Positions 1 through 64,000 of a DNA stretch of 64,000 bases are shown piece after piece. Within the stretch, counting starts at the first letter, position 1. The number at the start of each line of letters is the position of its first letter. The position numbers and the translations under genes were made by a program. Under the pieces are notes generated by a model. The model worked only from the letters and a program-made list of their open reading frames with translations, was not told where the DNA came from and did not search any database. Origin of the DNA: Coriobacteriaceae bacterium (GTDB lineage Bacteria > Actinomycetota > Coriobacteriia > Coriobacteriales > Coriobacteriaceae); the NCBI GenBank assembly GCA_015062655.1, contig SUUG01000003.1, positions 62,001-126,000 of the forward strand, written 5' to 3'.

Positions 1-176
1 CGCTCCTTCAGCTTGTCGTACACGGCGGCGTCCTCGGGGTCGAGGACCCCATCCGTTGCAGATGCGACGGCGGGAAGGATCCTCGCGGGGCCTTCGCCGC
101 CCTTTGGGGCGCGGTCGGTCGCCGGAAGGCGGTCCGAGAGGTCGGGGCGGATGCCCGGTTCGTGCTCGTGCGGCAT
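1..176 (-). CDS. unidentified protein, N-terminal fragment running off the left edge
   Basis: A minus-strand frame opens with ATG at 176 and reads MPHEHEPGIRPDLSDRL onward to the window edge, giving about 58 residues. The visible part is charged, proline-rich and probably disordered, with no signal peptide or membrane segment. A GGGAG Shine-Dalgarno five bases before this ATG favours it over the in-frame ATG at 188. A TATAAT -10 box lies about 30 bases upstream. The family is not recognised from this fragment; the bulk of the protein lies outside the window. Confidence 0.6.
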   Translation of the reverse strand, partial: MPHEHEPGIRPDLSDRLPATDRAPKGGEGPARILPAVASATDGVLDPEDAAVYDKLKE

Positions 177-206
177 GGTGTCTCCCATCTTGCAGGCTTC
201 ACAGCA

Positions 207-212
207 ATTATA
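207..212 (-). promoter_or_regulatory. -10 box (TATAAT) for the left-edge gene
   Basis: A perfect TATAAT on the minus strand lies about 31 bases before the chosen ATG at 176. No convincing -35 hexamer is visible in the GC-rich DNA upstream. The stretch from 213 to 339 shows nothing else. Confidence 0.5.
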
Positions 213-339
213 GGGAACGAGGCCGCCGCGCCGCGGATGGGGGAGGAGTTTGACGCATCCGTAAGATTGCGGGCGCCCCCCCCGCGCCGCGAGCGGCCGC
301 GATCCGCGCGCGAGCGGCGCGGCGGCCTGGGCGCAGGTC

Positions 340-3252
340 TCAGAACGCGTCGTCGCGCACGGCCTCGATGATGCTGCCGGAGCGGCAGCGCATGAGGGCG
401 TAGCCGACGCTCGCGAGCATGATCGCGAGCACCGTGCCCGCGGCGAGCCCGACCATGAGCGGCGACGCCTGTGGGCCGACGTCGCCGAACGACTCCACGA
501 CCGAGCGCCACAGCATGATGTCGACGGCGGCCGACAGCAGCAGGCCGAGCGCGAACCCGCGCGCCGCGTAGCTCGCCGCCTCCCGTGCGATCATGCGACG
601 GAAGGCCCGCTCGCCCATGCCGATCGAGCGCAGCACCGCGAACTCGCGGCGGCGCAGGATGATCGAGGTCGTGATCGTGGTGAACACGTTCGCGACGGCG
701 ATGAGCCCCGTGATCGCGGCGAAGCAGACCGTGAAGGTTCCCGCCGCCATGAGCGACATCCGGCGCTGCCGGAACAGCTCCGCGTAGTTCGTGACGCCGT
801 GGTCCGTCCAGGCGGGGTCGGAGAGGATGTCGGGGAGCTCGCGGTAGACGCCCCGCTCGGTCGCGCGCGGGTCATCGGAGGTGAGGGAGAAGCCGATGCG
901 CCGGCTGCCGTTTTGGTAATCGCCGGCGGCGAACGGGCGCGAGAGCCAGTCGCCGCGGGCCGCGGCGCGGGCGAGCGCGGCCGGATCCTCCTCGGGCGCC
1001 TCGGAGGACCGCAGGGCGTCGAGCGCGCCCAGCGGCAGCACGAGGATGGGGGTCTGGTTGTAGTAGTTCGACTCGAGCGAGGTCCAGGGCACCGCGTCGG
1101 ACACGGCGGCGATCCGGACGGAGGCGCTCCCGGTGACCGCGTCGGCGAGCGGCACGGAGACCTCCGCGCCCGCTGCGGCGCCGTTCTCGTCCGTCGGCAG
1201 GAAGCGGGCGCGCGCCTCTCCGGCCTCGGCGCCGATCCCGTTGAGGAGCCGGTCCGGCCGTATGGCGACCGAGGTCACGAGCGTCGCGGTGCCGCCGCCG
1301 GAGAAGGGGCGGCGGACGGAGCGCCTGCCGTCGGCCTCCATGACGGGGACGAAGTTGCAGCCGATGGCGACCGGTCCCCCGGACGCCTCGAGGGCGTTGG
1401 CGTCGAGGCCGACCTCGGCGAGGTAGGCCCGCCAGGTCTGCTCGTCGACGAAGGAGAGGTTGACGAGGCCCGCCCAGGTGCCGTCGGCGAGCAGGTGGTC
1501 CTCGCGGTATTCCTCCTCGAACCGGTCGACGGCGGCCTGCCCGACATCGATGGCGCCCGCCGAGATCAGGGCGCCGGCCGACTCGTCGACGGCGTAGCCG
1601 GCCCGGGTCACATGGCCGGCGGCCGAAAGGGAGCGCAGCACCGCCTCGGCCGCCGCCTCCTCATCGCCCGCATCGACCGAACGCATGAGGGCGACCGAGA
1701 CGTCCACACCCTCCGTCTCGGGCATCCCGCGGGATGCGCTGCGCAGGTATGAGGTGAGCAGGCCCGAGGAGACGAGCAGGACCACGGAGACGGCAAGCGA
1801 CGCCACGGCAACGCGCCCGCGGGAGGCGGTGCGGGCGAGGTTGCGGTGGGCCAGCCACCCGGAGACCCCCTCGAGCCTCAGGTGGAGGGCATCGAGCCAG
1901 CGAAACCCGGTCCGCGTCCTTCGCGCCCCGGCGCGCCGCTGACGGCGCGCCGGCTCGATGTCGCGCGCCTGGCGTATCGCGTCGACGGCCGAGGCGCGCC
2001 CGGCTCGGCGGGCGGGGACGGCCGCGGCGACCAACGTCTCGGCGGCCGTGAGCACGACGGCCAGCGCGATCGCGATCGGCGAGGCGCTCATGGGCAGCTC
2101 CCCGACCCCCAGGCCTACGATGACGGCCACGCCCTCTCCCGTGAAGCGCAGGACCGCCCAGGTCCCGGCGAGGCCGATCAGGACCCCGGCGGGTATCCCC
2201 ACGGCGGCGAGCATGAGGGCCTCGAGGCGGACGATGCGCCTGATCTGGGACCCGGTCGCCCCCACGGAGGCGAGCAGGCCGAATTGGCGCGTCCGCTCGG
2301 AGACGGAGATGGCCAGCGCGTTGCTGATGAGCGAGATGCCGGCGCCGCCCACCACGAGGGCCAAGACCCCGGCCGTGCCCCACAGGACCGAGGCGTACCC
2401 GTCCCCGGGGACGCCTCGGTCAAAGAGGAGCGCGGTGTGCAGGTCGGCGAGCCGGACCCCGTCCGTCTGGGAGGCGGCATCCGCGGAGTCGATGAGGGAG
2501 AGCGTCCGCCCGCGAACGGCGCCGAGCTCCCTGGTGCCGTCCCAGACGAGGTAGGCGACGCTGCCCTGCGCGGGCAGGCCGGATTCGGCGGCTGTGAAGG
2601 CGATGTCGCCCGTCCAGGGCGGGCCCGGGTCGAAGAACCCGCTCACGCGGAAGCGCCGCGCCGGGCCACGATCGACGATCCCCGCCTCGATCCCCGACCC
2701 GTGGGCGAGCGGATCGGCGCCGTCCGGCGAGCTCAGCCGGCCGAGGGAGAGCGCGACGACGCTGCCGACCCCGAGGGGGGCCGTGCTGCCCCCGGAGGCG
2801 TCCGATGCAAACGTCATGCCCTTGTACCAGCGGGGGAGGAGGATCTCCTCGCCCGAGGCGGGAAGCTCCCCCTCGAACAGCGCGAGCGCGGGGAGGACCC
2901 CCTCGTCGCCGACGGGGAGCTCGGAGAGGGAGAGCGGCGCCGGCTCCTCGAGCCCGGCCTCCACGCCCCAGCTGACCTCGGCGGCCCCCACCCCGCGCAG
3001 CACGGCCGCCGCCCGCACGCCGGGCGCCTCGCGGACCTCGGCGGCCCCCTCGTCGGAGAGGCCCGCCACGAGCGCCTGCCAGGCGCCCTCGCGCATCGCG
3101 ATAGCCTCGCCGATCCCGGCTTGAAGGGAGGACGCCGAGGTGAAGATCGCCGTGATCAGAGCACAGGAGAGCGCGATGCCGATCACGGAGACGACGGCGT
3201 GGGGCTTTTTGCCGGCCAGCGAGCGGCGGGCGAAGCGAAACGGCGCGCCCAT
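340..3252 (-). CDS. ABC transporter permease, FtsX/MacB family
   Basis: Membrane protein of 970 residues, probably the permease of an efflux or envelope-stress ABC exporter. One N-terminal transmembrane helix (about residues 20-40) is followed by a large extracytoplasmic domain. A three-helix FtsX block comes next (residues ~290-410), then a second extracytoplasmic region and a final three-helix FtsX block ending near the C-terminus. This duplicated layout is typical of actinobacterial FtsX-like permeases, which usually do not import small solutes. The gene starts one base after the stop of the ATPase gene (TGAGATG), so the two are translationally coupled. The substrate cannot be told. The neighbouring divergent two-component system suggests regulation by an envelope signal, as in Bce-type modules; that link is inferred from position only. 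Confidence 0.85.
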   Translation of the reverse strand: MGAPFRFARRSLAGKKPHAVVSVIGIALSCALITAIFTSASSLQAGIGEAIAMREGAWQALVAGLSDEGAAEVREAPGVRAAAVLRGVGAAEVSWGVEAGLEEPAPLSLSELPVGDEGVLPALALFEGELPASGEEILLPRWYKGMTFASDASGGSTAPLGVGSVVALSLGRLSSPDGADPLAHGSGIEAGIVDRGPARRFRVSGFFDPGPPWTGDIAFTAAESGLPAQGSVAYLVWDGTRELGAVRGRTLSLIDSADAASQTDGVRLADLHTALLFDRGVPGDGYASVLWGTAGVLALVVGGAGISLISNALAISVSERTRQFGLLASVGATGSQIRRIVRLEALMLAAVGIPAGVLIGLAGTWAVLRFTGEGVAVIVGLGVGELPMSASPIAIALAVVLTAAETLVAAAVPARRAGRASAVDAIRQARDIEPARRQRRAGARRTRTGFRWLDALHLRLEGVSGWLAHRNLARTASRGRVAVASLAVSVVLLVSSGLLTSYLRSASRGMPETEGVDVSVALMRSVDAGDEEAAAEAVLRSLSAAGHVTRAGYAVDESAGALISAGAIDVGQAAVDRFEEEYREDHLLADGTWAGLVNLSFVDEQTWRAYLAEVGLDANALEASGGPVAIGCNFVPVMEADGRRSVRRPFSGGGTATLVTSVAIRPDRLLNGIGAEAGEARARFLPTDENGAAAGAEVSVPLADAVTGSASVRIAAVSDAVPWTSLESNYYNQTPILVLPLGALDALRSSEAPEEDPAALARAAARGDWLSRPFAAGDYQNGSRRIGFSLTSDDPRATERGVYRELPDILSDPAWTDHGVTNYAELFRQRRMSLMAAGTFTVCFAAITGLIAVANVFTTITTSIILRRREFAVLRSIGMGERAFRRMIAREAASYAARGFALGLLLSAAVDIMLWRSVVESFGDVGPQASPLMVGLAAGTVLAIMLASVGYALMRCRSGSIIEAVRDDAF

Positions 3253-3253
3253 C

Positions 3254-3934
<681 letters not shown>

Positions 3935-4014
3935 GTCCTTCCCCTTCCCTCGGCACGCGGGGCCCGTCTGGCAACACGATACGGCATCGCCCCCGCCGCC
4001 GCACGCGGCGCATC

Positions 4015-4030
4015 GTGACGGTTGCGTCAC
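4015..4030. promoter_or_regulatory. inverted repeat GTGACG-GTTG-CGTCAC in a divergent promoter region
   Basis: A perfect 6-bp inverted repeat with a 4-bp spacer sits between the divergently transcribed ABC exporter and response-regulator genes. A plausible -10 box for the regulator gene (TAGCAT, 4074-4079) lies 44 bases to the right. The site could be an operator for the adjacent OmpR-type regulator or another repressor; this is inferred from symmetry and position alone. Confidence 0.4.
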
Positions 4031-4128
4031 ACTCGGCCCCCGCCGGGCCGACCGGAGTCCGACCGGGGCGTGGTAGCATGGGTTCCCAAAGGCGGCCGCG
4101 GGCCGCTGCGGGATGAGAGGGGGCGACC

Positions 4129-4803
4129 GTGCATCGGATCTTGCTGGTCGAGGACGACCCGATGATCGTGTCGACGTTGACGGAGCTTCTCGAGGGGGAG
4201 GGCTACGACGTCGAGGGCGCCGCCACCCAGGGGGCCGCCGTCGAGCGCGCCCTCTCGCGCCCGCCGTCGCTGGTCCTGCTCGACGTCACGCTCGCCGACG
4301 GCAACGGCTTCGCGGTCTGCGCGGCCATCAAGCGCGAGCGGCCCCAGGTCCCCGTGATCTTCCTCACCGCGTCGGCCGACGAGCTCAACACCGTCACCGG
4401 GATCCAGATGGGCGCCGAGGACTACATCGCCAAGCCCTTCCGCCCCCGCGAGCTTCTGGCCCGCGTCGCCGCCGCGATTCGCCGCGCCCAGCCGGGGCGC
4501 GCCGTGATCACGCTCGGCCCCCTCTCGATCGACCCGGAGCGCGCCCGCGTGGAGCGCGACGGCCGCGAGGTCATCCTCTCCGCCCTCGAGTACCGGATGC
4601 TCATGCTGTTCGCCTTGAACGCGGGCAAGATCGTCACGCGCGATCAGATCCGCGAGGCGCTCTGGGACGACGCGGGGGCCTACATCGAGGAGAATACCCT
4701 CTCCGTGTACATCAAGCGCCTGCGCGGCAAGATCGAGGACGATCCGGCCGACCCCTCGATCGTGGTGACCGTGCGCGGCATGGGCTACCGGGTCGTGGGC
4801 TAG
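4129..4803 (+). CDS. OmpR/PhoB-family response regulator
   Basis: DNA-binding response regulator of 224 residues. The receiver domain (1-115) shows the acidic pair D9/D10, phosphoacceptor D52 in LVLLDVTL, T80 and K102 (AKPF). A winged-helix effector domain follows (about 128-223) with the usual VTVRGMGYRV end. The GTG start has a GAGAGGGGG ribosome-binding site. The partner histidine kinase gene begins three bases after its stop, so the two form one operon. The divergent ABC exporter is the obvious candidate target. Confidence 0.93.
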   Translation: MHRILLVEDDPMIVSTLTELLEGEGYDVEGAATQGAAVERALSRPPSLVLLDVTLADGNGFAVCAAIKRERPQVPVIFLTASADELNTVTGIQMGAEDYIAKPFRPRELLARVAAAIRRAQPGRAVITLGPLSIDPERARVERDGREVILSALEYRMLMLFALNAGKIVTRDQIREALWDDAGAYIEENTLSVYIKRLRGKIEDDPADPSIVVTVRGMGYRVVG

Positions 4804-4805
4804 CC

Positions 4806-5873
4806 GTGGCGCTGCGCAATCCCGGGGAGGGGCGCCAGGTCGCCTGGCAGCTCGCACTCTCCGCCGCCCTCGCCCTCGCCGCCCTCGCGCTCTCGGGCCC
4901 CGTCGCGGCCCTCTGGGCGCTCGCCGCCGGCCTCGCGGCGAGCCTGATCGCGCTCGCCGCGAGCCGGGCGCGCTACCGGGCCATCGCGCGCATGAGCGAG
5001 CGGCTCGACGCCGTCCTCCATGGCAGCCGGCAGCCCTCGCTTGCCGGGGCTGACGAGGGCGAGCTCGCGATACTCGCCAGCGAGCTCGACAAGGTGGTGA
5101 GCCGGCTCAACCTCACGGCCGAGGCCCTCGAGCGGGAGAGCGCCCGCCTCTCGGACGCGCTCGCCGACATCTCGCATCAGTTGAAGACGCCCCTCACCTC
5201 GCTGTCGCTCATGTGCGAGCTCGTCCGCAAGCGCGTCGTCGCCCGGGGCGGGGCCCTCACGCAGGAGGAGGCCGACGAGATCGCGGCGCGGCTGCGCACG
5301 ATGCAGCGGCTCCAGGAGCGGGTGCAGTGGCTCGTGGCCTCTCTTTTGAAGCTCGCCCGCATCGACGCGGGGGTGGTCAGGTTCGCGCGGGTCCGGGTGG
5401 AGGCCGACCGCGTGATCGAGCGGGCCGCCTCCACGCTCGATGTGGCTTTCGACCTCGCCGGCGTCGAGCTCACACATGTCCCCGCTTCGGGGGCCGGGTT
5501 TTTCGGGGATCCCTCGTGGAGCGCGGAGGCCCTCGCGAACGTGCTCAAGAACTGCATGGAGCACACGCCCTCCGGCGGGCGTGTGCGGGTCTGGGCCACC
5601 GCCGACGCGCTCGCGTGCCGCATCCACGTCCAGGACACGGGCCCCGGCATCGCCGAGGAGGACCTTCCCCATGTGTTCGAGCGGTTCTACCGCGGGCGGC
5701 AGGGGGAGGAGGCCTCTCCAACCGATCCGGCGGGCGTGGGCATCGGGCTCTCGCTGGCCCGGAGCCTCGTCACCGCGCAGGGCGGCACCATCGAGGCGCG
5801 AAACGCCCGCGACGCGTCGGGTCGCGTCACGGGCGCTCGGTTCGATCTGATCTTCTTCCACGCGGTGGTGTGA
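4806..5873 (+). CDS. sensor histidine kinase with short N-terminal membrane anchor
   Basis: Kinase of 355 residues starting with GTG two bases after the regulator stop. Two closely spaced hydrophobic segments (about residues 13-52) leave almost no extracytoplasmic sensor domain. This is the intramembrane-sensing layout seen in kinases that work with ABC exporters. A linker and the dimerisation domain follow, with H124 in ISHQLKTPL. The ATPase domain has an N box (NVLKNCMEHT), G1 (DTGPGI), an F box (VFERFYRG) and G2 (GVGIGLSLA). The tiny sensor region and the neighbouring ABC exporter fit a transporter-coupled signalling module, but the signal is unknown. Confidence 0.9.
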   Translation: MALRNPGEGRQVAWQLALSAALALAALALSGPVAALWALAAGLAASLIALAASRARYRAIARMSERLDAVLHGSRQPSLAGADEGELAILASELDKVVSRLNLTAEALERESARLSDALADISHQLKTPLTSLSLMCELVRKRVVARGGALTQEEADEIAARLRTMQRLQERVQWLVASLLKLARIDAGVVRFARVRVEADRVIERAASTLDVAFDLAGVELTHVPASGAGFFGDPSWSAEALANVLKNCMEHTPSGGRVRVWATADALACRIHVQDTGPGIAEEDLPHVFERFYRGRQGEEASPTDPAGVGIGLSLARSLVTAQGGTIEARNARDASGRVTGARFDLIFFHAVV

Positions 5874-5884
5874 GGGTGCTGCCC

Positions 5885-7519
5885 TCAGGCGTGCACCACC
5901 ACGCAGAGCCCCTCAGAGACGAGGTTGAAGAGCTCGGCCGCCTTCTCGGGCGGCAGGTTGACGCACCCGTGGCTGCCCACGGAGTAGAAGGCCGAGGGGT
6001 TGGAGAAGCTGGACGCGGCCTGCCAGCTCGCATCGTGGAAGCCCACGGCACCGCCGATGAAGGGCATCCAGTACGAGACCGGCGTCCGGTAGATGGGCTC
6101 GCCGGTGGCCGGGTCCTTCTTGCCCACGAGGGTGATGTTTCGCAGGCAGGGGCGCATGCGGTAGATGCCCGTGGGCGTCTGGTTGCCGAGGTTGGGGTTG
6201 CCGGAGATGATCCCCGACTCCCAGATGAGGTTGCCCGAGGCGTCGTAGTAGCGGGCGTGCTGCTCGGCGAGGTCGACGTCGATGTAGGCGCTCCAGTCGC
6301 GCTCGCCGCGGGCGGTGAACACATCGCCGGCGCTCTTCACGGGGACCTCGATCGAGGCGTCCTGGCCGGCGTCGACGGCCGCCCTCACCTGCTCGCCCAG
6401 GGCCGCTGAATCCGCGATCCAGCCCCAGGTGCCGCCCGAGATGGTGACGGCCTTGCCGTCGGGGCGGGTGTAGCTGCGCTCGGTGCCCACGGTGTCCATC
6501 GCGTCGATGGTGAGCTGCTTCAGCCAGGCGTCGAGCTGCCCGGCGTCAAGGGAGGGCGCGAGGTCCTCGCCGAAGACGACCCAGCCCGCGAGCTGGGCGG
6601 GCCCGACACGGCCCACCTCGGTGCCGCCCATCGTGAGGGTGACGGTGGGCGCGATGAGCTTGCTCGCGGCCTCGCAGGCCGCGCGGATCTGATCGGTCGT
6701 GGCGCCGCCCGCGAAGGATTCGAAGTAGGTGCTGTCGACGGTGACGTCCGTCTCGAGCTCGGCCAGCGCGCGCTTGGCGGCGGCGTCGAGCTTGACGGCG
6801 TCGATCTTGACGTTGGCCAGCGCGCGCTCGAAGGTGAAGGCGCCGGCGGCCTCGTCGAAGGCGCTCGGGCCGTCGAAGGTCCCGGTGCGGCCCTCGTTGA
6901 AGGCGGCGACGGCGGCGGAGAGGCTCTCGTCGAAGGCGCGCTCGTCGAAGGCGGCGGGCAGCTGCGCCGGGGCCTCGGCCGCCGCGCTCGAGCCCGAGCC
7001 GGTGGCCTGGGCCTTTGCGGCGCGGGCCTCGGGTGCGCCCATGAGCGAGGAGGCCAGGCGGGCGGGCCAGATGAGCGGGGTGTTGCCGGCAAGCACCGTA
7101 GCGGCGCGGGCGTCGGCGTCGACCACCTCGGCCGCCGAGGAGGGGGTGTAGGTCCAGGAGAAGTCGATGCCGGAGACCGTCAGGGAGTAGGAGGAGACGG
7201 CCCGCTCGATGCGCGCGGCCGCCTCGGCGCGCGGCATGAGCGAGACGTCCGCGCCGGCGATCGAGGTGTTGGGGTAGTAGATGTTCGAGAACGCGATCGC
7301 GCCGCCCGCGTAGGCGGCGAGCAGGAGCCCTCCGGCGACGCCGAGGGCGATGAGGCCGCGGCGGCGACGGGAGGGGCGCGCGTGCGCGCCGGGCGCGGCA
7401 GCGGCCGCCTCGGCTTGCGCCGGGCGGGCGTGGGCCCCGATGGGGCGGACGGGCTGGACGCCCGCGGCGGGGGCGCCGGGGGCGCCGGGGGCGGGATCGG
7501 TGCGGTGGGAAAGCGGCAT
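5885..7519 (-). CDS. L,D-transpeptidase with peptidoglycan-binding repeats (YkuD family)
   Basis: Cell-envelope enzyme of 544 residues predicted to form 3-3 peptidoglycan cross-links or attach proteins to the wall. A proline/alanine-rich cytoplasmic tail (1-50) precedes one transmembrane helix (about 55-77). Two VanW-type peptidoglycan-binding-like domains follow. The C-terminal YkuD domain carries the catalytic motif SHGCVNL with H517 and nucleophile C519. The architecture resembles actinobacterial and clostridial Ldt proteins. The ATG at 7519 has AAGGAG upstream, and a TATAAT lies 40 bases before the start. It ends convergently with the histidine kinase gene, 11 bases away. Its in vivo substrate is inferred from family. 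Confidence 0.92.
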   Translation of the reverse strand: MPLSHRTDPAPGAPGAPAAGVQPVRPIGAHARPAQAEAAAAAPGAHARPSRRRRGLIALGVAGGLLLAAYAGGAIAFSNIYYPNTSIAGADVSLMPRAEAAARIERAVSSYSLTVSGIDFSWTYTPSSAAEVVDADARAATVLAGNTPLIWPARLASSLMGAPEARAAKAQATGSGSSAAAEAPAQLPAAFDERAFDESLSAAVAAFNEGRTGTFDGPSAFDEAAGAFTFERALANVKIDAVKLDAAAKRALAELETDVTVDSTYFESFAGGATTDQIRAACEAASKLIAPTVTLTMGGTEVGRVGPAQLAGWVVFGEDLAPSLDAGQLDAWLKQLTIDAMDTVGTERSYTRPDGKAVTISGGTWGWIADSAALGEQVRAAVDAGQDASIEVPVKSAGDVFTARGERDWSAYIDVDLAEQHARYYDASGNLIWESGIISGNPNLGNQTPTGIYRMRPCLRNITLVGKKDPATGEPIYRTPVSYWMPFIGGAVGFHDASWQAASSFSNPSAFYSVGSHGCVNLPPEKAAELFNLVSEGLCVVVHA

Positions 7520-7558
7520 GCTCGAACAGGCTCCTTGCTACGTCTTCGGTTCCCCGCG

Positions 7559-7564
7559 ATTATA
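7559..7564 (-). promoter_or_regulatory. -10 box (TATAAT) of the L,D-transpeptidase gene
   Basis: A perfect TATAAT on the minus strand lies about 40 bases upstream of the ATG at 7519, in the short gap after the serine dehydratase gene. This suggests independent transcription of the transpeptidase gene. Confidence 0.55.
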
Positions 7565-7671
7565 ACCGCTCGCCCGGACAGCGCGGCGGCCTCATCGCGC
7601 CCGCGGGCGGATAGTTTCCGCAGGAAGCCGCCGAGGGCGGGAAGAGATCAGGGATAAATGTGCAATCGTCG

Positions 7672-9273
7672 TCAGCACCGACCGCAGCGGGCGCAGGCCG
7701 AGAGGGCCGAGGGCGCCTGCGCGATGCCGCCTTGCGCCGTCTCGCGCAGGCTCGCGGGCAGGGAGCGACCGACGGCGAGCATGACGCGGGCCATCTCGTC
7801 GAAGGGGACGAGGCTCGCCACGCCGGAGAGGGCGAGCTGGGCCGACGAGAAGGCTGCGGCGACGCCGATGGCGTTGCGGGTCTGGCAGGGCACCTCCACG
7901 AGGCCGCCGACCGGGTCGCACACGAGGCCGAGGAGGTTCGACAGGGCCAGGGAGCCCGCCGCGAGCGCCTGCGCGGGCGTGCCGCCCATGAGCTCGACGA
8001 GGGCCGCGGCGGCCATCGCGGCCGCGCTGCCGACCTCGGCCTGGCAGCCACCCTCGGCGCCCGCGACGCAGGCGTTCGCGGTGAGGACGAGCCCCACGGC
8101 CGCGGCTGCGTAGAGCGCCGACGCCACGGCGCCCTCGTCCGTCTCGAGGCAATCGGCGAGCGCGAGCACGCTCCCGGGGACGATGCCCGAGGACCCGGCC
8201 GTGGGCGCGGCCACGATGACGCCCATCGACGCGCTGCGCTCGAGCACGGCCAGGGCGCGCGCCGTGGCCTCGGTCTGGACCCGCCCCATGAGCGGGCCGG
8301 CGAGCTCATGCGCGGCCCCGGCGACGGAGGCGGCTTCGCCGCCGATGAAGCCGCCGAGCGAGGGCTCGGGGCGCTCGATGGGCGCCGTGGTCTCCTCGCG
8401 CATGACGGCGATGACGCGGCGCATCGAGGCGCGCGCCGCCTCCTCGCCGCGCAGCGCCGCCTCGCGCGCGGCCATGACCTCACCGATCGAGGCCTGCTGG
8501 CGGGTGCAGACGTCGAGCAGCTGGGCGGCGTCGTCGAAGACCTCGGGCACGCTGACGCCCGGCCCGTGCGCCGTGATGGAGCCGGGGAGCTCGATGAAGG
8601 TGGCCCAGTCCACGAGGTCGAGCCCGCGCACCTCGGACAGGACGGCGGGCTCGCCCGCGCCGTCGGTCTCGAAGACGGTGTAGGCCTGGCCGCCCTGCTC
8701 GGTGCGGTAGGTGCGGCAGAAGGCGATGTTCATCCGCGCGGCCGCGAGCGCGCCGGTGAGCGCCGCGAGCGCGCCCGGCGCGTCGCGATGGGCCACGAAC
8801 AGCGTGGTGTAGAGCCCGGAGAGCTCCACGCCGACCCCGTTGATGCGCCTCACGCGCACCCGGCCGCCGCCGAGGCTCTCGCCGATGACCTTGACTTTCG
8901 TGCCGTCATGGGCGGTGAGGGCGATCTCGACGGTGTTGGGGTGCAGGGTCTCGTCGTCGCCCGCGACCTCGAAGCGGAAGGCCACGCCGCGCTCGCGGGC
9001 GATCTCGAAGGAGTCGCGGATGCGCTCGTCGTCCGCGTCGAGGCCGAGGACGCCGGCCACGAGCGCCCGGTCCGTGCCGTGCCCGCGGTAGGTGTGGGCG
9101 AAGGAGTTCCACAGCACGAAGGACGCGTCGGCGACGTCTCCCCCCACGAGCGCCGCCGCCACGCGGGCGCAGCGCAGCGCGCCGGCGGTGTGCGAGGAGG
9201 ACGGCCCCACCATGATGGGGCCGAGGATCTCGAAGGCCGAGGTCGTGGCCAGGGTCTGCGGGGTGTCTGCCAT
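7672..9273 (-). CDS. sdaA: L-serine ammonia-lyase, iron-sulfur type, single-chain
   Basis: Converts L-serine to pyruvate and ammonia in the cytoplasm using a [4Fe-4S] cluster. The beta (substrate/ACT-like) domain is N-terminal, opening ILGPIMVGPSSSHTAGALR, and spans about residues 1-225. The catalytic alpha domain follows (about 250-533) with cluster-region cysteines in ANACVAGAEGGC and VCDPVGGLVEVPC. The extreme C-terminus, CARCGRC, matches the cysteine-bearing tail that enters the active site in type 1 and 2 enzymes. The length of 533 residues fits a fused enzyme rather than separate SdaAA and SdaAB chains. GAGGAAG precedes the ATG. The gene lies 66 bases downstream of gltX and may be co-transcribed with it. 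Confidence 0.93.
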   Translation of the reverse strand: MADTPQTLATTSAFEILGPIMVGPSSSHTAGALRCARVAAALVGGDVADASFVLWNSFAHTYRGHGTDRALVAGVLGLDADDERIRDSFEIARERGVAFRFEVAGDDETLHPNTVEIALTAHDGTKVKVIGESLGGGRVRVRRINGVGVELSGLYTTLFVAHRDAPGALAALTGALAAARMNIAFCRTYRTEQGGQAYTVFETDGAGEPAVLSEVRGLDLVDWATFIELPGSITAHGPGVSVPEVFDDAAQLLDVCTRQQASIGEVMAAREAALRGEEAARASMRRVIAVMREETTAPIERPEPSLGGFIGGEAASVAGAAHELAGPLMGRVQTEATARALAVLERSASMGVIVAAPTAGSSGIVPGSVLALADCLETDEGAVASALYAAAAVGLVLTANACVAGAEGGCQAEVGSAAAMAAAALVELMGGTPAQALAAGSLALSNLLGLVCDPVGGLVEVPCQTRNAIGVAAAFSSAQLALSGVASLVPFDEMARVMLAVGRSLPASLRETAQGGIAQAPSALSACARCGRC

Positions 9274-9339
9274 CGCTTCCTCACATGGTCGCCGATACGG
9301 TGGTGGCCCCCGGGCGCTCGGGCGGCCGCTGCTTGCCGC

Positions 9340-10821
9340 TTACCGCGCGAGCGCGCGGGCGCGGTCGATGCGCGCAAGGGAATCCTCGCGGCCGATGAGG
9401 GCCATCGTCTCCCCGAGCGGCGGGCTCACGAGGTTGCCGCAGACGGCCACGCGCACGGCCTGGAACACGAGGCGCTTCTTGACATCGAGGGCCTCGGGCA
9501 GCGGCTCGAGCGCGGCGTCGATCGCCTCGGGGGCCCAGGCGGCCTCGTCCACGGCCGCCAGGGCCTGCGCGGCCGCATCGAGGACGGCGGCCATGCCCTC
9601 GCGCTCGAGGCCCCGGCGCACGGACGCCTCGTCCATCTCGAGGGTCTCGGCCGTGGCGAAGACGGGCGCGGCCACGCGGGCGGCGTCGGCGGGCATCTTG
9701 GTGCGTGGGCGCACGATGCGCGCGAGCGCGTCGATCCAGGCCTCGTCGAACTCGTCGCCCTCGTGCACGAGGTCGGCCTCGATGAGCTCGGGGATCATGA
9801 TCTCGTCGGCGAAGGCGGCGTCGTCCATGCGGTTGATGTACTCGGCGTTCATCCAGTCGAGCTTCTTGGGGTCGAAGGTCGCCGGGTTCTTGGAGATGCG
9901 GTCGAGGGAGAACCGGCTGGCGAGCACCTCGCGCGGGATCACGGTGGTCTCGCCGTCGAGCGACCATCCGAGCAGCGCCAGGTAGTTCACGAAGGCGTCG
10001 GCGAGGTAGCCGGCGTTGCGGTACTCTTCCACGGAGGTGGCCCCGTGGCGCTTGGAGAGCTTTTTGCCGTCGGCCCCCAGGATCATCGAGATATGGGCGA
10101 ACTCGGGCACCGGCGCACCCAGGGCCTCGTAGACCATGACCTGGCGCGGCGTGTTGGAGAGGTGGTCGTCGCCGCGGATCACGTGGGTGATCTCCATGAG
10201 GGCGTCGTCCACGACGGTGGCGAAGTTGTAGGTCGGGGTGCCGTCGGAGCGGAAGATCACGAAGTCGTCGAGCTCCTTGGCGTCGAAGGTGACCTCGCCG
10301 TGGACGGCGTCGCGGATGACGACGTCGCCGCGGTCCTTTGGCACCTTGATGCGCAAGACGTAGGGCTCGCCAGCCTCGATGCGCGCTTCGGCCTCCTCGC
10401 GGGAGAGGTTGCGGCAGCGGCGCTGGTAGCCCTGGAAGGGGTCCTTGCGCTCCCGCGCCGCCTCGCGGTCGGCCTCGAGCATCTCGGGCGTGCAGAAGCA
10501 GGGGTAGGCGCGGCCCTCGTCCCAGAGGCGACGGGCGGCCTCGCGGTAGAGGTCGAGGCGCTCGGTCTGCGCGTAGGGGCCGAAGTCCCCGCCGACCTCG
10601 GGGCCCTCGTCCCAATCGAGGCCGAGCCAGCGCATGGCGCGCAAGATGATCTGGGTGTTCTCGTCCGTGGACCGCGTGGGGTCGGTGTCGTCGATGCGCA
10701 GGATGAACGAGCCCTTGTTGGCGCGGGCGAAGGCCCAGTTGTAGATCGCGGTGCGGGCGCCGCCGATATGCAGCTTGCCGGTGGGGGAGGGTGCGAAGCG
10801 CACGCGGACGGGTGTGGTCAT
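9340..10821 (-). CDS. gltX: glutamyl-tRNA synthetase
   Basis: Class I aminoacyl-tRNA synthetase of 493 residues that charges tRNA-Glu. The Rossmann domain begins with FAPSPTGKLHIGG (HIGH-type motif at residues 18-21), and the KMSKS-type motif reads KKLSKRHG. The all-helical anticodon-binding domain follows. It may also charge tRNA-Gln if the organism uses the amidotransferase route, but no gatCAB gene is in the window to test this. A TATAAT lies 41 bases before the start. The ribosome-binding site is weak. Confidence 0.96.
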   Translation of the reverse strand: MTTPVRVRFAPSPTGKLHIGGARTAIYNWAFARANKGSFILRIDDTDPTRSTDENTQIILRAMRWLGLDWDEGPEVGGDFGPYAQTERLDLYREAARRLWDEGRAYPCFCTPEMLEADREAARERKDPFQGYQRRCRNLSREEAEARIEAGEPYVLRIKVPKDRGDVVIRDAVHGEVTFDAKELDDFVIFRSDGTPTYNFATVVDDALMEITHVIRGDDHLSNTPRQVMVYEALGAPVPEFAHISMILGADGKKLSKRHGATSVEEYRNAGYLADAFVNYLALLGWSLDGETTVIPREVLASRFSLDRISKNPATFDPKKLDWMNAEYINRMDDAAFADEIMIPELIEADLVHEGDEFDEAWIDALARIVRPRTKMPADAARVAAPVFATAETLEMDEASVRRGLEREGMAAVLDAAAQALAAVDEAAWAPEAIDAALEPLPEALDVKKRLVFQAVRVAVCGNLVSPPLGETMALIGREDSLARIDRARALAR

Positions 10822-10861
10822 GCGATCAGTCCAATCAATCGGTCGACGGTGTCAGCCCCGC

Positions 10862-10867
10862 ATTATA
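10862..10867 (-). promoter_or_regulatory. -10 box (TATAAT) of gltX
   Basis: A perfect TATAAT on the minus strand lies 40 bases before the gltX ATG. It sits in a 236-bp gap shared with the divergent metK gene. The rest of the gap up to the metK promoter is GC-rich and shows nothing else. Confidence 0.55.
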
Positions 10868-10981
10868 GGGCATGCCCCGGCGCCGGCGGGCCCCGCGGCC
10901 GCGCTTCGGCGAGGCTCCACGGCCGCGCGTCGCGGGCCGATCTCGCGGGCCGATCTCGGGCGCTGTGGCCGCGCGGACGAG

Positions 10982-11057
10982 TAGAATGCGCTAGGCTTAA
11001 CGGCAAGCCCGGCGGAATGGTAACGGTCGCCGGGTATCTCTTATGAAAGGGGTTCAC
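10982..11057 (+). promoter_or_regulatory. metK promoter and structured leader, candidate cis-regulatory RNA
   Basis: A TAGAAT -10 box at 10982-10987 predicts a leader of about 65 nt. Three helices can be drawn. GGCTT (10994-10998) can pair with AAGCC (11005-11009). CCCGGCG (11008-11014) can pair with CGCCGGG (11028-11034) around a 13-nt loop; it shares CC with the first helix, so these two compete. CTCTT (11038-11042) can pair with AAGGG in the ribosome-binding site (11047-11051). The last pairing would hide the Shine-Dalgarno sequence. It sits before metK, a common riboswitch target, but I cannot match it to a known SAM riboswitch class by eye. Confidence 0.35.
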
Positions 11058-12338
11058 ATGTCGAACCAGCCTCGTTCCACCCAGGAACACCCCCGCGCCT
11101 TCTCCTTCACCTCCGAATCGGTGACCGAGGGCCATCCCGACAAGATCGCCGACCAGATCTCGGACGCGGTGCTCGACGCCATCCTCACCAAGGAGATCGA
11201 GCTCGAGGCGCGCGGCTACATCGCGCCCGACGGCGCGCCCGCCCTCGTCGAGAACGTCCGCTGCGCCTGCGAGACGCTGCTCACCACCGGAACCGTCGTG
11301 GTCTCGGGCGAGATCCGCACGGAGGCCTACGTCGATGTGCAGCAGATCGCCCGCGGTGTGCTCGCCCGCATCGGGTACGACCGCGCGAAGTACGGCTTCG
11401 ACTGCGAGACCTGCGGCGTCATCAACATGATCCATGGGCAGAGCCCCGATATCGCCCAGGGCGTCGACGAGAGCTTCGACGTGCAGTCCGGCCGCGCCGC
11501 CGACCCGCTCGACCTCATCGGCGCCGGCGACCAGGGCATGATGTTCGGCTACGCCACGCGCGAGACCGACACCCTGATGCCGCTGCCGCACTACCTCGCG
11601 AGCCGGCTCGCCGAGCGCCTCGCGGCCGTGCGCCACGACAACACCTTGCCCTACCTGCGGCCCGACGGGAAGACGCAGGTGACGGTGCGCTACGAGGACG
11701 GGCGCCCGGCGGCCGTGGAGACCATCGTCGTCTCCACCCAGCACGCAGCCGAGATCGAGGACATGGCACTCATCCGCGAGGACATGAAGCGCCATGTGAT
11801 CGCCCCGGTCATGGAGGCCGCGGGTGTGGACTGGCAGGGCGCCGAGCTCTACGTGAACCCCACCGGGCGCTTCGTGGTGGGCGGCCCCATGGGCGACACC
11901 GGGCTCACGGGCCGCAAGATCATCGTCGACACCTACGGCGGGTCCGGCCGCCACGGCGGCGGCGCGTTCTCGGGGAAGGACTGCACGAAGGTCGACCGCT
12001 CGGCCGCCTACGCGGCGCGCTGGGTGGCCAAGAACGTGGTCGCCGCCGGGCTCGCCGACCGCTGCGAGGTGCAGCTCGCCTACGCGATCGGCGTGGCGCG
12101 GCCCCTCTCCATCATGGTGGACACCTTCGGGACGGCCACGGTGGCCGAGGATGCGATCGAGCAGGCGGTGGCGCGCGTGTTCGACCTGCGCCCCGGCGCG
12201 ATCATCCGCGACCTCGACCTGCGCCGGCCCATCTACGAGAAGACGGCGGCCTACGGGCACTTCGGCCGCGAGGACCCCGATTTCACCTGGGAGCGCTGCG
12301 ACCACGTGGACGAGCTCCGTGCCGCCTGCGGCCTTTGA
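11058..12338 (+). CDS. metK: S-adenosylmethionine synthetase
   Basis: Makes S-adenosylmethionine from methionine and ATP in the cytoplasm. The 426-residue protein has the family hallmarks: [13 protein letters not shown] near the N-terminus, the [12 protein letters not shown] motif, and [19 protein letters not shown] of the phosphate-binding loop. The ATG at 11058 is preferred over one at 11043 because AAAGGGG lies five bases before it. The length is slightly above the usual 380-400 residues, and the protein aligns with the family throughout. It converges on coaX, with a palindromic repeat filling the gap. Confidence 0.96.
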
Positions 12339-12343
12339 CCTCC

Positions 12344-12409
12344 GATGCCGAGCGTTCGTAACTCGGCCTTTTAGCGCGCGTTTATGCCGGATCACGAACG
12401 CTCGGCATC
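12344..12409. repeat. dispersed palindrome, copy 1 (GATGCCGAGCGTTCG family)
   Basis: Perfect 16-bp arms, GATGCCGAGCGTTCGT (12344-12359) and its complement (12394-12409), enclose 34 bases whose inner part partly pairs (CGGC/GCCG). The same arms recur at 25689, 47479 and 58111. This copy fills the metK-coaX convergent gap and overlaps the coaX stop codon. No T-tract follows, so it is not a classical terminator. Confidence 0.9.
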
Positions 12410-13211
12410 ACCGCGGGCGCCGGTTCGCCTGCCACAGGAGGTTGAGCCCTTCGAGCGAGAGGTCCTCGCGCACGGCGACCTCATGCCTGAGCAGGGCGGC
12501 GAGCCCGGCCGCGGCCGACCCGGTGAGGATGACCGGCGCCTGCGCTCCCAGCTCCGCCATGATGAGGTCGAGCAGCCCGTCTATGCGCGCCACCTCGCCG
12601 AGGACCACGCCGGCGCGCATGGCCTCGCGCGTGCTCCGGCCGATCGTGCGGCGAGGCGCCGTGAGCCCCACCGTCGGCAGCTGGGCGGCGCCGCTTGCGA
12701 GGGCGTCGGCGCCCAACGCCATGCCCGGGGCGATGATGCCGCCGGCGAAGGCGCCGTCCGCATCCACCACCTCGAAGGTCGTGGTGGTCCCGAGGTCCAC
12801 GACGACCACGGGGGAGCCGGCCGCCGAGCGCGCCGCCACTGCGTCGGCCACGCGGTCGGCGCCCACCTCGGCCGGGTCGTCGTAGCGCATGGTCAGGCCG
12901 GTCTTGAGGCCGGGGCCCACCACGAGGGAGCGCGCGGCCCCCGTCGCGCGCAGCGCGCCTGCCCAGGCGTCGCCGATCGCGGGGACCACGCAGGCGAGGA
13001 TCGTCCCGGTGGGGCGAACGGGCGCTGGCTGCCCGGGTCGCATGAGGGCGCGGTCGATCTCAAAGCCCGCCTCGTCGGGCGTGAGCCGCGCCGGCGTGGT
13101 GAGCGAGCAGGTCCTGACGAGCTCGCCGTCGGCGATGAGCCCGATCTTGGTGACCGTGTTTCCCACATCGACCGCGAGCACGAGCTCGCGCGCATCCGTC
13201 ATGTCGCCCAC
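12408..13211 (-). CDS. coaX: type III pantothenate kinase
   Basis: Phosphorylates pantothenate, the first step of coenzyme A synthesis. It is a 267-residue ASKHA-fold protein with the N-terminal phosphate loop LAVDVGNTVTKIGL, the GADRVADAVAA segment and VVVDLGTTTTFEVVD. The GTG at 13211 is chosen because GAGGAG lies six bases upstream; an ATG at 13202 is in frame but too far from it. A later CoA-pathway gene, coaD, lies at 47.6 kb. A TACAGT -10 candidate is on the minus strand at 13251-13256. Confidence 0.93.
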   Translation of the reverse strand: MGDMTDARELVLAVDVGNTVTKIGLIADGELVRTCSLTTPARLTPDEAGFEIDRALMRPGQPAPVRPTGTILACVVPAIGDAWAGALRATGAARSLVVGPGLKTGLTMRYDDPAEVGADRVADAVAARSAAGSPVVVVDLGTTTTFEVVDADGAFAGGIIAPGMALGADALASGAAQLPTVGLTAPRRTIGRSTREAMRAGVVLGEVARIDGLLDLIMAELGAQAPVILTGSAAAGLAALLRHEVAVREDLSLEGLNLLWQANRRPR

Positions 13212-13287
13212 AGGCCTCTCCTCACGCAGGTTGAACGGCAGATGGGTCTAACTGTAGCGCATCGGGCGGCGCCCGCGGCCTCCCGCC

Positions 13288-13316
13288 TTGCGCCCGGCCT
13301 TCACAACCCCTACAAT
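13288..13316 (+). promoter_or_regulatory. candidate promoter of the OPT transporter gene
   Basis: TTGCGC (13288-13293) and TACAAT (13311-13316) are separated by 17 bases. A small hairpin, CTCCCC-ATAC-GGGGGAG (13341-13357), follows in the leader just before the ribosome-binding site AAGGAG. Confidence 0.45.
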
Positions 13317-13378
13317 TCCCCTGTCCGTACCGTAACCCGACTCCCCATACGGGGGAGCGGATATACGAAGGAGAACAT

Positions 13379-15025
13379 ATGAGCTCATCGAGCGAGCGCG
13401 GGTCCATCCGCGCCCAGCTGAGCCCCGCCGGCATCGTGATCGGGGTCATCGGCTGCGTCATCATCACGACCTCATCGGTCTACACCGCCCTCAAGATGGG
13501 GGCGCTCCCGTGGCCCACGATCTTCACCTCCATCACCGCCCTCGTGCTCCTGCGCGCGCTCGGCCGCCGCAGCCTGAACGAGGCCAACATCACCCAGGTC
13601 ATCATGTCGGCCGGCTCCATGGTCGCCGGCGGACTCGCGTTCACGATACCGGGTATCTGGATGCTCGGCCTCGCCGACACGGTGAGCGTCGTCCAGCTGC
13701 TGTCGGTCGCGCTCGGCGGAACCCTGCTCGGCCTCGTCTGCACGGCGCTCATCCGCCGCCGGTTCGTGGACGAGTCCGGCCTCGAGTACCCCATCGGCAC
13801 CGCGGCGGCCGAGACGCTCCAGGCGAGCGAGGCCGGCGGCTCCACCGGCCGGCGCCTTTTCGCCTCGATGGGGCTCGCCGGGCTCTACGCGGTGCTGCGC
13901 GACGCGTTCGGGCTCATCCCCTCGATGCTTTTCGCCCTGCCGATCCCTGGCGTCGCCTTCGGGATCTACAACTCGCCGATGATGCTCTCGGTGGGTTTTC
14001 TCGTGGGCGCCGGCGCCGTGACGGCGCAGCTCGCGGGCGGCCTCATCGCGAACTTCGGCGTGATCGTCGGCGGCACGGCGGCGGGCCTTGTCGACCTCGC
14101 GACGGCCGACGGGATCGTCAAGAGCCTCGGCATGGGCCTCATGATGGGGTCCGGCCTCGGCGTGGTGGTGAAGGACATCCTCCCGAAGGCGCGCGCCTGG
14201 TTCGCGCCGTCCGTGGGCGGCGCCGCCACCGACATCGAGAGCCGCGCCGACGCCGGGGCGCTCGCCATCATTACGGCCGTGGCCGCCCTCATCGTCTGCG
14301 TCGGGCTGGACCTCGGTCCCGTGGTCGCCGTCGTGGTGGTGCTCCTCTCGTTCGTGACGACGATCATGAGCGCGCAGTCCGTCGGGCAGACCGGCATCGA
14401 CCCGATGGAGATCTTCGGGCTCATCGTCTTGCTGATCGTCGCCGCGATCTCCGACACCGCGGGCACGGGGCTCTTCCTCGTGGCCGGCGTGGTGGCCGTC
14501 ACCTGCGGGCTGGCCGGCGATGTGATGAGCGATTTCAAGACCGGGGCGATCATCGGCACGAGCCCGCGCGCGATGTGGGCGGGCCAGGCGATCGGCGCGC
14601 TGATCGGGTCGTTCGTGTCGGTGGCCGTGCTCGTCGCCCTCGCGGGCGCCTATGGTCTCGACGCGTTCGGACCCGGCCGCGCGTTCGTCTCCGCGCAGGC
14701 GAGCGTCGTGGCGACGATGGTCTCGGGGATCCCGAGCGTGCCGGCGTTCGTCACGGGCGTCGTCGGGGGCATCGTGCTCTATGTGGCGGGCCTGCCGGCG
14801 ATGATGTTCGGCCTCGGCGTGTACCTGCCCTTCTACATGACGCTGTCGATGTTCTTGGGGTCGATGGCGAAGTTCGCCTTCGGCCGGGTCATGCGCGCGC
14901 GGGGGGTCGATGCGCGAAAGAGCGGCGAGGCCGGCGTGGTCGTCGCCTCGGGGCTGCTCGGCGGCGAGTCCATCGCCGGAGTCGTGCTGGCGCTCGTGTC
15001 GGTGGTCACGGGGATGCTCGGCTAG
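13379..15025 (+). CDS. OPT-family oligopeptide/metal-chelate transporter
   Basis: Polytopic membrane protein of 548 residues with about 14-16 hydrophobic segments and the OPT-family hallmark LEYPIGTAAAETLQA near residue 140. Prokaryotic OPT proteins import small peptides or siderophore-like metal chelates, probably by proton symport. The substrate here is not determinable. An ideal AAGGAG precedes the ATG. It stands alone, transcribed toward the non-coding repeat region, with a weak GC hairpin (15197-15228) but no clear terminator after it. Confidence 0.85.
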   Translation: MSSSSERGSIRAQLSPAGIVIGVIGCVIITTSSVYTALKMGALPWPTIFTSITALVLLRALGRRSLNEANITQVIMSAGSMVAGGLAFTIPGIWMLGLADTVSVVQLLSVALGGTLLGLVCTALIRRRFVDESGLEYPIGTAAAETLQASEAGGSTGRRLFASMGLAGLYAVLRDAFGLIPSMLFALPIPGVAFGIYNSPMMLSVGFLVGAGAVTAQLAGGLIANFGVIVGGTAAGLVDLATADGIVKSLGMGLMMGSGLGVVVKDILPKARAWFAPSVGGAATDIESRADAGALAIITAVAALIVCVGLDLGPVVAVVVVLLSFVTTIMSAQSVGQTGIDPMEIFGLIVLLIVAAISDTAGTGLFLVAGVVAVTCGLAGDVMSDFKTGAIIGTSPRAMWAGQAIGALIGSFVSVAVLVALAGAYGLDAFGPGRAFVSAQASVVATMVSGIPSVPAFVTGVVGGIVLYVAGLPAMMFGLGVYLPFYMTLSMFLGSMAKFAFGRVMRARGVDARKSGEAGVVVASGLLGGESIAGVVLALVSVVTGMLG

Positions 15026-15315
15026 GCGGGCCCCGGGGCGGCGGCCGGCTGCGCTGGCGGCCGGCTGGGATTTGCGGTTGCCGGTGGCTGTGCTGGCGGC
15101 TCGGGTGCCGACTGCATGGCGCCCGCCGCGGCCGGTGGATGGTTGCTGCTCACACTAGCCGCCCTGACCTGTGAGATCGTCGATCTGGGCGCCCCGGCCG
15201 AATAGCTCCGGCGCCCGGGTGGCCAGCGGTTTCTGCGGGACGGCGGTATCGTGGCGTGGCTCGGGGCGGCTGGCGCTGGGATTTGCGGTCGCCGGTCCTT
15301 CCGGTGAGCGGCATG
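15026..15315. other. non-coding GC-rich stretch with a 22-bp direct repeat
   Basis: No credible gene is visible. GCTGGGATTTGCGGTYGCCGG occurs twice (about 15064-15085 and 15275-15296) with one mismatch, flanking roughly 190 bp. The stretch leads directly into the first 162-bp nested-palindrome element. Confidence 0.5.
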
Positions 15316-15476
15316 AGTTGCGTTTCTTACCGCTGTGTACATCGGATTGCTAGCACTCGGAGTATGCCCGATGAATCCGCAGGTAGAGTAAGTTGCGTTT
15401 TTGACCCCTGTGCACCCCGATGTGCACAGGGGTCATTTTGTTTGAGAAAAAAGTGCATAGGCGCAAAAAATGCAAC
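15316..15476 (+). repeat. 162-bp nested-palindrome element, copy A (plus orientation)
   Basis: Bounded by AGTTGC and GCAACT. The outer 25 bases at each end are imperfect inverted repeats containing a CGCTRTGYAC-type core. Inside is a perfect 14-bp hairpin, TGACCCCTGTGCAC (15402-15415) and its complement (15422-15435), with a 6-nt loop. A T-rich stretch and GAGAAAAAAGTGCATAG follow. It aligns along its full length with copies B, C and D. Copy B lies 380 bp away in inverted orientation. Confidence 0.88.
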
Positions 15477-15856
15477 TGAGCAATGCGTGCCGGATGGTGC
15501 TGAGGGCGGGGGGGGGTGGGATGCGTCGCCGCCGGCGAGCCGGGCACCGTTCGAGGGGATCGCGGCTGAGCGGTGCGGGTTGAGCGAACCGGCATCGCGG
15601 GCGGGATGAGCCCGCGGGCGCGGCCGGCCGCCATCCGGTTCGTTCACCGCGACGGCCCTCAGCTGCCATCCGCCTCGACGGTTCCGACCACCATCCGCCT
15701 CGATCGCCGCGACGGTTCCCGGCCGCTCTGTGTTTCGCCGTCACCGACGGCCCCGGCAACCCCGCCCGTTCTGAGTGCTCCTGTGTTCTCGGCGACATCG
15801 ACTGCCCCGGTTGTCTGTCTACTTTGTTCGCCCTGCCTCCCGATTCGCCATCTCGC
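15477..15856. other. non-coding spacer between inverted elements A and B
   Basis: 380 bp of GC-rich DNA without a credible gene. It contains loose repeats of a CCATCCGCCTCGA-GACGGTTCC pattern and no recognisable cargo. It may be an eroded insertion between the two elements. Confidence 0.5.
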
Positions 15857-16018
15857 AGTTGGAATTTTTGCGGCTGTGTACGTTTTTCTCGAACAAAGTG
15901 ACGGCTATGTACCTCGCCGTACATAGCCGTCACTTTTGCAGCTGCATCTACCTGAGGAAACACGACTCATACTGGGAGTCCCCCGATAGCAAGGTGCAAA
16001 GCCGTGAGAAATGCAACC
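15857..16018 (-). repeat. 162-bp nested-palindrome element, copy B (minus orientation)
   Basis: Runs from AGTTGG to GCAACC. The central hairpin is a perfect 15-bp stem, GTGACGGCTATGTAC (15898-15912) with its complement (15919-15933), and a 6-nt loop. To the left is the conserved T-rich and GAACAAA segment; to the right is the CTACCTG-containing arm. It is the inverted partner of copy A and matches the orientation of copy D. Confidence 0.88.
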
Positions 16019-16084
16019 CAGCATGCCGGTTCGGCGCCGGAAACCGGGTGGGAGGAGGCCCCACGCCGTTCCGGCAACGCAAAC

Positions 16085-16310
16085 GGGGCGCGAACCGGCC
16101 GCGCCGCCTCGGCCGCGGAGATCGGGCGCGCGAACCGGCCGCGCCACTCGGGGGCGGGGGCCAGATGGGGCGAACCGGCCTTGCCGCCTCGGCCGCAGGA
16201 ACCGGGGGCGCGAACCACTCGCGCCAGCCCGGCCGTGGGGACCCGGGGTGCGAATCGTCCGTGTTGCTCGGGGGCGGGGGCAAGGCGGGGCGACTCGGCC
16301 CCGCCGTCGC
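16085..16310. repeat. GC-rich tandem repeat with exact 40-bp period
   Basis: The core CGAACCGGCC or a variant recurs at 16091, 16131, 16171, 16211, 16251 and 16291, exactly 40 bp apart, giving about six degenerate units. The period is not a multiple of three and no gene signal is present. It lies between element B and priA. The remaining DNA to 16438 is GC-rich with weaker repetition (CGTGCCGCC, CCCCGCAC) and no gene. Confidence 0.75.
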
Positions 16311-16438
16311 ATCGCGTGCCGCCTCGGCGCCCCCGCACTGCGTGCTGCCACGTCCCGCACCGCGCACCACCCCGGCGTCCCCGCACCGAGTGCCGCCCTG
16401 CCCCGTCCCGCCGTTCGAACATCTGTCCGCGCGCTGGG

Positions 16439-16444
16439 GTACAC
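16439..16444 (+). promoter_or_regulatory. -10 box (TACACT) of priA, near-leaderless
   Basis: TACACT ends only eight bases before the ATG at 16453, so transcription would begin at or next to the start codon. There is no strong ribosome-binding site, only GAGG very close to the ATG. This fits a leaderless or near-leaderless mRNA. Confidence 0.4.
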
Positions 16445-16452
16445 TGAGGCGC

Positions 16453-18930
16453 ATGAGACGAGAATCCACAGATCAGATGAGCCTCTTTCCTGAGGAGCCC
16501 GCCGCGCCCCCGCCGCCGGCCGCGCCCGCCGCGCCGCGCGCCCGCCGCACCTCGACCGCCGCCGCCTACCTCTCGGTCGTCGTGGACATCCCGGCCCGGG
16601 CCCTCTCGGAGCCCTTCGCCTACGGCGTCGCGCCCGAGCTCGAAGGGGACGCCGAGGTCGGCGCCACCGTGCTCGTCAACTTCGCCGGCCGCATGGCCGC
16701 GGGCTACGTCGTCGCCCGCTCCGAGCGCCTGGGCGGCCTCCCGGGCGCCGCCGGCCTCGACCCCGCCCGCGTCAAGCTGATCCGCCAGGTCCTCGCCCCG
16801 AGCGCGTTCTCCCCGGTCTCGGCCGCCATCGCCTTGTGGATGAGCCGCGAGTACGTGGCGTCGCTCGCGGAGTGCCTGCGGCTCTTTCTGCCGCCCGGCG
16901 GCTCGCCGCGCGTCCGCCGCACCGACGACGGCACCTACGAGCTCGCCGCGCCGAGTACCCGCCCCGTGAGCGAGCGCTGGGCCTTTCTCACCGACGACGG
17001 GCGCGCCTTCACGCCGCGCGCCAACGCCACGCGCCAGCGCCAGCTCATCGCGGCGCTCGCCTGCGGTCCGGTCACCACCCGTGAGCTCAACCTGCTCTAC
17101 TCCGATATGTCGGCCGCCGTCCGCGCCCTCGAGCGGCAGGGGGTCGTCTCGGTGGAGGAGCGCCGCGCCTGGCGGGGAAGCGGGGAATCCGCCACCTCGC
17201 TCTCCTCGGCGCGCGCCGCCGCGCCGGCCGCGCTCACCGCCGGTCAGACCGAGGCCCTCGCTGCCATCGCCGAGGCCGACGAGGCCGGCCAGGGCGACGT
17301 CGTCTTGGTGGACGGGGTCACCGGCTCGGGCAAGACCGAGGTGTACCTCGCCGCGATCGAGCGGGTGCTCGCGCGCGGGCGCACGGCCTGCGTGCTCGTG
17401 CCCGAGATCTCGCTCACCGCGCAGACAGTCGGTCGCTTCCGGTCGCGGTTCGGCCCGGCCGTCGCCGTCTTCCACTCGCGCCTCTCGGCCGGCGAGCGCC
17501 TCGACCAGTGGGACATGGTGCGCTCGGGCGCGGCGCGCGTGGTGGTCGGCGCGCGCTCGGCGCTCTTCTGCCCGCTCGCCGACCTCGGCCTCATCATCAT
17601 CGACGAGGAGCACGAGCAGTCCTACAAGCAGGGGTCGACCCCTCGCTACCACGCGCGCGAGGTGGCGGCCGAGATGGCCCGCCGCCATCGCTGCCCGCTC
17701 GTGCTCGGCTCGGCCACCCCGTCCGCCGAGGCGCTCGTCCGGTGCGCGGAGGGTGGCGTGGACGGCCAGCGCTGGCGCCGCGTGTCGATGCCCGAGCGCC
17801 CGGGCGGGGCCGTGCTTCCCACCATCCGCATCGTCGACCTGCGCCGCGAGTTCGCGGGTGGCCGCCGCTCGATCTTCTCCCGCCCGCTCGAGGAGGCGCT
17901 CCTCAGGATCGTCGAGCGCGGCGAGAAGGCCGTCCTTCTGCACAACCGCCGCGGGTTCGCCCCCTTCCTCATGTGCCGGGATTGCGGCTGCGTGCCCACC
18001 TGCCGGCATTGCTCCACGGCGCTCACCTACCATGAGCGCACGCACAGCCTCGCCTGCCACACCTGCGGGGCCACCTACCGCGTGCGGCCCTATCCGGCGC
18101 CGGGCTCGGCCTGCCCCAAGTGCGGCAGCCGCTACCTCGCCAAGATGGGCCTCGGCACCCAGCAGGTGGAGGACGCCCTGCGCGCGCTGTTGCCCGAGCA
18201 CGTGCCCGTGATCCGCATGGACGCCGACACCACGCGCGGCAAGGACTCCCACAAGCAGCTGCTCGAGGAGTTCGACGCCGCGCCCACCGCCGTGCTGCTC
18301 GGCACGCAGATGATCGCCAAGGGGCTCGATTTCCCCGAGGTCACGCTCGCGGCCGTGGTGAACGCCGACTACGCCCTCAAGATGCCCGACTTCCGCGCCC
18401 AGGAGCGCGCCTTCGACCTGCTCGAGCAGGTGGCGGGCCGCGCCGGGCGGGGGGAGCGCCCGGGCGAGGTCATCATCCAGACCTATCAGCCCGAGGACCC
18501 GGTCATCCGCGCCGTGGAGGCGCACCGCCGCGAGATCTTCACCGAGCATGACCTCGCGCAGCGAGAGGAGGCCCTCTACCCGCCCTTCGTGCGCCTATCG
18601 AACGTGACGGTCTGGGGGGCCGACGAGGCCGCGGCGCGCGCCTACATCGACCGCCTGGCGGCCGCCGTGACCGATCTGATGCCCGGCGCCTCGCCGTTTC
18701 TGCCCGCGGCCCGCGGGGACTCGCCGGCGGGCCCCCTGGCGGCGCCCCAGATCCTCGGCCCCAACCCCTGCGTGATCGGGCGGGCGAAAGACCGCTACCG
18801 CTTCCATTTCATGGTGAAGTCGCCGATTGGGTATCATGTATCGAGCGCGCTCGCCACCGCCTTGGACCGGGTGGGCGCGAAACCGGGAATCAACGTCAGC
18901 GTCGATGTAGACGCCTATGATCTGATGTAG
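16453..18930 (+). CDS. priA: primosomal protein N' (replication restart helicase)
   Basis: Superfamily 2 DNA helicase of 825 residues that reloads the replisome at collapsed forks. The N-terminal DNA-binding domain opens YLSVVVDIPARALSEPFAYG, as in PriA. Walker A is GVTGSGKT (about residues 288-295), followed by a DEEH box. Four CxxC pairs form the zinc-binding insert (CRDCGC, CRHC, CHTCG, CPKCG). The helicase C-terminal lobe ends in the PriA C-terminal domain. The frame stays open far upstream, but the family begins near this ATG, 8 bases after a -10 box. It leads the priA-def-fmt-rsmB cluster common in Actinobacteria and Firmicutes. Confidence 0.95.
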   Translation: MRRESTDQMSLFPEEPAAPPPPAAPAAPRARRTSTAAAYLSVVVDIPARALSEPFAYGVAPELEGDAEVGATVLVNFAGRMAAGYVVARSERLGGLPGAAGLDPARVKLIRQVLAPSAFSPVSAAIALWMSREYVASLAECLRLFLPPGGSPRVRRTDDGTYELAAPSTRPVSERWAFLTDDGRAFTPRANATRQRQLIAALACGPVTTRELNLLYSDMSAAVRALERQGVVSVEERRAWRGSGESATSLSSARAAAPAALTAGQTEALAAIAEADEAGQGDVVLVDGVTGSGKTEVYLAAIERVLARGRTACVLVPEISLTAQTVGRFRSRFGPAVAVFHSRLSAGERLDQWDMVRSGAARVVVGARSALFCPLADLGLIIIDEEHEQSYKQGSTPRYHAREVAAEMARRHRCPLVLGSATPSAEALVRCAEGGVDGQRWRRVSMPERPGGAVLPTIRIVDLRREFAGGRRSIFSRPLEEALLRIVERGEKAVLLHNRRGFAPFLMCRDCGCVPTCRHCSTALTYHERTHSLACHTCGATYRVRPYPAPGSACPKCGSRYLAKMGLGTQQVEDALRALLPEHVPVIRMDADTTRGKDSHKQLLEEFDAAPTAVLLGTQMIAKGLDFPEVTLAAVVNADYALKMPDFRAQERAFDLLEQVAGRAGRGERPGEVIIQTYQPEDPVIRAVEAHRREIFTEHDLAQREEALYPPFVRLSNVTVWGADEAAARAYIDRLAAAVTDLMPGASPFLPAARGDSPAGPLAAPQILGPNPCVIGRAKDRYRFHFMVKSPIGYHVSSALATALDRVGAKPGINVSVDVDAYDLM

Positions 18931-18946
18931 AAAGGAGCGCGAGGCG

Positions 18947-19483
18947 ATGGAAGTGAACGGCATCGTCCTGTCTCCCGATCCGCGGCTGCGCCAGGAGTGC
19001 GCCGAGATCGATGAGATCACGCCCGAGATCGTCGAGCTCGCGGCGCGCATGCGCGAGACCATGTTCGAGGACGGGGGCTGCGGCCTGGCTGCCCCGCAGG
19101 TGGGCGAGCTCGTCCAGCTCGTCCTCGTCGACACCACCTACACGGGGGCCGACGACTACGACCCCTACGTCCTCATCAACCCCAAGATCGTCGAGCAGTC
19201 TGACACGCTCGCGCCCTACAGCGAGGGCTGCCTGTCGATCCCGGGCATCAGCTGCGAGATCATGCGGCCCGACCGCGTGGTCGTCGAGGCCTACAACCTC
19301 GAGGGCGACCTCATGCGCTACGAGGCCGAGCGCGACCTCATGTGCGTCTGCCTGCAGCACGAGATCGACCATCTGCACGGCGTCACCATGTTCGAGCGCC
19401 TCGATCCGGCCGAGCGCATGAGGGCGCTCAGGGCCTACCAGGACGCCCTCGCCCGCGGCGCGAAGCCGGGGGAGACCGAGTAA
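18947..19483 (+). CDS. def: peptide deformylase
   Basis: Metallo-hydrolase of 178 residues that removes the formyl group from nascent polypeptides at the ribosome. All three motifs are present: GCGLAAPQVG, EGCLSIPG with the metal-ligand cysteine, and QHEIDHLHG with two metal-ligand histidines. It lies 16 bases after priA with an AAAGGAG site, and before fmt, whose product creates the formyl group that this enzyme removes. Confidence 0.96.
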   Translation: MEVNGIVLSPDPRLRQECAEIDEITPEIVELAARMRETMFEDGGCGLAAPQVGELVQLVLVDTTYTGADDYDPYVLINPKIVEQSDTLAPYSEGCLSIPGISCEIMRPDRVVVEAYNLEGDLMRYEAERDLMCVCLQHEIDHLHGVTMFERLDPAERMRALRAYQDALARGAKPGETE

Positions 19484-19517
19484 GGCCATCCGCGGCCCGC
19501 ACGGCCGCGTGTGCCGG

Positions 19518-19540
19518 GCGGCCCCGCGATCCGGGGCCGC
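19518..19540 (+). terminator. GC hairpin between def and fmt
   Basis: A 9-bp perfect stem, GCGGCCCCG/CGGGGCCGC with a 5-nt loop, is followed by TTCCGTTT. It could attenuate transcription between def and fmt. The T-tract is interrupted, so it may not be a full terminator. Confidence 0.4.
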
Positions 19541-19563
19541 TTCCGTTTGACGCAGGAGGTTCA

Positions 19564-20490
19564 ATGCGCATCGTCTTCATGGGAACGCCCGATTTCGCCG
19601 TGCCCTCGCTTCGGGCGCTCGCGGCCGAGCACGAGGTCGTGCTCGCGCTCACGCGGCCCGACGCCGTCCGCGGGCGCGGACGGGCCCTGCTGCCCTCGCC
19701 GGTCAAGGCTGCCGCCGAAAAGCTGGGGATCCCGGTCCTTGCCTGCGACCGCATCGAGCCCGAGGTGCTCGCCGCGCTCGAGGAGGCTCGCGCCGACGTC
19801 TTCTGCGTGGCCGCCTTCGGCTGCATCCTGCCCGACGCCGTGCTCCACATGGCGCCGCTCGGCTGCGTGAACGTCCACGCCTCGCTCTTGCCGCGCTGGC
19901 GCGGGGCGGCCCCCATCCAGCGCGCCATCCTCGCGGGGGACGCCGAGACGGGCGTCTCGATCATGCGGATCGGCCACGGTGTCGACACGGGAGCCTACTG
20001 CGCTCAGGCGAGCTGCCCGGTGCCGGGCAAGACCGCCGACGCCCTCACCGCCGAGCTGGCGCAGCTCGGCGCCGACCTCCTCGTGCAAACCCTTCCCGCC
20101 CTCGCCGCGGGGGAGGCGGTGTGGACGGAGCAGGACGAGTCCCTCGTCACGCATGCCGCGAAGATCTCCAAGGCGGAGCTGCGCCTCGACCCCGCTGTCC
20201 CAGCCTCCGAGAACGCCCGCCGCGTCCTCGCGTCGAGCGACGCGGCCCCGTCGCGCTGCCGCATCGCCGGCGGGTCCGTGCGCGTGCTCGGGGTTAGCGA
20301 GGCGGGTGCGGACGCGCCCGCGGGAGCTGCCGGCGGCCTCGTCATGCGGGGGAAGCGCGTCTTCATGCTCTGCGTCGACGGGGCGCTCGAGCTCACCTGG
20401 GTGCGCCCCGACGGCAAGCGCGCGATGGACGCGGCCGCTTGGGCCGCCGGCCACCAGGGTGCGGACGGCACCTGGGGCGCCCTCTCGTGA
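19564..20490 (+). CDS. fmt: methionyl-tRNA formyltransferase
   Basis: Formylates initiator Met-tRNA using 10-formyltetrahydrofolate. The protein has 308 residues. The N-terminal Rossmann-like domain opens MRIVFMGTPDFAVPSLRAL, with the signature NVHASLLPRWRGAAPIQRAI. A C-terminal OB-fold tRNA-binding domain follows. AGGAGGT lies just before the ATG. Its stop overlaps the GTG of rsmB (GTGA), indicating translational coupling. Confidence 0.96.
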   Translation: MRIVFMGTPDFAVPSLRALAAEHEVVLALTRPDAVRGRGRALLPSPVKAAAEKLGIPVLACDRIEPEVLAALEEARADVFCVAAFGCILPDAVLHMAPLGCVNVHASLLPRWRGAAPIQRAILAGDAETGVSIMRIGHGVDTGAYCAQASCPVPGKTADALTAELAQLGADLLVQTLPALAAGEAVWTEQDESLVTHAAKISKAELRLDPAVPASENARRVLASSDAAPSRCRIAGGSVRVLGVSEAGADAPAGAAGGLVMRGKRVFMLCVDGALELTWVRPDGKRAMDAAAWAAGHQGADGTWGALS

Positions 20491-21830
20491 GCGCGGCCAC
20501 CCCGGCCCGCCGCTGCGCGCTGTCGGTGCTCAGCGCCGCGGCCCGCGACGGGTCCTACGTGCGCGACCACCTCGATGCGGTGCAGCGGGGCGAGGGGGCG
20601 TGCCCGGCCATGGAGCCGCGCGAGGCCGCGTTCTGCCTGAGGCTGTCCCTCGGCGTCACGGCTACCTCGGGTTGGCTCGACGAGGCCATAAACGCCCACC
20701 TCAGGCGCCCGCGCGACGTGTCTTCGCGCGTGCGCCAGGCGCTGCGCATCGCCGCGTTCGAGCTCATCTACCTCGGCGCGCCACCCGAGGTCGCGGTCAG
20801 CCAGGGCGTGGAGCTCGTGCGTCGCCAGGCCCGCGCGGCCGCAGGGCTTGCCAACGCGGTCCTGCACCGGGTGGCCGAGGGGCGCGGGCCCTTCCTCTCC
20901 GCGCTTGACGCCGCACCCGAGGCGCGTGCCTACGTGGCCGCGGCGCGCCGGTCCGGCCTGCCGCTGTGGCTCGTCCGGGAGCTTCGCGGGTCGGTGGGGG
21001 AGGGTGCGGACGGGATCCTCGCCTGCGCGCTCGAGCCCGCGCCCGCCGCCGTCTGCCTGAACCCGCTCCGATCCGCGTCCGGGCTGCCGGGCCTCGTGAC
21101 CGAGCACACGCAAGGAGCGCTCCCGGAGGGCGTGGCGCTCGCGTGCGACCTGCCGGCGCTCATCCGCTCGGGCGCGCTCGCCGCGGGCGACGCCGTCGTG
21201 TCGGACCTCCACGCCCAGGAGGTGGCGCGATCGGCCATAGCGCCCGGCCGCTGCCTGGAGATCGGTGCCGGCCGGGGCACGAAGACCTTCGTCATGGCCG
21301 CGACCGCCGCACGGCACCGGATCGCGCGCACTCACGTCGCCTTGGACCTCTCGGAGGGGAAGTGCCGCGAGAACCGCCGTCGGCTCGCGCGGGCGGGGCT
21401 CGACGGCGGCGTGACCGTGATCGCCGGCGACGGCACCGACCTCGCGGCGGCCTTCGAGCCGCTGAACGCCGAGGCGGGGGAGCGGGCCCTGTTCGACCGC
21501 GTGCTCGTGGACGCCCCCTGCTCGGGGACGGGGACGATGCGGCGCCATCCCGAGATCCCCTGGCGGCTCGACCCCGCCGACGTGGGCGCGGACGGCCTGC
21601 CGGCGCTCCAAGGGCGGCTCATCGCCGAGGCCGCGTCGCGCGTGGCGCCGGGGGGACGGCTCCTCTACGCGACCTGCTCGGTGCTGCGCACCGAGAACGA
21701 CGAGGTCGTTGACGGCTTCCTCGCCGAGGCGCGCGGAGCCGGGTTCGAGGAGGTGCGCCGGCGCCAGTGGGTGCCCGCGCCCGGGGAGTTCGACGGCCAT
21801 TTCCTCGCGGAACTCGTTCGGCGCGGCTGA
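20487..21830 (+). CDS. rsmB: 16S rRNA m5C967 methyltransferase
   Basis: Methylates C967 of 16S rRNA using S-adenosylmethionine. The 447-residue protein has an N-terminal NusB-like RNA-binding domain (about 1-140) and a C-terminal Rossmann methyltransferase domain. Both catalytic cysteines are seen: C345 in VDAPCSGTG and C397 in YATCSVLRTEN. It starts with GTG overlapping the fmt stop by three bases. The family is also called Fmu or Sun. Confidence 0.93.
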   Translation: MSAATPARRCALSVLSAAARDGSYVRDHLDAVQRGEGACPAMEPREAAFCLRLSLGVTATSGWLDEAINAHLRRPRDVSSRVRQALRIAAFELIYLGAPPEVAVSQGVELVRRQARAAAGLANAVLHRVAEGRGPFLSALDAAPEARAYVAAARRSGLPLWLVRELRGSVGEGADGILACALEPAPAAVCLNPLRSASGLPGLVTEHTQGALPEGVALACDLPALIRSGALAAGDAVVSDLHAQEVARSAIAPGRCLEIGAGRGTKTFVMAATAARHRIARTHVALDLSEGKCRENRRRLARAGLDGGVTVIAGDGTDLAAAFEPLNAEAGERALFDRVLVDAPCSGTGTMRRHPEIPWRLDPADVGADGLPALQGRLIAEAASRVAPGGRLLYATCSVLRTENDEVVDGFLAEARGAGFEEVRRRQWVPAPGEFDGHFLAELVRRG

Positions 21831-21951
21831 GCCCGCGACCGCGCCGCCGCCCGTCGCGCGGCCGAGCTGCCACCCCGCGCCCGCCCCGCCGCCCTCCCCG
21901 CTGCCCAGCGACCGCATCGCCGCCCGTCTCCACTGACCCCTCGAAATGCAC

Positions 21952-21957
21952 TATACT
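21952..21957 (+). promoter_or_regulatory. -10 box (TATACT) of the GH13-GH77 gene
   Basis: TATACT lies 34 bases before the ATG at 21992, in the gap after rsmB. No good -35 hexamer at standard spacing is visible. The preceding 110 bp is GC-rich and shows nothing. Confidence 0.45.
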
Positions 21958-21991
21958 CAGGTTCATTTCCCCTGCTATCCAAGGCGGTCCC

Positions 21992-24900
21992 ATGAAGCTC
22001 ATACACAATAGCCGCTCCCCGCGCGACCGCTTCCCCTCAGGCGCCGTCCCCGTGGGGACGACCGTCCGCCTCGCCGCGCGCGTGGCCGAGGCGGATCCGT
22101 CCGGGGTGCGGGTCACCCTGCGCATCTGGATCGACGGGCAGGGTGAGACCCTCGTTCCCTGCGCGCCCGACCCCGCCGACCCCGCGCGGTTCACCGCCTC
22201 GATCCCCCTTGACCGCCCCGACCTCGTCTGGTACCGTTTCCTCGCGCAGGAGGGCGGGCGCGTCCTCACGCTCGGCGCCCCCGCGGGCCGTGTCGGCGGC
22301 GAGGGCGTGTGCGGCGAGGATCCGGAGCCCCCGTCCTTCCAGATCACGGTCTACCGCCCGCGCGCCTGCCGCCCCACCTGGTACGAGCAGGGGGTCGTCT
22401 ACCAGATCTTCCCCGACCGCTACCGGCGCGACGCGGCCTGGCGCGAGCGCACCGAGGCCGCCCTCGGCTCGCCGCGGGCGGGCACGGCGAGGCGTGTCGT
22501 GGATGACTGGGACGAGCCGCCCGTCTACGAGCGCGGCGAGGACGGCTCTATCGCCGTCTGGGACTTCTACGGCGGCTCCCTGAAGGGCATCGAGGGCGAC
22601 TTGGGCCGTCTGGCCGACCTCGGCGTCACCGTCATCTACCTGAACCCCATCTTCCAGGCCGAGAGCAGCCACCGCTACGACACGGGCGACTACTTCAGCG
22701 TCGACCCCGTCCTCGGCACCGAGGACGACTTCCGCGACCTCTGTCGCGCCGCCGGCGAGCGGGGCATCTCGATCATCTTGGACGGCGTCTTCAACCACAC
22801 GGGGGACGACTCGATCTACTTCAACCGCTACGGCAACTACCCGGGTACCGGTGCGTGGCAGGACGCCTCCTCGCCGTGGCGCGACGCCTTCACCTTCCAT
22901 GAGGATGGCGGCTACGACTGCTGGTGGGGGATCGCGAACATGCCGGCGCTCGACGACGGCTCCCCGCGCGTGCGCGAGCTGATCTGCGGCGAGGACGGGG
23001 TCGTCCGCCGCTGGCTGCGCGCCGGCGCCCGCGGATGGCGCCTCGACGTGGCCGACGAGCTCAGCGACGACATGCTGCGCGAGATCAAGGCGGCGGCCAC
23101 GGCCGAGCGCCCGGACGCGCTCGTGCTCGGCGAGGTCTGGGAGGACGCCTCGAACAAGGTGAGCTACGGGACGCTGCGGCGCTACCTCCTCGGCGACGAG
23201 CTCGACTCGGCGATGAACTACCCCTTCCGCGATATGGTCCTCGGGTTCTTGCTGGGGACGATCGACGCGGCTGAGGCGGCGGAGCACGTCAACGCCCTCG
23301 CGGAGAACTACCCGCCCGAGGCGCTGGCCTGCGCCCTGAACCTCCTCGGCAGCCATGACCGCCCCAGGATCATCTCCGTGCTCGGCGGCGCCCCCGATGA
23401 GGGTTCCCTGCCCGAGGCGGAGCGCGGCCGCTGGCGCCTCGACGCCGGCGCCCGGGGGCTCGCCAAGGCGCGCTTCTGGCTTGCCGTGCTCATGCAGATG
23501 ACCTTCCCGGGCGTGCCCTCCATCTACTACGGGGACGAGTTCGGGCTCGAGGGGCTCTCCGACCCGGACAACCGCCGCACCCTCCCCACGGCGGCCGCCG
23601 TGCGCGACGCGGACATGGAGACGATGATCAAAAACGCCCTCGGCGCCCGGCGCTCCCTGCCGTTCCTGCTCACGGCCGGCATCTGCGCCACGGCGCCCGA
23701 CCCCGAGGTGCTCGCCTACAGCCGCGTCTCCCAGGACGCCGTAGAGGCGGCGACGGTCCTCATCAACCGGAGCACCTCATCGCCGCGGCGCGTCCGCGTC
23801 CGCGCGCTCGGGCCCGCGGCGACCGACATCGTCTCCGGCGACGCCCTGCCGATCTTGCCGGACGGCACCGTGGAGGTCGAGCTTTCGGCCCTGGGGTCGG
23901 CTGTCGTCCATTTCCACGAGGAGGAGCGCCTGCAGGCGCCGTCCTTCTTCGGCGCGGGCACCGTCTGCCATATCACCTCGATCCCGAACGCGGGCGCTCC
24001 GGGCACGCTCGGGGCCCCGGCCCGGCGCTTCATCGACCATCTCGCGGCGATGGGGCTCACGTGCTGGCAGGTGCTCCCGGTGAACCCGACCGACGCCTTC
24101 CGGTCCCCGTATGCGGGGCCCTCGGCCTTCGCGGGGAGCATCGACCTGCTGGAGGAGGGCATTGACGAGCTCCGTGCCGCCTTCGCCGCGCTCGAGGGGC
24201 CGGACGGCTCGAGGCTGCTCGCGGGCGGGGCGTCCGAGGAGCTTCGGGGGTTCGTCGCCGAAAACGCCTCATGGCTCGATCCGCACTGCCTGTTCACGGC
24301 GATCAAGCGCGCACGGGGCGGGGCGGCCTGGCAGGAGTGGGAGCCGGAGCTCCGCCATTTCCGGCGCGCCCTCCTCGACGACCCGCGGTTCGCACGTGAG
24401 GCGCGCTTCGAGGCGTTTTGCCAGTTCCGGTTCGACCGGGCCTGGCGCGAGCTGCTCGACTACGCGCATGCGCGGGGCATCCAGATGATCGGAGACATCC
24501 CGATGTACGTGTCGGCCGATTCGGCGGACGCCTGGGCGTCCCCGGAGCTCTTCTGCCTCGATGGCGAGGGGCGCGTGACCGAGGCCGCCGGCGCCCCGCC
24601 CGACGCCCTGGCGCCGCAGGGACAGGTCTGGGGGAACCCCACCTACCGGTGGGACCGCATGCGCCAGGACGGCTACCGCTGGTGGATCGCCAGGCTGCGG
24701 CGCGCGCTCGCCCTGTACGACGTGGTGCGCCTCGACCATTTCCTGGGATTCCACGCCTATTTCAGCATCCCGGCGAACGGGGGCATCGCCGAGGGCCGCT
24801 GGCTGCCCGGACCGGGCGCCGAGCTCTTCGAGGCCGCCGCACGCGAGCTGGGACCCCTGCCCTTCATAGCCGAGGACTTGGGCCTGCTGACGCCCGGCGT

Positions 24901-25303
24901 GCGCGGGCTCATGTCGCGGTGCGGCTTCCCGGGGATGGACGTGCTGCAGTTCGAGGGCTACGACGTCCGCGCCGGGATCGCTCCCCATCCCGAGAAGGTG
25001 CTCTACACCTCGACGCATGACACCTCGACCCTGCTCGGCTGGTGCGCGCGCTCGTTCACGCCCGACGGCGACGAGGCCGCGGCGCGCGGCGTGGCGGAGG
25101 GGCTCGTCGAGAGCGCGCTCAACACGGACGCGACCCTCGTGATGCTGCCTCTTCAGGACATCCTCGGGCTGGGTGACGCTGACCGCATGAACACGCCGGG
25201 TGTCGCTGAGGGCAATTGGCGCTGGCAGGCGAGCGAGGGGCAGCTGCGGGCGAGCGAGGCGCGCTTCGCCGCGCTGATGATGGCCGCAGGGCGTTTCCGT
25301 TAG
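21992..25303 (+). CDS. fused GH13 alpha-glucan hydrolase and GH77 4-alpha-glucanotransferase
   Basis: Cytoplasmic enzyme of 1103 residues joining two starch/glycogen-processing activities. Residues 1-130 form a CBM34-like beta domain. The GH13 barrel (about 130-560) contains VYQIFPDRY, ILDGVFNHTGDDS, nucleophile D352 in GWRLDVADE, acid/base E381 in LGEVWE and D456 in LGSHDRP. It is of neopullulanase/cyclomaltodextrinase type. After a beta-domain the GH77 (MalQ) part begins near 650, with nucleophile D915 in VRLDHFLGF, acid/base E961 in FIAEDLG and D1010 in STHDTSTL. All catalytic residues are intact in both halves. It probably linearises branched or cyclic maltodextrins and disproportionates the products. 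Such fusions are annotated as bifunctional debranching/4-alpha-glucanotransferase in related genomes. It lies near the glg operon but on the opposite strand. Confidence 0.92.
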   Translation: MKLIHNSRSPRDRFPSGAVPVGTTVRLAARVAEADPSGVRVTLRIWIDGQGETLVPCAPDPADPARFTASIPLDRPDLVWYRFLAQEGGRVLTLGAPAGRVGGEGVCGEDPEPPSFQITVYRPRACRPTWYEQGVVYQIFPDRYRRDAAWRERTEAALGSPRAGTARRVVDDWDEPPVYERGEDGSIAVWDFYGGSLKGIEGDLGRLADLGVTVIYLNPIFQAESSHRYDTGDYFSVDPVLGTEDDFRDLCRAAGERGISIILDGVFNHTGDDSIYFNRYGNYPGTGAWQDASSPWRDAFTFHEDGGYDCWWGIANMPALDDGSPRVRELICGEDGVVRRWLRAGARGWRLDVADELSDDMLREIKAAATAERPDALVLGEVWEDASNKVSYGTLRRYLLGDELDSAMNYPFRDMVLGFLLGTIDAAEAAEHVNALAENYPPEALACALNLLGSHDRPRIISVLGGAPDEGSLPEAERGRWRLDAGARGLAKARFWLAVLMQMTFPGVPSIYYGDEFGLEGLSDPDNRRTLPTAAAVRDADMETMIKNALGARRSLPFLLTAGICATAPDPEVLAYSRVSQDAVEAATVLINRSTSSPRRVRVRALGPAATDIVSGDALPILPDGTVEVELSALGSAVVHFHEEERLQAPSFFGAGTVCHITSIPNAGAPGTLGAPARRFIDHLAAMGLTCWQVLPVNPTDAFRSPYAGPSAFAGSIDLLEEGIDELRAAFAALEGPDGSRLLAGGASEELRGFVAENASWLDPHCLFTAIKRARGGAAWQEWEPELRHFRRALLDDPRFAREARFEAFCQFRFDRAWRELLDYAHARGIQMIGDIPMYVSADSADAWASPELFCLDGEGRVTEAAGAPPDALAPQGQVWGNPTYRWDRMRQDGYRWWIARLRRALALYDVVRLDHFLGFHAYFSIPANGGIAEGRWLPGPGAELFEAAARELGPLPFIAEDLGLLTPGVRGLMSRCGFPGMDVLQFEGYDVRAGIAPHPEKVLYTSTHDTSTLLGWCARSFTPDGDEAAARGVAEGLVESALNTDATLVMLPLQDILGLGDADRMNTPGVAEGNWRWQASEGQLRASEARFAALMMAAGRFR

Positions 25304-25333
25304 GGGCGCTGACGGAGAATTCACGCGGAATCG

Positions 25334-25381
25334 CGGCTTTCCGGGCGCCCGGATGCGGTCGGGCGGAAAGCCGGGTACAGT
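25334..25381 (+). promoter_or_regulatory. inverted repeat abutting a -10 box upstream of the zinc-ribbon gene
   Basis: CGGCTTTCCG (25334-25343) and its perfect complement (25364-25373) are separated by 20 bases. The right arm ends two bases before TACAGT (25376-25381), a candidate -10 box. The arm would cover the core promoter, so it could be an operator. It could also act as a weak terminator of the GH13-GH77 gene, although no T-tract follows. Confidence 0.35.
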
Positions 25382-25432
25382 AAGGCTCGTTTGCGATGAG
25401 AACGCATCGGGCACAGAGAGGGTTTGGGTTCT

Positions 25433-25681
25433 ATGGCACATTACGACTATCGCTGCACTTCCTGTTCGACGGTGTTCGAGGTCGAGCACGGGATGACGGA
25501 GCATCCGCAGGTCACCTGCCCCGTTTGCGGAGCTCCCGCCGACAAGGTCTTCAGCTCGAGCGGCATCGAGTTCAAGGGCAGCGGCTTCTACAACACCGAT
25601 CAGCGCGGCGGCTCGTCCACCACGAAGGCGAGCGCCGCGCCGTCCTCCGGCTGCGAGAACTGCCCGCACAAGGGGGAGTAG
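25433..25681 (+). CDS. FmdB-family zinc-ribbon protein
   Basis: Small protein of 82 residues. MAHYDYRCTSC and TCPVCGAPAD supply the two CxxC pairs of a zinc ribbon typical of the FmdB/CxxC family. A Gly/Ser-rich tail ends in CENCPHKGE, giving a third CxxC. Family members are often called putative regulators, but function is not established. The ATG at 25433 matches the family N-terminus; GAGAGGG lies nine bases upstream. One of the dispersed palindromes begins eight bases after the stop. Confidence 0.85.
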   Translation: MAHYDYRCTSCSTVFEVEHGMTEHPQVTCPVCGAPADKVFSSSGIEFKGSGFYNTDQRGGSSTTKASAAPSSGCENCPHKGE

Positions 25682-25688
25682 CCCGTAT

Positions 25689-25754
25689 GATGCCGAGCGT
25701 TCGCAATTCGGGCTTTATGCGTCAGAAAAGCCCGGATTACGAACGCTCGGCGTC
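25689..25754. repeat. dispersed palindrome, copy 2
   Basis: Arms GATGCCGAGCGTTCG (25689-25703) and the matching CGAACGCTCGGCGTC (25740-25754) continue into a second perfect inner stem. There AATTCGGGCTTT (25705-25716) faces AAAGCCCGGATT (25727-25738). The two stems are separated by a single C/A mismatch, giving about 28 bp of hairpin and a 10-nt loop. This is the longest hairpin of the four copies. It sits 7 bases after the zinc-ribbon gene. Confidence 0.9.
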
Positions 25755-25790
25755 AGGGGGTGCATGCGGGTTCGCAACGCGCGGCGTTTG

Positions 25791-25973
25791 TGGACAAAAA
25801 TGCCGTTTGTCGGTATTTGGAACCTGGAAAGCATGCGTTTTGGACCCGTGGAGGGCCTGATTTCAGCTGGCGTCAGTTCAGATCGCCTCAAATGACCATA
25901 TGAAATAGTTCACCGCGGTGCTTTATGGCCTCAGAAGTCGCAGCGGAGTACCGACAAACGGCTTTTTTGTCCA
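25791..25973. repeat. MITE-like element with 25-bp terminal inverted repeats
   Basis: The left end, TGGACAAAAATGCCGTTTGT and CGGTA (25791-25815), is matched by an inverted copy (25949-25973) with one mismatch. The 133 bp between are lower in G+C than the surroundings and contain no gene. This is the size and layout of a non-autonomous mobile element. No transposase or clear target-site duplication is visible. The element occupies most of the gap between the zinc-ribbon gene and glgA; the remaining DNA to 26054 shows nothing else. Confidence 0.75.
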
Positions 25974-26054
25974 GGTGCGCGCTGCGGCGCGTGCTGACAT
26001 CGCGCACCGGGCCCGAGAATAGCCGGATCCGGCGCGCGATGGGGGCGGCGCTTG

Positions 26055-28070
26055 TCAGGAGCGGCGGCGCGACGGGGCCTTCCTCGTCGTACGCGCTTTG
26101 GGGGCGGGCTGATTTGCGCCCTTCGAGGCGGCAGGGGCGTTCGGGTCGCCGCCCGCGGTGCGTTTCGATTTTGTCGCGCGGGGCTGCTTGGGTTCGGCGG
26201 CCGCGGGCTTCTCTGCCTTGTCGGCCGCTTTGGCTGCAGTCTTGGCTGCGGGCTTTGCAGTGGGCTTTGCAGTGGGAGATCTTCTCGCAGGCGAAGCTGA
26301 CTTCCCGGAATTCGTTGCGGCCTTCGCGGGCTTCGCGTCGGCGGCCTTGTCCGCCTTCGCCCTCGTGTTGCGGGCGGGAGCCTTCCGTTTGGCCGGTTTC
26401 ACTGCGGCGCCCTCCTTCACATCTTTCCCGGTTTCCGCGCTCGCCGTGGCCTTGGATCTGCCTGCGGCCGTCGCGGTGTCGGCTCCGGTGTCCGAACCGG
26501 TCGGGTCCGGTTCGGACGCCGAACCTGCGCTGGGATCCGAAGCCGACGCACTTGTCGCGCCCGCGCTGGGGCCCGCGCCCGCACCCGCCACAGCTTCCCG
26601 CCCGATCTCGGGATGCAAGCCGTGGTACAGGTCGAGATAGCGCTCCGCGCTCGCGGTCCAGCTGAAGTCCCGCGCCATCGCCTGACGCACCACGCGCGTG
26701 AACGCCGACCGGTCGTCCCAGAACAGCCGCGCCGCACGGAAGACGGCATCGCCGAGCTCCTCGCCGTTGAAGTTGGCGAACGAGAACCCCGTGCCCTCGC
26801 CCGTCTCGTAGTTGTAGGGCACCACGGTGTCCTTGAGCCCGCCGGTCTCGCGCACCACGGGCAGGGTGCCGTAGCGCATGGCGATCATCTGAGACAGGCC
26901 GCAGGGCTCGAATAGCGACGGCATGAGGAAGAGGTCGGCGCCGGCGTACATGCGCTGGGAGAGCGCGGGGTCGAACTGGATCCGCGTCGCCATCTGGCCG
27001 GGATGGGCGCCCTCGAAGTAGCGCAGCGCGTTCTCGTAGGACACCTCGCCCGTGCCGAGCACGGCCACCTGGACCCCGCCCGCCAGGATCCGCTCGAGCG
27101 CGTAGGTCACAAGGTCGAGCCCTTTTTGCCGGGTGAGGCGGGTGACCATCACCATGAGCGGCCGGTCGTCGCGCACCTCGAGCCCGAGCTCCTCCTGGAG
27201 CGCCGCCTTGCAGGCGGCCTTGCCCGAGAGGTCCTCGGCGCTGAAGCGCGCGGCGATCCCCGTATCAGAGGCGGGGTCGAAGGCCGCGCAGTCGATCCCG
27301 TTCACGATACCCGACAGCGCGTCCGCCCGCCGCCTGAGCACGCCGTCGAGCCCCTCGCCAAAGGCCTCCGTCTTGATCTCATCGGCGTAGGCGGAAGACA
27401 CCGTGGTGATCGCGTCGGCGTAGTTGAGCGCCCCCAGCATGTAGTTCACCGAGGCCGCGTCCGCGCGCAGCTGGTGCGCGGCGGCGGGCACGTGCGCGAG
27501 CCCCAGGATGTCCCCGAGCACCGCGTCGGAGAACTGTCCCTGAAAGGCGATGTTGTGGATCGAGAACACGGTTCGGACGTTGTCGTAGAGCGGTATCCCG
27601 CGGTAGAACTCGCGCAAAAACACCGGGGCGAGCGCCGTGTGCCAGTCGTTGGCGTGCAAGATGTCGCAGGTGAACCCGGGCTCCAGATGCTGCAGGCTCT
27701 CGACCACGGCTTTCGCGAAGAACGCGAACCGCTCGCCGTCGTCGAAGAACCCATAGGGGTAGTCGCGGGCGAAGTAGCGCTCGTTGTCGATGAAGAGGTA
27801 GGTGACGCCGCCGCGCCGCAGCCGCTCGAGCCCGCAGTACTCGCGTCGCCAGGCGAGGGGCACCTCGAAGGCGGCCACGTGCTCCATCTCGCGCGCGTAT
27901 TCGTCGGCGATCGTCCCGTATTTGGGAACCATGACCACCACGTCGGCCCCTGCGGCGGCGAGCGCCTGGGGGAGCGATCCCGCCACGTCGCCGAGTCCGC
28001 CGGTCTTCACGAAAGGCGCCGCCTCCGCAGAGGCGAAGACGACCCCCATCCTGCGCGTGCTTCCTGCCAT
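26055..28070 (-). CDS. glgA: glycogen synthase with long lysine/alanine-rich C-terminal tail
   Basis: Transfers glucose from ADP-glucose to the growing glycogen chain. Residues 1-490 are a complete GT5 enzyme with the ADP-glucose loop KTGGLGDVAG near residue 22, HANDWHTAL, SIHNIAFQGQ, a VTRLTRQKG segment and the MPSLFEPCGLSQ motif. About 181 residues follow with no homology to GlgA: first Ala/Ser/Gly/Asp-rich, then Lys/Ala/Pro-rich with SPARRSPTAKP-like repeats and a basic end (RTTRKAPSRRRS). The tail resembles histone H1 or mycobacterial HupB-type tails and is surely disordered. It is the last gene of the glgB-P-C-D-A operon. The tail is in frame with no stop before it, so it is genuinely encoded. 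Confidence 0.94.
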   Translation of the reverse strand: MAGSTRRMGVVFASAEAAPFVKTGGLGDVAGSLPQALAAAGADVVVMVPKYGTIADEYAREMEHVAAFEVPLAWRREYCGLERLRRGGVTYLFIDNERYFARDYPYGFFDDGERFAFFAKAVVESLQHLEPGFTCDILHANDWHTALAPVFLREFYRGIPLYDNVRTVFSIHNIAFQGQFSDAVLGDILGLAHVPAAAHQLRADAASVNYMLGALNYADAITTVSSAYADEIKTEAFGEGLDGVLRRRADALSGIVNGIDCAAFDPASDTGIAARFSAEDLSGKAACKAALQEELGLEVRDDRPLMVMVTRLTRQKGLDLVTYALERILAGGVQVAVLGTGEVSYENALRYFEGAHPGQMATRIQFDPALSQRMYAGADLFLMPSLFEPCGLSQMIAMRYGTLPVVRETGGLKDTVVPYNYETGEGTGFSFANFNGEELGDAVFRAARLFWDDRSAFTRVVRQAMARDFSWTASAERYLDLYHGLHPEIGREAVAGAGAGPSAGATSASASDPSAGSASEPDPTGSDTGADTATAAGRSKATASAETGKDVKEGAAVKPAKRKAPARNTRAKADKAADAKPAKAATNSGKSASPARRSPTAKPTAKPAAKTAAKAADKAEKPAAAEPKQPRATKSKRTAGGDPNAPAASKGANQPAPKARTTRKAPSRRRS

Positions 28071-28131
28071 ATCCGTTCCTTCCCAGATGAGGTTGCCTGA
28101 GGGCCGCCGCGGCCCGTCTACCGCCCTCGCC

Positions 28132-29241
28132 TCACCGCCGCAGCGGGGCCTTCCCGATGACGAGGGTGTGGTCGTGCGTGCCGCGCAGCTCCGAGTTCTC
28201 GGGCACGAGGTTGTTCTTGTCGAGGATGGCGTGCTCCACGGTCGCCCCGGACCCGATCACGCAGCTCTGCATGACGATGCTGTTGAGCACCTTCGCGCCG
28301 CTCTCCACCACCACGCCGCGCGAGAGGATGGAGCCGCGCACGGTGCCCTTGACCACGCAGCCGGCCGAGATCAGCGAGTCGCGCACGTTGCTGCCGGCGG
28401 CGTACTTCGCCGGCGGGGCGTCGTGCGCCTTCGTGATGATCGGCCGGTCGGGCTGGAAGAGGCGGTCGTAGGTCTCGGGCCGCAGGAGGTCCATGCTGCG
28501 GGCGTAGTAGGTCTCCTGGTCGAAGATGCCCATCACCAGGCCCTTGAACTCGTAGCTGCACACGTCGATGCGCTCGAAATCGCCGCGGATCGCCTCGAAC
28601 AGGTCGAGGTAGTCGGCCATCGCGTAGTCCTCGATGATGCTGAGCAGCAGCTCGCGGTCGATGACGATGGCGCCCATGAACTTGCACTCGCCGAACTCGC
28701 AGCCGCTGCGCACCTCGCGCACGCGGCCGCGGTCGCCGATCACGAGCGCCTGCGCGTCGGGCTGGCTGCGCTCGGCGATCGTGTAGATCATCGTGATGCC
28801 GGCGCCCGAGGTGCGGTGCGCCTCGATGATGTCGTCGAGCTCGAGGTTGAAGATGATGTTCGAGCCCATCATGACCACGTAGGGCTTGGAGCTGCGGCGG
28901 AAGAGCTCGTCGTTGGCGATGATGTCGCGCAGCAGGAACCGCATCCCGCGCTTGCTCGTGCCGTAGGCGTTGCCGGGCACGAGGAACAGACCGTCCTTCT
29001 TGCGGTCGAGGGTCCAGTCCTTGCCCGAGCCCACGTGGTCGATGATCGAGCGGCAGTTGCCGGGCATCACGAGGCCCACGGTCTTGATGCCCGCGTTCAT
29101 CATGTTGGAGAGCGGGAAGTCGATGAGGCGGTAGCGCCCCATGAAGGGGATCGAGGCGAGCGGGCGCGCCTCGGTGAGGGCGCTTTGCTCGCGCGAGCTG
29201 TAGTTGGAGGTGATGTAGCCGATGGCCTGGTCGTTGATCAT
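28132..29241 (-). CDS. glgD: glucose-1-phosphate adenylyltransferase subunit GlgD
   Basis: Protein of 369 residues in the nucleotidyltransferase family with a C-terminal left-handed beta-helix (hexapeptide repeats). It opens INDQAIGYITSNYSSRE and keeps RLIDFPLSN. It lacks the canonical pyrophosphorylase loop GGxGxRL found in GlgC, which marks the GlgD, regulatory-type subunit. In low-GC Gram-positives GlgC and GlgD form a heteromeric enzyme. It starts three bases after the glgC stop, so the two are co-translated. Confidence 0.94.
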   Translation of the reverse strand: MINDQAIGYITSNYSSREQSALTEARPLASIPFMGRYRLIDFPLSNMMNAGIKTVGLVMPGNCRSIIDHVGSGKDWTLDRKKDGLFLVPGNAYGTSKRGMRFLLRDIIANDELFRRSSKPYVVMMGSNIIFNLELDDIIEAHRTSGAGITMIYTIAERSQPDAQALVIGDRGRVREVRSGCEFGECKFMGAIVIDRELLLSIIEDYAMADYLDLFEAIRGDFERIDVCSYEFKGLVMGIFDQETYYARSMDLLRPETYDRLFQPDRPIITKAHDAPPAKYAAGSNVRDSLISAGCVVKGTVRGSILSRGVVVESGAKVLNSIVMQSCVIGSGATVEHAILDKNNLVPENSELRGTHDHTLVIGKAPLRR

Positions 29242-29244
29242 GGC

Positions 29245-30390
29245 TCATTCCCCCTTTCCGATGACCACGTCGTTGCCGACGACGGCCGTGTCCCGCGTGG
29301 CGTCGACCGAGCCGAGCTTCACGCCCTCCTCGACGACGGCGTTCTCGCCCAGGATCGCGCGGCGCACATGCGCGCCGGCCTTCACCTCGGATCCGGGCAG
29401 CAGCACCGAGTCCTCGACGACGGCGCGCTCGTGCACCACGGCGTCGGTCGAGATGATCGAGTGCCTGACCGTGCCGTAGATGCGGCAGCCGTTCGAGATG
29501 AGGCAGTCGCTCACCCGGGCGTCGGGGCCGATGTAGTGCGGCGGGCGCATGGTGATGTTGGAGAGCACGGGGAAGCTCTTGTCGAACAGGTCGAAATCGG
29601 GGTGCTCGCCGAGCAGGTCCATCGAGGTCTCGTGGAAGCTCGCGATCGTGCCGACGTCCTTCCAGAAGCCCGTGAACTCGTAGGTGTACAGACGCCGTCC
29701 CTCCTCGAGCATCTTCGGGATGATGTCGTTGCCGAAGTCGTGGCTCGAGCGCTGGTCGATGGCGTCGGCCTCGAGGGCCTCCACGAGCGCGGCGGTGGAG
29801 AAGATGTAGATGCCCATGGACGCGAGGTTCGAGTCGGGCACCTCCGGCTTCTCGGTGAACTTGACGATGCGGTCGTCATCGTCGGTGGTGAGGATCCCGA
29901 AGCGGCTGGCCTCCTCCCAGGAGACGGGCATGACCGAGACGGTGAGCTCGGCGCCATGGGCGATATGGGCGTCGAGCATTTTGCGGTAGTCCATGCGGTA
30001 GAGGTGGTCACCGGAGAGGATGAGCACGTAGTCGGGGTCGTAGCTCTTGATGTAGTCGAGGTTTTGCGTGATGGCGTCGGCGGTGCCCGCATACCAGGCC
30101 CCGCCGTCCTGCGTGGCGTAGGGCGGCAGGATCGACACGCCGCCGTCGCGGGCGTCGAGGTCCCACCCCTCGCCTGAGCCGATATAGGAGTGCAGGAGGT
30201 AGGGGCGGTACTGGGTGAGCACACCCACGGTGTCGATACCCGAGTTCGCGCAGTTGGAGAGCGCGAAGTCGATGATCCTGAACTTGCCGCCGAACGAGAC
30301 GGCGGGCTTGGCGATCTTTTGCGTGAGCGCCCCCAGGCGGCTTCCCTGGCCCCCTGCGAGGAGCATCGCGATGCATTCTTTCCTACTCAT
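29245..30390 (-). CDS. glgC: glucose-1-phosphate adenylyltransferase, catalytic subunit
   Basis: Makes ADP-glucose from glucose-1-phosphate and ATP, the committed step of glycogen synthesis. The 381-residue protein has the nucleotide loop [29 protein letters not shown], the [10 protein letters not shown] metal-binding segment, VKFTEKP, and a C-terminal beta-helix of hexapeptide repeats. AGGAGGAA precedes the ATG. It is the third gene of the operon, followed by its GlgD partner. Confidence 0.96.
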
Positions 30391-30456
30391 GTTCCTTCCT
30401 CCTCAACCGTTCCCATCTATCGCCGCCCCGGCCGCGGGGCCGGGGCGGACGAGCCG

Positions 30457-32883
30457 TCACGCGTGCCAGATCTCGTCGCGGTACTCGCGGATCGTGCGGT
30501 CGCTCGAGAACCACCCCGACATGGCGGTGTTGTGCAGGGACCGGCGGTTCCAGTCCCGCGCGTCCGGGTACCCCGCCGTCAGCCGCTCCCAGGCGTCCAC
30601 GTAGGAGTGGAAGTCGCGCAGCACCAGGTCGTAGTCGTTGTTGAGCATGAGCTCGTGGTGGATGCTCTCGAAGTCGCCCGAGAGGCGGGCGAAGCTGCCG
30701 TCCACAAGCGACCCCACCACGCGGCCGAGGCGCGCCGGGTCGCTGTTCACGAGGTCCCAGGCGAAGTAGTCGCCCCCGGCGCGGAGCTTCTCGACCTCGG
30801 GCTTGGTGAGGCCGAAGATCGCCTCGTTCTCATGGCCCGCGAGGTCGGCGATCTCGATGTTGGCCCCGTCGAGGGTGCCGAGCGTGATGGCCCCGTTCAT
30901 CATGAGCTTCATGTTCGAGGTGCCCGAGGCCTCCTTGCCGGCGGTCGAGATCTGCTCGGAGATCTCGGCGGCGGGGTAGATGAGCTGGGCGTTGGAGACG
31001 CGGAAGTTGGGGATGAAGCAGACCTTGATGAGGTCGCTCACGCGCTCGTCGGCGTTCACCACGTCGGCGACGGAGTTGATGAGCCGGATGACCTCCTTCG
31101 CGAACGCGTAGCTCGAGGCGGCCTTGCCCGAGAAGATGAAGGTGGTGGGCTGGACGGAGAGGCCGGGATCCTCCTTGAGCCGGTGGTAGAGGTCCATGAC
31201 CTTCATGATGTTCAGCAGCTGGCGCTTGTAGGCGTGGAAGCGCTTGACCTGGACGTCGAAGATCGAGTCCGGGTCGATCACAAGGCCGCACTCGCGGCGC
31301 ACGTAGCGCGCGAGGCGCACCTTGTTCCTCCGCTTCGCCTCGCCCACGCGCACGAGGAAGGCCGCATCGTCCTCGAAGGGCACGAGGCGGGAGAGCTCCT
31401 CGGCGTCGTCGAGCCAACCGTCGCCGATGGCCTCGGTGACGAGGGCGGCGAGCGGCCGGTTGGCCTCGGCGAAGAAGCGCCTGGGGGAGATGCCGTTCGT
31501 CTTGTTGTTGAACTTGCCGGGCGTGAGGGCGTAGAAGTCGGCGAGCACCGAGCTCTCGAGGATCTCCGTGTGCAGCTTGGCGACGCCGTTCACGGAGTGG
31601 CTGCAGATCACCGACAGGTTCGCCATGCGCACCTCGCCGTCCCAGAGGATGGCGGTGGCGCGCAGCCGCTCCTGCCAGCCGGCGGCCGAGGTGTCGAAGC
31701 CCTCGCGCCAGCGGCGGCTGATCTCCTCGATGATCTGGTAGACACGGGGGAGCAGGCGGCTGAAGGTGCCGATGGGCCAGCGCTCGAGGGCCTCGGGGAG
31801 GATGGTGTGGTTCGTGAAGGAGACCGTGCGGGTGACGATGTCCCAGGCCTCATCCCAGGGCAGCCCCTTCTCGTCCATGAGCACCCTCATGAGCTCTGGC
31901 GCGCACATGGCCGGGTGGGTGTCGTTGGTGTGGATCGCCACGCGGTCGGGCAGGTGCGCCCAGTCGCCGCCGTGCTCGCTCTCGTAGGTGTTGACGAGGC
32001 TCGCGATGCCGGCGGCCACGAAGAGGTACTCCTGCTTGAGGCGCAGCAGCCTGCCGTGCTCGCCCTGGTCGTTGGGGTACAGGATCGCGCTGATCGCCTC
32101 GGCGTCGGCGCGGGCCGCGTCGGCGAGCGCGTAGTCGCCCCGGTTGAAGGCGTCGAGGTCGAAGTGCTCGTCGATGGGCTCGGCGCTCCACACGCGCAGC
32201 TTGTTCACCGTGGTGCCGCCGAAGCCCACCACGGGGATGTCGTAGGGCACGGCGAGGACCTCCTCGGCGCCCTCCACCGAGAACAGGGTGCGCCCGCCCT
32301 CCTCGCGGCTGACCACGTGGCCGCCGAACCCGATGCGCACGGCCTTGTCCTGGCGGCGCACCTCCCAGGGGTAGCCCCGGGCGAGCCACTCGTCGGCGAC
32401 CTCGACCTGGCGGCCGCCGCGGATCTCCTGCTTGAACAGGCCGTAGCGGTAGCGCATGCCGTTGCCGTAGCCGGCCATGCCCTCGTGGGCCATGGAGTCG
32501 AGGAAGCACGCGGCGAGCCGGCCGAGACCGCCGTTGCCGAGCGCCGGGTCGGGCTCGCGCTCGCACAGCTCCTCGAGGTTCGTCCCCATATCCGCCAGCG
32601 CCTCGGCCACGAGGTCGCGGACGTCGAAGTTCAAGAGGTAGTTGTCGAGGAGCCGCCCGATCAGAAACTCGATCGAGAAGTAGTAGACACGCTTCGCGCC
32701 CGTCTCGGCCACGTGCGCGTCCCAGGCGGCGCCCATCTCGCGGGCGCGCGCGGCCACGAGCTGCACCAGGGCCTCGTAGCGGTCGTTCACGCTCGTCTGC
32801 TCGAACTCCTTGCCCGAAAGCGAGCGCGCGGCCTGCTGAAACGCCTCGCTGAACTCCCGTTTGCTGGAGAAGATGCCTTCCAT
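30457..32883 (-). CDS. glgP: glycogen/maltodextrin phosphorylase
   Basis: Releases glucose-1-phosphate from glycogen using a pyridoxal-phosphate cofactor. The 808-residue GT35 enzyme shows the N-terminal VYYFSIEFLIGRLLDNYLLN, NGGLGRLAACFLDS, HTNDTHPAM and the PLP-site region EASGTSNMKLMMNGAITLGT. The length matches bacterial GlgP. Its place between glgB and glgC puts synthesis and breakdown genes in one transcript, so flux must be set largely by enzyme regulation. Confidence 0.96.
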   Translation of the reverse strand: MEGIFSSKREFSEAFQQAARSLSGKEFEQTSVNDRYEALVQLVAARAREMGAAWDAHVAETGAKRVYYFSIEFLIGRLLDNYLLNFDVRDLVAEALADMGTNLEELCEREPDPALGNGGLGRLAACFLDSMAHEGMAGYGNGMRYRYGLFKQEIRGGRQVEVADEWLARGYPWEVRRQDKAVRIGFGGHVVSREEGGRTLFSVEGAEEVLAVPYDIPVVGFGGTTVNKLRVWSAEPIDEHFDLDAFNRGDYALADAARADAEAISAILYPNDQGEHGRLLRLKQEYLFVAAGIASLVNTYESEHGGDWAHLPDRVAIHTNDTHPAMCAPELMRVLMDEKGLPWDEAWDIVTRTVSFTNHTILPEALERWPIGTFSRLLPRVYQIIEEISRRWREGFDTSAAGWQERLRATAILWDGEVRMANLSVICSHSVNGVAKLHTEILESSVLADFYALTPGKFNNKTNGISPRRFFAEANRPLAALVTEAIGDGWLDDAEELSRLVPFEDDAAFLVRVGEAKRRNKVRLARYVRRECGLVIDPDSIFDVQVKRFHAYKRQLLNIMKVMDLYHRLKEDPGLSVQPTTFIFSGKAASSYAFAKEVIRLINSVADVVNADERVSDLIKVCFIPNFRVSNAQLIYPAAEISEQISTAGKEASGTSNMKLMMNGAITLGTLDGANIEIADLAGHENEAIFGLTKPEVEKLRAGGDYFAWDLVNSDPARLGRVVGSLVDGSFARLSGDFESIHHELMLNNDYDLVLRDFHSYVDAWERLTAGYPDARDWNRRSLHNTAMSGWFSSDRTIREYRDEIWHA

Positions 32884-32932
32884 GTGTCCCTCTTCCGTCG
32901 TGTTCCGCCCGCGGCACCCGGCCGCGGCGATC

Positions 32933-34996
32933 CTAGTTCCCGTCCGGAGCGCCGGTGCGCCCCTTCGCGCGCCGGCCCGCCGCCGGCCCGCGCTTCCTCG
33001 GTCTCGTGCGCTTGAGGACGATCCCGCCGAGCGGCGGCAGGACCGGCTCGATCATCTGCTCGAAGCCGTTCGCGGCCGTGGCGCGGGTCCTGAGCGCGCG
33101 GGGGTTGCCCTTGCCCGAGCCGCCGAAGCGCGCGTCGTCCGAGTTGAAGATCTCCTTCCACGACCCGGCCGCCGGCACGCCCAGCGGGAAGCGCTCGTAG
33201 TAGGCCGGGGTGAAGTTGATGACGACCACGAGGTCGTCCTCGTCGCGTGAGCCGTGCCTGATGTAGCTCACCACGGAGCGCCCGGCGTCGTCCGGGTCGA
33301 TCCAGCTGAAGCCCTCGGGGGAGTAGGCGCGCTCCCACAGCGCCGCCTCGGCCGCGTAGAGGCGGTTGAGCTCGCGGCAGAAGATGCGGTGGTCCCGGTG
33401 CGGCGCGAACTCGTCGGCCAGGAACCACTCGATCGACTCGTAGTAGCGCCATTCGATGTACTGGCCGATCTCGTCCCCCATGAAGGTGAGCTTCGCCCCG
33501 GGGTGCGTCATCTGGTAGAGCGCGAGCGTGCGGAGCCCCGCGAACTGCCGCCATTGGTCGCCGGGCATGCGCTGGATGAGCGAGCACTTGCCGTTCACGA
33601 CCTCGTCATGGGAGAGCGGGAGCAGGAAGTTCTCGTTGAAGGCGTACATGATCGAGAAGGTGAGCAGCCCGTGCGCCCCCGGCCTCCAGGGGAAATCCGT
33701 CTGCAGGTAGTGAAGGGTGTCGTTCATCCAACCCATATCCCATTTGAGGTGGAAGCCGAGCCCTCCCTCGGAGGGCGGGTAGGTCACGAGCGGCCAGGCC
33801 GTGGACTCCTCGGCGATCATCATGACGCCGGGATAAAGCTCGCCCATGGCGGCGTTGGTGCGGCTGAGGAACGCCGACGCTTCGAGGTCCTCCTCGGTGC
33901 CGAGGCGGTTGAACCGCTTCGCGCTCGCGTCCTCGACGCCGAAGTTGAGGTAGAGCATGCTTGAGACGCCGTCCACGCGGATCCCGTCCACATGGAAGAC
34001 CTCCGCCCAGAACAGCGCGTTGGACAAAAGGAACGAGACGACCTCTCCGCGCCCGAAATCGACCTTGTGCGTGCCCCACTGGGGATGGATCTCGCGCTCG
34101 AAGAGCAGGTGGCCGTTGAAGTTCGCGAGCCCGTGCGCGTCGGCGCAGACGTGCCCGGGCACCCAGTCGAGGATGACCCCGATGCCGGCCGCGTGGCAGG
34201 CGTCGATGAGCGCCATGAGCTCCTGGGGCGTGCCGAAGCGCGAGGTGGCGGCGTAGTAGCCGGTGACCTGGTAGCCCCAAGAGCCGTCGAAGGGATGCTC
34301 GGTCACGGGCATGAGCTCGATGTGGGTGTAGCCCATGTCTGAGACGTAGGCGACGAGCTGCTCGGCGAGCTCGAGATACGTCAGGTAGGTGCCGCGCTGC
34401 GCCGGGAAGGGGTCGCCGGGGCCGGGGTAGGTGCCGTCCGCGCGCGGTTCGCCCTGCGGCTCGCTCCCGTGGCGGCGCCAGCTGCCGAGATGGACCTCGT
34501 AGATGTTGAGCGGGCTTGCGAGCAGGTCGCGCTCGGCGCGCTCGCGCATCCAGACCGCGTCGCCCCAGGCGTACCCGGAAAGCGACCAGAGGCGAGACGC
34601 GGTGCCGGGGGACCGCTCGGCGTAGAAGGCGAAGGGGTCCGCCTTGTACAGGAGGGAGCCGTCATCGGCCTCGATGGCGTACTTGTACAGGTCTCCCTCG
34701 GCCGCTCCGGCGACGAAGCCCTCCCACAGCCCGCTCGAGCCGATGGGGGAGAGCGGGTGGGCGGAGACGTCCCAGCCGTTGAAGGACCCGACCGCCGAGA
34801 CGCCGCGGACGCCCGGGGCCCAGACGCGCAGGGTCCATCCCGCGACCCCGTCGACGGTGTCGGGGTGCGCACCCATCTTCTCCCAGGCGCGCCTCCAGGT
34901 GCCCTGGCGAAACAGGTGGATGTCGTCTTCGGTGATCATGAGACAGGGCGCCTCGTGCGCGGAGCCGGTCGTCGTGCTCATATCTATCAACCCCAT
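32933..34996 (-). CDS. glgB: 1,4-alpha-glucan branching enzyme
   Basis: Introduces alpha-1,6 branches into glycogen. The protein has 687 residues. A CBM48 domain (about 50-135, VRGVSAVGSFNGWD) precedes a GH13 barrel with DWVPGHVCAD, nucleophile D342 in RVDGVSSMLYL, acid/base E396 in IAEES and LPLSHDEVVNGK, then a C-terminal beta domain and a basic tail. An in-frame ATG at 34981 is an alternative start; the one at 34996 has GGGGATGG directly upstream. It is the first gene of the minus-strand glg operon. Confidence 0.95.
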   Translation of the reverse strand: MGLIDMSTTTGSAHEAPCLMITEDDIHLFRQGTWRRAWEKMGAHPDTVDGVAGWTLRVWAPGVRGVSAVGSFNGWDVSAHPLSPIGSSGLWEGFVAGAAEGDLYKYAIEADDGSLLYKADPFAFYAERSPGTASRLWSLSGYAWGDAVWMRERAERDLLASPLNIYEVHLGSWRRHGSEPQGEPRADGTYPGPGDPFPAQRGTYLTYLELAEQLVAYVSDMGYTHIELMPVTEHPFDGSWGYQVTGYYAATSRFGTPQELMALIDACHAAGIGVILDWVPGHVCADAHGLANFNGHLLFEREIHPQWGTHKVDFGRGEVVSFLLSNALFWAEVFHVDGIRVDGVSSMLYLNFGVEDASAKRFNRLGTEEDLEASAFLSRTNAAMGELYPGVMMIAEESTAWPLVTYPPSEGGLGFHLKWDMGWMNDTLHYLQTDFPWRPGAHGLLTFSIMYAFNENFLLPLSHDEVVNGKCSLIQRMPGDQWRQFAGLRTLALYQMTHPGAKLTFMGDEIGQYIEWRYYESIEWFLADEFAPHRDHRIFCRELNRLYAAEAALWERAYSPEGFSWIDPDDAGRSVVSYIRHGSRDEDDLVVVINFTPAYYERFPLGVPAAGSWKEIFNSDDARFGGSGKGNPRALRTRATAANGFEQMIEPVLPPLGGIVLKRTRPRKRGPAAGRRAKGRTGAPDGN

Positions 34997-35113
34997 CCAT
35001 CCCCGGGCGCAGCGCGCCTCATGGACATGCGGGGGCTACGTGGTTCCGGCGGGAACGTGCTGATAGCCGCGGCATGCGCCCCGGCGGCGAGCGGAACCAA
35101 TGGCACCCCTTTG

Positions 35114-35119
35114 AATGTA
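35114..35119 (-). promoter_or_regulatory. candidate -10 box (TACATT) of the glg operon
   Basis: TACATT on the minus strand gives a leader of about 110 bases before glgB. A GAGACA hexamer lies 19 bases upstream, a poor spacing, so this is tentative. The leader DNA (34997-35107) can form GC hairpins but shows no recognised riboswitch. The region to 35318 also contains TTGACA (35200-35205) on the plus strand without a matching -10 box. Confidence 0.25.
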
Positions 35120-35318
35120 GCACACGGTATACATGTCCTGTCTCGAAAGCCGTGGGACGGTCGAAAATTGACCCTGAACGTTTCATCTGCCGATCGTTTT
35201 TGACAAAACGCGCTTGTGCGGCATCGGGGGTGCAGGCCCCCCGTCTGCTAGGATGGGGCCGACGGTGGCGGCCGGGCGCGGAGCACGGCCGCCATGCACA
35301 AGAAGAAGGGGGTTCGGG

Positions 35319-35996
35319 ATGCGCGTGCTCGTGGTGGGGGGATCGCCCGAGGTGGCGTCGGCGGCGACCGTCGCGCAGGCGGCCGCCGGATGCGACGCCG
35401 TGGTGGCGGTCGACGCCGGCCTCGACGCGCTCGCGGCCGCGGGCCTCGGCGCCGACCTGTTCTGCGGCGACGCCGACTCGGTGAGCGCCGCCGGAGCCGA
35501 GCGCGTCCGCGAGGCCGAGCGGGCGGGCGGCCCGATGGGGGTCGAGCGGTACCGGCCGCACAAGGATCACTCGGATCTGAACCTCGCGCTCGCGGCCGTC
35601 CGGCGCTGCTGGCCTGGCGCCGCGATCCGCTGCACCTGCCTGTCGGGCGGTCGGCCCGACCACTTCCTCGACGTGCTCGGCCGCCTCGCCTCCTGGCCGG
35701 GTCCCGTGGAGCTCGTCGAGGACACCTTCACGGGCCGCATCCTCCAAGCGCGGCAGCGCTGGGTGATCGAGGGGGCGGCGGGCGCGACCTTCTCGTTCAT
35801 GCCGCTCGACCGCGCCTGCGAGGTATCTCTTTCGGGCATGCGGTGGAACCTCGAGCGCAGACGCTGCGGCCTGCTCGAGGACGTGGGCCTCTCGAACGTG
35901 GTGGAGGGGCAGCGCGCTCAGGTGGACTGCCATGCGGGGACGATCGTCTGCTGGCTCTTCGAAAATCCCTTGAAAATGAATAAAACGCTTCAATAG
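35319..35996 (+). CDS. thiN: thiamine pyrophosphokinase
   Basis: Transfers pyrophosphate from ATP to thiamine to give thiamine diphosphate. The 225-residue protein has an N-terminal Rossmann-like catalytic domain with FCGDADS, the KDHSDLNLAL motif and SGGRPDHFLD, then a C-terminal beta-sandwich that binds thiamine. The ATG at 35319 is preceded by AAGAAGGGGG. No TPP riboswitch is visible upstream. TPP-dependent pyruvate metabolism feeding AdhE downstream is a loose functional connection. Confidence 0.9.
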   Translation: MRVLVVGGSPEVASAATVAQAAAGCDAVVAVDAGLDALAAAGLGADLFCGDADSVSAAGAERVREAERAGGPMGVERYRPHKDHSDLNLALAAVRRCWPGAAIRCTCLSGGRPDHFLDVLGRLASWPGPVELVEDTFTGRILQARQRWVIEGAAGATFSFMPLDRACEVSLSGMRWNLERRRCGLLEDVGLSNVVEGQRAQVDCHAGTIVCWLFENPLKMNKTLQ

Positions 35997-36008
35997 CCCA
36001 TCAATCGA

Positions 36009-36166
36009 ACCGTTCACCGGAAAGCGCTCGTGCATGCCATCCCCTAAAAGCCTATAGAATTGCAGTTCAACGCGGACATTGAGGATGCTGTCTGTTATTG
36101 AAACGATTCAATAATCTTTTACCGTTCACGGGGATTCATCGACCGTTCGCCGCAAGCCCCTATAGT
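36009..36166 (+). promoter_or_regulatory. adhE promoter region: Rex-like operator and three ACCGTTC repeats
   Basis: The perfect palindrome TTATTGAAACGATTCAATAA lies at 36095-36114. Its half-sites (TTGAA-N4-TTCAA core) resemble the Rex operator TTGTGAA-N4-TTCACAA. ACCGTTCRCSG occurs three times, at 36009, 36121 and 36142. Two -10 candidates follow similar sequences: TAGAAT (36055-36060) and TATAGT (36161-36166). The region is AT-richer than the surroundings. Rex represses adhE in many Gram-positives when NADH is low; assignment here rests on sequence likeness. Confidence 0.55.
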
Positions 36167-36210
36167 CAAGGTGTCTTCTTTCGTTCCACGATCAGATGAA
36201 GGAGAACCGA

Positions 36211-38856
36211 ATGGCGAGGAAAGCAACGGCAACCCAGGCCCCGGCGCTCGTCGACACCGTCGAGGCGCTCGAGGCGAAGCTCGCGCGCATGCGCGCGGCG
36301 CAGGAAGCCTTCGCCCGCTTCACGCAGGAGCAGGTCGACAAGATCTTCTATGAGGCGGCGCTCGCGGCCAACAAGGCGCGCATCCCGCTGGCCAAGATGG
36401 CCGTCGAGGAGACCGGGCGCGGCGTGCTCGAGGACAAGGTCATCAAGAACCACTACGCCGCCGAGTACATCTACCACGCCTACAAGGACACCAAGACCTG
36501 CGGTGTCATCGAGCGCGACGAGGCGCTCGGCATCACGAAGGTGGCCGAGCCCATCGGCATCGTCGGCGCGGTCATCCCCACCACGAACCCCACCTCGACG
36601 GCGATCTTCAAGTGCCTGATCTCGCTCAAGACCCGCAACGCCATCATCATCTCCCCGCACCCGGCGGCGGCGCGGTGCACCATCGCCGCGGCGAAGCTCG
36701 TGCTCGAGGCCGCGGTCGCGGCGGGCGCCCCCGAGGAGATCATCGGCTGGGTCGACACCCCCTCGATCGAGCTGACCAACATGGTCATGCGCGATGTGGA
36801 CATCATCCTCGCCACCGGCGGCCCGGGCATGGTCAAGGCGGCCTACTCGAGCGGCAAGCCCGCCCTCGGCGTCGGCGCCGGCAACACCCCCGTCGTCATC
36901 GACGACACGGCCGACATCCTGCTCGCCGTGAACTCGATCATCCACTCCAAGACCTTCGATAACGGCATGATCTGCGCGAGCGAGCAGTCCGTGACCGCGC
37001 TCGCGTCCGTCTACGACGACGTGAAGGCGGAGTTCGAGCGCCGCGGCTGCTACTTCGTGAAGCCCGGCCGCGAGGTCGAGGCCCTGCGCGCGGCCATGTT
37101 CAAGAACGGCGCCCTCGATCACAAGATCCCCGGCATGCCCGCGGCTAAGATCGCCGAGCTCGCCGGCATCGAGGTGGCGCCCAAGACCAAGATCTTGATC
37201 GTGGAGGCCACCTCCACCGATCCGGAGAAGGAGGAGTTCAGCCACGAGAAGCTCTCGCCGGTCCTTGCGATGTACAAGGCCGAGACCTTCCAGGAGGCCG
37301 TCGACAAGGCTGAGCACCTCGTGCTCGCCGGCGGCCCGGGCCATACCGCCTCGCTCTACGTGCACCCCGCCCAGGCCGAGAAGATCGCGCTGTTCGAGGA
37401 CGTCATGAAGGCGTGCCGCATCGTGATCAACACGCCCTCCTCCCAGGGCGGCATCGGCGATCTGTACAACTTCGGCATGAAGCCGTCCCTGACCCTGGGC
37501 TGTGGCTCCTGGGGCGGCAACTCCGTCTCCGAGAACGTAGGGGTGAAGCACTTGCTCAACGTCAAGACCGTGGCCGAGCGCCGCGAGAACATGCTCTGGT
37601 TCCGTGCCCCCGAGAAGGTCTACTTCAAGAAGGGGTCGACGCCCGTCGCCCTCGACGAGCTCGGTTCGGTCATGGGCAAGAAGCGCGCCTTCATCGTGAC
37701 CGACCAGTTCCTCTTCAAGAACGGCAACACCCGCTCCATCGAGGCGAAGCTCGATGAGATGGGCATCGCGCACGACTGCTTCTACGACGTCGAGCCCGAC
37801 CCGACCCTGCAGTGCGCCCGCGCCGGCGCCGCCCAAATGCGCCTGTTCGAACCTGACGTGATCATCGCTGTCGGCGGTGGCTCGGCCATGGACGCGGCCA
37901 AGATCATGTGGGTCATGTACGAGCACCCCGACGCGAACTTCGATGACATGGCCATGGACTTCATGGACATCCGCAAGCGCGTCTACACCTTCCCGAAGAT
38001 GGGCGAGCGCGCCTACTTCGTGGCCGTGCCCACCTCCTCGGGCACGGGCTCGGAGTGCACGCCCTTCGCGATCATCACCGACAAGGAGACGGGCATCAAG
38101 TGGCCGCTCGCCGACTACGCGCTGCTGCCCAACATGGCCATCGTCGACGTCGACAACGCCATGTTCGCCCCGCGCGGCCTCACCTCGGCCTCCGGCATCG
38201 ACGTCATGACGCATGCGATCGAGTCCTACGTCTCCATCATGGCGAGCGACTACACGCGCGGCCTCTCCATGAAGGCGGCCAAGCTCGTCTTCGAGAACCT
38301 GCCCGCCGCCTACGAGCACGGCGCGAAGGACCCGCACGCCCGCGAGCAGATGCACAACGCCTCCGCGATGGCCGGCATGGCCTTCGCCAACGCGTTCCTC
38401 GGCATCAACCACTCCATGGCCCACAAGCTCGGCGCCTTCCACCACATCCCGCACGGCCTCGCCAACGCCGTCATCCTGACGCGCGTCATGCGCTACAACG
38501 CCGCCGAGGCCCCGGTCAAGATGGGGACCTTCTCCCAGTACCCCTATCCCAACGCGCTGGCCGCCTACGCCGAGATGGCCCGCTTCTGCGGCATCTCGGG
38601 CGCCGACGACGCCGAGGTGTTCGAGAACTTCATCACGGCCCTCGAGGACCTCAAGGAGACCATCGGCGTGAAGAAGACGATCGCCGAGTACGGCGTCGAC
38701 GAGCAGTACTTCCTTGAGACCCTCGATGAGATGTGCGAGCAGGCCTTCAACGACCAGTGCACCGGCGCGAACCCCCGCTACCCGCTCATCAGCGAGATCC
38801 GCGAGCTGTTCCTGGACGCCTACTACGGCCGCGAGCCGCAGTCCTACGGGGTGTAA
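36211..38856 (+). CDS. adhE: bifunctional acetaldehyde-CoA/alcohol dehydrogenase
   Basis: Reduces acetyl-CoA to acetaldehyde and then ethanol, reoxidising two NADH. The 881-residue protein has an N-terminal aldehyde dehydrogenase domain (1-440) with catalytic C255 in MICASEQSV. The C-terminal iron-dependent alcohol dehydrogenase domain (about 455-870) has GGGSAMDAAK and the metal-binding region HSMAHKLGAFHHIPHG. AdhE proteins form helical spirosomes. The ATG at 36211 has AAGGAG six bases before it; an upstream ATG at 36196 overlaps that site. The AT-rich promoter with a Rex-like palindrome suggests redox control. Confidence 0.97.
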   Translation: MARKATATQAPALVDTVEALEAKLARMRAAQEAFARFTQEQVDKIFYEAALAANKARIPLAKMAVEETGRGVLEDKVIKNHYAAEYIYHAYKDTKTCGVIERDEALGITKVAEPIGIVGAVIPTTNPTSTAIFKCLISLKTRNAIIISPHPAAARCTIAAAKLVLEAAVAAGAPEEIIGWVDTPSIELTNMVMRDVDIILATGGPGMVKAAYSSGKPALGVGAGNTPVVIDDTADILLAVNSIIHSKTFDNGMICASEQSVTALASVYDDVKAEFERRGCYFVKPGREVEALRAAMFKNGALDHKIPGMPAAKIAELAGIEVAPKTKILIVEATSTDPEKEEFSHEKLSPVLAMYKAETFQEAVDKAEHLVLAGGPGHTASLYVHPAQAEKIALFEDVMKACRIVINTPSSQGGIGDLYNFGMKPSLTLGCGSWGGNSVSENVGVKHLLNVKTVAERRENMLWFRAPEKVYFKKGSTPVALDELGSVMGKKRAFIVTDQFLFKNGNTRSIEAKLDEMGIAHDCFYDVEPDPTLQCARAGAAQMRLFEPDVIIAVGGGSAMDAAKIMWVMYEHPDANFDDMAMDFMDIRKRVYTFPKMGERAYFVAVPTSSGTGSECTPFAIITDKETGIKWPLADYALLPNMAIVDVDNAMFAPRGLTSASGIDVMTHAIESYVSIMASDYTRGLSMKAAKLVFENLPAAYEHGAKDPHAREQMHNASAMAGMAFANAFLGINHSMAHKLGAFHHIPHGLANAVILTRVMRYNAAEAPVKMGTFSQYPYPNALAAYAEMARFCGISGADDAEVFENFITALEDLKETIGVKKTIAEYGVDEQYFLETLDEMCEQAFNDQCTGANPRYPLISEIRELFLDAYYGREPQSYGV

Positions 38857-38946
38857 GGCCGCCCCGCTCGTTTGGCAGGAAACCGGGTCCCGCGCGCCCA
38901 TGCGGGGCCCATCCGGCCCCGCGGGGCCGTGGAGAAAGGATGGGAC

Positions 38947-39711
38947 ATGCAGCTTCCCGATTCCCGCGCGCTCATCGTCGAGCGCGGCAACAAGAAGGTC
39001 TACGACCTGGGCGACCGCATCGCCAAGGTCTTCAACGACACCAAGCCGGTGTCCGACGTCTTCAACGAGGCCCTGAACCTCTCCCGCATCAACGAGACGG
39101 GCATCGCGAGCCCGCGCGTCCTCGAGGTGTCCGAGGTCGAGGGCGAGGGCTGGGGGCTCATGACCGAGAAGGTCCCCGGCCAGACCCTCGCCGACAAGAT
39201 GGCCGAGGATCCGAGCCGCTTCTACGAGTACCTGGAGCGCTTCGTCGACCTGCAGATCGCGGTTCACAAGCACCGAAGCCCCCTGCTGCCCCGTCAGCGC
39301 GACAAGTACGCCCGCATGATCAACGGCCTGGAGGACCTGAACGCCACCCAGCGCTACAACCTCCTCGAGCGCCTGGACGGCATGGAGCGCCATCGCCGCG
39401 TCTGCCACGGCGATTTCAACCCCACGAACGTGATCGTGGGCGAGGACGGTGAGCTTTCGATCTGCGACTGGGCGCACGCCACCCAGGGCTCGCCGGCGGC
39501 CGATGCGGCCATGACCTTCCTGCTCTTCGCCCTCACCGACAAGGAGCAGGCCCAGGCCTACCTTGAGCTGTACTGCGAGCGCGCCGACCAGCCGATGCAG
39601 GTCGTGCGCAAGTGGACCTCTATCGTCGCGGCGTCCGAGCTCGCCCGCAACCGTTCCGATCAGGACCAGGAGTTCCTGATGGGCTGGATCGACGTCTTCG
39701 ACTACCAGTAA
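38947..39711 (+). CDS. APH-family phosphotransferase of unknown substrate
   Basis: Protein of 254 residues with the aminoglycoside-phosphotransferase/choline-kinase fold. The catalytic loop HGDFNPTNVIV and the metal-binding ICDWAHA (DFG equivalent) are intact, so it is probably an active small-molecule kinase. Drug resistance is unlikely from context, since it sits 90 bases after adhE with no terminator between and has chromosomal codon usage. The two may be co-transcribed. A GAAAGGA site precedes the ATG. The substrate cannot be inferred. Confidence 0.8.
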   Translation: MQLPDSRALIVERGNKKVYDLGDRIAKVFNDTKPVSDVFNEALNLSRINETGIASPRVLEVSEVEGEGWGLMTEKVPGQTLADKMAEDPSRFYEYLERFVDLQIAVHKHRSPLLPRQRDKYARMINGLEDLNATQRYNLLERLDGMERHRRVCHGDFNPTNVIVGEDGELSICDWAHATQGSPAADAAMTFLLFALTDKEQAQAYLELYCERADQPMQVVRKWTSIVAASELARNRSDQDQEFLMGWIDVFDYQ

Positions 39712-39724
39712 GAAGGTTCTGCGT

Positions 39725-39753
39725 GACGGGGCCCCGTGCCGCCGGGCCCCGTC
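39725..39753 (+). terminator. GC hairpin after the phosphotransferase gene
   Basis: A perfect 10-bp stem, GACGGGGCCC/GGGCCCCGTC with a 9-nt loop, starts 14 bases after the stop. No T-tract follows. It may act as a terminator of the adhE transcript in this GC-rich genome. Confidence 0.4.
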
Positions 39754-39818
39754 GCCTGGCAGCATGGGCCCCGCGGCGCCGTCGTATGAAGATTGCGCAG
39801 AGCCGAGGTGTTCTGTGT

Positions 39819-39824
39819 TATAGT
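39819..39824 (+). promoter_or_regulatory. -10 box (TATAGT) of rpmB
   Basis: TATAGT lies about 58 bases before the rpmB ATG in a locally AT-richer stretch. The nearest -35-like hexamer (TTGCGC, 39793-39798) is 20 bases away, a loose spacing. Confidence 0.4.
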
Positions 39825-39881
39825 TCAATGTCGGTTTATTCACGCGGCTACCTGCCGATGCCGCCCAAGGAGGGTCAAGTC

Positions 39882-40070
39882 ATGTCCAAGGTTTGCGAAG
39901 TTTGCGGTAAGCACCCGGTGGCGGGTCGGTCCATCAGCCACTCCCATCGCGTCACCAACCGCCAGTTCCGTCCGAACATCCAGCGCGTCTACGTCGTCGA
40001 GAACGGCAACCGCCGCAAGATGAACGTGTGCACCAGCTGCCTCAAGGCGCAGAAGGTCGCCCGTTCCTAA
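39882..40070 (+). CDS. rpmB: 50S ribosomal protein L28, zinc-binding form
   Basis: Large-subunit ribosomal protein of 62 residues. Two CxxC pairs (C5/C8 and C50/C53) bind zinc. Actinobacteria often carry a second, cysteine-free paralogue expressed under zinc limitation, but none is in this window. AAGGAGGG precedes the ATG. It is monocistronic, ending in a strong terminator. Confidence 0.96.
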   Translation: MSKVCEVCGKHPVAGRSISHSHRVTNRQFRPNIQRVYVVENGNRRKMNVCTSCLKAQKVARS

Positions 40071-40135
40071 AGCAAGGTCCGCCCTTGTGCCCTGGGACTC
40101 TCCGGGCGGCCGCGGGCCTCATGGTCGATCGCGCG

Positions 40136-40165
40136 AGCGCTCCCCTCATCGGGGAGCGCTTTTTT
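40136..40165 (+). terminator. rho-independent terminator of rpmB
   Basis: A perfect 10-bp stem, AGCGCTCCCC/GGGGAGCGCT with a 5-nt loop, is followed directly by a run of T. It marks the left border of the accessory island. Confidence 0.9.
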
Positions 40166-40219
40166 CATGCCGCTCCGTCCCGGTGCGTCGTGTCGACTCT
40201 GTGAGCGTGCCGCCCCGCC

Positions 40220-40279
40220 CGATACCTTTCAAGCGAAGGTATCGAATGCCTTCCGTTACTAGCTAACACTGAAAGGTAT
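40220..40279. promoter_or_regulatory. three GATACCTT/AAGGTATC sites before the decayed ABC transporter
   Basis: CGATACCTT (40220-40228) faces AAGGTATCG (40236-40244) as a 9-bp inverted repeat. ATACCTTTCA (40223-40232) faces TGAAAGGTAT (40270-40279). Three copies of one half-site in 60 bp just before the first gene of the island look like a repressor operator. No regulator gene is nearby. Confidence 0.4.
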
Positions 40280-40291
40280 TGCGAGGCCCGC

Positions 40292-40522
40292 ATGGTTCAT
40301 GAAGTCCTTCATCTGCTCTTGACCACCCACCTCTACTTCGCACCCGCCGCGGGTGTCCCTGAGCACATCGTGCAGTCCGATGTGCTGCCGATCGAGGGGG
40401 CGGGATTTGAGACGGATGCCACGGGCCTTCTCGTGGCTTCCGTTCTGCAGATGCTCCTGACCTGCCTGTTTCTTCATGTCCGGAGGCGCTGCAGGGGTCG
40501 GATGGGGGAGTGCGATGCTTGA
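40292..40522 (+). CDS. small hypothetical protein with one C-terminal membrane helix
   Basis: A 76-residue frame with ATG preceded by GAGG. The second half contains a hydrophobic helix (about 45-62, LLVASVLQMLLTCLFLHV) followed by a basic RRRCRGR stretch, so it is probably membrane-inserted. It overlaps the ABC ATPase start by eight bases, suggesting coupled translation. Base composition is less GC-rich than the core genome. The family is not recognised. It could be a decayed permease end or a small partner of the ABC protein. Confidence 0.45.
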   Translation: MVHEVLHLLLTTHLYFAPAAGVPEHIVQSDVLPIEGAGFETDATGLLVASVLQMLLTCLFLHVRRRCRGRMGECDA

Positions 40523-41187
40523 GCTCGAGCGCTTCTCAGTCAAGATAGCCGGCAGGAGCATACTCACGGATGTGAGTTGCTGCTCTGACCCCGGCTCCAT
40601 ATACGGCTTGGTTGCTCCAAACGGGTTTGGCAAGACCACGTTCTTGAAGGGCATCGCAGGGCTTGCCGGGACTGACGTGCAGGGAGGCATCTTTGCGGAC
40701 GGGGTGCGCCGGGATCGCGATGGCGCCTTCAGGCGACTGGTCCATTACGTTTCGGGGGCGCCTCCTCCCTGTACCGCGCGCGGACGGTCCGGGAGCACCT
40801 CAGGGCCGTGAGCTTGTGCTGGGATGCGGCGACGGACCTGGACCGGTTGCGTCCATGTGCAAGATCGATGCGTTTTGCCACAAGCGCGTGCAGTTTTTAT
40901 CGATGGGAATGAAACAGCAGGTCGCGCTTGCGACGGGGTGCCTCACGGGCGCACGGCACCTGCTTTTAGATGAGCCGATGACCGCGTTGGATCCTTTAAA
41001 CCAAAAGATCAATCGGGACACTATCCGGATGCTTGCCGAGAGCGGCCGATGCATCATTATGTCCTCTCATATCCTGAGCAATATCGATGAAATGTGCGAA
41101 AAGATCACCTATATAGATAACGGGAACCTGATTGTCGACAGCAGCTCATGTGGGAGCTCGGACATGTATGCAAAGCTCTATCTGTAG
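40515..41187 (+). pseudogene. ABC transporter ATPase, BcrA/lantibiotic-immunity type, two frameshifts
   Basis: All ATPase motifs survive but in three frames. The first frame (from ATG 40515) has Walker A APNGFGKTT. A middle segment in another frame reads LYRARTVREHLRAVSLCWD. The third frame has the signature LSMGMKQQVALA, Walker B LLLDEPMTALDP and H-loop SSHIL. The breaks lie at a run of five G (40754-40758) and near 40845-40855; each looks like loss of one base. The sequence resembles ATPases of the bacitracin and lantibiotic self-protection type. Two separate frameshifts make decay more likely than a sequencing error. It has lower GC than the neighbouring core genes. Confidence 0.75.
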
Positions 41188-41234
41188 GGAGCGCCCTTGC
41201 AAGTGCCAGTACGGCCGCAAGATCTGGCGGTGCC

Positions 41235-41671
41235 ATGTTGGGTGTGAAGCTGACCGGGGAAAGAATCGCGGCGCTGTTGATCTTGGGGGCCTCGATTGCG
41301 ATATTGCTTGCGGCCGCATGTCAATACCTGCCTTCGATGGGCGGGCTTGCGCCGGCGGCGTTCACCTCGGTTCGTGCGGACGGGCACGAGTCGACGGTGC
41401 TGTTCTCCCTTGACCAGCACGGCGTCGCATCGGTCGAGGTGCTCGATGACTAGGCCTGGGACACCGCCCTCTCCCGCGCGCTGTCCGAGGGGGAGTTCTC
41501 GTTCGATGCGGGCAAGGGCCCGTGGTTTTCAGCGGGCGCACCTGGCGTCTTGTCGGGCAGGAGGGGAGCCGCAAACTCGAGAACGTCGCGACCGAAGCCG
41601 GCGAGCTCTGGGGCATCTGCTACGAGGAAGCCGCGGAGGCGCTGGCGAATCCGTATCGGCTCGCGGGCTGA
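41235..41671 (+). pseudogene. decayed membrane-anchored protein of the ABC island
   Basis: The first part (41235-41453) encodes 72 residues with an N-terminal hydrophobic helix (IAALLILGASIAILLAAAC) that ends in a cysteine, as in a lipoprotein. An in-frame TAG stops it, but coding-like sequence continues (AWDTALSRALSEGEFSF). After a frameshift near 41530 it runs on as SGRTWRLVGQEGS and ELWGICYEEAAEAL to a TGA at 41671. Reading the pieces together gives a protein of about 145 residues with an extracytoplasmic domain. Function is unknown; it was probably a partner of the ABC ATPase. Confidence 0.65.
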
Positions 41672-41724
41672 CGCGGGCTCGTGTCAGGCGTCGTTCGCTG
41701 TTGCCTGCGGTCTGTGGGCATTTC

Positions 41725-41886
41725 AGTTGCGTTTTTGACGGTTGTGTACTTCGCTCTGGCCGCACCCTGAGTAGGGAGATTAAACCACCAGGTCAGGGAG
41801 GTTGCCATTTTGACGGCTTTGCACAGCGGGGTGCAAAGCCGTCAACTTGTTTTGAGAAAAGGTGCATAGCCGCACTTTCTGCAACT
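41725..41886 (+). repeat. 162-bp nested-palindrome element, copy C (plus orientation)
   Basis: AGTTGC (41725) to GCAACT (41886). The central hairpin is a perfect 15-bp stem, TTGACGGCTTTGCAC (41810-41824) with its complement (41831-41845), and a 6-nt loop. It is preceded by CAGGTCAGGGAGGTTGCC and followed by ACTTGTTTTGAGAAAAGGTG. It has the same length and order of parts as copies A, B and D. It lies just after the decayed membrane protein. Confidence 0.88.
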
Positions 41887-42077
41887 GGCGCTGGCGCCAT
41901 GCCAACCGCGGGGCGGCTGTGAGCCGGCGCTCGCTGGCGTTGGGGGCGGCTGTGAGCCCGTGCCCGCTGGTGCTGCGGGCCAGCTGTGGGCCGCCGCGCG
42001 TTGACGCCGCGGACCCCTGTTCGTTGACACTGCGGGCTGGCGCCTGCTGACGTAGCACGCGTGCCGCTAAGATTCCC

Positions 42078-42239
42078 AGTTGCATTTTTTGCGGCAATGC
42101 ACGGATTTCTTAAACAAACGTGCGGCTATGTATAGAGAGGTGCAGAGCCGTCAATTTGGCAACTGCCCTGACCTCGTCTTTTCATTTGGATACTTCGAGT
42201 GCGCCCCGCGCGATGTGCAAAGCCGCCATATTTGCAACT
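42078..42239 (-). repeat. 162-bp nested-palindrome element, copy D (minus orientation)
   Basis: AGTTGC (42078) to GCAACT (42239), inverted relative to copy C. The central hairpin is partly eroded (CGGCTATGTA against TGCAGAGCCG), but the outer ends and the GGCAACTGCCCTGACCTC arm are well kept. The 191-bp spacer to copy C (41887-42077) is GC-rich, with loose GGCTGTGAGCC repeats and no gene. Confidence 0.85.
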
Positions 42240-42534
42240 CAACACGGCGTCCTTCGCCCTCGGCGCTGAAATCCCACGCCGCCGTCGCTTCCGCCTGGCC
42301 CGGCATCCTGTCAGCACCCGGTTCGGCATCCCGGCAGCCCTCGGTCTGGCATCCCGCCGGCTCCCGACCCGCCGCCCCGTCATCCCATCGACCCCGGCCC
42401 GGCGCCGCGGGCCCCGGCCCGGCGCCAAGGCATCCCGTCAGCCCCATACCCCACCGCCCCCGGCCTCGCAACCCCCCCGACCCCCCCCACCCATCTCGGC
42501 GACATCCGTCCCCATGTGGAGGCCTGGGGCGGGC
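42240..42534. other. non-coding GC-rich tract with 23-bp periodicity
   Basis: GGCATCC recurs at 42302, 42325 and 42348, exactly 23 bp apart. CCCCGGCCCGGCGCC is repeated nearby. Long C-runs follow (42475-42490). No credible gene is visible. Like the tract after element B, it lies directly outside the inverted element pair, on the side toward the next gene. Confidence 0.6.
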
Positions 42535-42563
42535 GTGCCATTTTTCGTTCTGCGATGTAAAAT
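42535..42563 (+). promoter_or_regulatory. promoter of the asp23-like/DAK2 operon
   Basis: GTGCCA (42535-42540) and TAAAAT (42558-42563) are 17 bases apart, in a locally AT-rich stretch at the end of the GC-rich tract and 59 bases before the GTG start. Confidence 0.5.
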
Positions 42564-42621
42564 ACAAGGTTGATCACTCCCGTATCCGGGCGCCTGCGGG
42601 CGCGAAGGAAGGAGATTCTCC

Positions 42622-42975
42622 GTGTCTGAGAACATCGCCGGTACGCTCTCCGTCTCAAACGACGTCATCGCCGACCTCGCCGGCTACGCCGCGCTGTCCT
42701 GCTACGGCGTGGTGGGCATGGCCGAGCAGCTCCAGGGCGCCGAGTCCGTGCGCCTGCTCGCCGGCCAGCGCCTGCGCAAGGGCGTGCTCGTCGCCGCCAC
42801 CGAGGACGGCCTCTCGGTCGACCTGCACGTGGTGGTCGAGTCGGGCGTCAACATCAAGTCGGTCAGCGAGAACCTCGCCAGCTCCGTGACGTTCACCTTG
42901 AGCGAGATCGCCCAGATCGATTCATCCAAGCTCAAGATCGCCATCCACATCGACGCTATGAAATCCCGCGCCTAG
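42622..42975 (+). CDS. Asp23/Gls24-family envelope stress protein
   Basis: Protein of 117 residues of the DUF322 family (YloU-like), with the typical NDVIADLAGYAALSCYGVVGMAE opening region and a C-terminal VNIKSVSENLASSVTFTL. Family members associate with the cell envelope and often sit beside the DAK2 gene, as here (33 bases away). The GTG start has AAGGAAGGAG upstream. The exact role is unknown. Confidence 0.88.
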   Translation: MSENIAGTLSVSNDVIADLAGYAALSCYGVVGMAEQLQGAESVRLLAGQRLRKGVLVAATEDGLSVDLHVVVESGVNIKSVSENLASSVTFTLSEIAQIDSSKLKIAIHIDAMKSRA

Positions 42976-43008
42976 TCGCGCCGCGCACAACTTGGAGTTG
43001 CACCCCTG

Positions 43009-44691
43009 ATGATTGCAAAGACCGTACGCACCTGCTTTCCCATCGCCGCCGCCGCCGTCGCCGACAAGGCGGAGGACATCAACAAGCTGAACGTCTTCCC
43101 CGTGCCCGACGGCGACACCGGCACCAACATGTCCTTGACGCTCGCCTCCGTCGTGAAGGAGCTCGCCGCCCTTCCCGCCGACGCCGACATGGAGGCCATC
43201 GCCGGAGCCATCACCCACGGCTCGCTCATGGGCGCCCGCGGCAACTCGGGCGTCATCACCTCGCAGATCCTTCGCGGCGCCGCCGAGGGGCTCATCGAGG
43301 CCCGCGAGCCGGCGAGCGCCGCCGACGTGGCCGCAGCCTTCCGCCGCGCCGTGAAGGTCGCGTTCCAGGCGGTCCGCAAGCCCGTCGAGGGCACGATCCT
43401 GACGGTGCTGCGCGACGTCTCGACCAAGGCCGACGAGTGCGAGAAGCGCCGCTTCACGGCCGCCGAGGCGCTCGACGCCGTCGTGGTCGAGGCCTACCAG
43501 TCCGTGGCGCGCACGCCCGACCTGCTGCCCGTCCTGAAGGAGAACGGCGTCGTGGACTCCGGCGCCTTCGGCTTCGCGATCTTCCTCGAGCACTTCGTCT
43601 CGGCCGCCCTCGGCCGCACGGCGAACATGGACGCGTTTCAGACCACCTTCGAGACCGAGGCCACGGCCGACGATGCCCGCTCGGCGGCCCTCGGCCGCGT
43701 TGAGATCGAGGCGAACGACGACTGGGAGGGCTCCGAGTTCCGCTACTGCAACGAGTTCCTCTTCAAGGCCGACGCCCCCTTCGATGAGGAGGAGGCCCTC
43801 GCCTTCCTGGCGAGCATGGGCGATTGCGAGCTCCTCGTGGGTGCCTACCCCGACTACAAGATCCACGTGCACTCCAACACCCCCAACCTCGTGCTCGAGC
43901 ACATGCTCGAGCTCGGCCAGGTCTACGAGGTCTTCATCCACAACATGGACATGGAGTCGCGCGAGCGCACGGCCAAGATCCACGAGGACCAAGACGCCGC
44001 GCCCGCCGCGCCCGCCGACCCCGCGAAGCCTTTGGGCTTCGTCGCCGTGGCGGCCGGCTCCGGCGAGGCCGAGATCCTGACCTCGCTCGGCGTGGACGTC
44101 GTCGTCTCGGGCGGGCAGACCATGAACCCCTCCACGGCCGACCTTCTGGACGCCGTCTCGAAGGTGAACGCCGAGACGGTCGTGATCTTGCCCAACAACA
44201 GCAACATCCGCATGGCCGCCGAGCAGGCCGCCGCGGCATCCGAGGTGAAGCGCGTCGTCGTGGTGCCGGCCAAGACCGTGCCCCAGGCCTTCGCGGCGCT
44301 CTTCGCCGTGGTGCCCGGCGCCCCCGCCGACGAGGTCGTCGAGGCCATGACCGAGGCGCTCGACGACGTGCGCGACGGCGAGGTCACCCGCGCGGTCCGC
44401 GACAGCCAGGCGAGCGACGGCACGCCCATCCACGACGGCGACGTCATGGGCATCATCGGCGGCTCCATCGACATCGTCGGGGCGGACGTGGCCGAGGTCA
44501 CGCTGGCCTGCATCAACCGCATGCAGGACGAGGAGGCCGGAGACGTCCTCACGATCCTCGCCGGCCAGGACATGGACGACGACGCCTTCCAGGCCCTCAT
44601 CGAGCGCATCAAGGAGGCCCAGCCCGACCTCGAGATCGACGCCAACCGTGGCGAGCAGCCGCTCTACCCGGTGATCTTCTCCATCGAGTAG
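43009..44691 (+). CDS. DAK2 domain protein, FakA-like fatty acid kinase
   Basis: Protein of 560 residues. The N-terminal DhaL/DAK2 kinase domain contains NVFPVPDGDTGTNM, with the aspartates that coordinate metal and ATP, and HGSLMGARGNSGVITSQ. A middle domain and a C-terminal DegV-like domain follow (YloV family). Proteins of this layout phosphorylate exogenous fatty acids bound to FakB, feeding PlsX/PlsY. plsX lies 5 kb downstream on the same strand. No fakB gene is in the window, so the kinase role is inferred from family. Confidence 0.87.
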   Translation: MIAKTVRTCFPIAAAAVADKAEDINKLNVFPVPDGDTGTNMSLTLASVVKELAALPADADMEAIAGAITHGSLMGARGNSGVITSQILRGAAEGLIEAREPASAADVAAAFRRAVKVAFQAVRKPVEGTILTVLRDVSTKADECEKRRFTAAEALDAVVVEAYQSVARTPDLLPVLKENGVVDSGAFGFAIFLEHFVSAALGRTANMDAFQTTFETEATADDARSAALGRVEIEANDDWEGSEFRYCNEFLFKADAPFDEEEALAFLASMGDCELLVGAYPDYKIHVHSNTPNLVLEHMLELGQVYEVFIHNMDMESRERTAKIHEDQDAAPAAPADPAKPLGFVAVAAGSGEAEILTSLGVDVVVSGGQTMNPSTADLLDAVSKVNAETVVILPNNSNIRMAAEQAAAASEVKRVVVVPAKTVPQAFAALFAVVPGAPADEVVEAMTEALDDVRDGEVTRAVRDSQASDGTPIHDGDVMGIIGGSIDIVGADVAEVTLACINRMQDEEAGDVLTILAGQDMDDDAFQALIERIKEAQPDLEIDANRGEQPLYPVIFSIE

Positions 44692-44698
44692 GCCGCGC

Positions 44699-46888
44699 AT
44701 GGCATCCGCGCCCCACGGCTGCGACATGCCCCCGGCCGCCGGCCGCCTCGCCCGCGCCGGGGTCCTCGCCGGCGATGTCCGGCGCCTGCGCTACGTGAAC
44801 GAGTCGCGCGCCGAGGCCCTCGCGCGCCTGCGCATCGACACGGTGGGGGATCTCCTCGCGCACATCCCGAGGCGCTACCTCGACTTCTCGCGGGCCCGCA
44901 CGATCGAGGCCGCGCCCCTCGGGCAGGTCTCGACGATCGTCGCCACCGTCGACCGCGTGGTGGAAAAGCGACCCCGCCCGCGGATGGTCGTCACCGAGGT
45001 GCACCTCGTGGACGAGACCGGCGTCCTCAAGGCGGCCTTCTTCAAGCAGCCCTGGCTCTCGCGCCAGCTGAAGCCCGGCGACCGCCTCGCGCTGATCGGG
45101 AAGGTCGAGTTCGCCTACGGGTTCAAGCAGATGTCGAGCCCCACCTTCGAGCGCCTCGACGAGGGCGCGCAGACCGGATCGATCCTGCCGGTGCACCCGG
45201 TGGGCGAGGGGATCTCGGCCGCCTGGATGCGCCGGATCGTCTCGGTGGCCCTCAAGGCGGCGGGGAGCTTCCCCGACCCGGTGCCCGCGCGCCTGCGGTC
45301 GCGCCGGCGCCTCATGAGCGCCGCCCGCGCGCTGCGCGCCATCCATTTCCCGCGCGTCTTCTCCGAGGTGGGGGAGGCCCGGCGGCGCCTCGCCTACGAC
45401 GAGGTCCTCTACCTGCAGCTCGCGCTGCGCCTGCGCAACGAGTCCGGCCTCGTTGACGTCGCGGCCCACGCGCACGAGCCCGCCGCGCACGTGGCCGCCC
45501 TCATCGCCGCGCTCCCGTTTTCGCTCTCCGAGGAGCAAGACAGGGCCCTCGCCGACATCCTCGGCGACATGGCGCGCCCCGACCGGGTCATGAACCGCCT
45601 GCTTCTGGGCGATGTGGGCACGGGCAAGACGGCGGTCGCGTCGGTGGCGCTCGCTGCGGTGGCCGACTCGGGGACCCAGGCCTGCGTGATGGCGCCCACG
45701 GGCGTCCTCGCGCAGCAGTACGCGAAGAGCTGCGGGCCGCTGCTGGACGCCGCCGGGATCCCCTGGGCGCTCCTCACGGGCGCCACGCCCGCCGCCGAGC
45801 GCGCCCGGATCCTCGACGACCTCGCGGCCGGCCGCATCACCGTGCTTCTGGGGACGCATGCGGTCCTCTCCGACGACGTGGTGTTCCGGGAGCTGACGCT
45901 CGCGGTCATCGACGAGCAGCACCGCTTCGGCGTGGGCCAGCGCACCACGCTGCGGGCGAAGGGGCCGGGCGCCGACCTCCTCGTCATGACGGCCACCCCG
46001 ATCCCGCGCACGCTCGCGCTCTCCGTCTTCGGCGACCTCGACACGAGCGTGATCCGCCACCGCCCCGTGCCGGGCGCCGGCGTCGAGACCCGGCTGCTGC
46101 CCGGCGAGAACCGCGATATCGCCTACGGCGCGCTGCGCGACGCGCTCGCCGCGGGGCGGCAGGCCTACGTGATCTGCCCGCTCGTGAGCCCCAAAGACGA
46201 CGAGGGCGAGCTCGAGGACGTCCCGGGCCTCGAACGCGACGACGAGGGCCGCGCCACCGGGGCGCCGCCGCTCGTGGCCGCCACCGCCGAGGTCGAGCAC
46301 ATGCGGCAGATCCTGCCCGAGGCCTCCGTCGAGCTCCTCCACGGGCGCATGCCCGACGCCGAGAAGACCCGCGTCATCGAGGCCTTCCGCGCCGGCGAGG
46401 TCGACGTGCTCGTGTCCACCACCGTGGTCGAGGTGGGCGTGGACGTCCCGAACGCCACGGTCATGATCATCGAGAACGGCGAGCGCTTCGGCTTGGCGAC
46501 CCTCCACCAGCTGAGGGGCCGCGTGGGCCGCGGGAGCCTCTCGGGGACCTGCTTCATCATCTCGGCCTCCGCGCGCAAGGGCGGGCGGAGGAGCCCGGCA
46601 TGGGAGCGTCTCCAGGCCCTCGAGAAGACCTCGGACGGCTTCGAGCTCGCCGAGCAGGATCTTAGGCTCCGCCATGAGGGGGAGATCCTGGGCTTTCGGC
46701 AGAGCGGCGGGGTGACGCTTCGGTTCGTGGACCTCGCGGCCGACGCCGACCTCGTCGAGGCCGCGCACGCCGACGCCGCCGAGCTCTTGGAGGGGGCGCC
46801 GCGGCTGCGCTCGCTCGAGACGCTGCCGCTGCGCCATGAGGTCGTGGAACGGTTCGGAGATCGATTCTTGGAGGTGAGCGGCGCATGA
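44699..46888 (+). CDS. recG: ATP-dependent DNA helicase RecG
   Basis: Branch-migrating helicase of 729 residues that remodels stalled forks and Holliday junctions. The N-terminal wedge domain (OB fold, about 60-160) precedes the helicase lobes with Walker A GDVGTGKT (304-311), a DEQHRFG box, TATPIPRTLALS and the C-lobe VEVGVDVPNA and QLRGRVGRG. The ATG lies seven bases after the DAK2 stop. Its end overlaps the rsmD start (ATGA). Confidence 0.96.
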   Translation: MASAPHGCDMPPAAGRLARAGVLAGDVRRLRYVNESRAEALARLRIDTVGDLLAHIPRRYLDFSRARTIEAAPLGQVSTIVATVDRVVEKRPRPRMVVTEVHLVDETGVLKAAFFKQPWLSRQLKPGDRLALIGKVEFAYGFKQMSSPTFERLDEGAQTGSILPVHPVGEGISAAWMRRIVSVALKAAGSFPDPVPARLRSRRRLMSAARALRAIHFPRVFSEVGEARRRLAYDEVLYLQLALRLRNESGLVDVAAHAHEPAAHVAALIAALPFSLSEEQDRALADILGDMARPDRVMNRLLLGDVGTGKTAVASVALAAVADSGTQACVMAPTGVLAQQYAKSCGPLLDAAGIPWALLTGATPAAERARILDDLAAGRITVLLGTHAVLSDDVVFRELTLAVIDEQHRFGVGQRTTLRAKGPGADLLVMTATPIPRTLALSVFGDLDTSVIRHRPVPGAGVETRLLPGENRDIAYGALRDALAAGRQAYVICPLVSPKDDEGELEDVPGLERDDEGRATGAPPLVAATAEVEHMRQILPEASVELLHGRMPDAEKTRVIEAFRAGEVDVLVSTTVVEVGVDVPNATVMIIENGERFGLATLHQLRGRVGRGSLSGTCFIISASARKGGRRSPAWERLQALEKTSDGFELAEQDLRLRHEGEILGFRQSGGVTLRFVDLAADADLVEAAHADAAELLEGAPRLRSLETLPLRHEVVERFGDRFLEVSGA

Positions 46889-47466
46889 GGATCGTCGCCG
46901 GAACATGGCGTGGACGGCGCCTGGGGGAGCCGCGGGGCCGCGAGGTGACCCGTCCCACGACGGATCGGGTGCGCGAGGCCATGGCTTCGATGGTCGACGC
47001 GGCGCTGCCGGAGGGCATCGAGGGGGCACGCGTGCTGGACGCCTTCGCCGGCTCCGGGGCGCTCGGCATCGAGATGCTCTCGCGCGGCGCCGTGTGGGCG
47101 ACGTTTTTCGACATCGACCGCCAGGCCGCGGCCCTTGTGGGGAAAAACCTCTCCGGGCTCGCCTGCGACCGCGCGCGCTACCGCGTGGTCGCAGGCGACG
47201 TGCTCGCGGCCGCCGAGCGCGGCGGCGTGCCCGGCGCCCCCTTCGACCTCGTGCTCATCGATGCGCCCTACGCCCTCGGGGCCGAGCCGGCCGAGCGCCT
47301 GCTCGCCGCCCTCGCCGCGTCCGCGGCGCTCGCGCCCGGGGCCGTCGTTGTCGCCGAGCGCGCGGCCGCCGACGCGGGGCCGAGGCCCGCGGGCTTCTCC
47401 GTCGCCCGCGAGAAGCGCTACGGCGGCACGGCCGTCGACCTCCTGCGCCTCGACGCCTCCTCCTGA
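46885..47466 (+). CDS. rsmD: 16S rRNA m2G966 methyltransferase
   Basis: Methylates G966 of 16S rRNA. The 193-residue Rossmann methyltransferase opens MRIVAGTWRGRRL, has the SAM loop VLDAFAGSGALGIEMLSRGA and the catalytic IDAPY motif (a DPPY variant). It overlaps recG by four bases and is followed by coaD after a dispersed palindrome. recG-rsmD-coaD is a common bacterial arrangement. Confidence 0.94.
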   Translation: MRIVAGTWRGRRLGEPRGREVTRPTTDRVREAMASMVDAALPEGIEGARVLDAFAGSGALGIEMLSRGAVWATFFDIDRQAAALVGKNLSGLACDRARYRVVAGDVLAAAERGGVPGAPFDLVLIDAPYALGAEPAERLLAALAASAALAPGAVVVAERAAADAGPRPAGFSVAREKRYGGTAVDLLRLDASS

Positions 47467-47478
47467 CCCGCCCCGGAT

Positions 47479-47544
47479 GATGCCGAGCGTTCGCAATTGC
47501 CCGTTTCCAAGCGGAAAAACGCCGTATCGCGAACGCTCGGCATC
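47479..47544. repeat. dispersed palindrome, copy 3
   Basis: Perfect 16-bp arms GATGCCGAGCGTTCGC (47479-47494) and complement (47529-47544). The 34-nt interior can form a second imperfect stem (CGTTTCC against GGAAAAACG). It lies between rsmD and coaD, starting 12 bases after the rsmD stop. Confidence 0.9.
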
Positions 47545-47613
47545 AGCGCTGGCATCCACCCTGGCATCTGTCCTGACCAGGGGCCGCAGCGGCCCCGACC
47601 CGATTGGAGACCT

Positions 47614-48117
47614 ATGACCGCCATCATCGAGCACGCGCTCGTCCCCGGCACCTTCGACCCCATCACCTTCGGGCACGTCGACGTCGTGCGCCGAGCGCGC
47701 CGCATCTTCCCGCACGTGACCGTCGCCGTCGCCGAGTCGCTCGGCAAGCGCGGCGGCACCACCTTCACCCTCGACGAGCGCGTGGGCCTCGCGCGCGAGG
47801 CCCTCGCGGTGACCCCGGGCGCCGAGGACGTCGCCGTTTTGCCCATGACCGGCCTGCTCGTGGACTTCGCGCGCGAGCAGCGGGCGGGCGCCGTCGTGAA
47901 GGGCCTGCGCGCCATGACCGATTTCGAGTACGAGCTGCAGCAGGCCGACCTGAACTTCCGCCTCGACCCGGACCTCGAGTCGATCTTCATCATGAGCGCG
48001 CCGCAGTACGGCTACCTCTCCTCCTCGGTGGTCCGCCAGATCGCCTCGTTTGGAGGGGATGTGTCGGAATTCGTGCCGCCCGCCGTCGCACGCGCCCTGG
48101 CCGGCCGCTTCTCCTAG
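47614..48117 (+). CDS. coaD: phosphopantetheine adenylyltransferase
   Basis: Transfers AMP to 4'-phosphopantetheine, the penultimate step of coenzyme A synthesis. The 167-residue protein has PGTFDPITFGHVDVV (TxGH motif) and the YLSSSVVRQI motif near the C-terminus. The ATG follows GGAG. CoA made here supplies the phosphopantetheine arm of the ACP encoded 2.6 kb downstream. Confidence 0.95.
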   Translation: MTAIIEHALVPGTFDPITFGHVDVVRRARRIFPHVTVAVAESLGKRGGTTFTLDERVGLAREALAVTPGAEDVAVLPMTGLLVDFAREQRAGAVVKGLRAMTDFEYELQQADLNFRLDPDLESIFIMSAPQYGYLSSSVVRQIASFGGDVSEFVPPAVARALAGRFS

Positions 48118-48176
48118 GCGCACCGGCGCTTGTGGTACCATCGAATGCTGACAGCAACCCGTTGAAAGGAGACCGG

Positions 48177-48677
48177 ATGCCGGGCGAGTACCTACCTGGC
48201 GAGAGGATCGAGAGCTTGGTCGATGAGCTCGAGGGCATCATCGAAGAGGCCAAGCCGCCTTTCGGCAAGAGCGCGCAGTTCAAGGTCATCGAGACGGAGG
48301 TCTTCTTCAACATCCTCGATGAGATCCGCATGAGCTACCCCGAGGAGTGGCAGAAGTCCCGCCGTATCCTGAAGGAGCGCGACGAGCTTCTGGCCTCCGC
48401 CACGGCCCAGGCCGACTCCATCATCGCCGACGCCCAGCAGCAGGCGCTCACCATCGCCGGCGAGCAGGAGATCGTCCGCCTCGCCCAGCAGCAGGCCGAC
48501 GAGATCCGCGACCGTGCGAACCAGTACGAGCGCGACACCCGCTATGCGGCCGAGGACTACGCCGAGCAGGTCTTCACCCACCTCGAGGAGAACCTGAAGT
48601 CGCTCACGGGCACCGTCGCCCGCTGCCGCCAGCAGCTGAACGAGAGCGCGAACCAGCAGCAGAACGGCTCCTGGTAG
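48177..48677 (+). CDS. coiled-coil protein, DivIVA/ATP-synthase-b-like, function unknown
   Basis: Soluble protein of 166 residues. A short conserved N-terminal region (YLPGERIESLVDELEGIIEEAK) is followed by a long Gln/Ala/Glu-rich coiled coil (about 60-150, ADSIIADAQQQALTIAGEQE). It has no membrane segment. Similar genes next to coaD in Actinobacteria are annotated as cell-division initiation or ATPase proteins. A scaffold role in division or envelope growth is plausible but unproven. AAAGGAG precedes the ATG. A TACCAT -10 candidate lies about 40 bases upstream. Confidence 0.75.
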   Translation: MPGEYLPGERIESLVDELEGIIEEAKPPFGKSAQFKVIETEVFFNILDEIRMSYPEEWQKSRRILKERDELLASATAQADSIIADAQQQALTIAGEQEIVRLAQQQADEIRDRANQYERDTRYAAEDYAEQVFTHLEENLKSLTGTVARCRQQLNESANQQQNGSW

Positions 48678-48678
48678 C

Positions 48679-49233
48679 ATGCGCGAGACCGCTTCCGCCC
48701 TCATCGACCTTGCCGGCCGGCTCGAGAACCCCGGCGAGTCCCTCGCGAGCGCGGGCTCCATTGACGTGCGCGGCTACCGGGTGGGGGAGAAGGAGCTCGA
48801 GCTCCCCGCCGGCGTCTCCTACGACGTCGTCCTCACGAACGCCGGGGACGGGATCCTGCTCACGGGCATGGTGCGGGCGCGCGCCGCGGGCGCGTGCGAC
48901 CGCTGCCTCGACCCCGCGACCGTCGAGATCGCCGGCGAGATCGAGGAGTACTACCTCTTCCGCGCCCCCGAGGACGCCCCCGAGGGCGATGACGACTTCG
49001 AGCTCCTCCCCGAGGACCGCGTGATCGACCTGGCCGACCCCATCATGGACGCCGTGGTCATGGACACGCCCTTCGTGGTGCTCTGCCGCCCCGACTGCGC
49101 CGGCCTCTGCCCCACCTGCGGCACCAACCGCAACCACGGGGACTGCGGCTGCGCCGATGCGGCCGAGCGGGCCCGGATCGACAGCGACGAGAACCCCTTC
49201 GCGGCGCTGCGGAACCTCAAACTCGACGACTGA
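48679..49233 (+). CDS. DUF177 (YceD-family) protein
   Basis: Protein of 184 residues with the family signature ACDRCLDPA and a C-terminal zinc-binding cluster CRPDCAGLCPTCGTNRNHGDC. DUF177 proteins are nearly always encoded just before rpmF, as here, and are linked to 23S rRNA accumulation. It begins one base after the preceding stop (TAGCATG), so it is translationally coupled to the coiled-coil gene. Confidence 0.92.
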   Translation: MRETASALIDLAGRLENPGESLASAGSIDVRGYRVGEKELELPAGVSYDVVLTNAGDGILLTGMVRARAAGACDRCLDPATVEIAGEIEEYYLFRAPEDAPEGDDDFELLPEDRVIDLADPIMDAVVMDTPFVVLCRPDCAGLCPTCGTNRNHGDCGCADAAERARIDSDENPFAALRNLKLDD

Positions 49234-49268
49234 CCGGGCGCACCCGTTGTGGAAGCCTTATATTCTTC

Positions 49269-49296
49269 TGGACATACCGAACAAGCATGCTAATAT
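49269..49296 (+). promoter_or_regulatory. promoter of rpmF
   Basis: TGGACA (49269-49274) and TAATAT (49291-49296) are 16 bases apart in an AT-rich patch. They give rpmF its own promoter within the cluster. Confidence 0.55.
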
Positions 49297-49346
49297 GAAT
49301 CTCTGCGCGTGATCGTGCCAGGATAGAGTTATGAAGAGAGGTCAAC

Positions 49347-49526
49347 ATGCCAGTACCTAAGCAAAAAAAGGGCCGCGCGAAGACGCATTCCCGTCGTTCC
49401 GCGAACATGAAGATTTCCGCTGCGGCGCAGTCCACCTGCCCGCGCTGCGGTGCGGTCAAGCTTCCCCACCACGTGTGCCCCAACTGCGGTTTCTACAAGG
49501 ACCGCGAGGTCATCGTCACCGAGTAG
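49347..49526 (+). CDS. rpmF: 50S ribosomal protein L32
   Basis: Large-subunit protein of 59 residues. It starts MPVPKQKKGRAKTHSRRS and carries a zinc site of two CxxC pairs (C31/C34, C44/C47). The ATG is preceded by GAAGAGAGG. Located between DUF177 and plsX as in most bacteria. A strong terminator follows about 80 bases downstream. Confidence 0.97.
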   Translation: MPVPKQKKGRAKTHSRRSANMKISAAAQSTCPRCGAVKLPHHVCPNCGFYKDREVIVTE

Positions 49527-49603
49527 CGCACGTCCTAGCCGGGGGCGCCACGCCTCTCTTCATCGTCGCGGGCACGCGTCCCGCATAGCGCGAATCTGAT
49601 TTC

Positions 49604-49628
49604 GGCCGGCTCGATGAGCCGGCCTTTT
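49604..49628 (+). terminator. rho-independent terminator after rpmF
   Basis: A perfect 9-bp stem, GGCCGGCTC/GAGCCGGCC with a 3-nt loop, followed by TTTTCT. It lies 20 bases before the plsX start, so plsX is expressed by read-through or an unseen promoter. Confidence 0.88.
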
Positions 49629-49648
49629 CTCGTTAGGGGGAACCCTTC

Positions 49649-50677
49649 ATGGAACAGCTCGAACCGGTCCGCGTCGCCGTGGACGTCCTCGGCGGGGACG
49701 AGCCCGCCCAGGTGGTGCTCGACGGCATCGCCGACGCCCTCGCGAAGGACCCCGCCCTGACGGTGCTCGCCGTGGGACCCGCGGCCCTCGTCGAGCCCTT
49801 CGCGGCCGCCCACGAGCGGGCGGAGGCGCTCGTGGCCGAGGACGCCATCGAGATGGGGGACGACCCCATCCGCGCCGTGATGACCAAGCGGAAGAGCTCC
49901 GTCGTCGTGGGCTGCCGCGCCGTCAAGCGCGGGCAGGCGGCCGGGCTGTTCTCGGCGGGCTCGACCGGCGCCCTCGTGGCCGCCGGCACGGCCTACATCA
50001 CCCCGTTCAAGGTTCAGACCGACGAGGGGACCCGCCCCCTTCGCCCCTGCATCACCTCGCCGATCCCCAACCGCGCGGGCGGCTTCACGGTCTTTTGCGA
50101 CATGGGGGGCAGCCCCGACGTGGAGCCCGCCGACCTCGTTCGCTTCGCCCAGATGGGCGCGGCCTACGCCCGCACCGTGCTCGGCGTCGCGTCCCCGCGC
50201 GTGGGCCTGCTCTCCAACGGCACCGAGGAGCACAAGGGCTCGGCGTTCACGAAGGCCTGCTACCCGCTGCTCGCCGAGGCGCTGCCGGGCTTCGCGGGCA
50301 ACTGCGAGGGCGGCGACATCACCTCGGGCGCCTTCGACGTGGTGGTCTGCGACGGCTTCACGGGCAACGTGGCGCTCAAGGCCACCGAGGGCGCGGCGAA
50401 GTTTTTGATGGGGGAGATCAAGGACGCGCTCATGGGCTCGCTTGCCGGCAAGGTCGCGGCGCTGCTCGTCGGCCGCTCGCTGCGCTCCGTGCGCGACCGC
50501 CTCTCCGGCGACGCCCACGGCGGCGCCATGCTTTTGGGCCTGCGCGGCGTGCTCCTGATCGGGCACGGCGCCACGAGCGTCGAGGCCGTCTCGAACGGCA
50601 CGCGCGCCACCGCGGCCGCGATCCGCGGGGGGCTTGTGGCGAAGGTCGCCGAGGCGGTTCCCGAGATCGTCTCCTAG
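49649..50677 (+). CDS. plsX: phosphate acyltransferase PlsX
   Basis: Converts acyl-ACP to acyl-phosphate, the donor for PlsY in phospholipid synthesis. The 342-residue protein has VAVDVLGGDEP at the N-terminus, FSAGSTGALVAAGT, LLSNGTEEHKG and VCDGFTGNVALKATEG. It is a peripheral membrane enzyme. It is followed after 71 bases by its substrate carrier acpP. Confidence 0.95.
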   Translation: MEQLEPVRVAVDVLGGDEPAQVVLDGIADALAKDPALTVLAVGPAALVEPFAAAHERAEALVAEDAIEMGDDPIRAVMTKRKSSVVVGCRAVKRGQAAGLFSAGSTGALVAAGTAYITPFKVQTDEGTRPLRPCITSPIPNRAGGFTVFCDMGGSPDVEPADLVRFAQMGAAYARTVLGVASPRVGLLSNGTEEHKGSAFTKACYPLLAEALPGFAGNCEGGDITSGAFDVVVCDGFTGNVALKATEGAAKFLMGEIKDALMGSLAGKVAALLVGRSLRSVRDRLSGDAHGGAMLLGLRGVLLIGHGATSVEAVSNGTRATAAAIRGGLVAKVAEAVPEIVS

Positions 50678-50688
50678 GCCGGGTGGGG

Positions 50689-50694
50689 TACCAT
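50689..50694 (+). promoter_or_regulatory. -10 candidate (TACCAT) of acpP
   Basis: TACCAT lies 54 bases before the acpP ATG. The same hexamer in a similar GGTACCAT context is found before the coiled-coil gene at 48177, suggesting a recurring promoter form in this genome. Confidence 0.35.
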
Positions 50695-50748
50695 AGAGGC
50701 CATGTTGCCGGGCGCCGTGCCCGGTTCCCGATGAGAGGAGCGTGTTGC

Positions 50749-50991
50749 ATGGAGCGCATTGAGATCATGGAGAGGGTCGGCGCCATCGCCGCCGACGTGC
50801 TGGGCATCGACCCCGAGGAGATCAGCGAGGAGACCACCTTCGACGACCTCGACGCCGACTCCCTCGACCGCCTGCAGCTCGTCACCGCCATGGAGGACGA
50901 GTTCGACATCGAGATCCCCGACGAGCAGCTCGAGGCGATCGGGTCGGTCGCCGACGCCGTCCAGGCCATCGAGTCCGTGCTGGAGGCGTGA
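50749..50991 (+). CDS. acpP: acyl carrier protein
   Basis: Acidic four-helix carrier of 80 residues for fatty acid synthesis. The phosphopantetheine attachment serine is S38 in DADSLDRLQLV. GAGAGGAG lies upstream. It is followed by rnc, in the conserved order plsX-acpP-rnc-smc-ftsY. Confidence 0.96.
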   Translation: MERIEIMERVGAIAADVLGIDPEEISEETTFDDLDADSLDRLQLVTAMEDEFDIEIPDEQLEAIGSVADAVQAIESVLEA

Positions 50992-50998
50992 GGGCGGC

Positions 50999-51739
50999 GT
51001 GCCGGCATCGAAGAGAATCGAGCGGGCCGAGGAGGTCTGCGGCCACGTCTTTCGCGACCGGACGCTGCTGCGCGCCGCGCTCACGCACCCCTCCGCCGTG
51101 GAGGGCCAGCCCGTCTCGGCCTCCTATGAGCGCCTCGAGTTCCTCGGGGACTCGATTTTGGGCTCCGTCGTGGCGCTCGCCCTGTTCAAGAGCTATCCCG
51201 AGCTCGACGAGGGCAAGCTCACCCGCCTCAAGGTCTCGCTCGTGTCGGGGATGACCCTGTCCGAGGTGGGCGAGGAGCTGGGGCTCGGGCCCCTCATCAT
51301 CTTCGGGGCGAGCGAGACGGGCACCGGGGCGCGCGGCATGCACTCCGCCCTTGAGAACGTCTACGAGTCCCTCGTGGGCGCGCTCTACCTCGACGGGGGC
51401 TGGGAGGCCGCCGAGGCCTTCATCTCCCGCACGCTGCGGCCCCACCTCGCCGCCGAGCGCGCCGAGCACCCCACGAACCCCAAGTCCTTCCTGCAGGAGC
51501 GCGCCCAGGCCGACCGCCTCGGCACGCCCGCCTACAAGCTCGTGGACACCTCGGGCCCGGCGCACGAGCCCGTCTTCACGGCCGTCGTGCTCATCGACGG
51601 CGCCCGCCAGGGCCGCGGCACGGGCTCGTCCAAGAAGGAGGCCGAGGCCGCGGCGGCGCTCGACGCCCTCGAGCGGCTCGGCTACACCACCAACGGCGTC
51701 ATCCTCGAGAGGAAGCACGGTCAGCCCGCATGTTCCTGA
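50999..51739 (+). CDS. rnc: ribonuclease III
   Basis: Double-stranded RNA endonuclease of 246 residues that processes rRNA precursors. The nuclease domain has ERLEFLGDSILG and ENVYESLVGALYLDGG with the metal-binding acidic residues. The C-terminal dsRNA-binding domain (about 160-232) ends in the GSSKKEAEAAAA motif. The GTG start lies seven bases after the acpP stop. Its end overlaps smc by ten bases. Confidence 0.95.
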   Translation: MPASKRIERAEEVCGHVFRDRTLLRAALTHPSAVEGQPVSASYERLEFLGDSILGSVVALALFKSYPELDEGKLTRLKVSLVSGMTLSEVGEELGLGPLIIFGASETGTGARGMHSALENVYESLVGALYLDGGWEAAEAFISRTLRPHLAAERAEHPTNPKSFLQERAQADRLGTPAYKLVDTSGPAHEPVFTAVVLIDGARQGRGTGSSKKEAEAAAALDALERLGYTTNGVILERKHGQPACS

Positions 51740-54700
51740 AATCGCTCACGCTCAAGGGCTTCAAGTCCTTCGCCGACCGCGCCCACATGACCTTCGAGCC
51801 CGGTCTCACGGTGATCGTGGGGCCCAACGGCTCGGGCAAGTCGAACGTGTCCGACGCGATCCTGTGGGTGCTCGGCGAGCAGAGCGCCAAGCAGCTGCGC
51901 GGCCAGGCCATGGAGGATGTGATCTTCTCCGGCTCCTCCGCCCGCCAGCCCGTGGGCGTGGCCGAGGTCACCCTCGTGCTCGACAACGCCGACCACCTGC
52001 TTCCGGTCGATTTCAACGAGGTCGCCATCACCCGGCGCATGTACCGCTCGGGTGAGAGCGAGTACCTGATCAACCAAAGCCCCTGCCGTCTCATGGACAT
52101 CCAGGACATCCTGCACGACTCGGGCCTCGGCAAGGACACGCACTCGATCATCTCCCAGGGCAAGCTCGACGCGATCCTGCAGAGCCGGCCCGAGGAGCGG
52201 CGTTCGCTCATCGAGGAGGCGGCGGGCATCTCCAAGCACAAGCGCCGCAAGGAGCGCGCGCTCAAGAAGAACGCCTCGATGGACGCGCACCTCACGCGCG
52301 CCCGCGACATCAACCGCGAGCTCGGCCGCCAGCTGCGCCCGCTCGAGCGGCAGGTTGACCGCGCCCGCAAGCACCGCGAGCTCACCGAGCGCGCCGGGGA
52401 GCTCACGCGCATCCTGGCCGTGGACGAGCTGAGGCGGCTGCAGCGGCGCTGGGAGGAGATGGAGGCCGGGGCCAAGGAGGCCGCCGCCGAGCTGGAACTC
52501 GCGCGCTACCGTGTGGCCGAGCGCGAGCGCGAGCTCGAGAAGCTGCAGGTCATGCTCGAGGAGAAGGGTCTGTTCGTCGGGGACTTGGGCGAGCGGCGCC
52601 GGCACATGCAAGACGTGGTGGGCCGAATCGGCTCGGACATGCGGTTGCTCGAGGAGAAGGGCCGCAACATGGTGCGCCAGCTCTCCGAGACCCGCGGCAC
52701 CCTCTCGGGCTCGGAGCACCAGCGCCGCCGCGCGGCCGCCGAGCTCGCCGAGGTGGAGGAGAAGCTCTCCGATGTGCGCGGCGCCCTCGAGGCCGCCCGC
52801 GCCGACCTCGCGGCCGCCGAGCCCGCCGCCCGCGAGCTCCACGAGCGCCGTCGCGCGCTCGACCAGCGCATCTCCGATCTCAACCGCGACGAGCGCGCCC
52901 GCCAGCGCCGTATCGACGAGCTCTCGCTCGAGCTCGCCCGCGTGCGCGAGTCGCTCTCCAACGCCGAGCTCGAGGATTCGATGTTCGCCTCGCGCTTGGA
53001 GCAGATCGACACCGAGTCCGAGACGCTGTCGGCCTCCCTCGCGCACCAGCGCGACCGGGTGCAGGAGCTCGACGCCGAGCTCGCCCGCGCCCGCGCCGAG
53101 CGCGACGAGGCCACCGAGGCGCGCCGCTGCGCCGAGGCCGCCCTCGCGGCCCTGCGCGACCGGGAGCGCGGCGCCCGCGACCGCCTTTCCGAGGCGCGCT
53201 CCGAGCTCACGGGCCTGCGGCGCCTGGACGAGGCCGCGAGCGACGCCTCGCCCCTGGCGGCGCGGGTCGCCAAGGGCCAACGCGAGCGCATCGCCGCCCG
53301 CCTGGGCGACGTCATCGAGGCCCCCGCCGAGCTCGAGGGGCTCGTCGAGCAGCTGCTCGCCACCGATATCGACGCCTTCGTGGTCGAGGGCGGCAAGGAT
53401 CTCGCCGAGGTGGCGTCCTTCGCGCTGTCCGAAGCGCGCTCGAGCGGCGAGGCCGTGGTGGTCTCCCGCGCCGCCGACGCCGGCGCCGATGCCCCCGGGG
53501 CGGGCTACCGCCTGGTCGAGCGCCTGCAGGTGCGCGAGGGCTACGGCGCGGCCGTGGCGGCCCTTCTGGGCGGCATCCGCGTGGTCGGCTCCCTTGCGGA
53601 GGCGCTCGCGGCCCCGGCGGCGCCCGGCACGGTCTACGTCACCCCCGAGGGGGCGCGCGTCACGGGCGGCTCGCTCGTGCGCGTGGGCGCCGCGGGCGAC
53701 GTCGCCGAGGGCGCGCTCGAGCGCAAGCGCCGCATCCGCGAGCTCGCGGCGGCGGAGCCCGAGCTCGCCGCCGTCCTCGACCACGCGGCCGCCCAGGTGG
53801 CCGAGGCCGAGGAGGGGCTGGCCTCCGCCCGCGCCTCCCATGACCGCGCCGCCGGCGACATCGCGCGCCTGGACGGGGAGCGCTCCTCGGCGCTCGCCGA
53901 GGTGGGCCGCCTGGAGCAGGCGCTCTCCCGCGCCGCCTCCGAGCGCGAGCAGCTGGCCCGCCGGCGCGAGGAGGCCGCGGAGCAGGTCCGCGCGGCCCAG
54001 CCCCGCGTGGACGAGCTCGCTTCCGAGCGCGACCGGGCCGCCTTTGAGCTCGAGGCGCTGCGCTCCGACGCCGCCGACGCGGCCGACGAGCTCGAGCACG
54101 TGCGCGCCGAGGACTTTGAGGCGGCCGCGCGCCTGGGCGACGCGAAGGTCCGCCTCGCCCAGGCGACCGAGCGCGAGCGGAGCCTGGCCGCGCGCGCACC
54201 CGAGCTCGAACGCCGCCTGGAGGGCATCGACCGGCGCATCCGCGCGGCCGAGCAGTCCTCGCGCTCGCTCGAGGTGCTGCGCCTGCGGATCGACCCGCTT
54301 CACAGCCGCTACGAGGCGCTGCTCGAGCGCGCCCTCGACTGGGCCGAGCGCCTGCGCGACCAGGCCTCGCTCGCCGAGGCCGATTCCGGCGAGCTCAAGG
54401 AGACGATCGACGCCGCGAAGGCCGAGGTCGCCCGCGCCAAGGAGGCCGCCGAGCGCGCCGCGGCGGCGGTCGGGGAGTCCAAGATCGCCCGCGGCAAGCT
54501 CGAGGTGCAGGTGGAGAACGCCATCGCCCAGGTCACCGCCGACGGCGCGGTGCTCGAGGAGGCCCTCGAGCTCCCCGCGCCTGAGGATCCTGAGGCCTGC
54601 CGCCGCGAGCTCGAGGACCTCGCCCGCCAGATCAACAACCTGGGGCCGGTGAACCAGGTGGCGTTCCAGGAGTACGAGCGCCTGCGCGAGCGCGCCGACT

Positions 54701-55260
54701 ACGTGGCCGCCCAGCTCGCCGACCTCGAGGCGGCCCGTAAGTCGCTCACCAAGATCACGAACGCGATCGACCGCAAGATGCGCAACCAGTTCCTCGTGAC
54801 CTTCGCGAAGGTCGATGAGAACTTCCGCGAGGTCTTCTCGATGCTCTTCCCGGGCGGTCAGGCCCATCTCGAGATGACCGACCCCGATCACCCGGCCGAG
54901 ACCGGCATCGAGGTCGTGGCGCAGCCCCGCGGCAAGCGGATCGCGAAGATGATGCTCATGAGCGGCGGCGAGAAGTCGCTGACGGCGCTCGCGCTGCTCT
55001 TCGCCGTCTACCGCACGCGCACCGTGCCGTTCTACGTGCTCGACGAGGTCGAGGCCGCGCTCGACGACTCCAACCTCAGCAAGCTGATCGGCGCGATCGA
55101 CCACCTGCGCCGCACCACGCAGCTGCTCGTCATCAGCCACCAGCGCCGGACGATGGAGGACGCCGACGTCTTGTACGGCGTGTCCATGCAGGCCGACGGC
55201 GTGAGCCGGGTGGTCAGCCAGAAACTCGATCGCGAGACCGGAAAGGTTGTGAACGCATAA
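51730..55260 (+). CDS. smc: chromosome segregation protein SMC
   Basis: Chromosome condensation ATPase of 1176 residues. The N-terminal head has Walker A GPNGSGKS (32-39). Two long coiled-coil arms flank a hinge domain (about 510-640). The C-terminal head has the signature LMSGGEKSLTALAL and Walker B FYVLDEVEAALDD. The Ala/Glu/Arg-rich coils produce long spurious frames on the other strand. It overlaps rnc by ten bases and ftsY by one base (TAATG). Confidence 0.97.
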   Translation: MFLKSLTLKGFKSFADRAHMTFEPGLTVIVGPNGSGKSNVSDAILWVLGEQSAKQLRGQAMEDVIFSGSSARQPVGVAEVTLVLDNADHLLPVDFNEVAITRRMYRSGESEYLINQSPCRLMDIQDILHDSGLGKDTHSIISQGKLDAILQSRPEERRSLIEEAAGISKHKRRKERALKKNASMDAHLTRARDINRELGRQLRPLERQVDRARKHRELTERAGELTRILAVDELRRLQRRWEEMEAGAKEAAAELELARYRVAERERELEKLQVMLEEKGLFVGDLGERRRHMQDVVGRIGSDMRLLEEKGRNMVRQLSETRGTLSGSEHQRRRAAAELAEVEEKLSDVRGALEAARADLAAAEPAARELHERRRALDQRISDLNRDERARQRRIDELSLELARVRESLSNAELEDSMFASRLEQIDTESETLSASLAHQRDRVQELDAELARARAERDEATEARRCAEAALAALRDRERGARDRLSEARSELTGLRRLDEAASDASPLAARVAKGQRERIAARLGDVIEAPAELEGLVEQLLATDIDAFVVEGGKDLAEVASFALSEARSSGEAVVVSRAADAGADAPGAGYRLVERLQVREGYGAAVAALLGGIRVVGSLAEALAAPAAPGTVYVTPEGARVTGGSLVRVGAAGDVAEGALERKRRIRELAAAEPELAAVLDHAAAQVAEAEEGLASARASHDRAAGDIARLDGERSSALAEVGRLEQALSRAASEREQLARRREEAAEQVRAAQPRVDELASERDRAAFELEALRSDAADAADELEHVRAEDFEAAARLGDAKVRLAQATERERSLAARAPELERRLEGIDRRIRAAEQSSRSLEVLRLRIDPLHSRYEALLERALDWAERLRDQASLAEADSGELKETIDAAKAEVARAKEAAERAAAAVGESKIARGKLEVQVENAIAQVTADGAVLEEALELPAPEDPEACRRELEDLARQINNLGPVNQVAFQEYERLRERADYVAAQLADLEAARKSLTKITNAIDRKMRNQFLVTFAKVDENFREVFSMLFPGGQAHLEMTDPDHPAETGIEVVAQPRGKRIAKMMLMSGGEKSLTALALLFAVYRTRTVPFYVLDEVEAALDDSNLSKLIGAIDHLRRTTQLLVISHQRRTMEDADVLYGVSMQADGVSRVVSQKLDRETGKVVNA

Positions 55261-56174
55261 TGGGACTCTTCGATTCGCTGAAACGCGGGCTCACGCGCAG
55301 CCGCGAGGCCATCAACGAGGTCTTCTACTTCGGCGGCGAGGTGGACGAGGGCTTCTGGGAGGAGCTCGAGGACACGCTCGTCATGGGCGACCTCGGGGCC
55401 GAGATCGCGCTGTCGGTGACCGACGACCTCCGCGACGAGGCGGCGCGCAAGAACCTCACGACGGCGCGCGAGCTGCGCCGCGCCCTCGCCGAGCGGCTGG
55501 AGGGGATCTTCGTGGAGGGCGGCGCGGACCCCTTCCGCGACACGCCCTCCTGCGTGCTCTTCGTGGGCATCAACGGGGCGGGCAAGACCACCACGGTGGG
55601 CAAGATCGCGAGCGCTGAGGCCGCGCGCGGGACGAGCACCGTGATCGGCAGCGCCGACACCTTCCGCGCCGCCGCGATCGAGCAGCTCGACGTCTGGGGC
55701 ACGCGCGCCGGCGTGCCCGTGGTCAAGCGCGAGCGGGGCAGCGACCCGGCGAGCGTCTGCTTCGACGTGCTCGACGAGGCCGACCGCACGGGCGCCGACC
55801 TCGTGCTCATCGACACGGCGGGGCGCCTCCACACCTCGCCCGAGCTCATGCGCGAGCTCGCGAAGGTGGTGAACGTGACCCGCCGGCGGGCCGAGAAGAT
55901 GAAGGCCGGGCCGATGGCGGTCCGCGTGATCCTCGTCATCGACGCCGCCACGGGGCAAAACGGCCTCAACCAGGCGCTCGAGTTCAACGAGGCGCTTGGC
56001 CTCGACGGCATCATCCTCACCAAGCTCGACGGCACGGCCAAGGGCGGCATCGCGCTCGCCGTGGCCTCGCGGCTGAAGCTCCCGATCGTGCGCGTGGGCG
56101 TGGGCGAGCAGGTCGACGACCTCATGGCCTTCGATGCCCACGATTTCGCGCGTGCCCTCGTGGGGGAGGAGTAG
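55260..56174 (+). CDS. ftsY: signal recognition particle receptor FtsY
   Basis: SRP receptor GTPase of 304 residues that docks ribosome-SRP complexes at the membrane. The short N-terminal region lacks the long acidic A domain of E. coli FtsY. The NG domain shows GINGAGKTTTVGKIA, DTFRAAAIEQL, DTAGRLH and TKLDGTAKGG. Its partner Ffh is encoded 0.4 kb downstream. Confidence 0.96.
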   Translation: MGLFDSLKRGLTRSREAINEVFYFGGEVDEGFWEELEDTLVMGDLGAEIALSVTDDLRDEAARKNLTTARELRRALAERLEGIFVEGGADPFRDTPSCVLFVGINGAGKTTTVGKIASAEAARGTSTVIGSADTFRAAAIEQLDVWGTRAGVPVVKRERGSDPASVCFDVLDEADRTGADLVLIDTAGRLHTSPELMRELAKVVNVTRRRAEKMKAGPMAVRVILVIDAATGQNGLNQALEFNEALGLDGIILTKLDGTAKGGIALAVASRLKLPIVRVGVGEQVDDLMAFDAHDFARALVGEE

Positions 56175-56293
56175 GCGCGGCCCCAGCGCCGCGCGCGGGC
56201 ATCGTGCGCGGGCACTGCTCGCGATGCGCCGGCTGTGCCGCACGGGCTGCAACGCCCGCGGGCGCTGCGCCCTCGCACGCCCCGGCGGGCGAA

Positions 56294-56465
56294 GGGGGTC
56301 GGTCTGACAGAAGTCCCCGCCGTGAACGTTCATGGCGGGGACTTCTGGCGCATGTGAGCTTATCGCCAGCCATTTGCATGGCTTCGGTTATGCAAATTCG
56401 GCCACATGCGGCCTCCAAGCGTCCGCGAATCGTTCACAGCGGGGACTTCTGTCAGACCGACCCCC
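56294..56465. repeat. MITE-like element with 35-bp terminal inverted repeats
   Basis: The left end begins GGGGGTCGGTCTGACAGAAG and continues TCCCCGCCGTGAACG (56294-56328). It is matched by an inverted copy at 56431-56465 with one mismatch. The left end is also part of an 18-bp hairpin (56309-56346). Inner CGCATGTG and CACATGCG form a further pair. No gene or transposase is inside. The flanking gap (56175-56293 and 56466-56601) is GC-rich with no gene. Confidence 0.78.
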
Positions 56466-56542
56466 TATCACGTGCCCGCGGCTGCGCGTTTCGTGGAGTC
56501 CGCTCCGCCCGGAATGGAGGGGCCAAGACCGGGCACCTGCAC

Positions 56543-56548
56543 TATAAT
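56543..56548 (+). promoter_or_regulatory. -10 box (TATAAT) of ffh
   Basis: A perfect TATAAT lies 53 bases before the ffh ATG; the -35 region is not convincing. A GC-rich leader with a GAAGGAG site follows. Confidence 0.55.
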
Positions 56549-56601
56549 CAGAACCCATCTGAGCGCGCCCGCCCGGGGCGCCCGCAAGAAGGAGCTCGCC
56601 G

Positions 56602-58083
56602 ATGTTCAACAGCCTGTCCGACCGCCTGACCGACACCTTTGACCGCCTGCGCGGCAAAGGCAAGCTCACCGAGGCCGATATCACCTCGGCCATGCGCGAT
56701 ATCCGCATGGCGCTGCTGGAGGCCGACGTCAACTTCAAGGTCGTCAAGGACTTCGTGGCCGCCACGAAGGAGCGCTGCATGACGGCCGAGGTCTTGGAGT
56801 CGCTCACGCCGGCCCAAAACGTCGTCAAGATCGTGCTCGACGAGCTCACCGAGCTCCTCGGCGCCACCGAGAGCAAGCTCGTCCTCTCAAGCCGGATCCC
56901 GAACGTGATCATGCTCGTGGGCCTCCAGGGCTCGGGTAAGACCACCGCGGCCGCCAAGCTCGCCTACCTCCTGAAGAAGCAGGGGAAAAGCCCCCTGCTC
57001 GCCGTCGCCGACGTCTACCGCCCCGCCGCTGCCGACCAGCTCGCCACGCTCGGCGAGGAGATCGGCGTGCCGGTGTTTCGCGGCGACGGCGCGCACCCGG
57101 TGGGCATCGCCGAGGGAGCCGTCCGCGAGGCTGTCGACACCCTGCGCGACGTGGTCATCGTCGACACCGCGGGGCGCCTGCAGATCGATGAGCAGATGAT
57201 GCAGGAGGCCGTCGACATCAAGCGGGCGGTCAAGCCCGACCAGGTCCTCATGGTCGTGGACGCCATGACCGGCCAGGACATCGTCAACGTCGTCTCGACC
57301 TTCGCGGAGCGCACCGACTTCGACGGCGTGATCATCTCGAAGCTCGACGGCGACGCCCGCGGCGGCGGAGCGCTCTCCGTGCGCGCCGTCACCGGCAAGC
57401 CCATCAAGTTCGCCTCGGTGGGCGAGAAGCCCGACGCGCTCGAGGTCTTCAGCCCGGAGCGCATGGCCAAGCGCATCCTCGGCATGGGCGATGTCATCGG
57501 CATCATCGAGAAGGCCCAGGAGATGGCCGACGCCGAGCAGATGGAGGCCGCCGAGCGCATGCTGCGCGACGGCTTCACGATGAACGACATGCTCGAGCAG
57601 ATGCGCGCCGTGCGCAAGATGGGCGGCGCCTCGAAGATCCTGGGCATGCTCCCCGGCGGGCAGAGGGCCCTGAACCAGATGGGTGGGGCCTTCGACGAGG
57701 GCATCTTCGACAAGAACGAGGCCATGATCCTGTCCATGACGAAGGAGGAGCGCAGCCGACCGAGCATCATCAACGGCCAGCGCCGCGCCCGCATCGCCCG
57801 CGGCTCGGGCGTGACCCCGGCCGACGTGAACGCCCTCATGAAGCAATGGGGCGAGATGAACAAGATGATGGGCCGCATGCGCTCGATGGCCAACCAGATG
57901 TCCGGCGGCAAGAAGGGCAAGAAGGGCAAGCGCGGCAAGAAGATGCGCATGCCGGGCCTGCCCAACATGGGCGGCATGGACATGAACCAGCTCATGGGGG
58001 GCCTCGGCGGCGGGTCGGGCCTCGGCGGCGGCTCCGACATGGACCTGCTGCGCCAGATGGAGCAGCAGATGAAGCGCAAGTAG
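56602..58083 (+). CDS. ffh: signal recognition particle protein Ffh (SRP54)
   Basis: GTPase subunit of SRP, 493 residues, which binds 4.5S RNA and signal sequences. The NG domain has GLQGSGKTTAAAKLA, DVYRPAAADQL, DTAGRLQ and SKLDGDARGG. The methionine-rich M domain follows (about 300-430). A Lys/Gly-rich then Gly/Met-rich tail (GGKKGKKGKRGKK, then MGGLGGGSG) extends the C-terminus. Confidence 0.97.
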   Translation: MFNSLSDRLTDTFDRLRGKGKLTEADITSAMRDIRMALLEADVNFKVVKDFVAATKERCMTAEVLESLTPAQNVVKIVLDELTELLGATESKLVLSSRIPNVIMLVGLQGSGKTTAAAKLAYLLKKQGKSPLLAVADVYRPAAADQLATLGEEIGVPVFRGDGAHPVGIAEGAVREAVDTLRDVVIVDTAGRLQIDEQMMQEAVDIKRAVKPDQVLMVVDAMTGQDIVNVVSTFAERTDFDGVIISKLDGDARGGGALSVRAVTGKPIKFASVGEKPDALEVFSPERMAKRILGMGDVIGIIEKAQEMADAEQMEAAERMLRDGFTMNDMLEQMRAVRKMGGASKILGMLPGGQRALNQMGGAFDEGIFDKNEAMILSMTKEERSRPSIINGQRRARIARGSGVTPADVNALMKQWGEMNKMMGRMRSMANQMSGGKKGKKGKRGKKMRMPGLPNMGGMDMNQLMGGLGGGSGLGGGSDMDLLRQMEQQMKRK

Positions 58084-58110
58084 CGCGCCGCCCCCACCCC
58101 GTCCCACCCA

Positions 58111-58176
58111 GATGCCGAGCGTTCGTGATTCCGCATTGAAGCGGCTTCGCATGGTCAATCACGAACGCTCGGCATC
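58111..58176. repeat. dispersed palindrome, copy 4
   Basis: Perfect 20-bp arms, GATGCCGAGCGTTCGTGATT (58111-58130) and its complement (58157-58176), enclose 26 bases. It lies between ffh and thyA. It shares the 15-bp outer arm with copies 1-3 while the inner five pairs differ but still match. Confidence 0.92.
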
Positions 58177-58219
58177 GCGCCGGGTCCGTTGAGGCCCCGG
58201 GCAACACGAGAGGAGCCCT

Positions 58220-59068
58220 ATGAGCAAGGCCGACGAGCTGTTCGTCTCCATGTGTCGAGACATCTTGGACCACGGCACCACCACCGAGGGGGAGCGCGTG
58301 CGCCCGCGCTGGGAGGACGGCACCCCCGCCTACACCATCAAGAACTTCGGCGTCACCAACCGCTACGACCTGCGCGAGGAGTTCCCGGCCCTCACGCTGC
58401 GCCGCACGGCGCTCAAGTCGGCGATGGACGAGGTGCTTTGGATCTACCAGCGCAAGTCGAACAACATCCACGACCTCAACTCGCACATCTGGGACCAGTG
58501 GGCCGACGAGGATGGGACCATCGGCAAAGCCTACGGCTACCAGATCGCCCAGAAGTCGCGCTATCCCGAAGGCGAGTTCGACCAGATGGACCGGGTCCTG
58601 TTCGATCTCGAGCGCACGCCGTTCTCGCGCCGCATCATGACGAACATGTACACGTTCGACGACCTCTTTGAGATGAACCTCTACCCGTGCGCCTACAGCG
58701 TCACCTACAACGTCACGCTGGAGCAGGGGGATTCTCGCCCCACGCTGAACATGGTCCTCATGCAGCGCAGCCAGGACATCCTCGCGGCGAACAACTGGAA
58801 TGTCTGCCAGTACGCGATCCTGCTCATGATGGTCGCGCGGCACGCGGGGATGGAGGCCGGCGAGCTGCTCCACGTGATCGTCGACGCGCACATCTACGAC
58901 CGGCACGTGCCGATCATCCGCGAGCTCATCGAGCGCCCGCAGCACCCGGCCCCGCGTGTGAGCCTCAACCCGGAGGTCACGAACTTCTACGACTTCACCA
59001 CCGACGACCTGATCGTCGAGGGATATGAGACGGGGCCGCAGGTCAAGGGGATCCCGATCGCGGTCTAG
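58220..59068 (+). CDS. thyA: thymidylate synthase ThyA
   Basis: Methylates dUMP to dTMP using methylenetetrahydrofolate, producing dihydrofolate. In the 282-residue protein the nucleophile is C157 in LYPCAYSVTYNV, and the dUMP-binding QRSQD segment is present. The usual PCHxxxQ motif is altered: the histidine after the cysteine is alanine and the glutamine is replaced. This suggests a divergent ThyA branch. GAGAGGAG precedes the ATG. The dihydrofolate produced is recycled by the DHFR encoded next. Confidence 0.93.
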   Translation: MSKADELFVSMCRDILDHGTTTEGERVRPRWEDGTPAYTIKNFGVTNRYDLREEFPALTLRRTALKSAMDEVLWIYQRKSNNIHDLNSHIWDQWADEDGTIGKAYGYQIAQKSRYPEGEFDQMDRVLFDLERTPFSRRIMTNMYTFDDLFEMNLYPCAYSVTYNVTLEQGDSRPTLNMVLMQRSQDILAANNWNVCQYAILLMMVARHAGMEAGELLHVIVDAHIYDRHVPIIRELIERPQHPAPRVSLNPEVTNFYDFTTDDLIVEGYETGPQVKGIPIAV

Positions 59069-59117
59069 ACGGGTCGAACCGTCCGGCTTGAGAGCACGAA
59101 GAGGTACGGGGGCGCTT

Positions 59118-60338
59118 ATGGCGGAACTGAAGGCGATCGTCGCGGTCTGCGACGACTGGGGCATCGGGCGCGCGGGCGAGATGGTGGTCGAGAACCGCGC
59201 CGACATGCGCCATTTCGTGCGCGAGACGCGCGGCGGCACCGTGGTCATGGGCCGCAAGACCCTCGCGAGCCTGCCGGGCGGCCTGCCGCTCAAGGGGCGC
59301 CGCAACATCGTTATCACCCGCGACTCCTCGTTCGACCCGGGCGGGGTCGAGGTGGTCCACAGCATCGACGAGCTCATTGAGGCTGTCGCGGCAGAGGAGG
59401 TCGCCTGGGTGATCGGTGGCGGGGAGGTCTACCGCCAGCTCCTGCCGCACTGCAGCGAGGCGCTCATCACGAAGAACCACGTCGTCCGGCCGGCTGACAC
59501 CTACTTCCCGAACCTCGACGAGGATCCGGCGTGGGAGCTCGTCGAGGAGTCCGGACCCTTCGAGATCGAGCCCGGGGAGGGGGATGCCGGCCTCGCGTAC
59601 CGTTTCTGCACGTATCGCCGGTGCGCCGGGGACGGCCTTGCGCAGGAGGCCGTATCGGCCGAGGAGGTCGCCGGCACGAGCGACGCGAGCTCCGCCGCGC
59701 CCGGGGACGCCACCGCGCCCGCCGGGCACCCCATCAAGACCATGATCCTCTACCGCTCCCGGCACCACGGCAACACGAAGAAGCTCGTCGACGCCATCGC
59801 CGCGGCCTTCCCCGACGAGGTGGACACCGTGGACGTCGCGGCGCTCGGCAGAAACGAGTACCCCGACCTGTCGGAGTACCGCCTCATCGGGGCCGCCTCG
59901 GGGATCTACTACGGCGGCTTCGACAAGGACCTCAAGCGGGTGCTCGACCACTCCCTCTCGATGGGCGACAAGGTCTTCGGCCTCATGACCTTCGGCGGGG
60001 CCGACAAGTGGCACGGCCGCGACCTGGTCGCCGTGGCCCAGGTCAAGATGGCGAGCGTGCTCACCATGCACGGCTGCCGGGGCTGGGACACCTGGGGGCC
60101 CTACCGCTTCACAGGGGGTGTGTCCAAGGGCCATCCCGACGCCGACGACCTCAAGGCCGCGGTGGAGTTCTTCGCCCGCCTCCGCGAGGACTACGGGGAG
60201 ATCCTCGAGGACGAGTGGCAGAAGCGCCGTCGCCGCCGGGAGTACGAGCGGGCGCATCCCGCGGGCGGGCTCATGGCGAACATCAGGCGGACGGTGGGCA
60301 AGATCGCCGGCAAGGACAAGAGCGGGCGGGCATCCTGA
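59118..60338 (+). CDS. folA: dihydrofolate reductase fused to a flavodoxin-like domain
   Basis: Protein of 406 residues. Residues 1-168 are a DHFR: AIVAVCDDWGIGRAGEM, VVMGRKTLASLPGGLPLKGRRN and VIGGGEVYRQLL are all present. A linker rich in Ala, Gly, Ser and acidic residues (169-205) leads to a flavodoxin-like fold (206-370) with the FMN phosphate loop YRSRHHGNTKKL and the aromatic SGIYYGGFDKDL loop. A basic Arg/Lys-rich tail follows. There is no stop or frameshift between the domains. A GGGGG site precedes the ATG. It follows thyA and is coupled to the methyltransferase gene (TGAGATG). Whether the flavodoxin part transfers electrons to a folate reaction is unknown. Confidence 0.9.
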   Translation: MAELKAIVAVCDDWGIGRAGEMVVENRADMRHFVRETRGGTVVMGRKTLASLPGGLPLKGRRNIVITRDSSFDPGGVEVVHSIDELIEAVAAEEVAWVIGGGEVYRQLLPHCSEALITKNHVVRPADTYFPNLDEDPAWELVEESGPFEIEPGEGDAGLAYRFCTYRRCAGDGLAQEAVSAEEVAGTSDASSAAPGDATAPAGHPIKTMILYRSRHHGNTKKLVDAIAAAFPDEVDTVDVAALGRNEYPDLSEYRLIGAASGIYYGGFDKDLKRVLDHSLSMGDKVFGLMTFGGADKWHGRDLVAVAQVKMASVLTMHGCRGWDTWGPYRFTGGVSKGHPDADDLKAAVEFFARLREDYGEILEDEWQKRRRRREYERAHPAGGLMANIRRTVGKIAGKDKSGRAS

Positions 60339-60339
60339 G

Positions 60340-61227
60340 ATGGCCGTCATCCGCATTGCCGACCTCGCCGACCCGCGCCTCGACGCCTACACGCGCCTCA
60401 CCGAGCGCGAGCTCAGGTGCGTGCTCGAGCCCGAGCGCGGCATCTTCATCGCCGAGAGCGCCAAGGTGATCGAGCGCGCCCTCGAAGCCGGCCTTGTGCC
60501 CGAGAGCTTCCTGCTCGGGGAGCGCTGGCTGGATCCGCTCTCGCCTCTCCTCGAGCGGGTGGCGCCCGAGGTCCCGGTCTTCGTCGCGCCCATGGAGCTC
60601 ATGGCCGAGCTCACGGGGTTCAACGTGACCCGCGGCGCCCTCGCGGCGTTTCACCGCCCCGTCCTGCCCGATGCCGCCTCCTTCCTCGCGGGCGTCGTCG
60701 AGCGGGCGGGGGAGCGGCCCGTGCGCGTGTGCGTGCTGGAGGGGATCGTGGACCACACGAACGTCGGGGCGATCTTCCGCTCGGCGGCCGCGCTCAACGT
60801 GGACGGCATCCTGGTGAGCCCCACCTGCTGCGACCCCCTGTACCGCCGCGCGGTGCGCGTGAGCATGGGCACGGTCTTCCAGGTGCCCTGGTGCCGCATC
60901 GGCGCCGCGGCGCGCACCTGGCCGCACGACGGCCTCGCGACCCTGCACGAGGCGGGGTTCACCTGCGCCGCCATGGCGCTGACGGACTCGTCGGTGGCGC
61001 TTGACGACCCCGCCCTCGCAAAGACGGGCCGCCTCGCCCTGTTCATGGGAACGGAGGGCGGCGGGCTCGCCGCGAAGACGATCGCCGGATCCGACGTCAC
61101 CGTGCGTATCCCGATGGCGAACGGGGTAGACTCACTGAACGTGGCGGCCGCGAGCGCCGTTGCCTTCTGGCAGCTGTGCCCCCACGTGTCGAACGAGTAC
61201 CACTACCGCCCGGGCCTCTACTCATGA
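60340..61227 (+). CDS. SpoU/TrmH-family RNA 2'-O-methyltransferase
   Basis: Protein of 295 residues. An N-terminal RNA-binding substrate domain (about 1-120) precedes a SPOUT knot domain with LEGIVDHTNVGAIFRSAAALN, LFMGTEGGGLA and IPMANGVDSLNVAAASAVAFW. These are the three SpoU motifs. It probably methylates a ribose in rRNA or tRNA; the site cannot be told. It begins one base after the DHFR-flavodoxin stop. Confidence 0.9.
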   Translation: MAVIRIADLADPRLDAYTRLTERELRCVLEPERGIFIAESAKVIERALEAGLVPESFLLGERWLDPLSPLLERVAPEVPVFVAPMELMAELTGFNVTRGALAAFHRPVLPDAASFLAGVVERAGERPVRVCVLEGIVDHTNVGAIFRSAAALNVDGILVSPTCCDPLYRRAVRVSMGTVFQVPWCRIGAAARTWPHDGLATLHEAGFTCAAMALTDSSVALDDPALAKTGRLALFMGTEGGGLAAKTIAGSDVTVRIPMANGVDSLNVAAASAVAFWQLCPHVSNEYHYRPGLYS

Positions 61228-61256
61228 GCGCGCGGCGCGCAGATAAGGAGGCTGAC

Positions 61257-61625
61257 ATGGGATTCAAGATGGTCCACACCGAGATCCACGTGCTCGACCT
61301 GGAGGCGTCGCTCGCCTTCTACGAGAAGGCGCTGGGCCTGGTGCCCGTGCGCGAGAAGGCGCCCGAAGACGGCTCCTGGAAGATCGTCTACCTCGCGAAC
61401 GACGAGACGGACTACCAGCTCGAGCTCACCTGGAACGACGGCCGCACCGAGCCCTACGACAACGGCGGGGGAGACATCCACCTCGCATTCGAGGTCGAGG
61501 ACATGGACGCGGCCCATGCGCTCCATGAGGAGATGGGCGCGATCGTGAAGGAGAACCCGGGTATGGGCATCTACTTCATCGCCGATCCCGACGGGTTCTG
61601 GCTCGAGGTCGTCCCGAAGAAGTAG
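61257..61625 (+). CDS. VOC/glyoxalase-family protein
   Basis: Single-subunit vicinal-oxygen-chelate protein of 122 residues, as in glyoxalase I. It has two beta-alpha-beta-beta-beta modules, with candidate metal ligands H7 in VHTEIHV and acidic or histidine residues in YQLELTW, DIHLAFEV and FWLEVVP. Members detoxify methylglyoxal or bind small ligands; the substrate is not certain. AAGGAG precedes the ATG. A strong terminator follows. Confidence 0.87.
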   Translation: MGFKMVHTEIHVLDLEASLAFYEKALGLVPVREKAPEDGSWKIVYLANDETDYQLELTWNDGRTEPYDNGGGDIHLAFEVEDMDAAHALHEEMGAIVKENPGMGIYFIADPDGFWLEVVPKK

Positions 61626-61660
61626 CCGACCGGACCGATCGGTCCCATATCGCCTGATCG

Positions 61661-61703
61661 CGGGCGCCCGGCATCGAAGCGAGGTGCCGGGCGCCCGTTT
61701 GTT
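61661..61703. terminator. terminator between convergent VOC and cobO genes
   Basis: A perfect 13-bp stem, CGGGCGCCCGGCA/TGCCGGGCGCCCG with an 11-nt loop, is followed by TTTGTT on the plus strand. It can serve both converging transcripts. Confidence 0.8.
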
Positions 61704-61721
61704 CGGTGCGCGGGTGCCGCC

Positions 61722-62228
61722 TCAGTACTCGATGCCGCGCCGCGCGAGCAGGCCCTCGTCGAAATAGTGCTTGTGCGGGACCATCTCCGTCACCAGGTCG
61801 GCGAGGTCTGCGAGGGGCAGCAGGCCGCGCCCGGTCAGCACGAGCTCGGTGGTCGGCGGCTTGAGCGCGATGAGCTCCTCCACGTCGGATCGGGTCACGA
61901 ACCCGCGGCGCATCGCCTCGCCGAGCTCGTCCAGGATGAGGACGTCGACGGGCCGTCCCGCCTCATCTTTGCCGCTGAGCGCCGCGCGGGCGCGGTCCAT
62001 GATCTCGTCCGCGCGCTCGCCGGGCGTGGCGGCCTCGGCCTGCACGAGGGCGAGCCCCATGCGGTCGGCCTCCGCGTGCTCCGCGCAGCGCAGCTTCTTG
62101 GCGAACTGCAGCATCAAGACATCGAGGTCGTAACCGAGCGCGCGCAGCGCCAGCCCCAGGGCCGCGGTCGTCTTTCCCTTCCCGTCCCCGGTGTAGATCT
62201 GCACCCGGCCGCATTCGAGTCGGTTCAA
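61722..62228 (-). CDS. cobO: cob(I)alamin adenosyltransferase, CobO/BtuR type
   Basis: Adds the adenosyl group of ATP to cobalamin. The 168-residue P-loop protein has GRVQIYTGDGKGKTTAALG, VLILDELGEA and a C-terminal HKHYFDEGLLARRGIEY. The start is TTG at 62228, chosen because AAGGAGG lies seven bases upstream. No other cobalamin gene is in the window. It diverges from ftsH. Confidence 0.9.
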   Translation of the reverse strand: MNRLECGRVQIYTGDGKGKTTAALGLALRALGYDLDVLMLQFAKKLRCAEHAEADRMGLALVQAEAATPGERADEIMDRARAALSGKDEAGRPVDVLILDELGEAMRRGFVTRSDVEELIALKPPTTELVLTGRGLLPLADLADLVTEMVPHKHYFDEGLLARRGIEY

Positions 62229-62247
62229 TTTAGGTCCTCCTTAAGGA

Positions 62248-62281
62248 AGCGCCGGACTACGTTTCACGGCGCTGGGTATCC
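62248..62281. promoter_or_regulatory. inverted repeat and -10 candidate upstream of ftsH
   Basis: AGCGCCG (62248-62254) and CGGCGCT (62267-62273) form a 7-bp inverted repeat two bases before TATCCT (62276-62281), a possible ftsH -10 box. The position suits an operator or a hairpin. Evidence is symmetry and position only. Confidence 0.3.
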
Positions 62282-62331
62282 TATCGGGCATATGGTACAC
62301 GCGACGCAGTCGCCAAGACAGGAGCCGACAT

Positions 62332-64000
62332 ATGGAAATGGACGAGAACAAGCGCCGGCGGAGCATGATCATCTACGTGTTGATCGCCTTCGTCGTCTAC
62401 GTGCTGCTGAACACCTTCCTGTTCCCGCAGATGCGCGCCGGAACGCGCGTGGAGCAGGTCTCCTACACGGCGTTCACCACGGCGCTCGAGGAAAAGAAGG
62501 TCGACAAGCTCACCTACACCCTCGATTCCGCGCCCGAGGCGCGCTACACGCTCGAGGGCGAGAAGGAGAAGGTCTACACCACCTCGGTGCCGCAAAACGA
62601 CACCGAGGTCTGGAGCCTGATCCGCGAGTCGGGGGCAGACACCTCGGTCGACATCCCGAGCCAGTCCTCGGGGCTGTGGACCTACTTCCTCATGACGGTG
62701 CTGCTGCCGATCCTGATCTTCATGGGCATCGGCTGGTGGCTGAACCGCCGCCTCAAGAAGGCGATGGGCGACGACGGCCCCTCCATGAACTTCGGCGGCA
62801 ACGGTTTCGGCGGCATGGGCGGCGGCCTCGGGAAGTCGGGCGCGCGCATCGTCGCGAGCAAGGACGTGGGCGTCACCTTCAAGGACGTCGCGGGCCAGGA
62901 GGAGGCCAAGGAGTCCATGAAGGAGGTCGTCGACTTCCTCGAGAACCCCAAGCGCTACGAGGAGATCGGCGCGAAGCTGCCGCGCGGCGCCCTGCTCGTG
63001 GGCCCTCCGGGCACCGGTAAGACCCTTATGGCGAAGGCCGTGGCCGGCGAGGCCGGCGTGCCGTTCTTCAGCATCTCCGGCTCCGAGTTCGTCGAGATGT
63101 TCGTAGGCCGCGGCGCCGCCAAGGTCCGCGACCTCTTCAAGCAGGCCAACGAGAAGGCCCCCTGCATCGTCTTCATCGACGAGATCGACACCATCGGCAA
63201 GAAGCGCGACGGCGGCGGGTTCTCGGGCAACGACGAGCGCGAGCAGACCCTGAACCAGCTCCTCACCGAGATGGACGGCTTCGACAACCACAAGGGCATC
63301 GTCGTGCTCGCGGCCACGAACCGCCCCGACTCGCTCGATCCGGCGCTCACGCGCCCCGGCCGCTTCGACCGCCGCATCCCGGTCGAGCTGCCCGACCTGC
63401 GCGGCCGCCAGTCCATCCTCGAGCTCCACGCCCAGGAGGTGAAGACCCAGCCGCCGCTGGACCTCACCGCGATCGCGCGCTCGACCCCCGGTGCCTCCGG
63501 CGCCGATCTGGCCAACATCATCAACGAGGGCGCCCTGCGCGCCGTGCGCCTGGGCCGCACCCGCGCCACCCAGGAGGATTTCGAGGAGTCGGTGGAGGTC
63601 GTCATCGCGGGGCAGCAGCGCAAGTCGACGGTGCTCTCCGATCACGAGAAGAAGGTCGTGGCCTACCACGAGATCGGCCACGCGCTGGTCGCCGCCTCAC
63701 AGACTGCGACGGCGCCGGTCACGAAGATCACGATCGTGCCGCGCACCTCGGGCGCGCTCGGCTACACCATGCAGGTGGAGCAGGACGAGAAGTTCCTCAC
63801 CACGCGTCAGGAGGCCTTGAACAAGCTCGCCGTCTACTGCGGCGGCCGCGCCGCCGAGGAGCTCATCTTCAACGAGATGACCACCGGCGCATCGAATGAC
63901 ATCGAGCAGGCCACGCGCCTGGCGCGCAACATGGTCACGCGCTTCGGCATGTCCGACGAGTTCGGCATGATGGCACTCGGCACCGTCCAGAACGCCTACC
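62332..64000 (+). CDS. ftsH: ATP-dependent zinc metalloprotease FtsH, truncated by the window end
   Basis: Membrane-anchored AAA+ protease that degrades misfolded membrane proteins and short-lived regulators; 556 residues are visible. Two transmembrane helices (about 13-32 and 106-130) flank a small extracytoplasmic domain. A Gly-rich linker leads to the AAA domain with GPPGTGKT (224-231), FIDEIDTIG and the second region of homology ATNRPDSLDPALTRPGRFDR. The protease zinc site is HEIGH starting at H446. Only the C-terminal part is missing. An AGGAG site precedes the ATG. Confidence 0.96.
   Translation, partial: MEMDENKRRRSMIIYVLIAFVVYVLLNTFLFPQMRAGTRVEQVSYTAFTTALEEKKVDKLTYTLDSAPEARYTLEGEKEKVYTTSVPQNDTEVWSLIRESGADTSVDIPSQSSGLWTYFLMTVLLPILIFMGIGWWLNRRLKKAMGDDGPSMNFGGNGFGGMGGGLGKSGARIVASKDVGVTFKDVAGQEEAKESMKEVVDFLENPKRYEEIGAKLPRGALLVGPPGTGKTLMAKAVAGEAGVPFFSISGSEFVEMFVGRGAAKVRDLFKQANEKAPCIVFIDEIDTIGKKRDGGGFSGNDEREQTLNQLLTEMDGFDNHKGIVVLAATNRPDSLDPALTRPGRFDRRIPVELPDLRGRQSILELHAQEVKTQPPLDLTAIARSTPGASGADLANIINEGALRAVRLGRTRATQEDFEESVEVVIAGQQRKSTVLSDHEKKVVAYHEIGHALVAASQTATAPVTKITIVPRTSGALGYTMQVEQDEKFLTTRQEALNKLAVYCGGRAAEELIFNEMTTGASNDIEQATRLARNMVTRFGMSDEFGMMALGTVQNAY

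Follow-up and report, generated by a model that had tools for sequence, protein, structure and literature searches.

To our knowledge, partnerships between a genome-resident repeat and an enzyme are known mainly from REP/RAYT. Another point of comparison is provided by Vsr-like homing endonucleases, which are of the EDxHD type. REP repeats themselves are hairpins of 20-40 nt with a GTAG or CGTC tag (PMC3733652). Here we describe a longer repeat, found within a 64,000-nucleotide stretch of DNA (the window) and traced through its genome and several congeners. These elements represent an undescribed family, with species-specific sites and a nuclease-like gene that recurs beside them. The explanation we favor, and consider moderately probable, is a REPIN/RAYT-like partnership in which a nuclease would take the place of the HUH transposase.

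Anatomy and constraint of a 163-bp element

Two copies of the element form an inverted pair in the interval between the OPT gene and priA, copy A at 15316-15478 on the plus strand and copy B at 15856-16018 on the minus strand. The first-pass annotation of this DNA had already recognized the inverted two-copy element, and its lengths of 161 and 162 bp are better set at 163 bp for each copy. In copy A, site 1 (15316-15340, plus strand; AGTTGCGTTTCTTACCGCTGTGTAC) is followed by the conserved middle (15360-15384, plus strand; GAGTA..CCGCAGGT), by sites 2 and 3, which together form the inner hairpin (15391-15435, plus strand) and are followed by TTTTGTTT, and by site 4, an inverted copy of the site (15453-15476, minus strand). 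The inner core copies of copy A read CCTGTGCAC; as noted at first pass, each element contains four GCTRTGYAC-like cores, two in either orientation. The perfect 14-15-bp hairpin with a 6-nt loop, initially described for both copies, is correct for copy A (arms at 15402-15415 and 15422-15435, plus strand, 14 bp, 6-nt loop), whereas copy B has the same loop between perfect arms of 18 bp (15895-15936, minus strand). Diverged tandem repeats with a 40-bp period (GCGAACCGGCCGCGCC..) are also found at 16085-16306, upstream of priA.

A profile made solely from copies A and B retrieved another inverted pair elsewhere in the window, with members at 41725-41886 (E = 1.5e-23) and 42078-42239 (E = 9.5e-21), which we delimit as copy C (41725-41887, plus strand) and copy D (42077-42239, minus strand). 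With this second pair and a total of 39 copies across the whole assembly (2.07 Mb, 26 contigs), the likeness between A and B is far beyond chance. In a nearly gap-free alignment of 36 of the 39 copies, the consensus reads AGTTGCRTTTYTTRCGGCTRTGYAC (site 1), a spacer of ~20 nt, GAGTA, N and AAANCCGCAGGTCA, then GGTTGC..TGACGGCTNTGCAC (site 2), 6 nt and GTGCANAGCCGTCA (site 3), and finally TTTGTTT, GAAAA and GTGCANAGCCGNAANAAATGCAACTG (site 4). The GAGTA..CCGCAGGT middle is thus enclosed by four copies of a single site, two per direction.

The aligned copies are diverse in sequence and uniform in length. They depart from the consensus by 1536 substitutions as against five single-base gaps, their mean pairwise identity is 0.65 with no pair above 79%, and no truncated or decayed copy was found in the assembly. 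Since many more indels would be expected had an inserted repeat decayed neutrally, the length of the element and the spacing of its sites appear to be constrained by selection. The first-pass reading had been made to depend on a wider alignment retaining both length and pairing; the length is fixed across copies, and the pairing of the inner hairpin is conserved. Stems that differ in sequence yet remain perfectly paired, first seen in copies A and B, are in fact a family-wide feature, with covarying columns 91/116, 92/115, and 95/112. At 91/116 and 92/115 the switch from G-C to C-G occurs jointly, and 25 of 35 copies have a Watson-Crick combination at the free pair 95/112 (0.25 expected), which suggests that inner palindrome pairing is upheld by selection or by palindrome correction. 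The imperfect 25-bp outer inverted repeat is likewise real, but it does not covary copy by copy (column pair 20/143 is Watson-Crick in 4 of 36 copies). Because they are conserved without covarying, the outer arms look like independent copies of a candidate DNA-binding site, and not like an RNA stem.

Inverted pairs and related families

Wherever neighboring copies lie less than 1 kb apart they are inverted (13/13 pairs, nine +,- and four -,+; two-sided binomial p ~2e-4). Mates exceed non-mates in likeness solely at columns 87-120 (0 to 2 of 2000 permutations), where arm/loop/arm identities are 0.80/0.62/0.86 for mates vs. 0.71/0.46/0.77 for non-mates, and sites 1 and 4 show no excess mate likeness (1128 and 697 of 2000 permutations). 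A break or exchange at the inner palindrome, followed by repair from the neighbor, would give this sharing restricted to the core.

The covariance-model search of this genome and its relatives that had been proposed at first pass was carried out with model R1. Beyond the 39 copies of the window genome (G000), it revealed an element family in G067 (27 copies read) and a single match in G004 that led to a third family of about ten copies, while most congeners searched with R1 yielded no element. The three families align in register along the entire element with identical site spacing, and TNTG (sites 1 and 2), CANA (sites 3 and 4) and, nearly, CAGGT and its neighbors are invariant across them. 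Site sequence differs by family (CGGCTRTGYAC, GAGCTATGCATAG, and GGAGSTTATGAACGATT). About five loci are shared between species, and the search for empty sites, likewise suggested earlier, showed that the OPT-priA interval is without the element in G021 and G067, so copies also come and go. Together with the elements of a fourth genome described below, these families point to a genus-wide superfamily whose arms vary between species and, in one species, between subfamilies.

Other repeats were observed in the same genomes. A different repeat family of G067 (AGATGACGTTTTCG / GTGCAAAGTACGTTTTCGA; L146 ~3050-3400, L278 ~1940-2260) occupies the OPT-priA interval and the region upstream of uvrD/pcrA, where the window genome has the 163-bp element, and a perfect hairpin of 39-48 bp (GGTTAAAACACCCTAGGGATTATTTTACATGGCGCATG..) lies near uvrD/pcrA in G022 and G023 (L268, L274). 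In G004, the site is further repeated in tandem (GGAGGATATGAACGATT) just beyond the element ends (L232 and L237). Congeners also carry AAACCGCAGGTCAGANNTGGTGTC, which resembles the element middle, beside tRNA genes or an integrase-like ORF (L156, L173, L175).

Outside these genomes, comparisons agreed with the initial remark that the layout matches no named family. Rfam covariance models gave no relevant family, only tRNAs and miRNA-model matches below the gathering score, and we found no paper on these repeats. A pattern scan of 84,980 species genomes, among which near records may be absent, returned one coding coincidence in Ruminococcus. Nothing was found in viral contigs with the patterns of the three families, with the middle motif, or with the nuclease, nor in phage records with the nuclease. 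The middle motif also gave single matches in G029, G030, and G032, which were rejected as likely coding coincidences; the match in G009 is single-copy.

A nuclease-like gene beside the element

Outside the window, a locus of the window genome (C10:44065-45885) comprises a nuclease-like gene (C10:44600-45674; 358 aa when read from the first start and ~327 aa from the conserved one) flanked by elements. In both G000 and G067 this gene is bracketed by two elements and has an exonuclease gene and a P-type ATPase gene as its neighbors; this is the clearest of the loci shared between species, although the site sequence of the element differs. In C. aerofaciens, where the genes are annotated, a homologue occupies the equivalent place in an identical gene order, and from this match and gene order we infer that the genus is Collinsella. 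Identity of the G000 protein is 57-58% with its G067 counterpart and 39% with a G004 protein, whose gene is situated elsewhere, at an unrelated locus ~480 bp away from an element and not beside exonuclease or P-type ATPase genes. Overall, the element adjoins a nuclease homologue in three species (G000, G067, and G004), and flanks it as an inverted pair in two. In the G067 homologue, a stop codon (L098:2298) stands close to the C-terminal end, at a position that encodes tryptophan in the window genome.

Nine homologues share an invariant series SP-E, GG, D, E, H, and D..R, including residues E187, D232, E243, H249, D258, and R261, and the lysine expected after the second acidic residue is replaced by H, N, D, or other residues. 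All nuclease matches in Pfam were below curated cut-offs, the best being MTES_1575 (E = 2.5e-4, 21.5 bits vs. a cut-off of 38.2) and DUF559 (E = 0.007); the window genome's own protein had no such match, and a PDB profile search with the linked protein returned none. Based on the motif and the sub-cutoff Pfam matches, we read the linked protein as a putative Vsr/DUF559/MTES_1575-like PD-(D/E)xK nuclease.

The gene was first noticed inside the element pair of G000 and G067, and G004 and G034 are the independent tests of the linkage. Across 1.2 Mb of G034 (817 ORFs), elements share a 64-65-bp scaffold (GAGTAG..AAAACCGCAGGTAGA..CTACTC) that is constant among them, and the inverted arms that close it differ between subfamilies. 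The interior of these elements departs from that of the 163-bp element, with a GAGTA..TACTC scaffold and no inner hairpin built of arm sites. This portion of the genome encodes five nuclease homologues. Only two of the 817 ORFs have same-arm elements on both sides, and both are nuclease homologues; the chance of both flanked ORFs falling among the 5/817 homologues is ~3e-5. A third homologue has a 161-bp element with perfect 31-bp arms on one side, two of the five have no convincing element alongside, and within the 1.2 Mb no nuclease was found for the most numerous G034 subfamily. As a background rate, an inverted repeat score of at least 18 was reached near 14 of 220 random genes.

Palindromes of ~62 bp (GTTGCCTATGG..CCATAGGCAAC) are also present in G034, often beside scaffold elements (L312:7223-7286, L307, L311, L315, L320). 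In G021, de novo scanning of 400 kb identified further palindromic repeats, along with a single distant nuclease homologue. These repeats include a nested palindrome with four copies of ATGTCAGTTAAGCCTCGAAA that adjoins the distant homologue (L296:11760-11886), and an ~89-bp palindromic family (ACGCTCAGTCCTCGCGAGACTGG..) with several copies in the 400 kb (L293, L294, L298, L299).

Given the linkage between gene and element in the window genome, G067, G004, and G034, the simplest account would be that the linked nuclease recognizes the arms and has kept or spread them. Under the REPIN/RAYT-like partnership proposed here, each element, as a dispersed non-coding member of the genus-wide superfamily, would act as a multi-site DNA target of fixed geometry, with four ~20-bp sites, two in either direction, around an unchanging middle. 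For every dialect there is probably a source locus, in the window genome C10:44065-45885, at which the nuclease gene is flanked by element copies. The nuclease, or a partner, would bind the arm sites as a multimer, a DNA break or nick would be made at the inner palindrome, and repair from the adjacent copy would homogenize the core. Elements would then persist by descent, with sites changing in concert with the protein, as REPINs do with RAYTs. The protein would in this way bind, cut, and spread the element, possibly with some benefit to the host.

More tentatively, these systems might constitute a new class of repeat/enzyme partnership, in which Vsr-like PD-(D/E)xK nucleases would keep and diversify long palindromic targets, with many dialects per genus that are distinct from one another, and which would have evolved independently of the HUH-transposase-based REPIN-RAYT. 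If true, this second partnership, unrelated to REP/RAYT and found in gut Actinomycetota, would make it testable whether such repeats persist through selfish copying, through a benefit to the host, or through immunity, with one nuclease for one arm dialect as the prediction for the bench. It would also account for otherwise unexplained intergenic palindromes of Collinsella genomes.

Alternative readings and known systems

All 75 elements examined in the three species are intergenic, with none inside genes called by a simple codon-usage script; in the window genome, half of the element sites are enclosed by convergent genes and few by divergent genes. This setting, along with strictly inverted pairs and fixed helical spacing, would also be expected of a BIME- or insulator-like chromosomal site, acting mainly between convergent genes and bound by a nucleoid, topoisomerase-associated, or regulatory protein, with nuclease genes carrying copies by chance. 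We consider this unlikely, since it leaves unexplained both the matching-arm elements on both sides of nuclease homologues and the several arm dialects within one genome. The first-pass suggestion of a MITE/BIME-like element or a structured RNA retains its BIME-like component, the inverted intergenic pairs, together with the constraint on length and on the inner hairpin; neither an ordinary MITE nor an RNA spanning the whole element, with its non-covarying outer arms, is supported.

An old MITE family of some DNA transposon, with long multi-site ends, would explain the terminal inverted repeats, the dispersed copies, the sharp ends without flanking sequence common to the copies, and the empty OPT-priA interval of G021. 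It is nonetheless improbable, as no target-site duplication was found at the copies, no homology was found between mate interiors (the DNA between paired elements), and the family has no copies above 79% identity, none decayed or truncated, and almost no indels. Searches of the Y1 transposase, serine recombinase, and tyrosine recombinase families found no autonomous transposon with the same ends. G000, G067, and G004 have no Y1_Tnp (PF01797) RAYT gene, and G000 has no serine recombinase and no dedicated tyrosine integrase, its two tyrosine recombinases being XerC/XerD-like from the reading of one and from copy number. Y1_Tnp is present in G021, a genome without the element by model R1.

A structured RNA or intrinsic terminator module, in which the inner hairpin would be the selected part, agrees with the covariation of the inner stem and with the terminator-like score of the copy A hairpin and the TTTTGTTT that follows it. 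This reading is very improbable, as covariation is absent from the outer arms, the orientation relative to adjacent genes is not fixed, TTGTT is invariant across copies and the T-run is not, and no Rfam family matches. Finally, a site-specific recombination site, with a core of the tyrosine-recombinase type and an arm site, at which the DNA separating the mates would be inverted, would fit the inverted half-sites around a 6-nt spacer, the core common to mates, and the resemblance of the middle motif to sequences that in congeners lie beside tRNA genes and an integrase-like gene, but merits almost no credence given the recombinase content of G000 and spacers that differ between most mates. It was the occurrence of CCGCAGGTCA close to tRNA genes and an integrase-like ORF that had prompted the tyrosine-recombinase reading, which was dropped because only XerC/XerD-like proteins were found.

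Among described systems, MITEs are similarly short and non-coding with inverted termini, but differ from this element in their target-site duplications, recent copies, and indel decay, and no parent transposase was found here among the families searched. BIME and ERIC repeats, compared by description, share its intergenic position and alternating or inverted orientation, and differ from its four-site fixed geometry, constant middle, and linked nuclease-like gene. As in Vsr-like homing endonucleases, a Vsr-like nuclease could copy a DNA element via break repair; here, however, there is no intein or intron, the targets would be dispersed non-coding palindromes, and the putative homology comes from weak Pfam matches and the motif. 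The element fails as a member of REP/REPIN-RAYT, with the Y1 transposase absent and the size and layout wrong. It measures 163 bp against the 20-40 bp given for REPs (PMC3733652) and has no GTAG/CGTC tag beside a short hairpin, and the three element-bearing genomes have no Y1 HUH transposase but a linked nuclease-like protein, apparently of another fold. What it shares with REPIN/RAYT is a set of dispersed intergenic palindromes in inverted pairs with genome-specific sequence, a gene flanked by repeats (here nuclease-like instead of a RAYT), inheritance by descent, and apparent co-evolution.

Follow-up and report, generated by a model that had tools for sequence, protein, structure and literature searches.

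The 64-kb window analyzed here, that is, the whole stretch of 64,000 nucleotides, contains two copies of a 162-bp intergenic element at 41725–41886 on the plus strand (copy C) and at 42078–42239 on the minus strand (copy D). The length, the plus-then-minus order, and the 191-bp gap are exactly those of the original prediction. The spacer (41887–42077) has a GC content of 74% and holds a 33-bp imperfect tandem array at 41908–42012. Copies C and D were scored using R1, a covariance model built from 24 copies of element family 1, and values of 156.6 bits (E = 4.6e-37) and 142.4 bits (E = 1.9e-33) were obtained, respectively. Copy C also scores 109 bits with R3, a cross-family model that aligns the elements of all families and species with few gaps. 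A second family-1 pair in the window consists of copy A (15316–15477, plus strand) and its mate B (15856–16017, minus strand), with R1 scores of 160.4 and 148.1 bits, respectively. GC-rich tandem arrays adjoin the A–B pair at 16085–16300 (TRF score of 276) and the C–D pair at 42300–42356 (TRF score of 72); these arrays are associated with the pairs and lie outside the elements. An ABC transporter ATP-binding gene at 40476–41187 is split across two frames. The earlier description of this gene beside C and D as decaying agrees with the two halves of the ABC_tran domain found on separate open reading frames at 40476–40808 and 40663–41184.

Each element is composed of four bipartite sites of ~24 bp (+ + − −) arranged around a constant CCGCAGGTCA core. 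Site 1 (+) is followed by the core-bearing stretch and site 2 (+); a short loop separates site 2 from site 3 (−), and a short linker separates site 3 from site 4 (−). The bipartite family-1 site reads GTTGC-ATTTCTTA-CGGCTNTGCAC. Copy C follows this layout on the plus strand over 41725–41886. Its outer site 1 (GTTGC ... ACGGTTGTGTAC) was located at 41726–41749 on the plus strand using the alignment and site counts, its core (CCACCAGGTCA) at 41785–41795 on the plus strand using the alignments, and its outer site 4 at 41862–41886 on the minus strand using the alignment. The inner dyad (41810–41845, plus strand) is formed by site 2 (TTGACGGCTTTGCAC) and site 3 (GTGCAAAGCCGTCAA), which have perfect 15-bp arms, and covaries within family 1. 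The two outer sites, 1 and 4, repeat each other in inverted orientation and so constitute terminal inverted repeats. The element ends are GTTGC...GCAAC in family 1, CATCGG in genome G020, and GTCGA in family 2. Site counts indicate that the site sequences are nearly absent from places other than the elements. In nearly all copies measured, whatever the species, the outer and inner sites are 74–75 bp apart on the plus side and 31–32 bp apart on the minus side, or approximately seven and three helical turns, respectively. The fixed spacing and the near absence of insertions and deletions at 36% divergence point to a double-stranded protein–DNA complex.

The genome that contains the window (G000, 2.07 Mb), tentatively taken to be that of a Collinsella-like member of the Coriobacteriia, was searched using R1, and 39 full-length copies of family 1 were detected, each with an E value of ≤3e-27. 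All 39 are found between genes, and 36 are unchanged in length, with exactly 167 model positions. The mean pairwise identity is 64%, and the maximum is 78%. Apart from weak traces at C8:32.1–32.3 kb and an isolated site at C1:71812, fragments are absent. Such a low ceiling on identity and such a scarcity of fragments would be unusual in a mobile family that is active. At C8:31900–32312, a full element is followed by degenerate additional family-1 sites, the sole decayed remnant seen. The pair at C14:51652–52624 has inner parts that resemble family 3 (GTCATGTTTTTC) within a family-1 frame and is perhaps a chimera of the two families.

Close pairs are formed by 26 of the 39 copies, with spacers of about 27–644 bp, and the other 13 copies lie outside such pairs. 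All 13 close pairs are inverted and none is direct (two-sided binomial p = 2.4e-4). The plus–minus (convergent) order of C–D, from which the original prediction argued, recurs in nine of them and is reversed to minus–plus (divergent) in four. The identity between mates is 0.682 versus 0.639 in random matchings, a value reached in none of 20,000 shuffles, and this excess arises almost wholly from the inner hairpin (0.755 versus 0.661). A blastn comparison among the spacers of the 13 pairs gave no similarity, which bears out the claim that no cargo is shared. GC-rich tracts had also been reported directly after each pair. TRF confirms them at both pairs of the window but not as a general rule, since such an array occurs nearby or in the spacer at 7 of the 13 pairs, compared with 7 of 83 element-free intergenic gaps; the arrays are enriched near pairs and are not universal.

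The same prediction took the pair, and not the single element, to be the functional or mobile unit, and a survey of single against paired copies was proposed to decide the matter. In this genome the survey favors the claim: two-thirds of the copies are paired, every pair is inverted, the mates are alike, and the cognate protein genes described below are framed by an inverted pair. It speaks against the claim in the sister species G308, where the 30 copies are nearly all single and the sole close pair is direct. The 13 unpaired copies here, the four close pairs in the reverse order, and a direct pair of family 2 (C18:220255−/220618−, second copy partial) also stand against it. Since the G308 copies are nearly all single, the basic unit is the single element, and pairing is characteristic of the present genome, in which the inverted arrangement is real and non-random. 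A transposon made of a pair with its cargo was rejected for the reasons that the spacers have nothing in common and that, apart from a DUF559-like gene, the genes within wider pairs seem to be ordinary chromosomal ones.

Three element families are present in this genome. Approximate counts of about 17 and about 11 copies were obtained for family 2 (site GGAAGTGCATCGATC) and family 3 (site TGAGGTTGGGAGC), respectively. The site is ACGGCTNTGCAC in family 1, GAGCTATGCATAG in G308, and CCGAGTTGTGAACGC in G020, and sites of the GATATGAACGA and CTTATGAACGA types are found in G307, G014, and G004. A CAGGTMA core is common to all of these site types. Between species and families the site sequences change, all four in concert, and the architecture stays constant. 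R3 gives 74 matches in the present genome, some of which are the same copies detected again on the reverse strand, and 34, 25, 17, 16, and 13 matches in G308, G004, G307, G020, and G014, respectively. A further 25 matches appear in G026, which belongs to another taxonomic family of the same order. Confinement of the family to one species was rejected: models R2 and R3 find it across the genus, R1 is too specific, and G308 lay outside the sample on which that reading had rested. Exact-pattern scans of a collection of genome contigs, from which the present species is possibly absent, returned no match to the element or to peptides of the protein. A phage origin was also discarded, as pattern matches in viral contigs scored near chance with R1 and a search of viral sequences with the protein profile gave no relative.

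Element positions differ strongly between the sister species, apart from a pair that frames the protein gene in both genomes and an element in the same gap and orientation at C18:65950 and at G308 C1:125337. No element is present in the region just upstream of asp23, where copy D sits, in 11 congeners, or at the place orthologous to A–B in G308 and G020. The G308 gap orthologous to A–B (about positions 5450–6000 of the stretch C19:131000–147103) contains a different tandem module with ~105-bp units carrying ATGACGTTTTCG, another species-specific intergenic repeat. Elements of G308 at matching positions have identities of 0.47–0.49, compared with a random-pair mean of 0.495; vertical descent in place was rejected because these elements are no more alike than others.

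The elements could be read as a structured RNA, or as a bidirectional transcription terminator in which transcripts of the upstream gene would end at the inner hairpin and the TTTTGTTT that follows it. Compensatory changes occur in the family-1 consensus fold, mostly within the inner dyad, a T-rich stretch follows the hairpin, and, by our tally, 30 of the 39 copies here and 21 of 29 in G308 lie downstream of a co-oriented gene. However, the outer sites have almost no covariation within family 1. The covariation term is unfavorable for the G308 elements, whose inner arms pair less well; it is therefore unlikely that a role as RNA applies generally. G020, G307, and G004 lack the T tract, and a terminator would leave site 4 and the fixed spacing unexplained. 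Rfam provided no match at curated or at relaxed thresholds, so that an RNA family was rejected, and we regard termination as very improbable.

A wide pair of family-1 elements at C10:44064+ and C10:45725− frames a gene at C10:44693–45673 that encodes a DUF559-like protein of 327 amino acids. The orthologue in G308 is framed by a pair at the same place, and the orthologue in G020 has an element beside it. With R3, elements are detected in both flanks of the gene at three loci of the present genome (C10, C15, and C11) and in three other genomes (G308, G020, and G014); in G004, one flank only has an element. The flanking order is plus–minus at five of these six two-sided loci and minus–plus in G014. 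The three paralogues of the present genome are each linked to a different family: C10 to family 1, C15 to family 2, and C11 to family 3. The sole member of the protein family detected in G026 is framed by that genome's own elements, both in the same orientation. The DUF559-like gene is the only one lying repeatedly between flanking copies, and no known transposase was seen there. Each of the 43 genomes of the genus contains 2–7 members of the protein family. Matching repeats in both flanks (model-free, E < 1e-6) occur at 29 of 80 protein-family loci, 8 of the 29 being near-identical loci of congeners, versus 8 of 214 control genes. This comparison is conservative because several control loci of the present genome were chosen for holding elements, which raises the control rate.

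R3 gave no match at most of the more distant paralogues. In G025 (L226), a DUF559-like gene is framed by long inverted repeats (1041–1250 and 2571–2785 of L226) that are 96% identical over 361 bp, an almost transposon-like arrangement; six members of the protein family are present in that genome, several with flanking repeats of their own (L233 and L237). Such high identity suggests that the copies arose or were converted recently. In a further clade of the protein, from G168 and near relatives (L178–L187 and L223), the gene lies between direct repeats of ~29 bp, with a TTATATGAGCG dyad downstream. These repeats are not recognized by R3, and other element geometries may exist.

A family of miniature inverted-repeat elements (MITEs) mobilized by a DDE or HUH transposase from another locus, with the DUF559-like gene as a passenger near some copies, would account for the inverted terminal sites, the small non-coding body, and the species-specific intergenic dispersal. 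Nevertheless, target-site duplications are absent: 13 copies have a 4-mer repeat, against 10.6 expected from shuffling. The lack of conservation in intergenic DNA left no empty site that could be delimited, and neither a target-site duplication nor an empty site was obtained as proof of pair mobility. High-identity copies are also absent, and a simple MITE was rejected for want of target-site duplications and, for the most part, of fragments. The linkage of protein and element, with matched families, recurs in six genomes and two taxonomic families, which a passenger role would not explain. We consider this alternative quite improbable.

The linked protein was compared with profile libraries. 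Weak matches were obtained to DUF559 (PF04480) for 7 of 10 members, with a best value of 2.4e-4, and to MTES_1575 REase (PF18741) for 5 of 10. The C10 protein on its own matches nothing in Pfam at E ≤ 1. Four residues (D232, E243, H249, and D258) are invariant in ten aligned members and form a C-terminal D..E.G..H..D pattern, like that of the DUF559 and Vsr-like PD-(D/E)XK families. A weak assignment near DUF559 and MTES_1575, both of the PD-(D/E)XK nuclease type, is suggested by these similarities. A search of the PDB with the protein profile found no solved relative. Fast evolution is indicated by the 61% identity between the C10 protein and its orthologue in G308, compared with 88–92% for the products of neighboring genes. 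In the protein tree, the family-1 protein joins that of G308 and the G014 protein joins that of G004, the same pairs that have the most similar sites. The G308 orthologue (C19:44159–45007) has an internal stop, yet about 30 elements are kept in that genome.

The elements might alternatively be long-lived chromosomal binding sites for a DUF559-like DNA-binding factor, serving nucleoid organization, replication, or regulation, and not be mobile at all. The concerted change of the sites would then reflect selection tracking a changing protein. Exact length and helical phasing despite the divergence, the near lack of fragments, the missing target-site duplications, the positions common to G308, and the tendency to follow co-oriented genes are all consistent with such sites. 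The strongly different positions in the sister species and the lack of an element at the places orthologous to A/B and C/D in the relatives examined argue against them, as do the position-matched elements, no more alike than random pairs, and the flanking copies of G025 with their 96% identity. We judge this explanation unlikely, albeit one that deserves real weight.

The reading that we prefer, and think somewhat more likely than not, is that C and D are miniature non-coding elements recognized by a dedicated DUF559-like protein that aids their dispersal, in a manner similar to REPIN/RAYT systems. Each element family would have one fast-evolving protein of the PD-(D/E)XK, Vsr-like type, encoded at C10:44693–45673 for family 1, and different paralogues would serve different families. 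We infer that the protein binds the four bipartite sites of an element, of which two are direct and two inverted and all lie on the same helical face. It may nick or cut at the element and thereby help to copy it into intergenic DNA, the role proposed for RAYT transposases with REPINs, and it would probably copy or maintain the elements. Several results weigh against this reading: the missing target-site duplications and empty sites, the low identity and scarce fragments of family 1, the position-matched G308 elements that resemble each other no more than random pairs do, the internal stop in the G308 gene, the weak DUF559 assignment, and the distant paralogues without an R3 match. The inverted pair was perhaps left by copying beside an existing copy.

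In REPIN/RAYT systems, several types of REP sequence coexist, each associated with a single-copy Y1 protein; three repeat groups, each with its own protein, are found in SBW25 (PMC3116915). The REP palindromes are short and carry GTAG or CGTC tags (PMC3733652). The present elements are likewise dispersed extragenic palindromic sequences with cognate repeats beside the protein gene, and three repeat types with one protein each are found here as in SBW25. Extragenic inverted doublets, which predominate in REPIN/RAYT systems, are seen in family 1 here (13 inverted close pairs among 39 copies) and not in G308, whose copies are nearly all single. A REPIN is a doublet of short palindromes, whereas the present element, ~162 bp long, combines a constant core with four phased bipartite sites. 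The family has tens of copies that are far more diverged than REPINs, and the GTAG and CGTC tags are absent from the element ends. The RAYT protein is a Y1 (HUH) transposase; the linked protein is DUF559-like instead and has no match to Y1 families in a profile search. Without the defining Y1 protein, the elements are classed as REPIN/RAYT-like in logic and not as members.

The ends of Tn7-type transposons contain several phased protein-binding sites each, and a PD-(D/E)XK nuclease, TnsA, acts as a partner. Phased putative protein sites and a PD-(D/E)XK-type partner are features of the present elements as well. The two differ in that all four sites of the present element fit into 162 bp without any cargo and no TnsB-like DDE partner was seen.

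A literature search, which largely missed subscription papers, found no earlier description of this partnership of element and protein, and none of the literature found ties the DUF559 or MTES_1575 families to cognate dispersed repeats. The system may represent a new class of repeat and protein, in which DUF559 PD-(D/E)XK proteins recognize and spread phased four-site elements without a DDE, HUH, tyrosine, or serine recombinase, each paralogue having its own population and site specificity; we put this broader proposal forward tentatively, as plausible but somewhat short of an even chance. DUF559-type proteins are widespread, and to our knowledge their role is largely unknown. The matched dispersed elements give them a candidate function. 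If correct, the partnership would show REPIN/RAYT-like logic in a second and independent case, and the natural series of paralogues and sites would allow a specificity code to be read.
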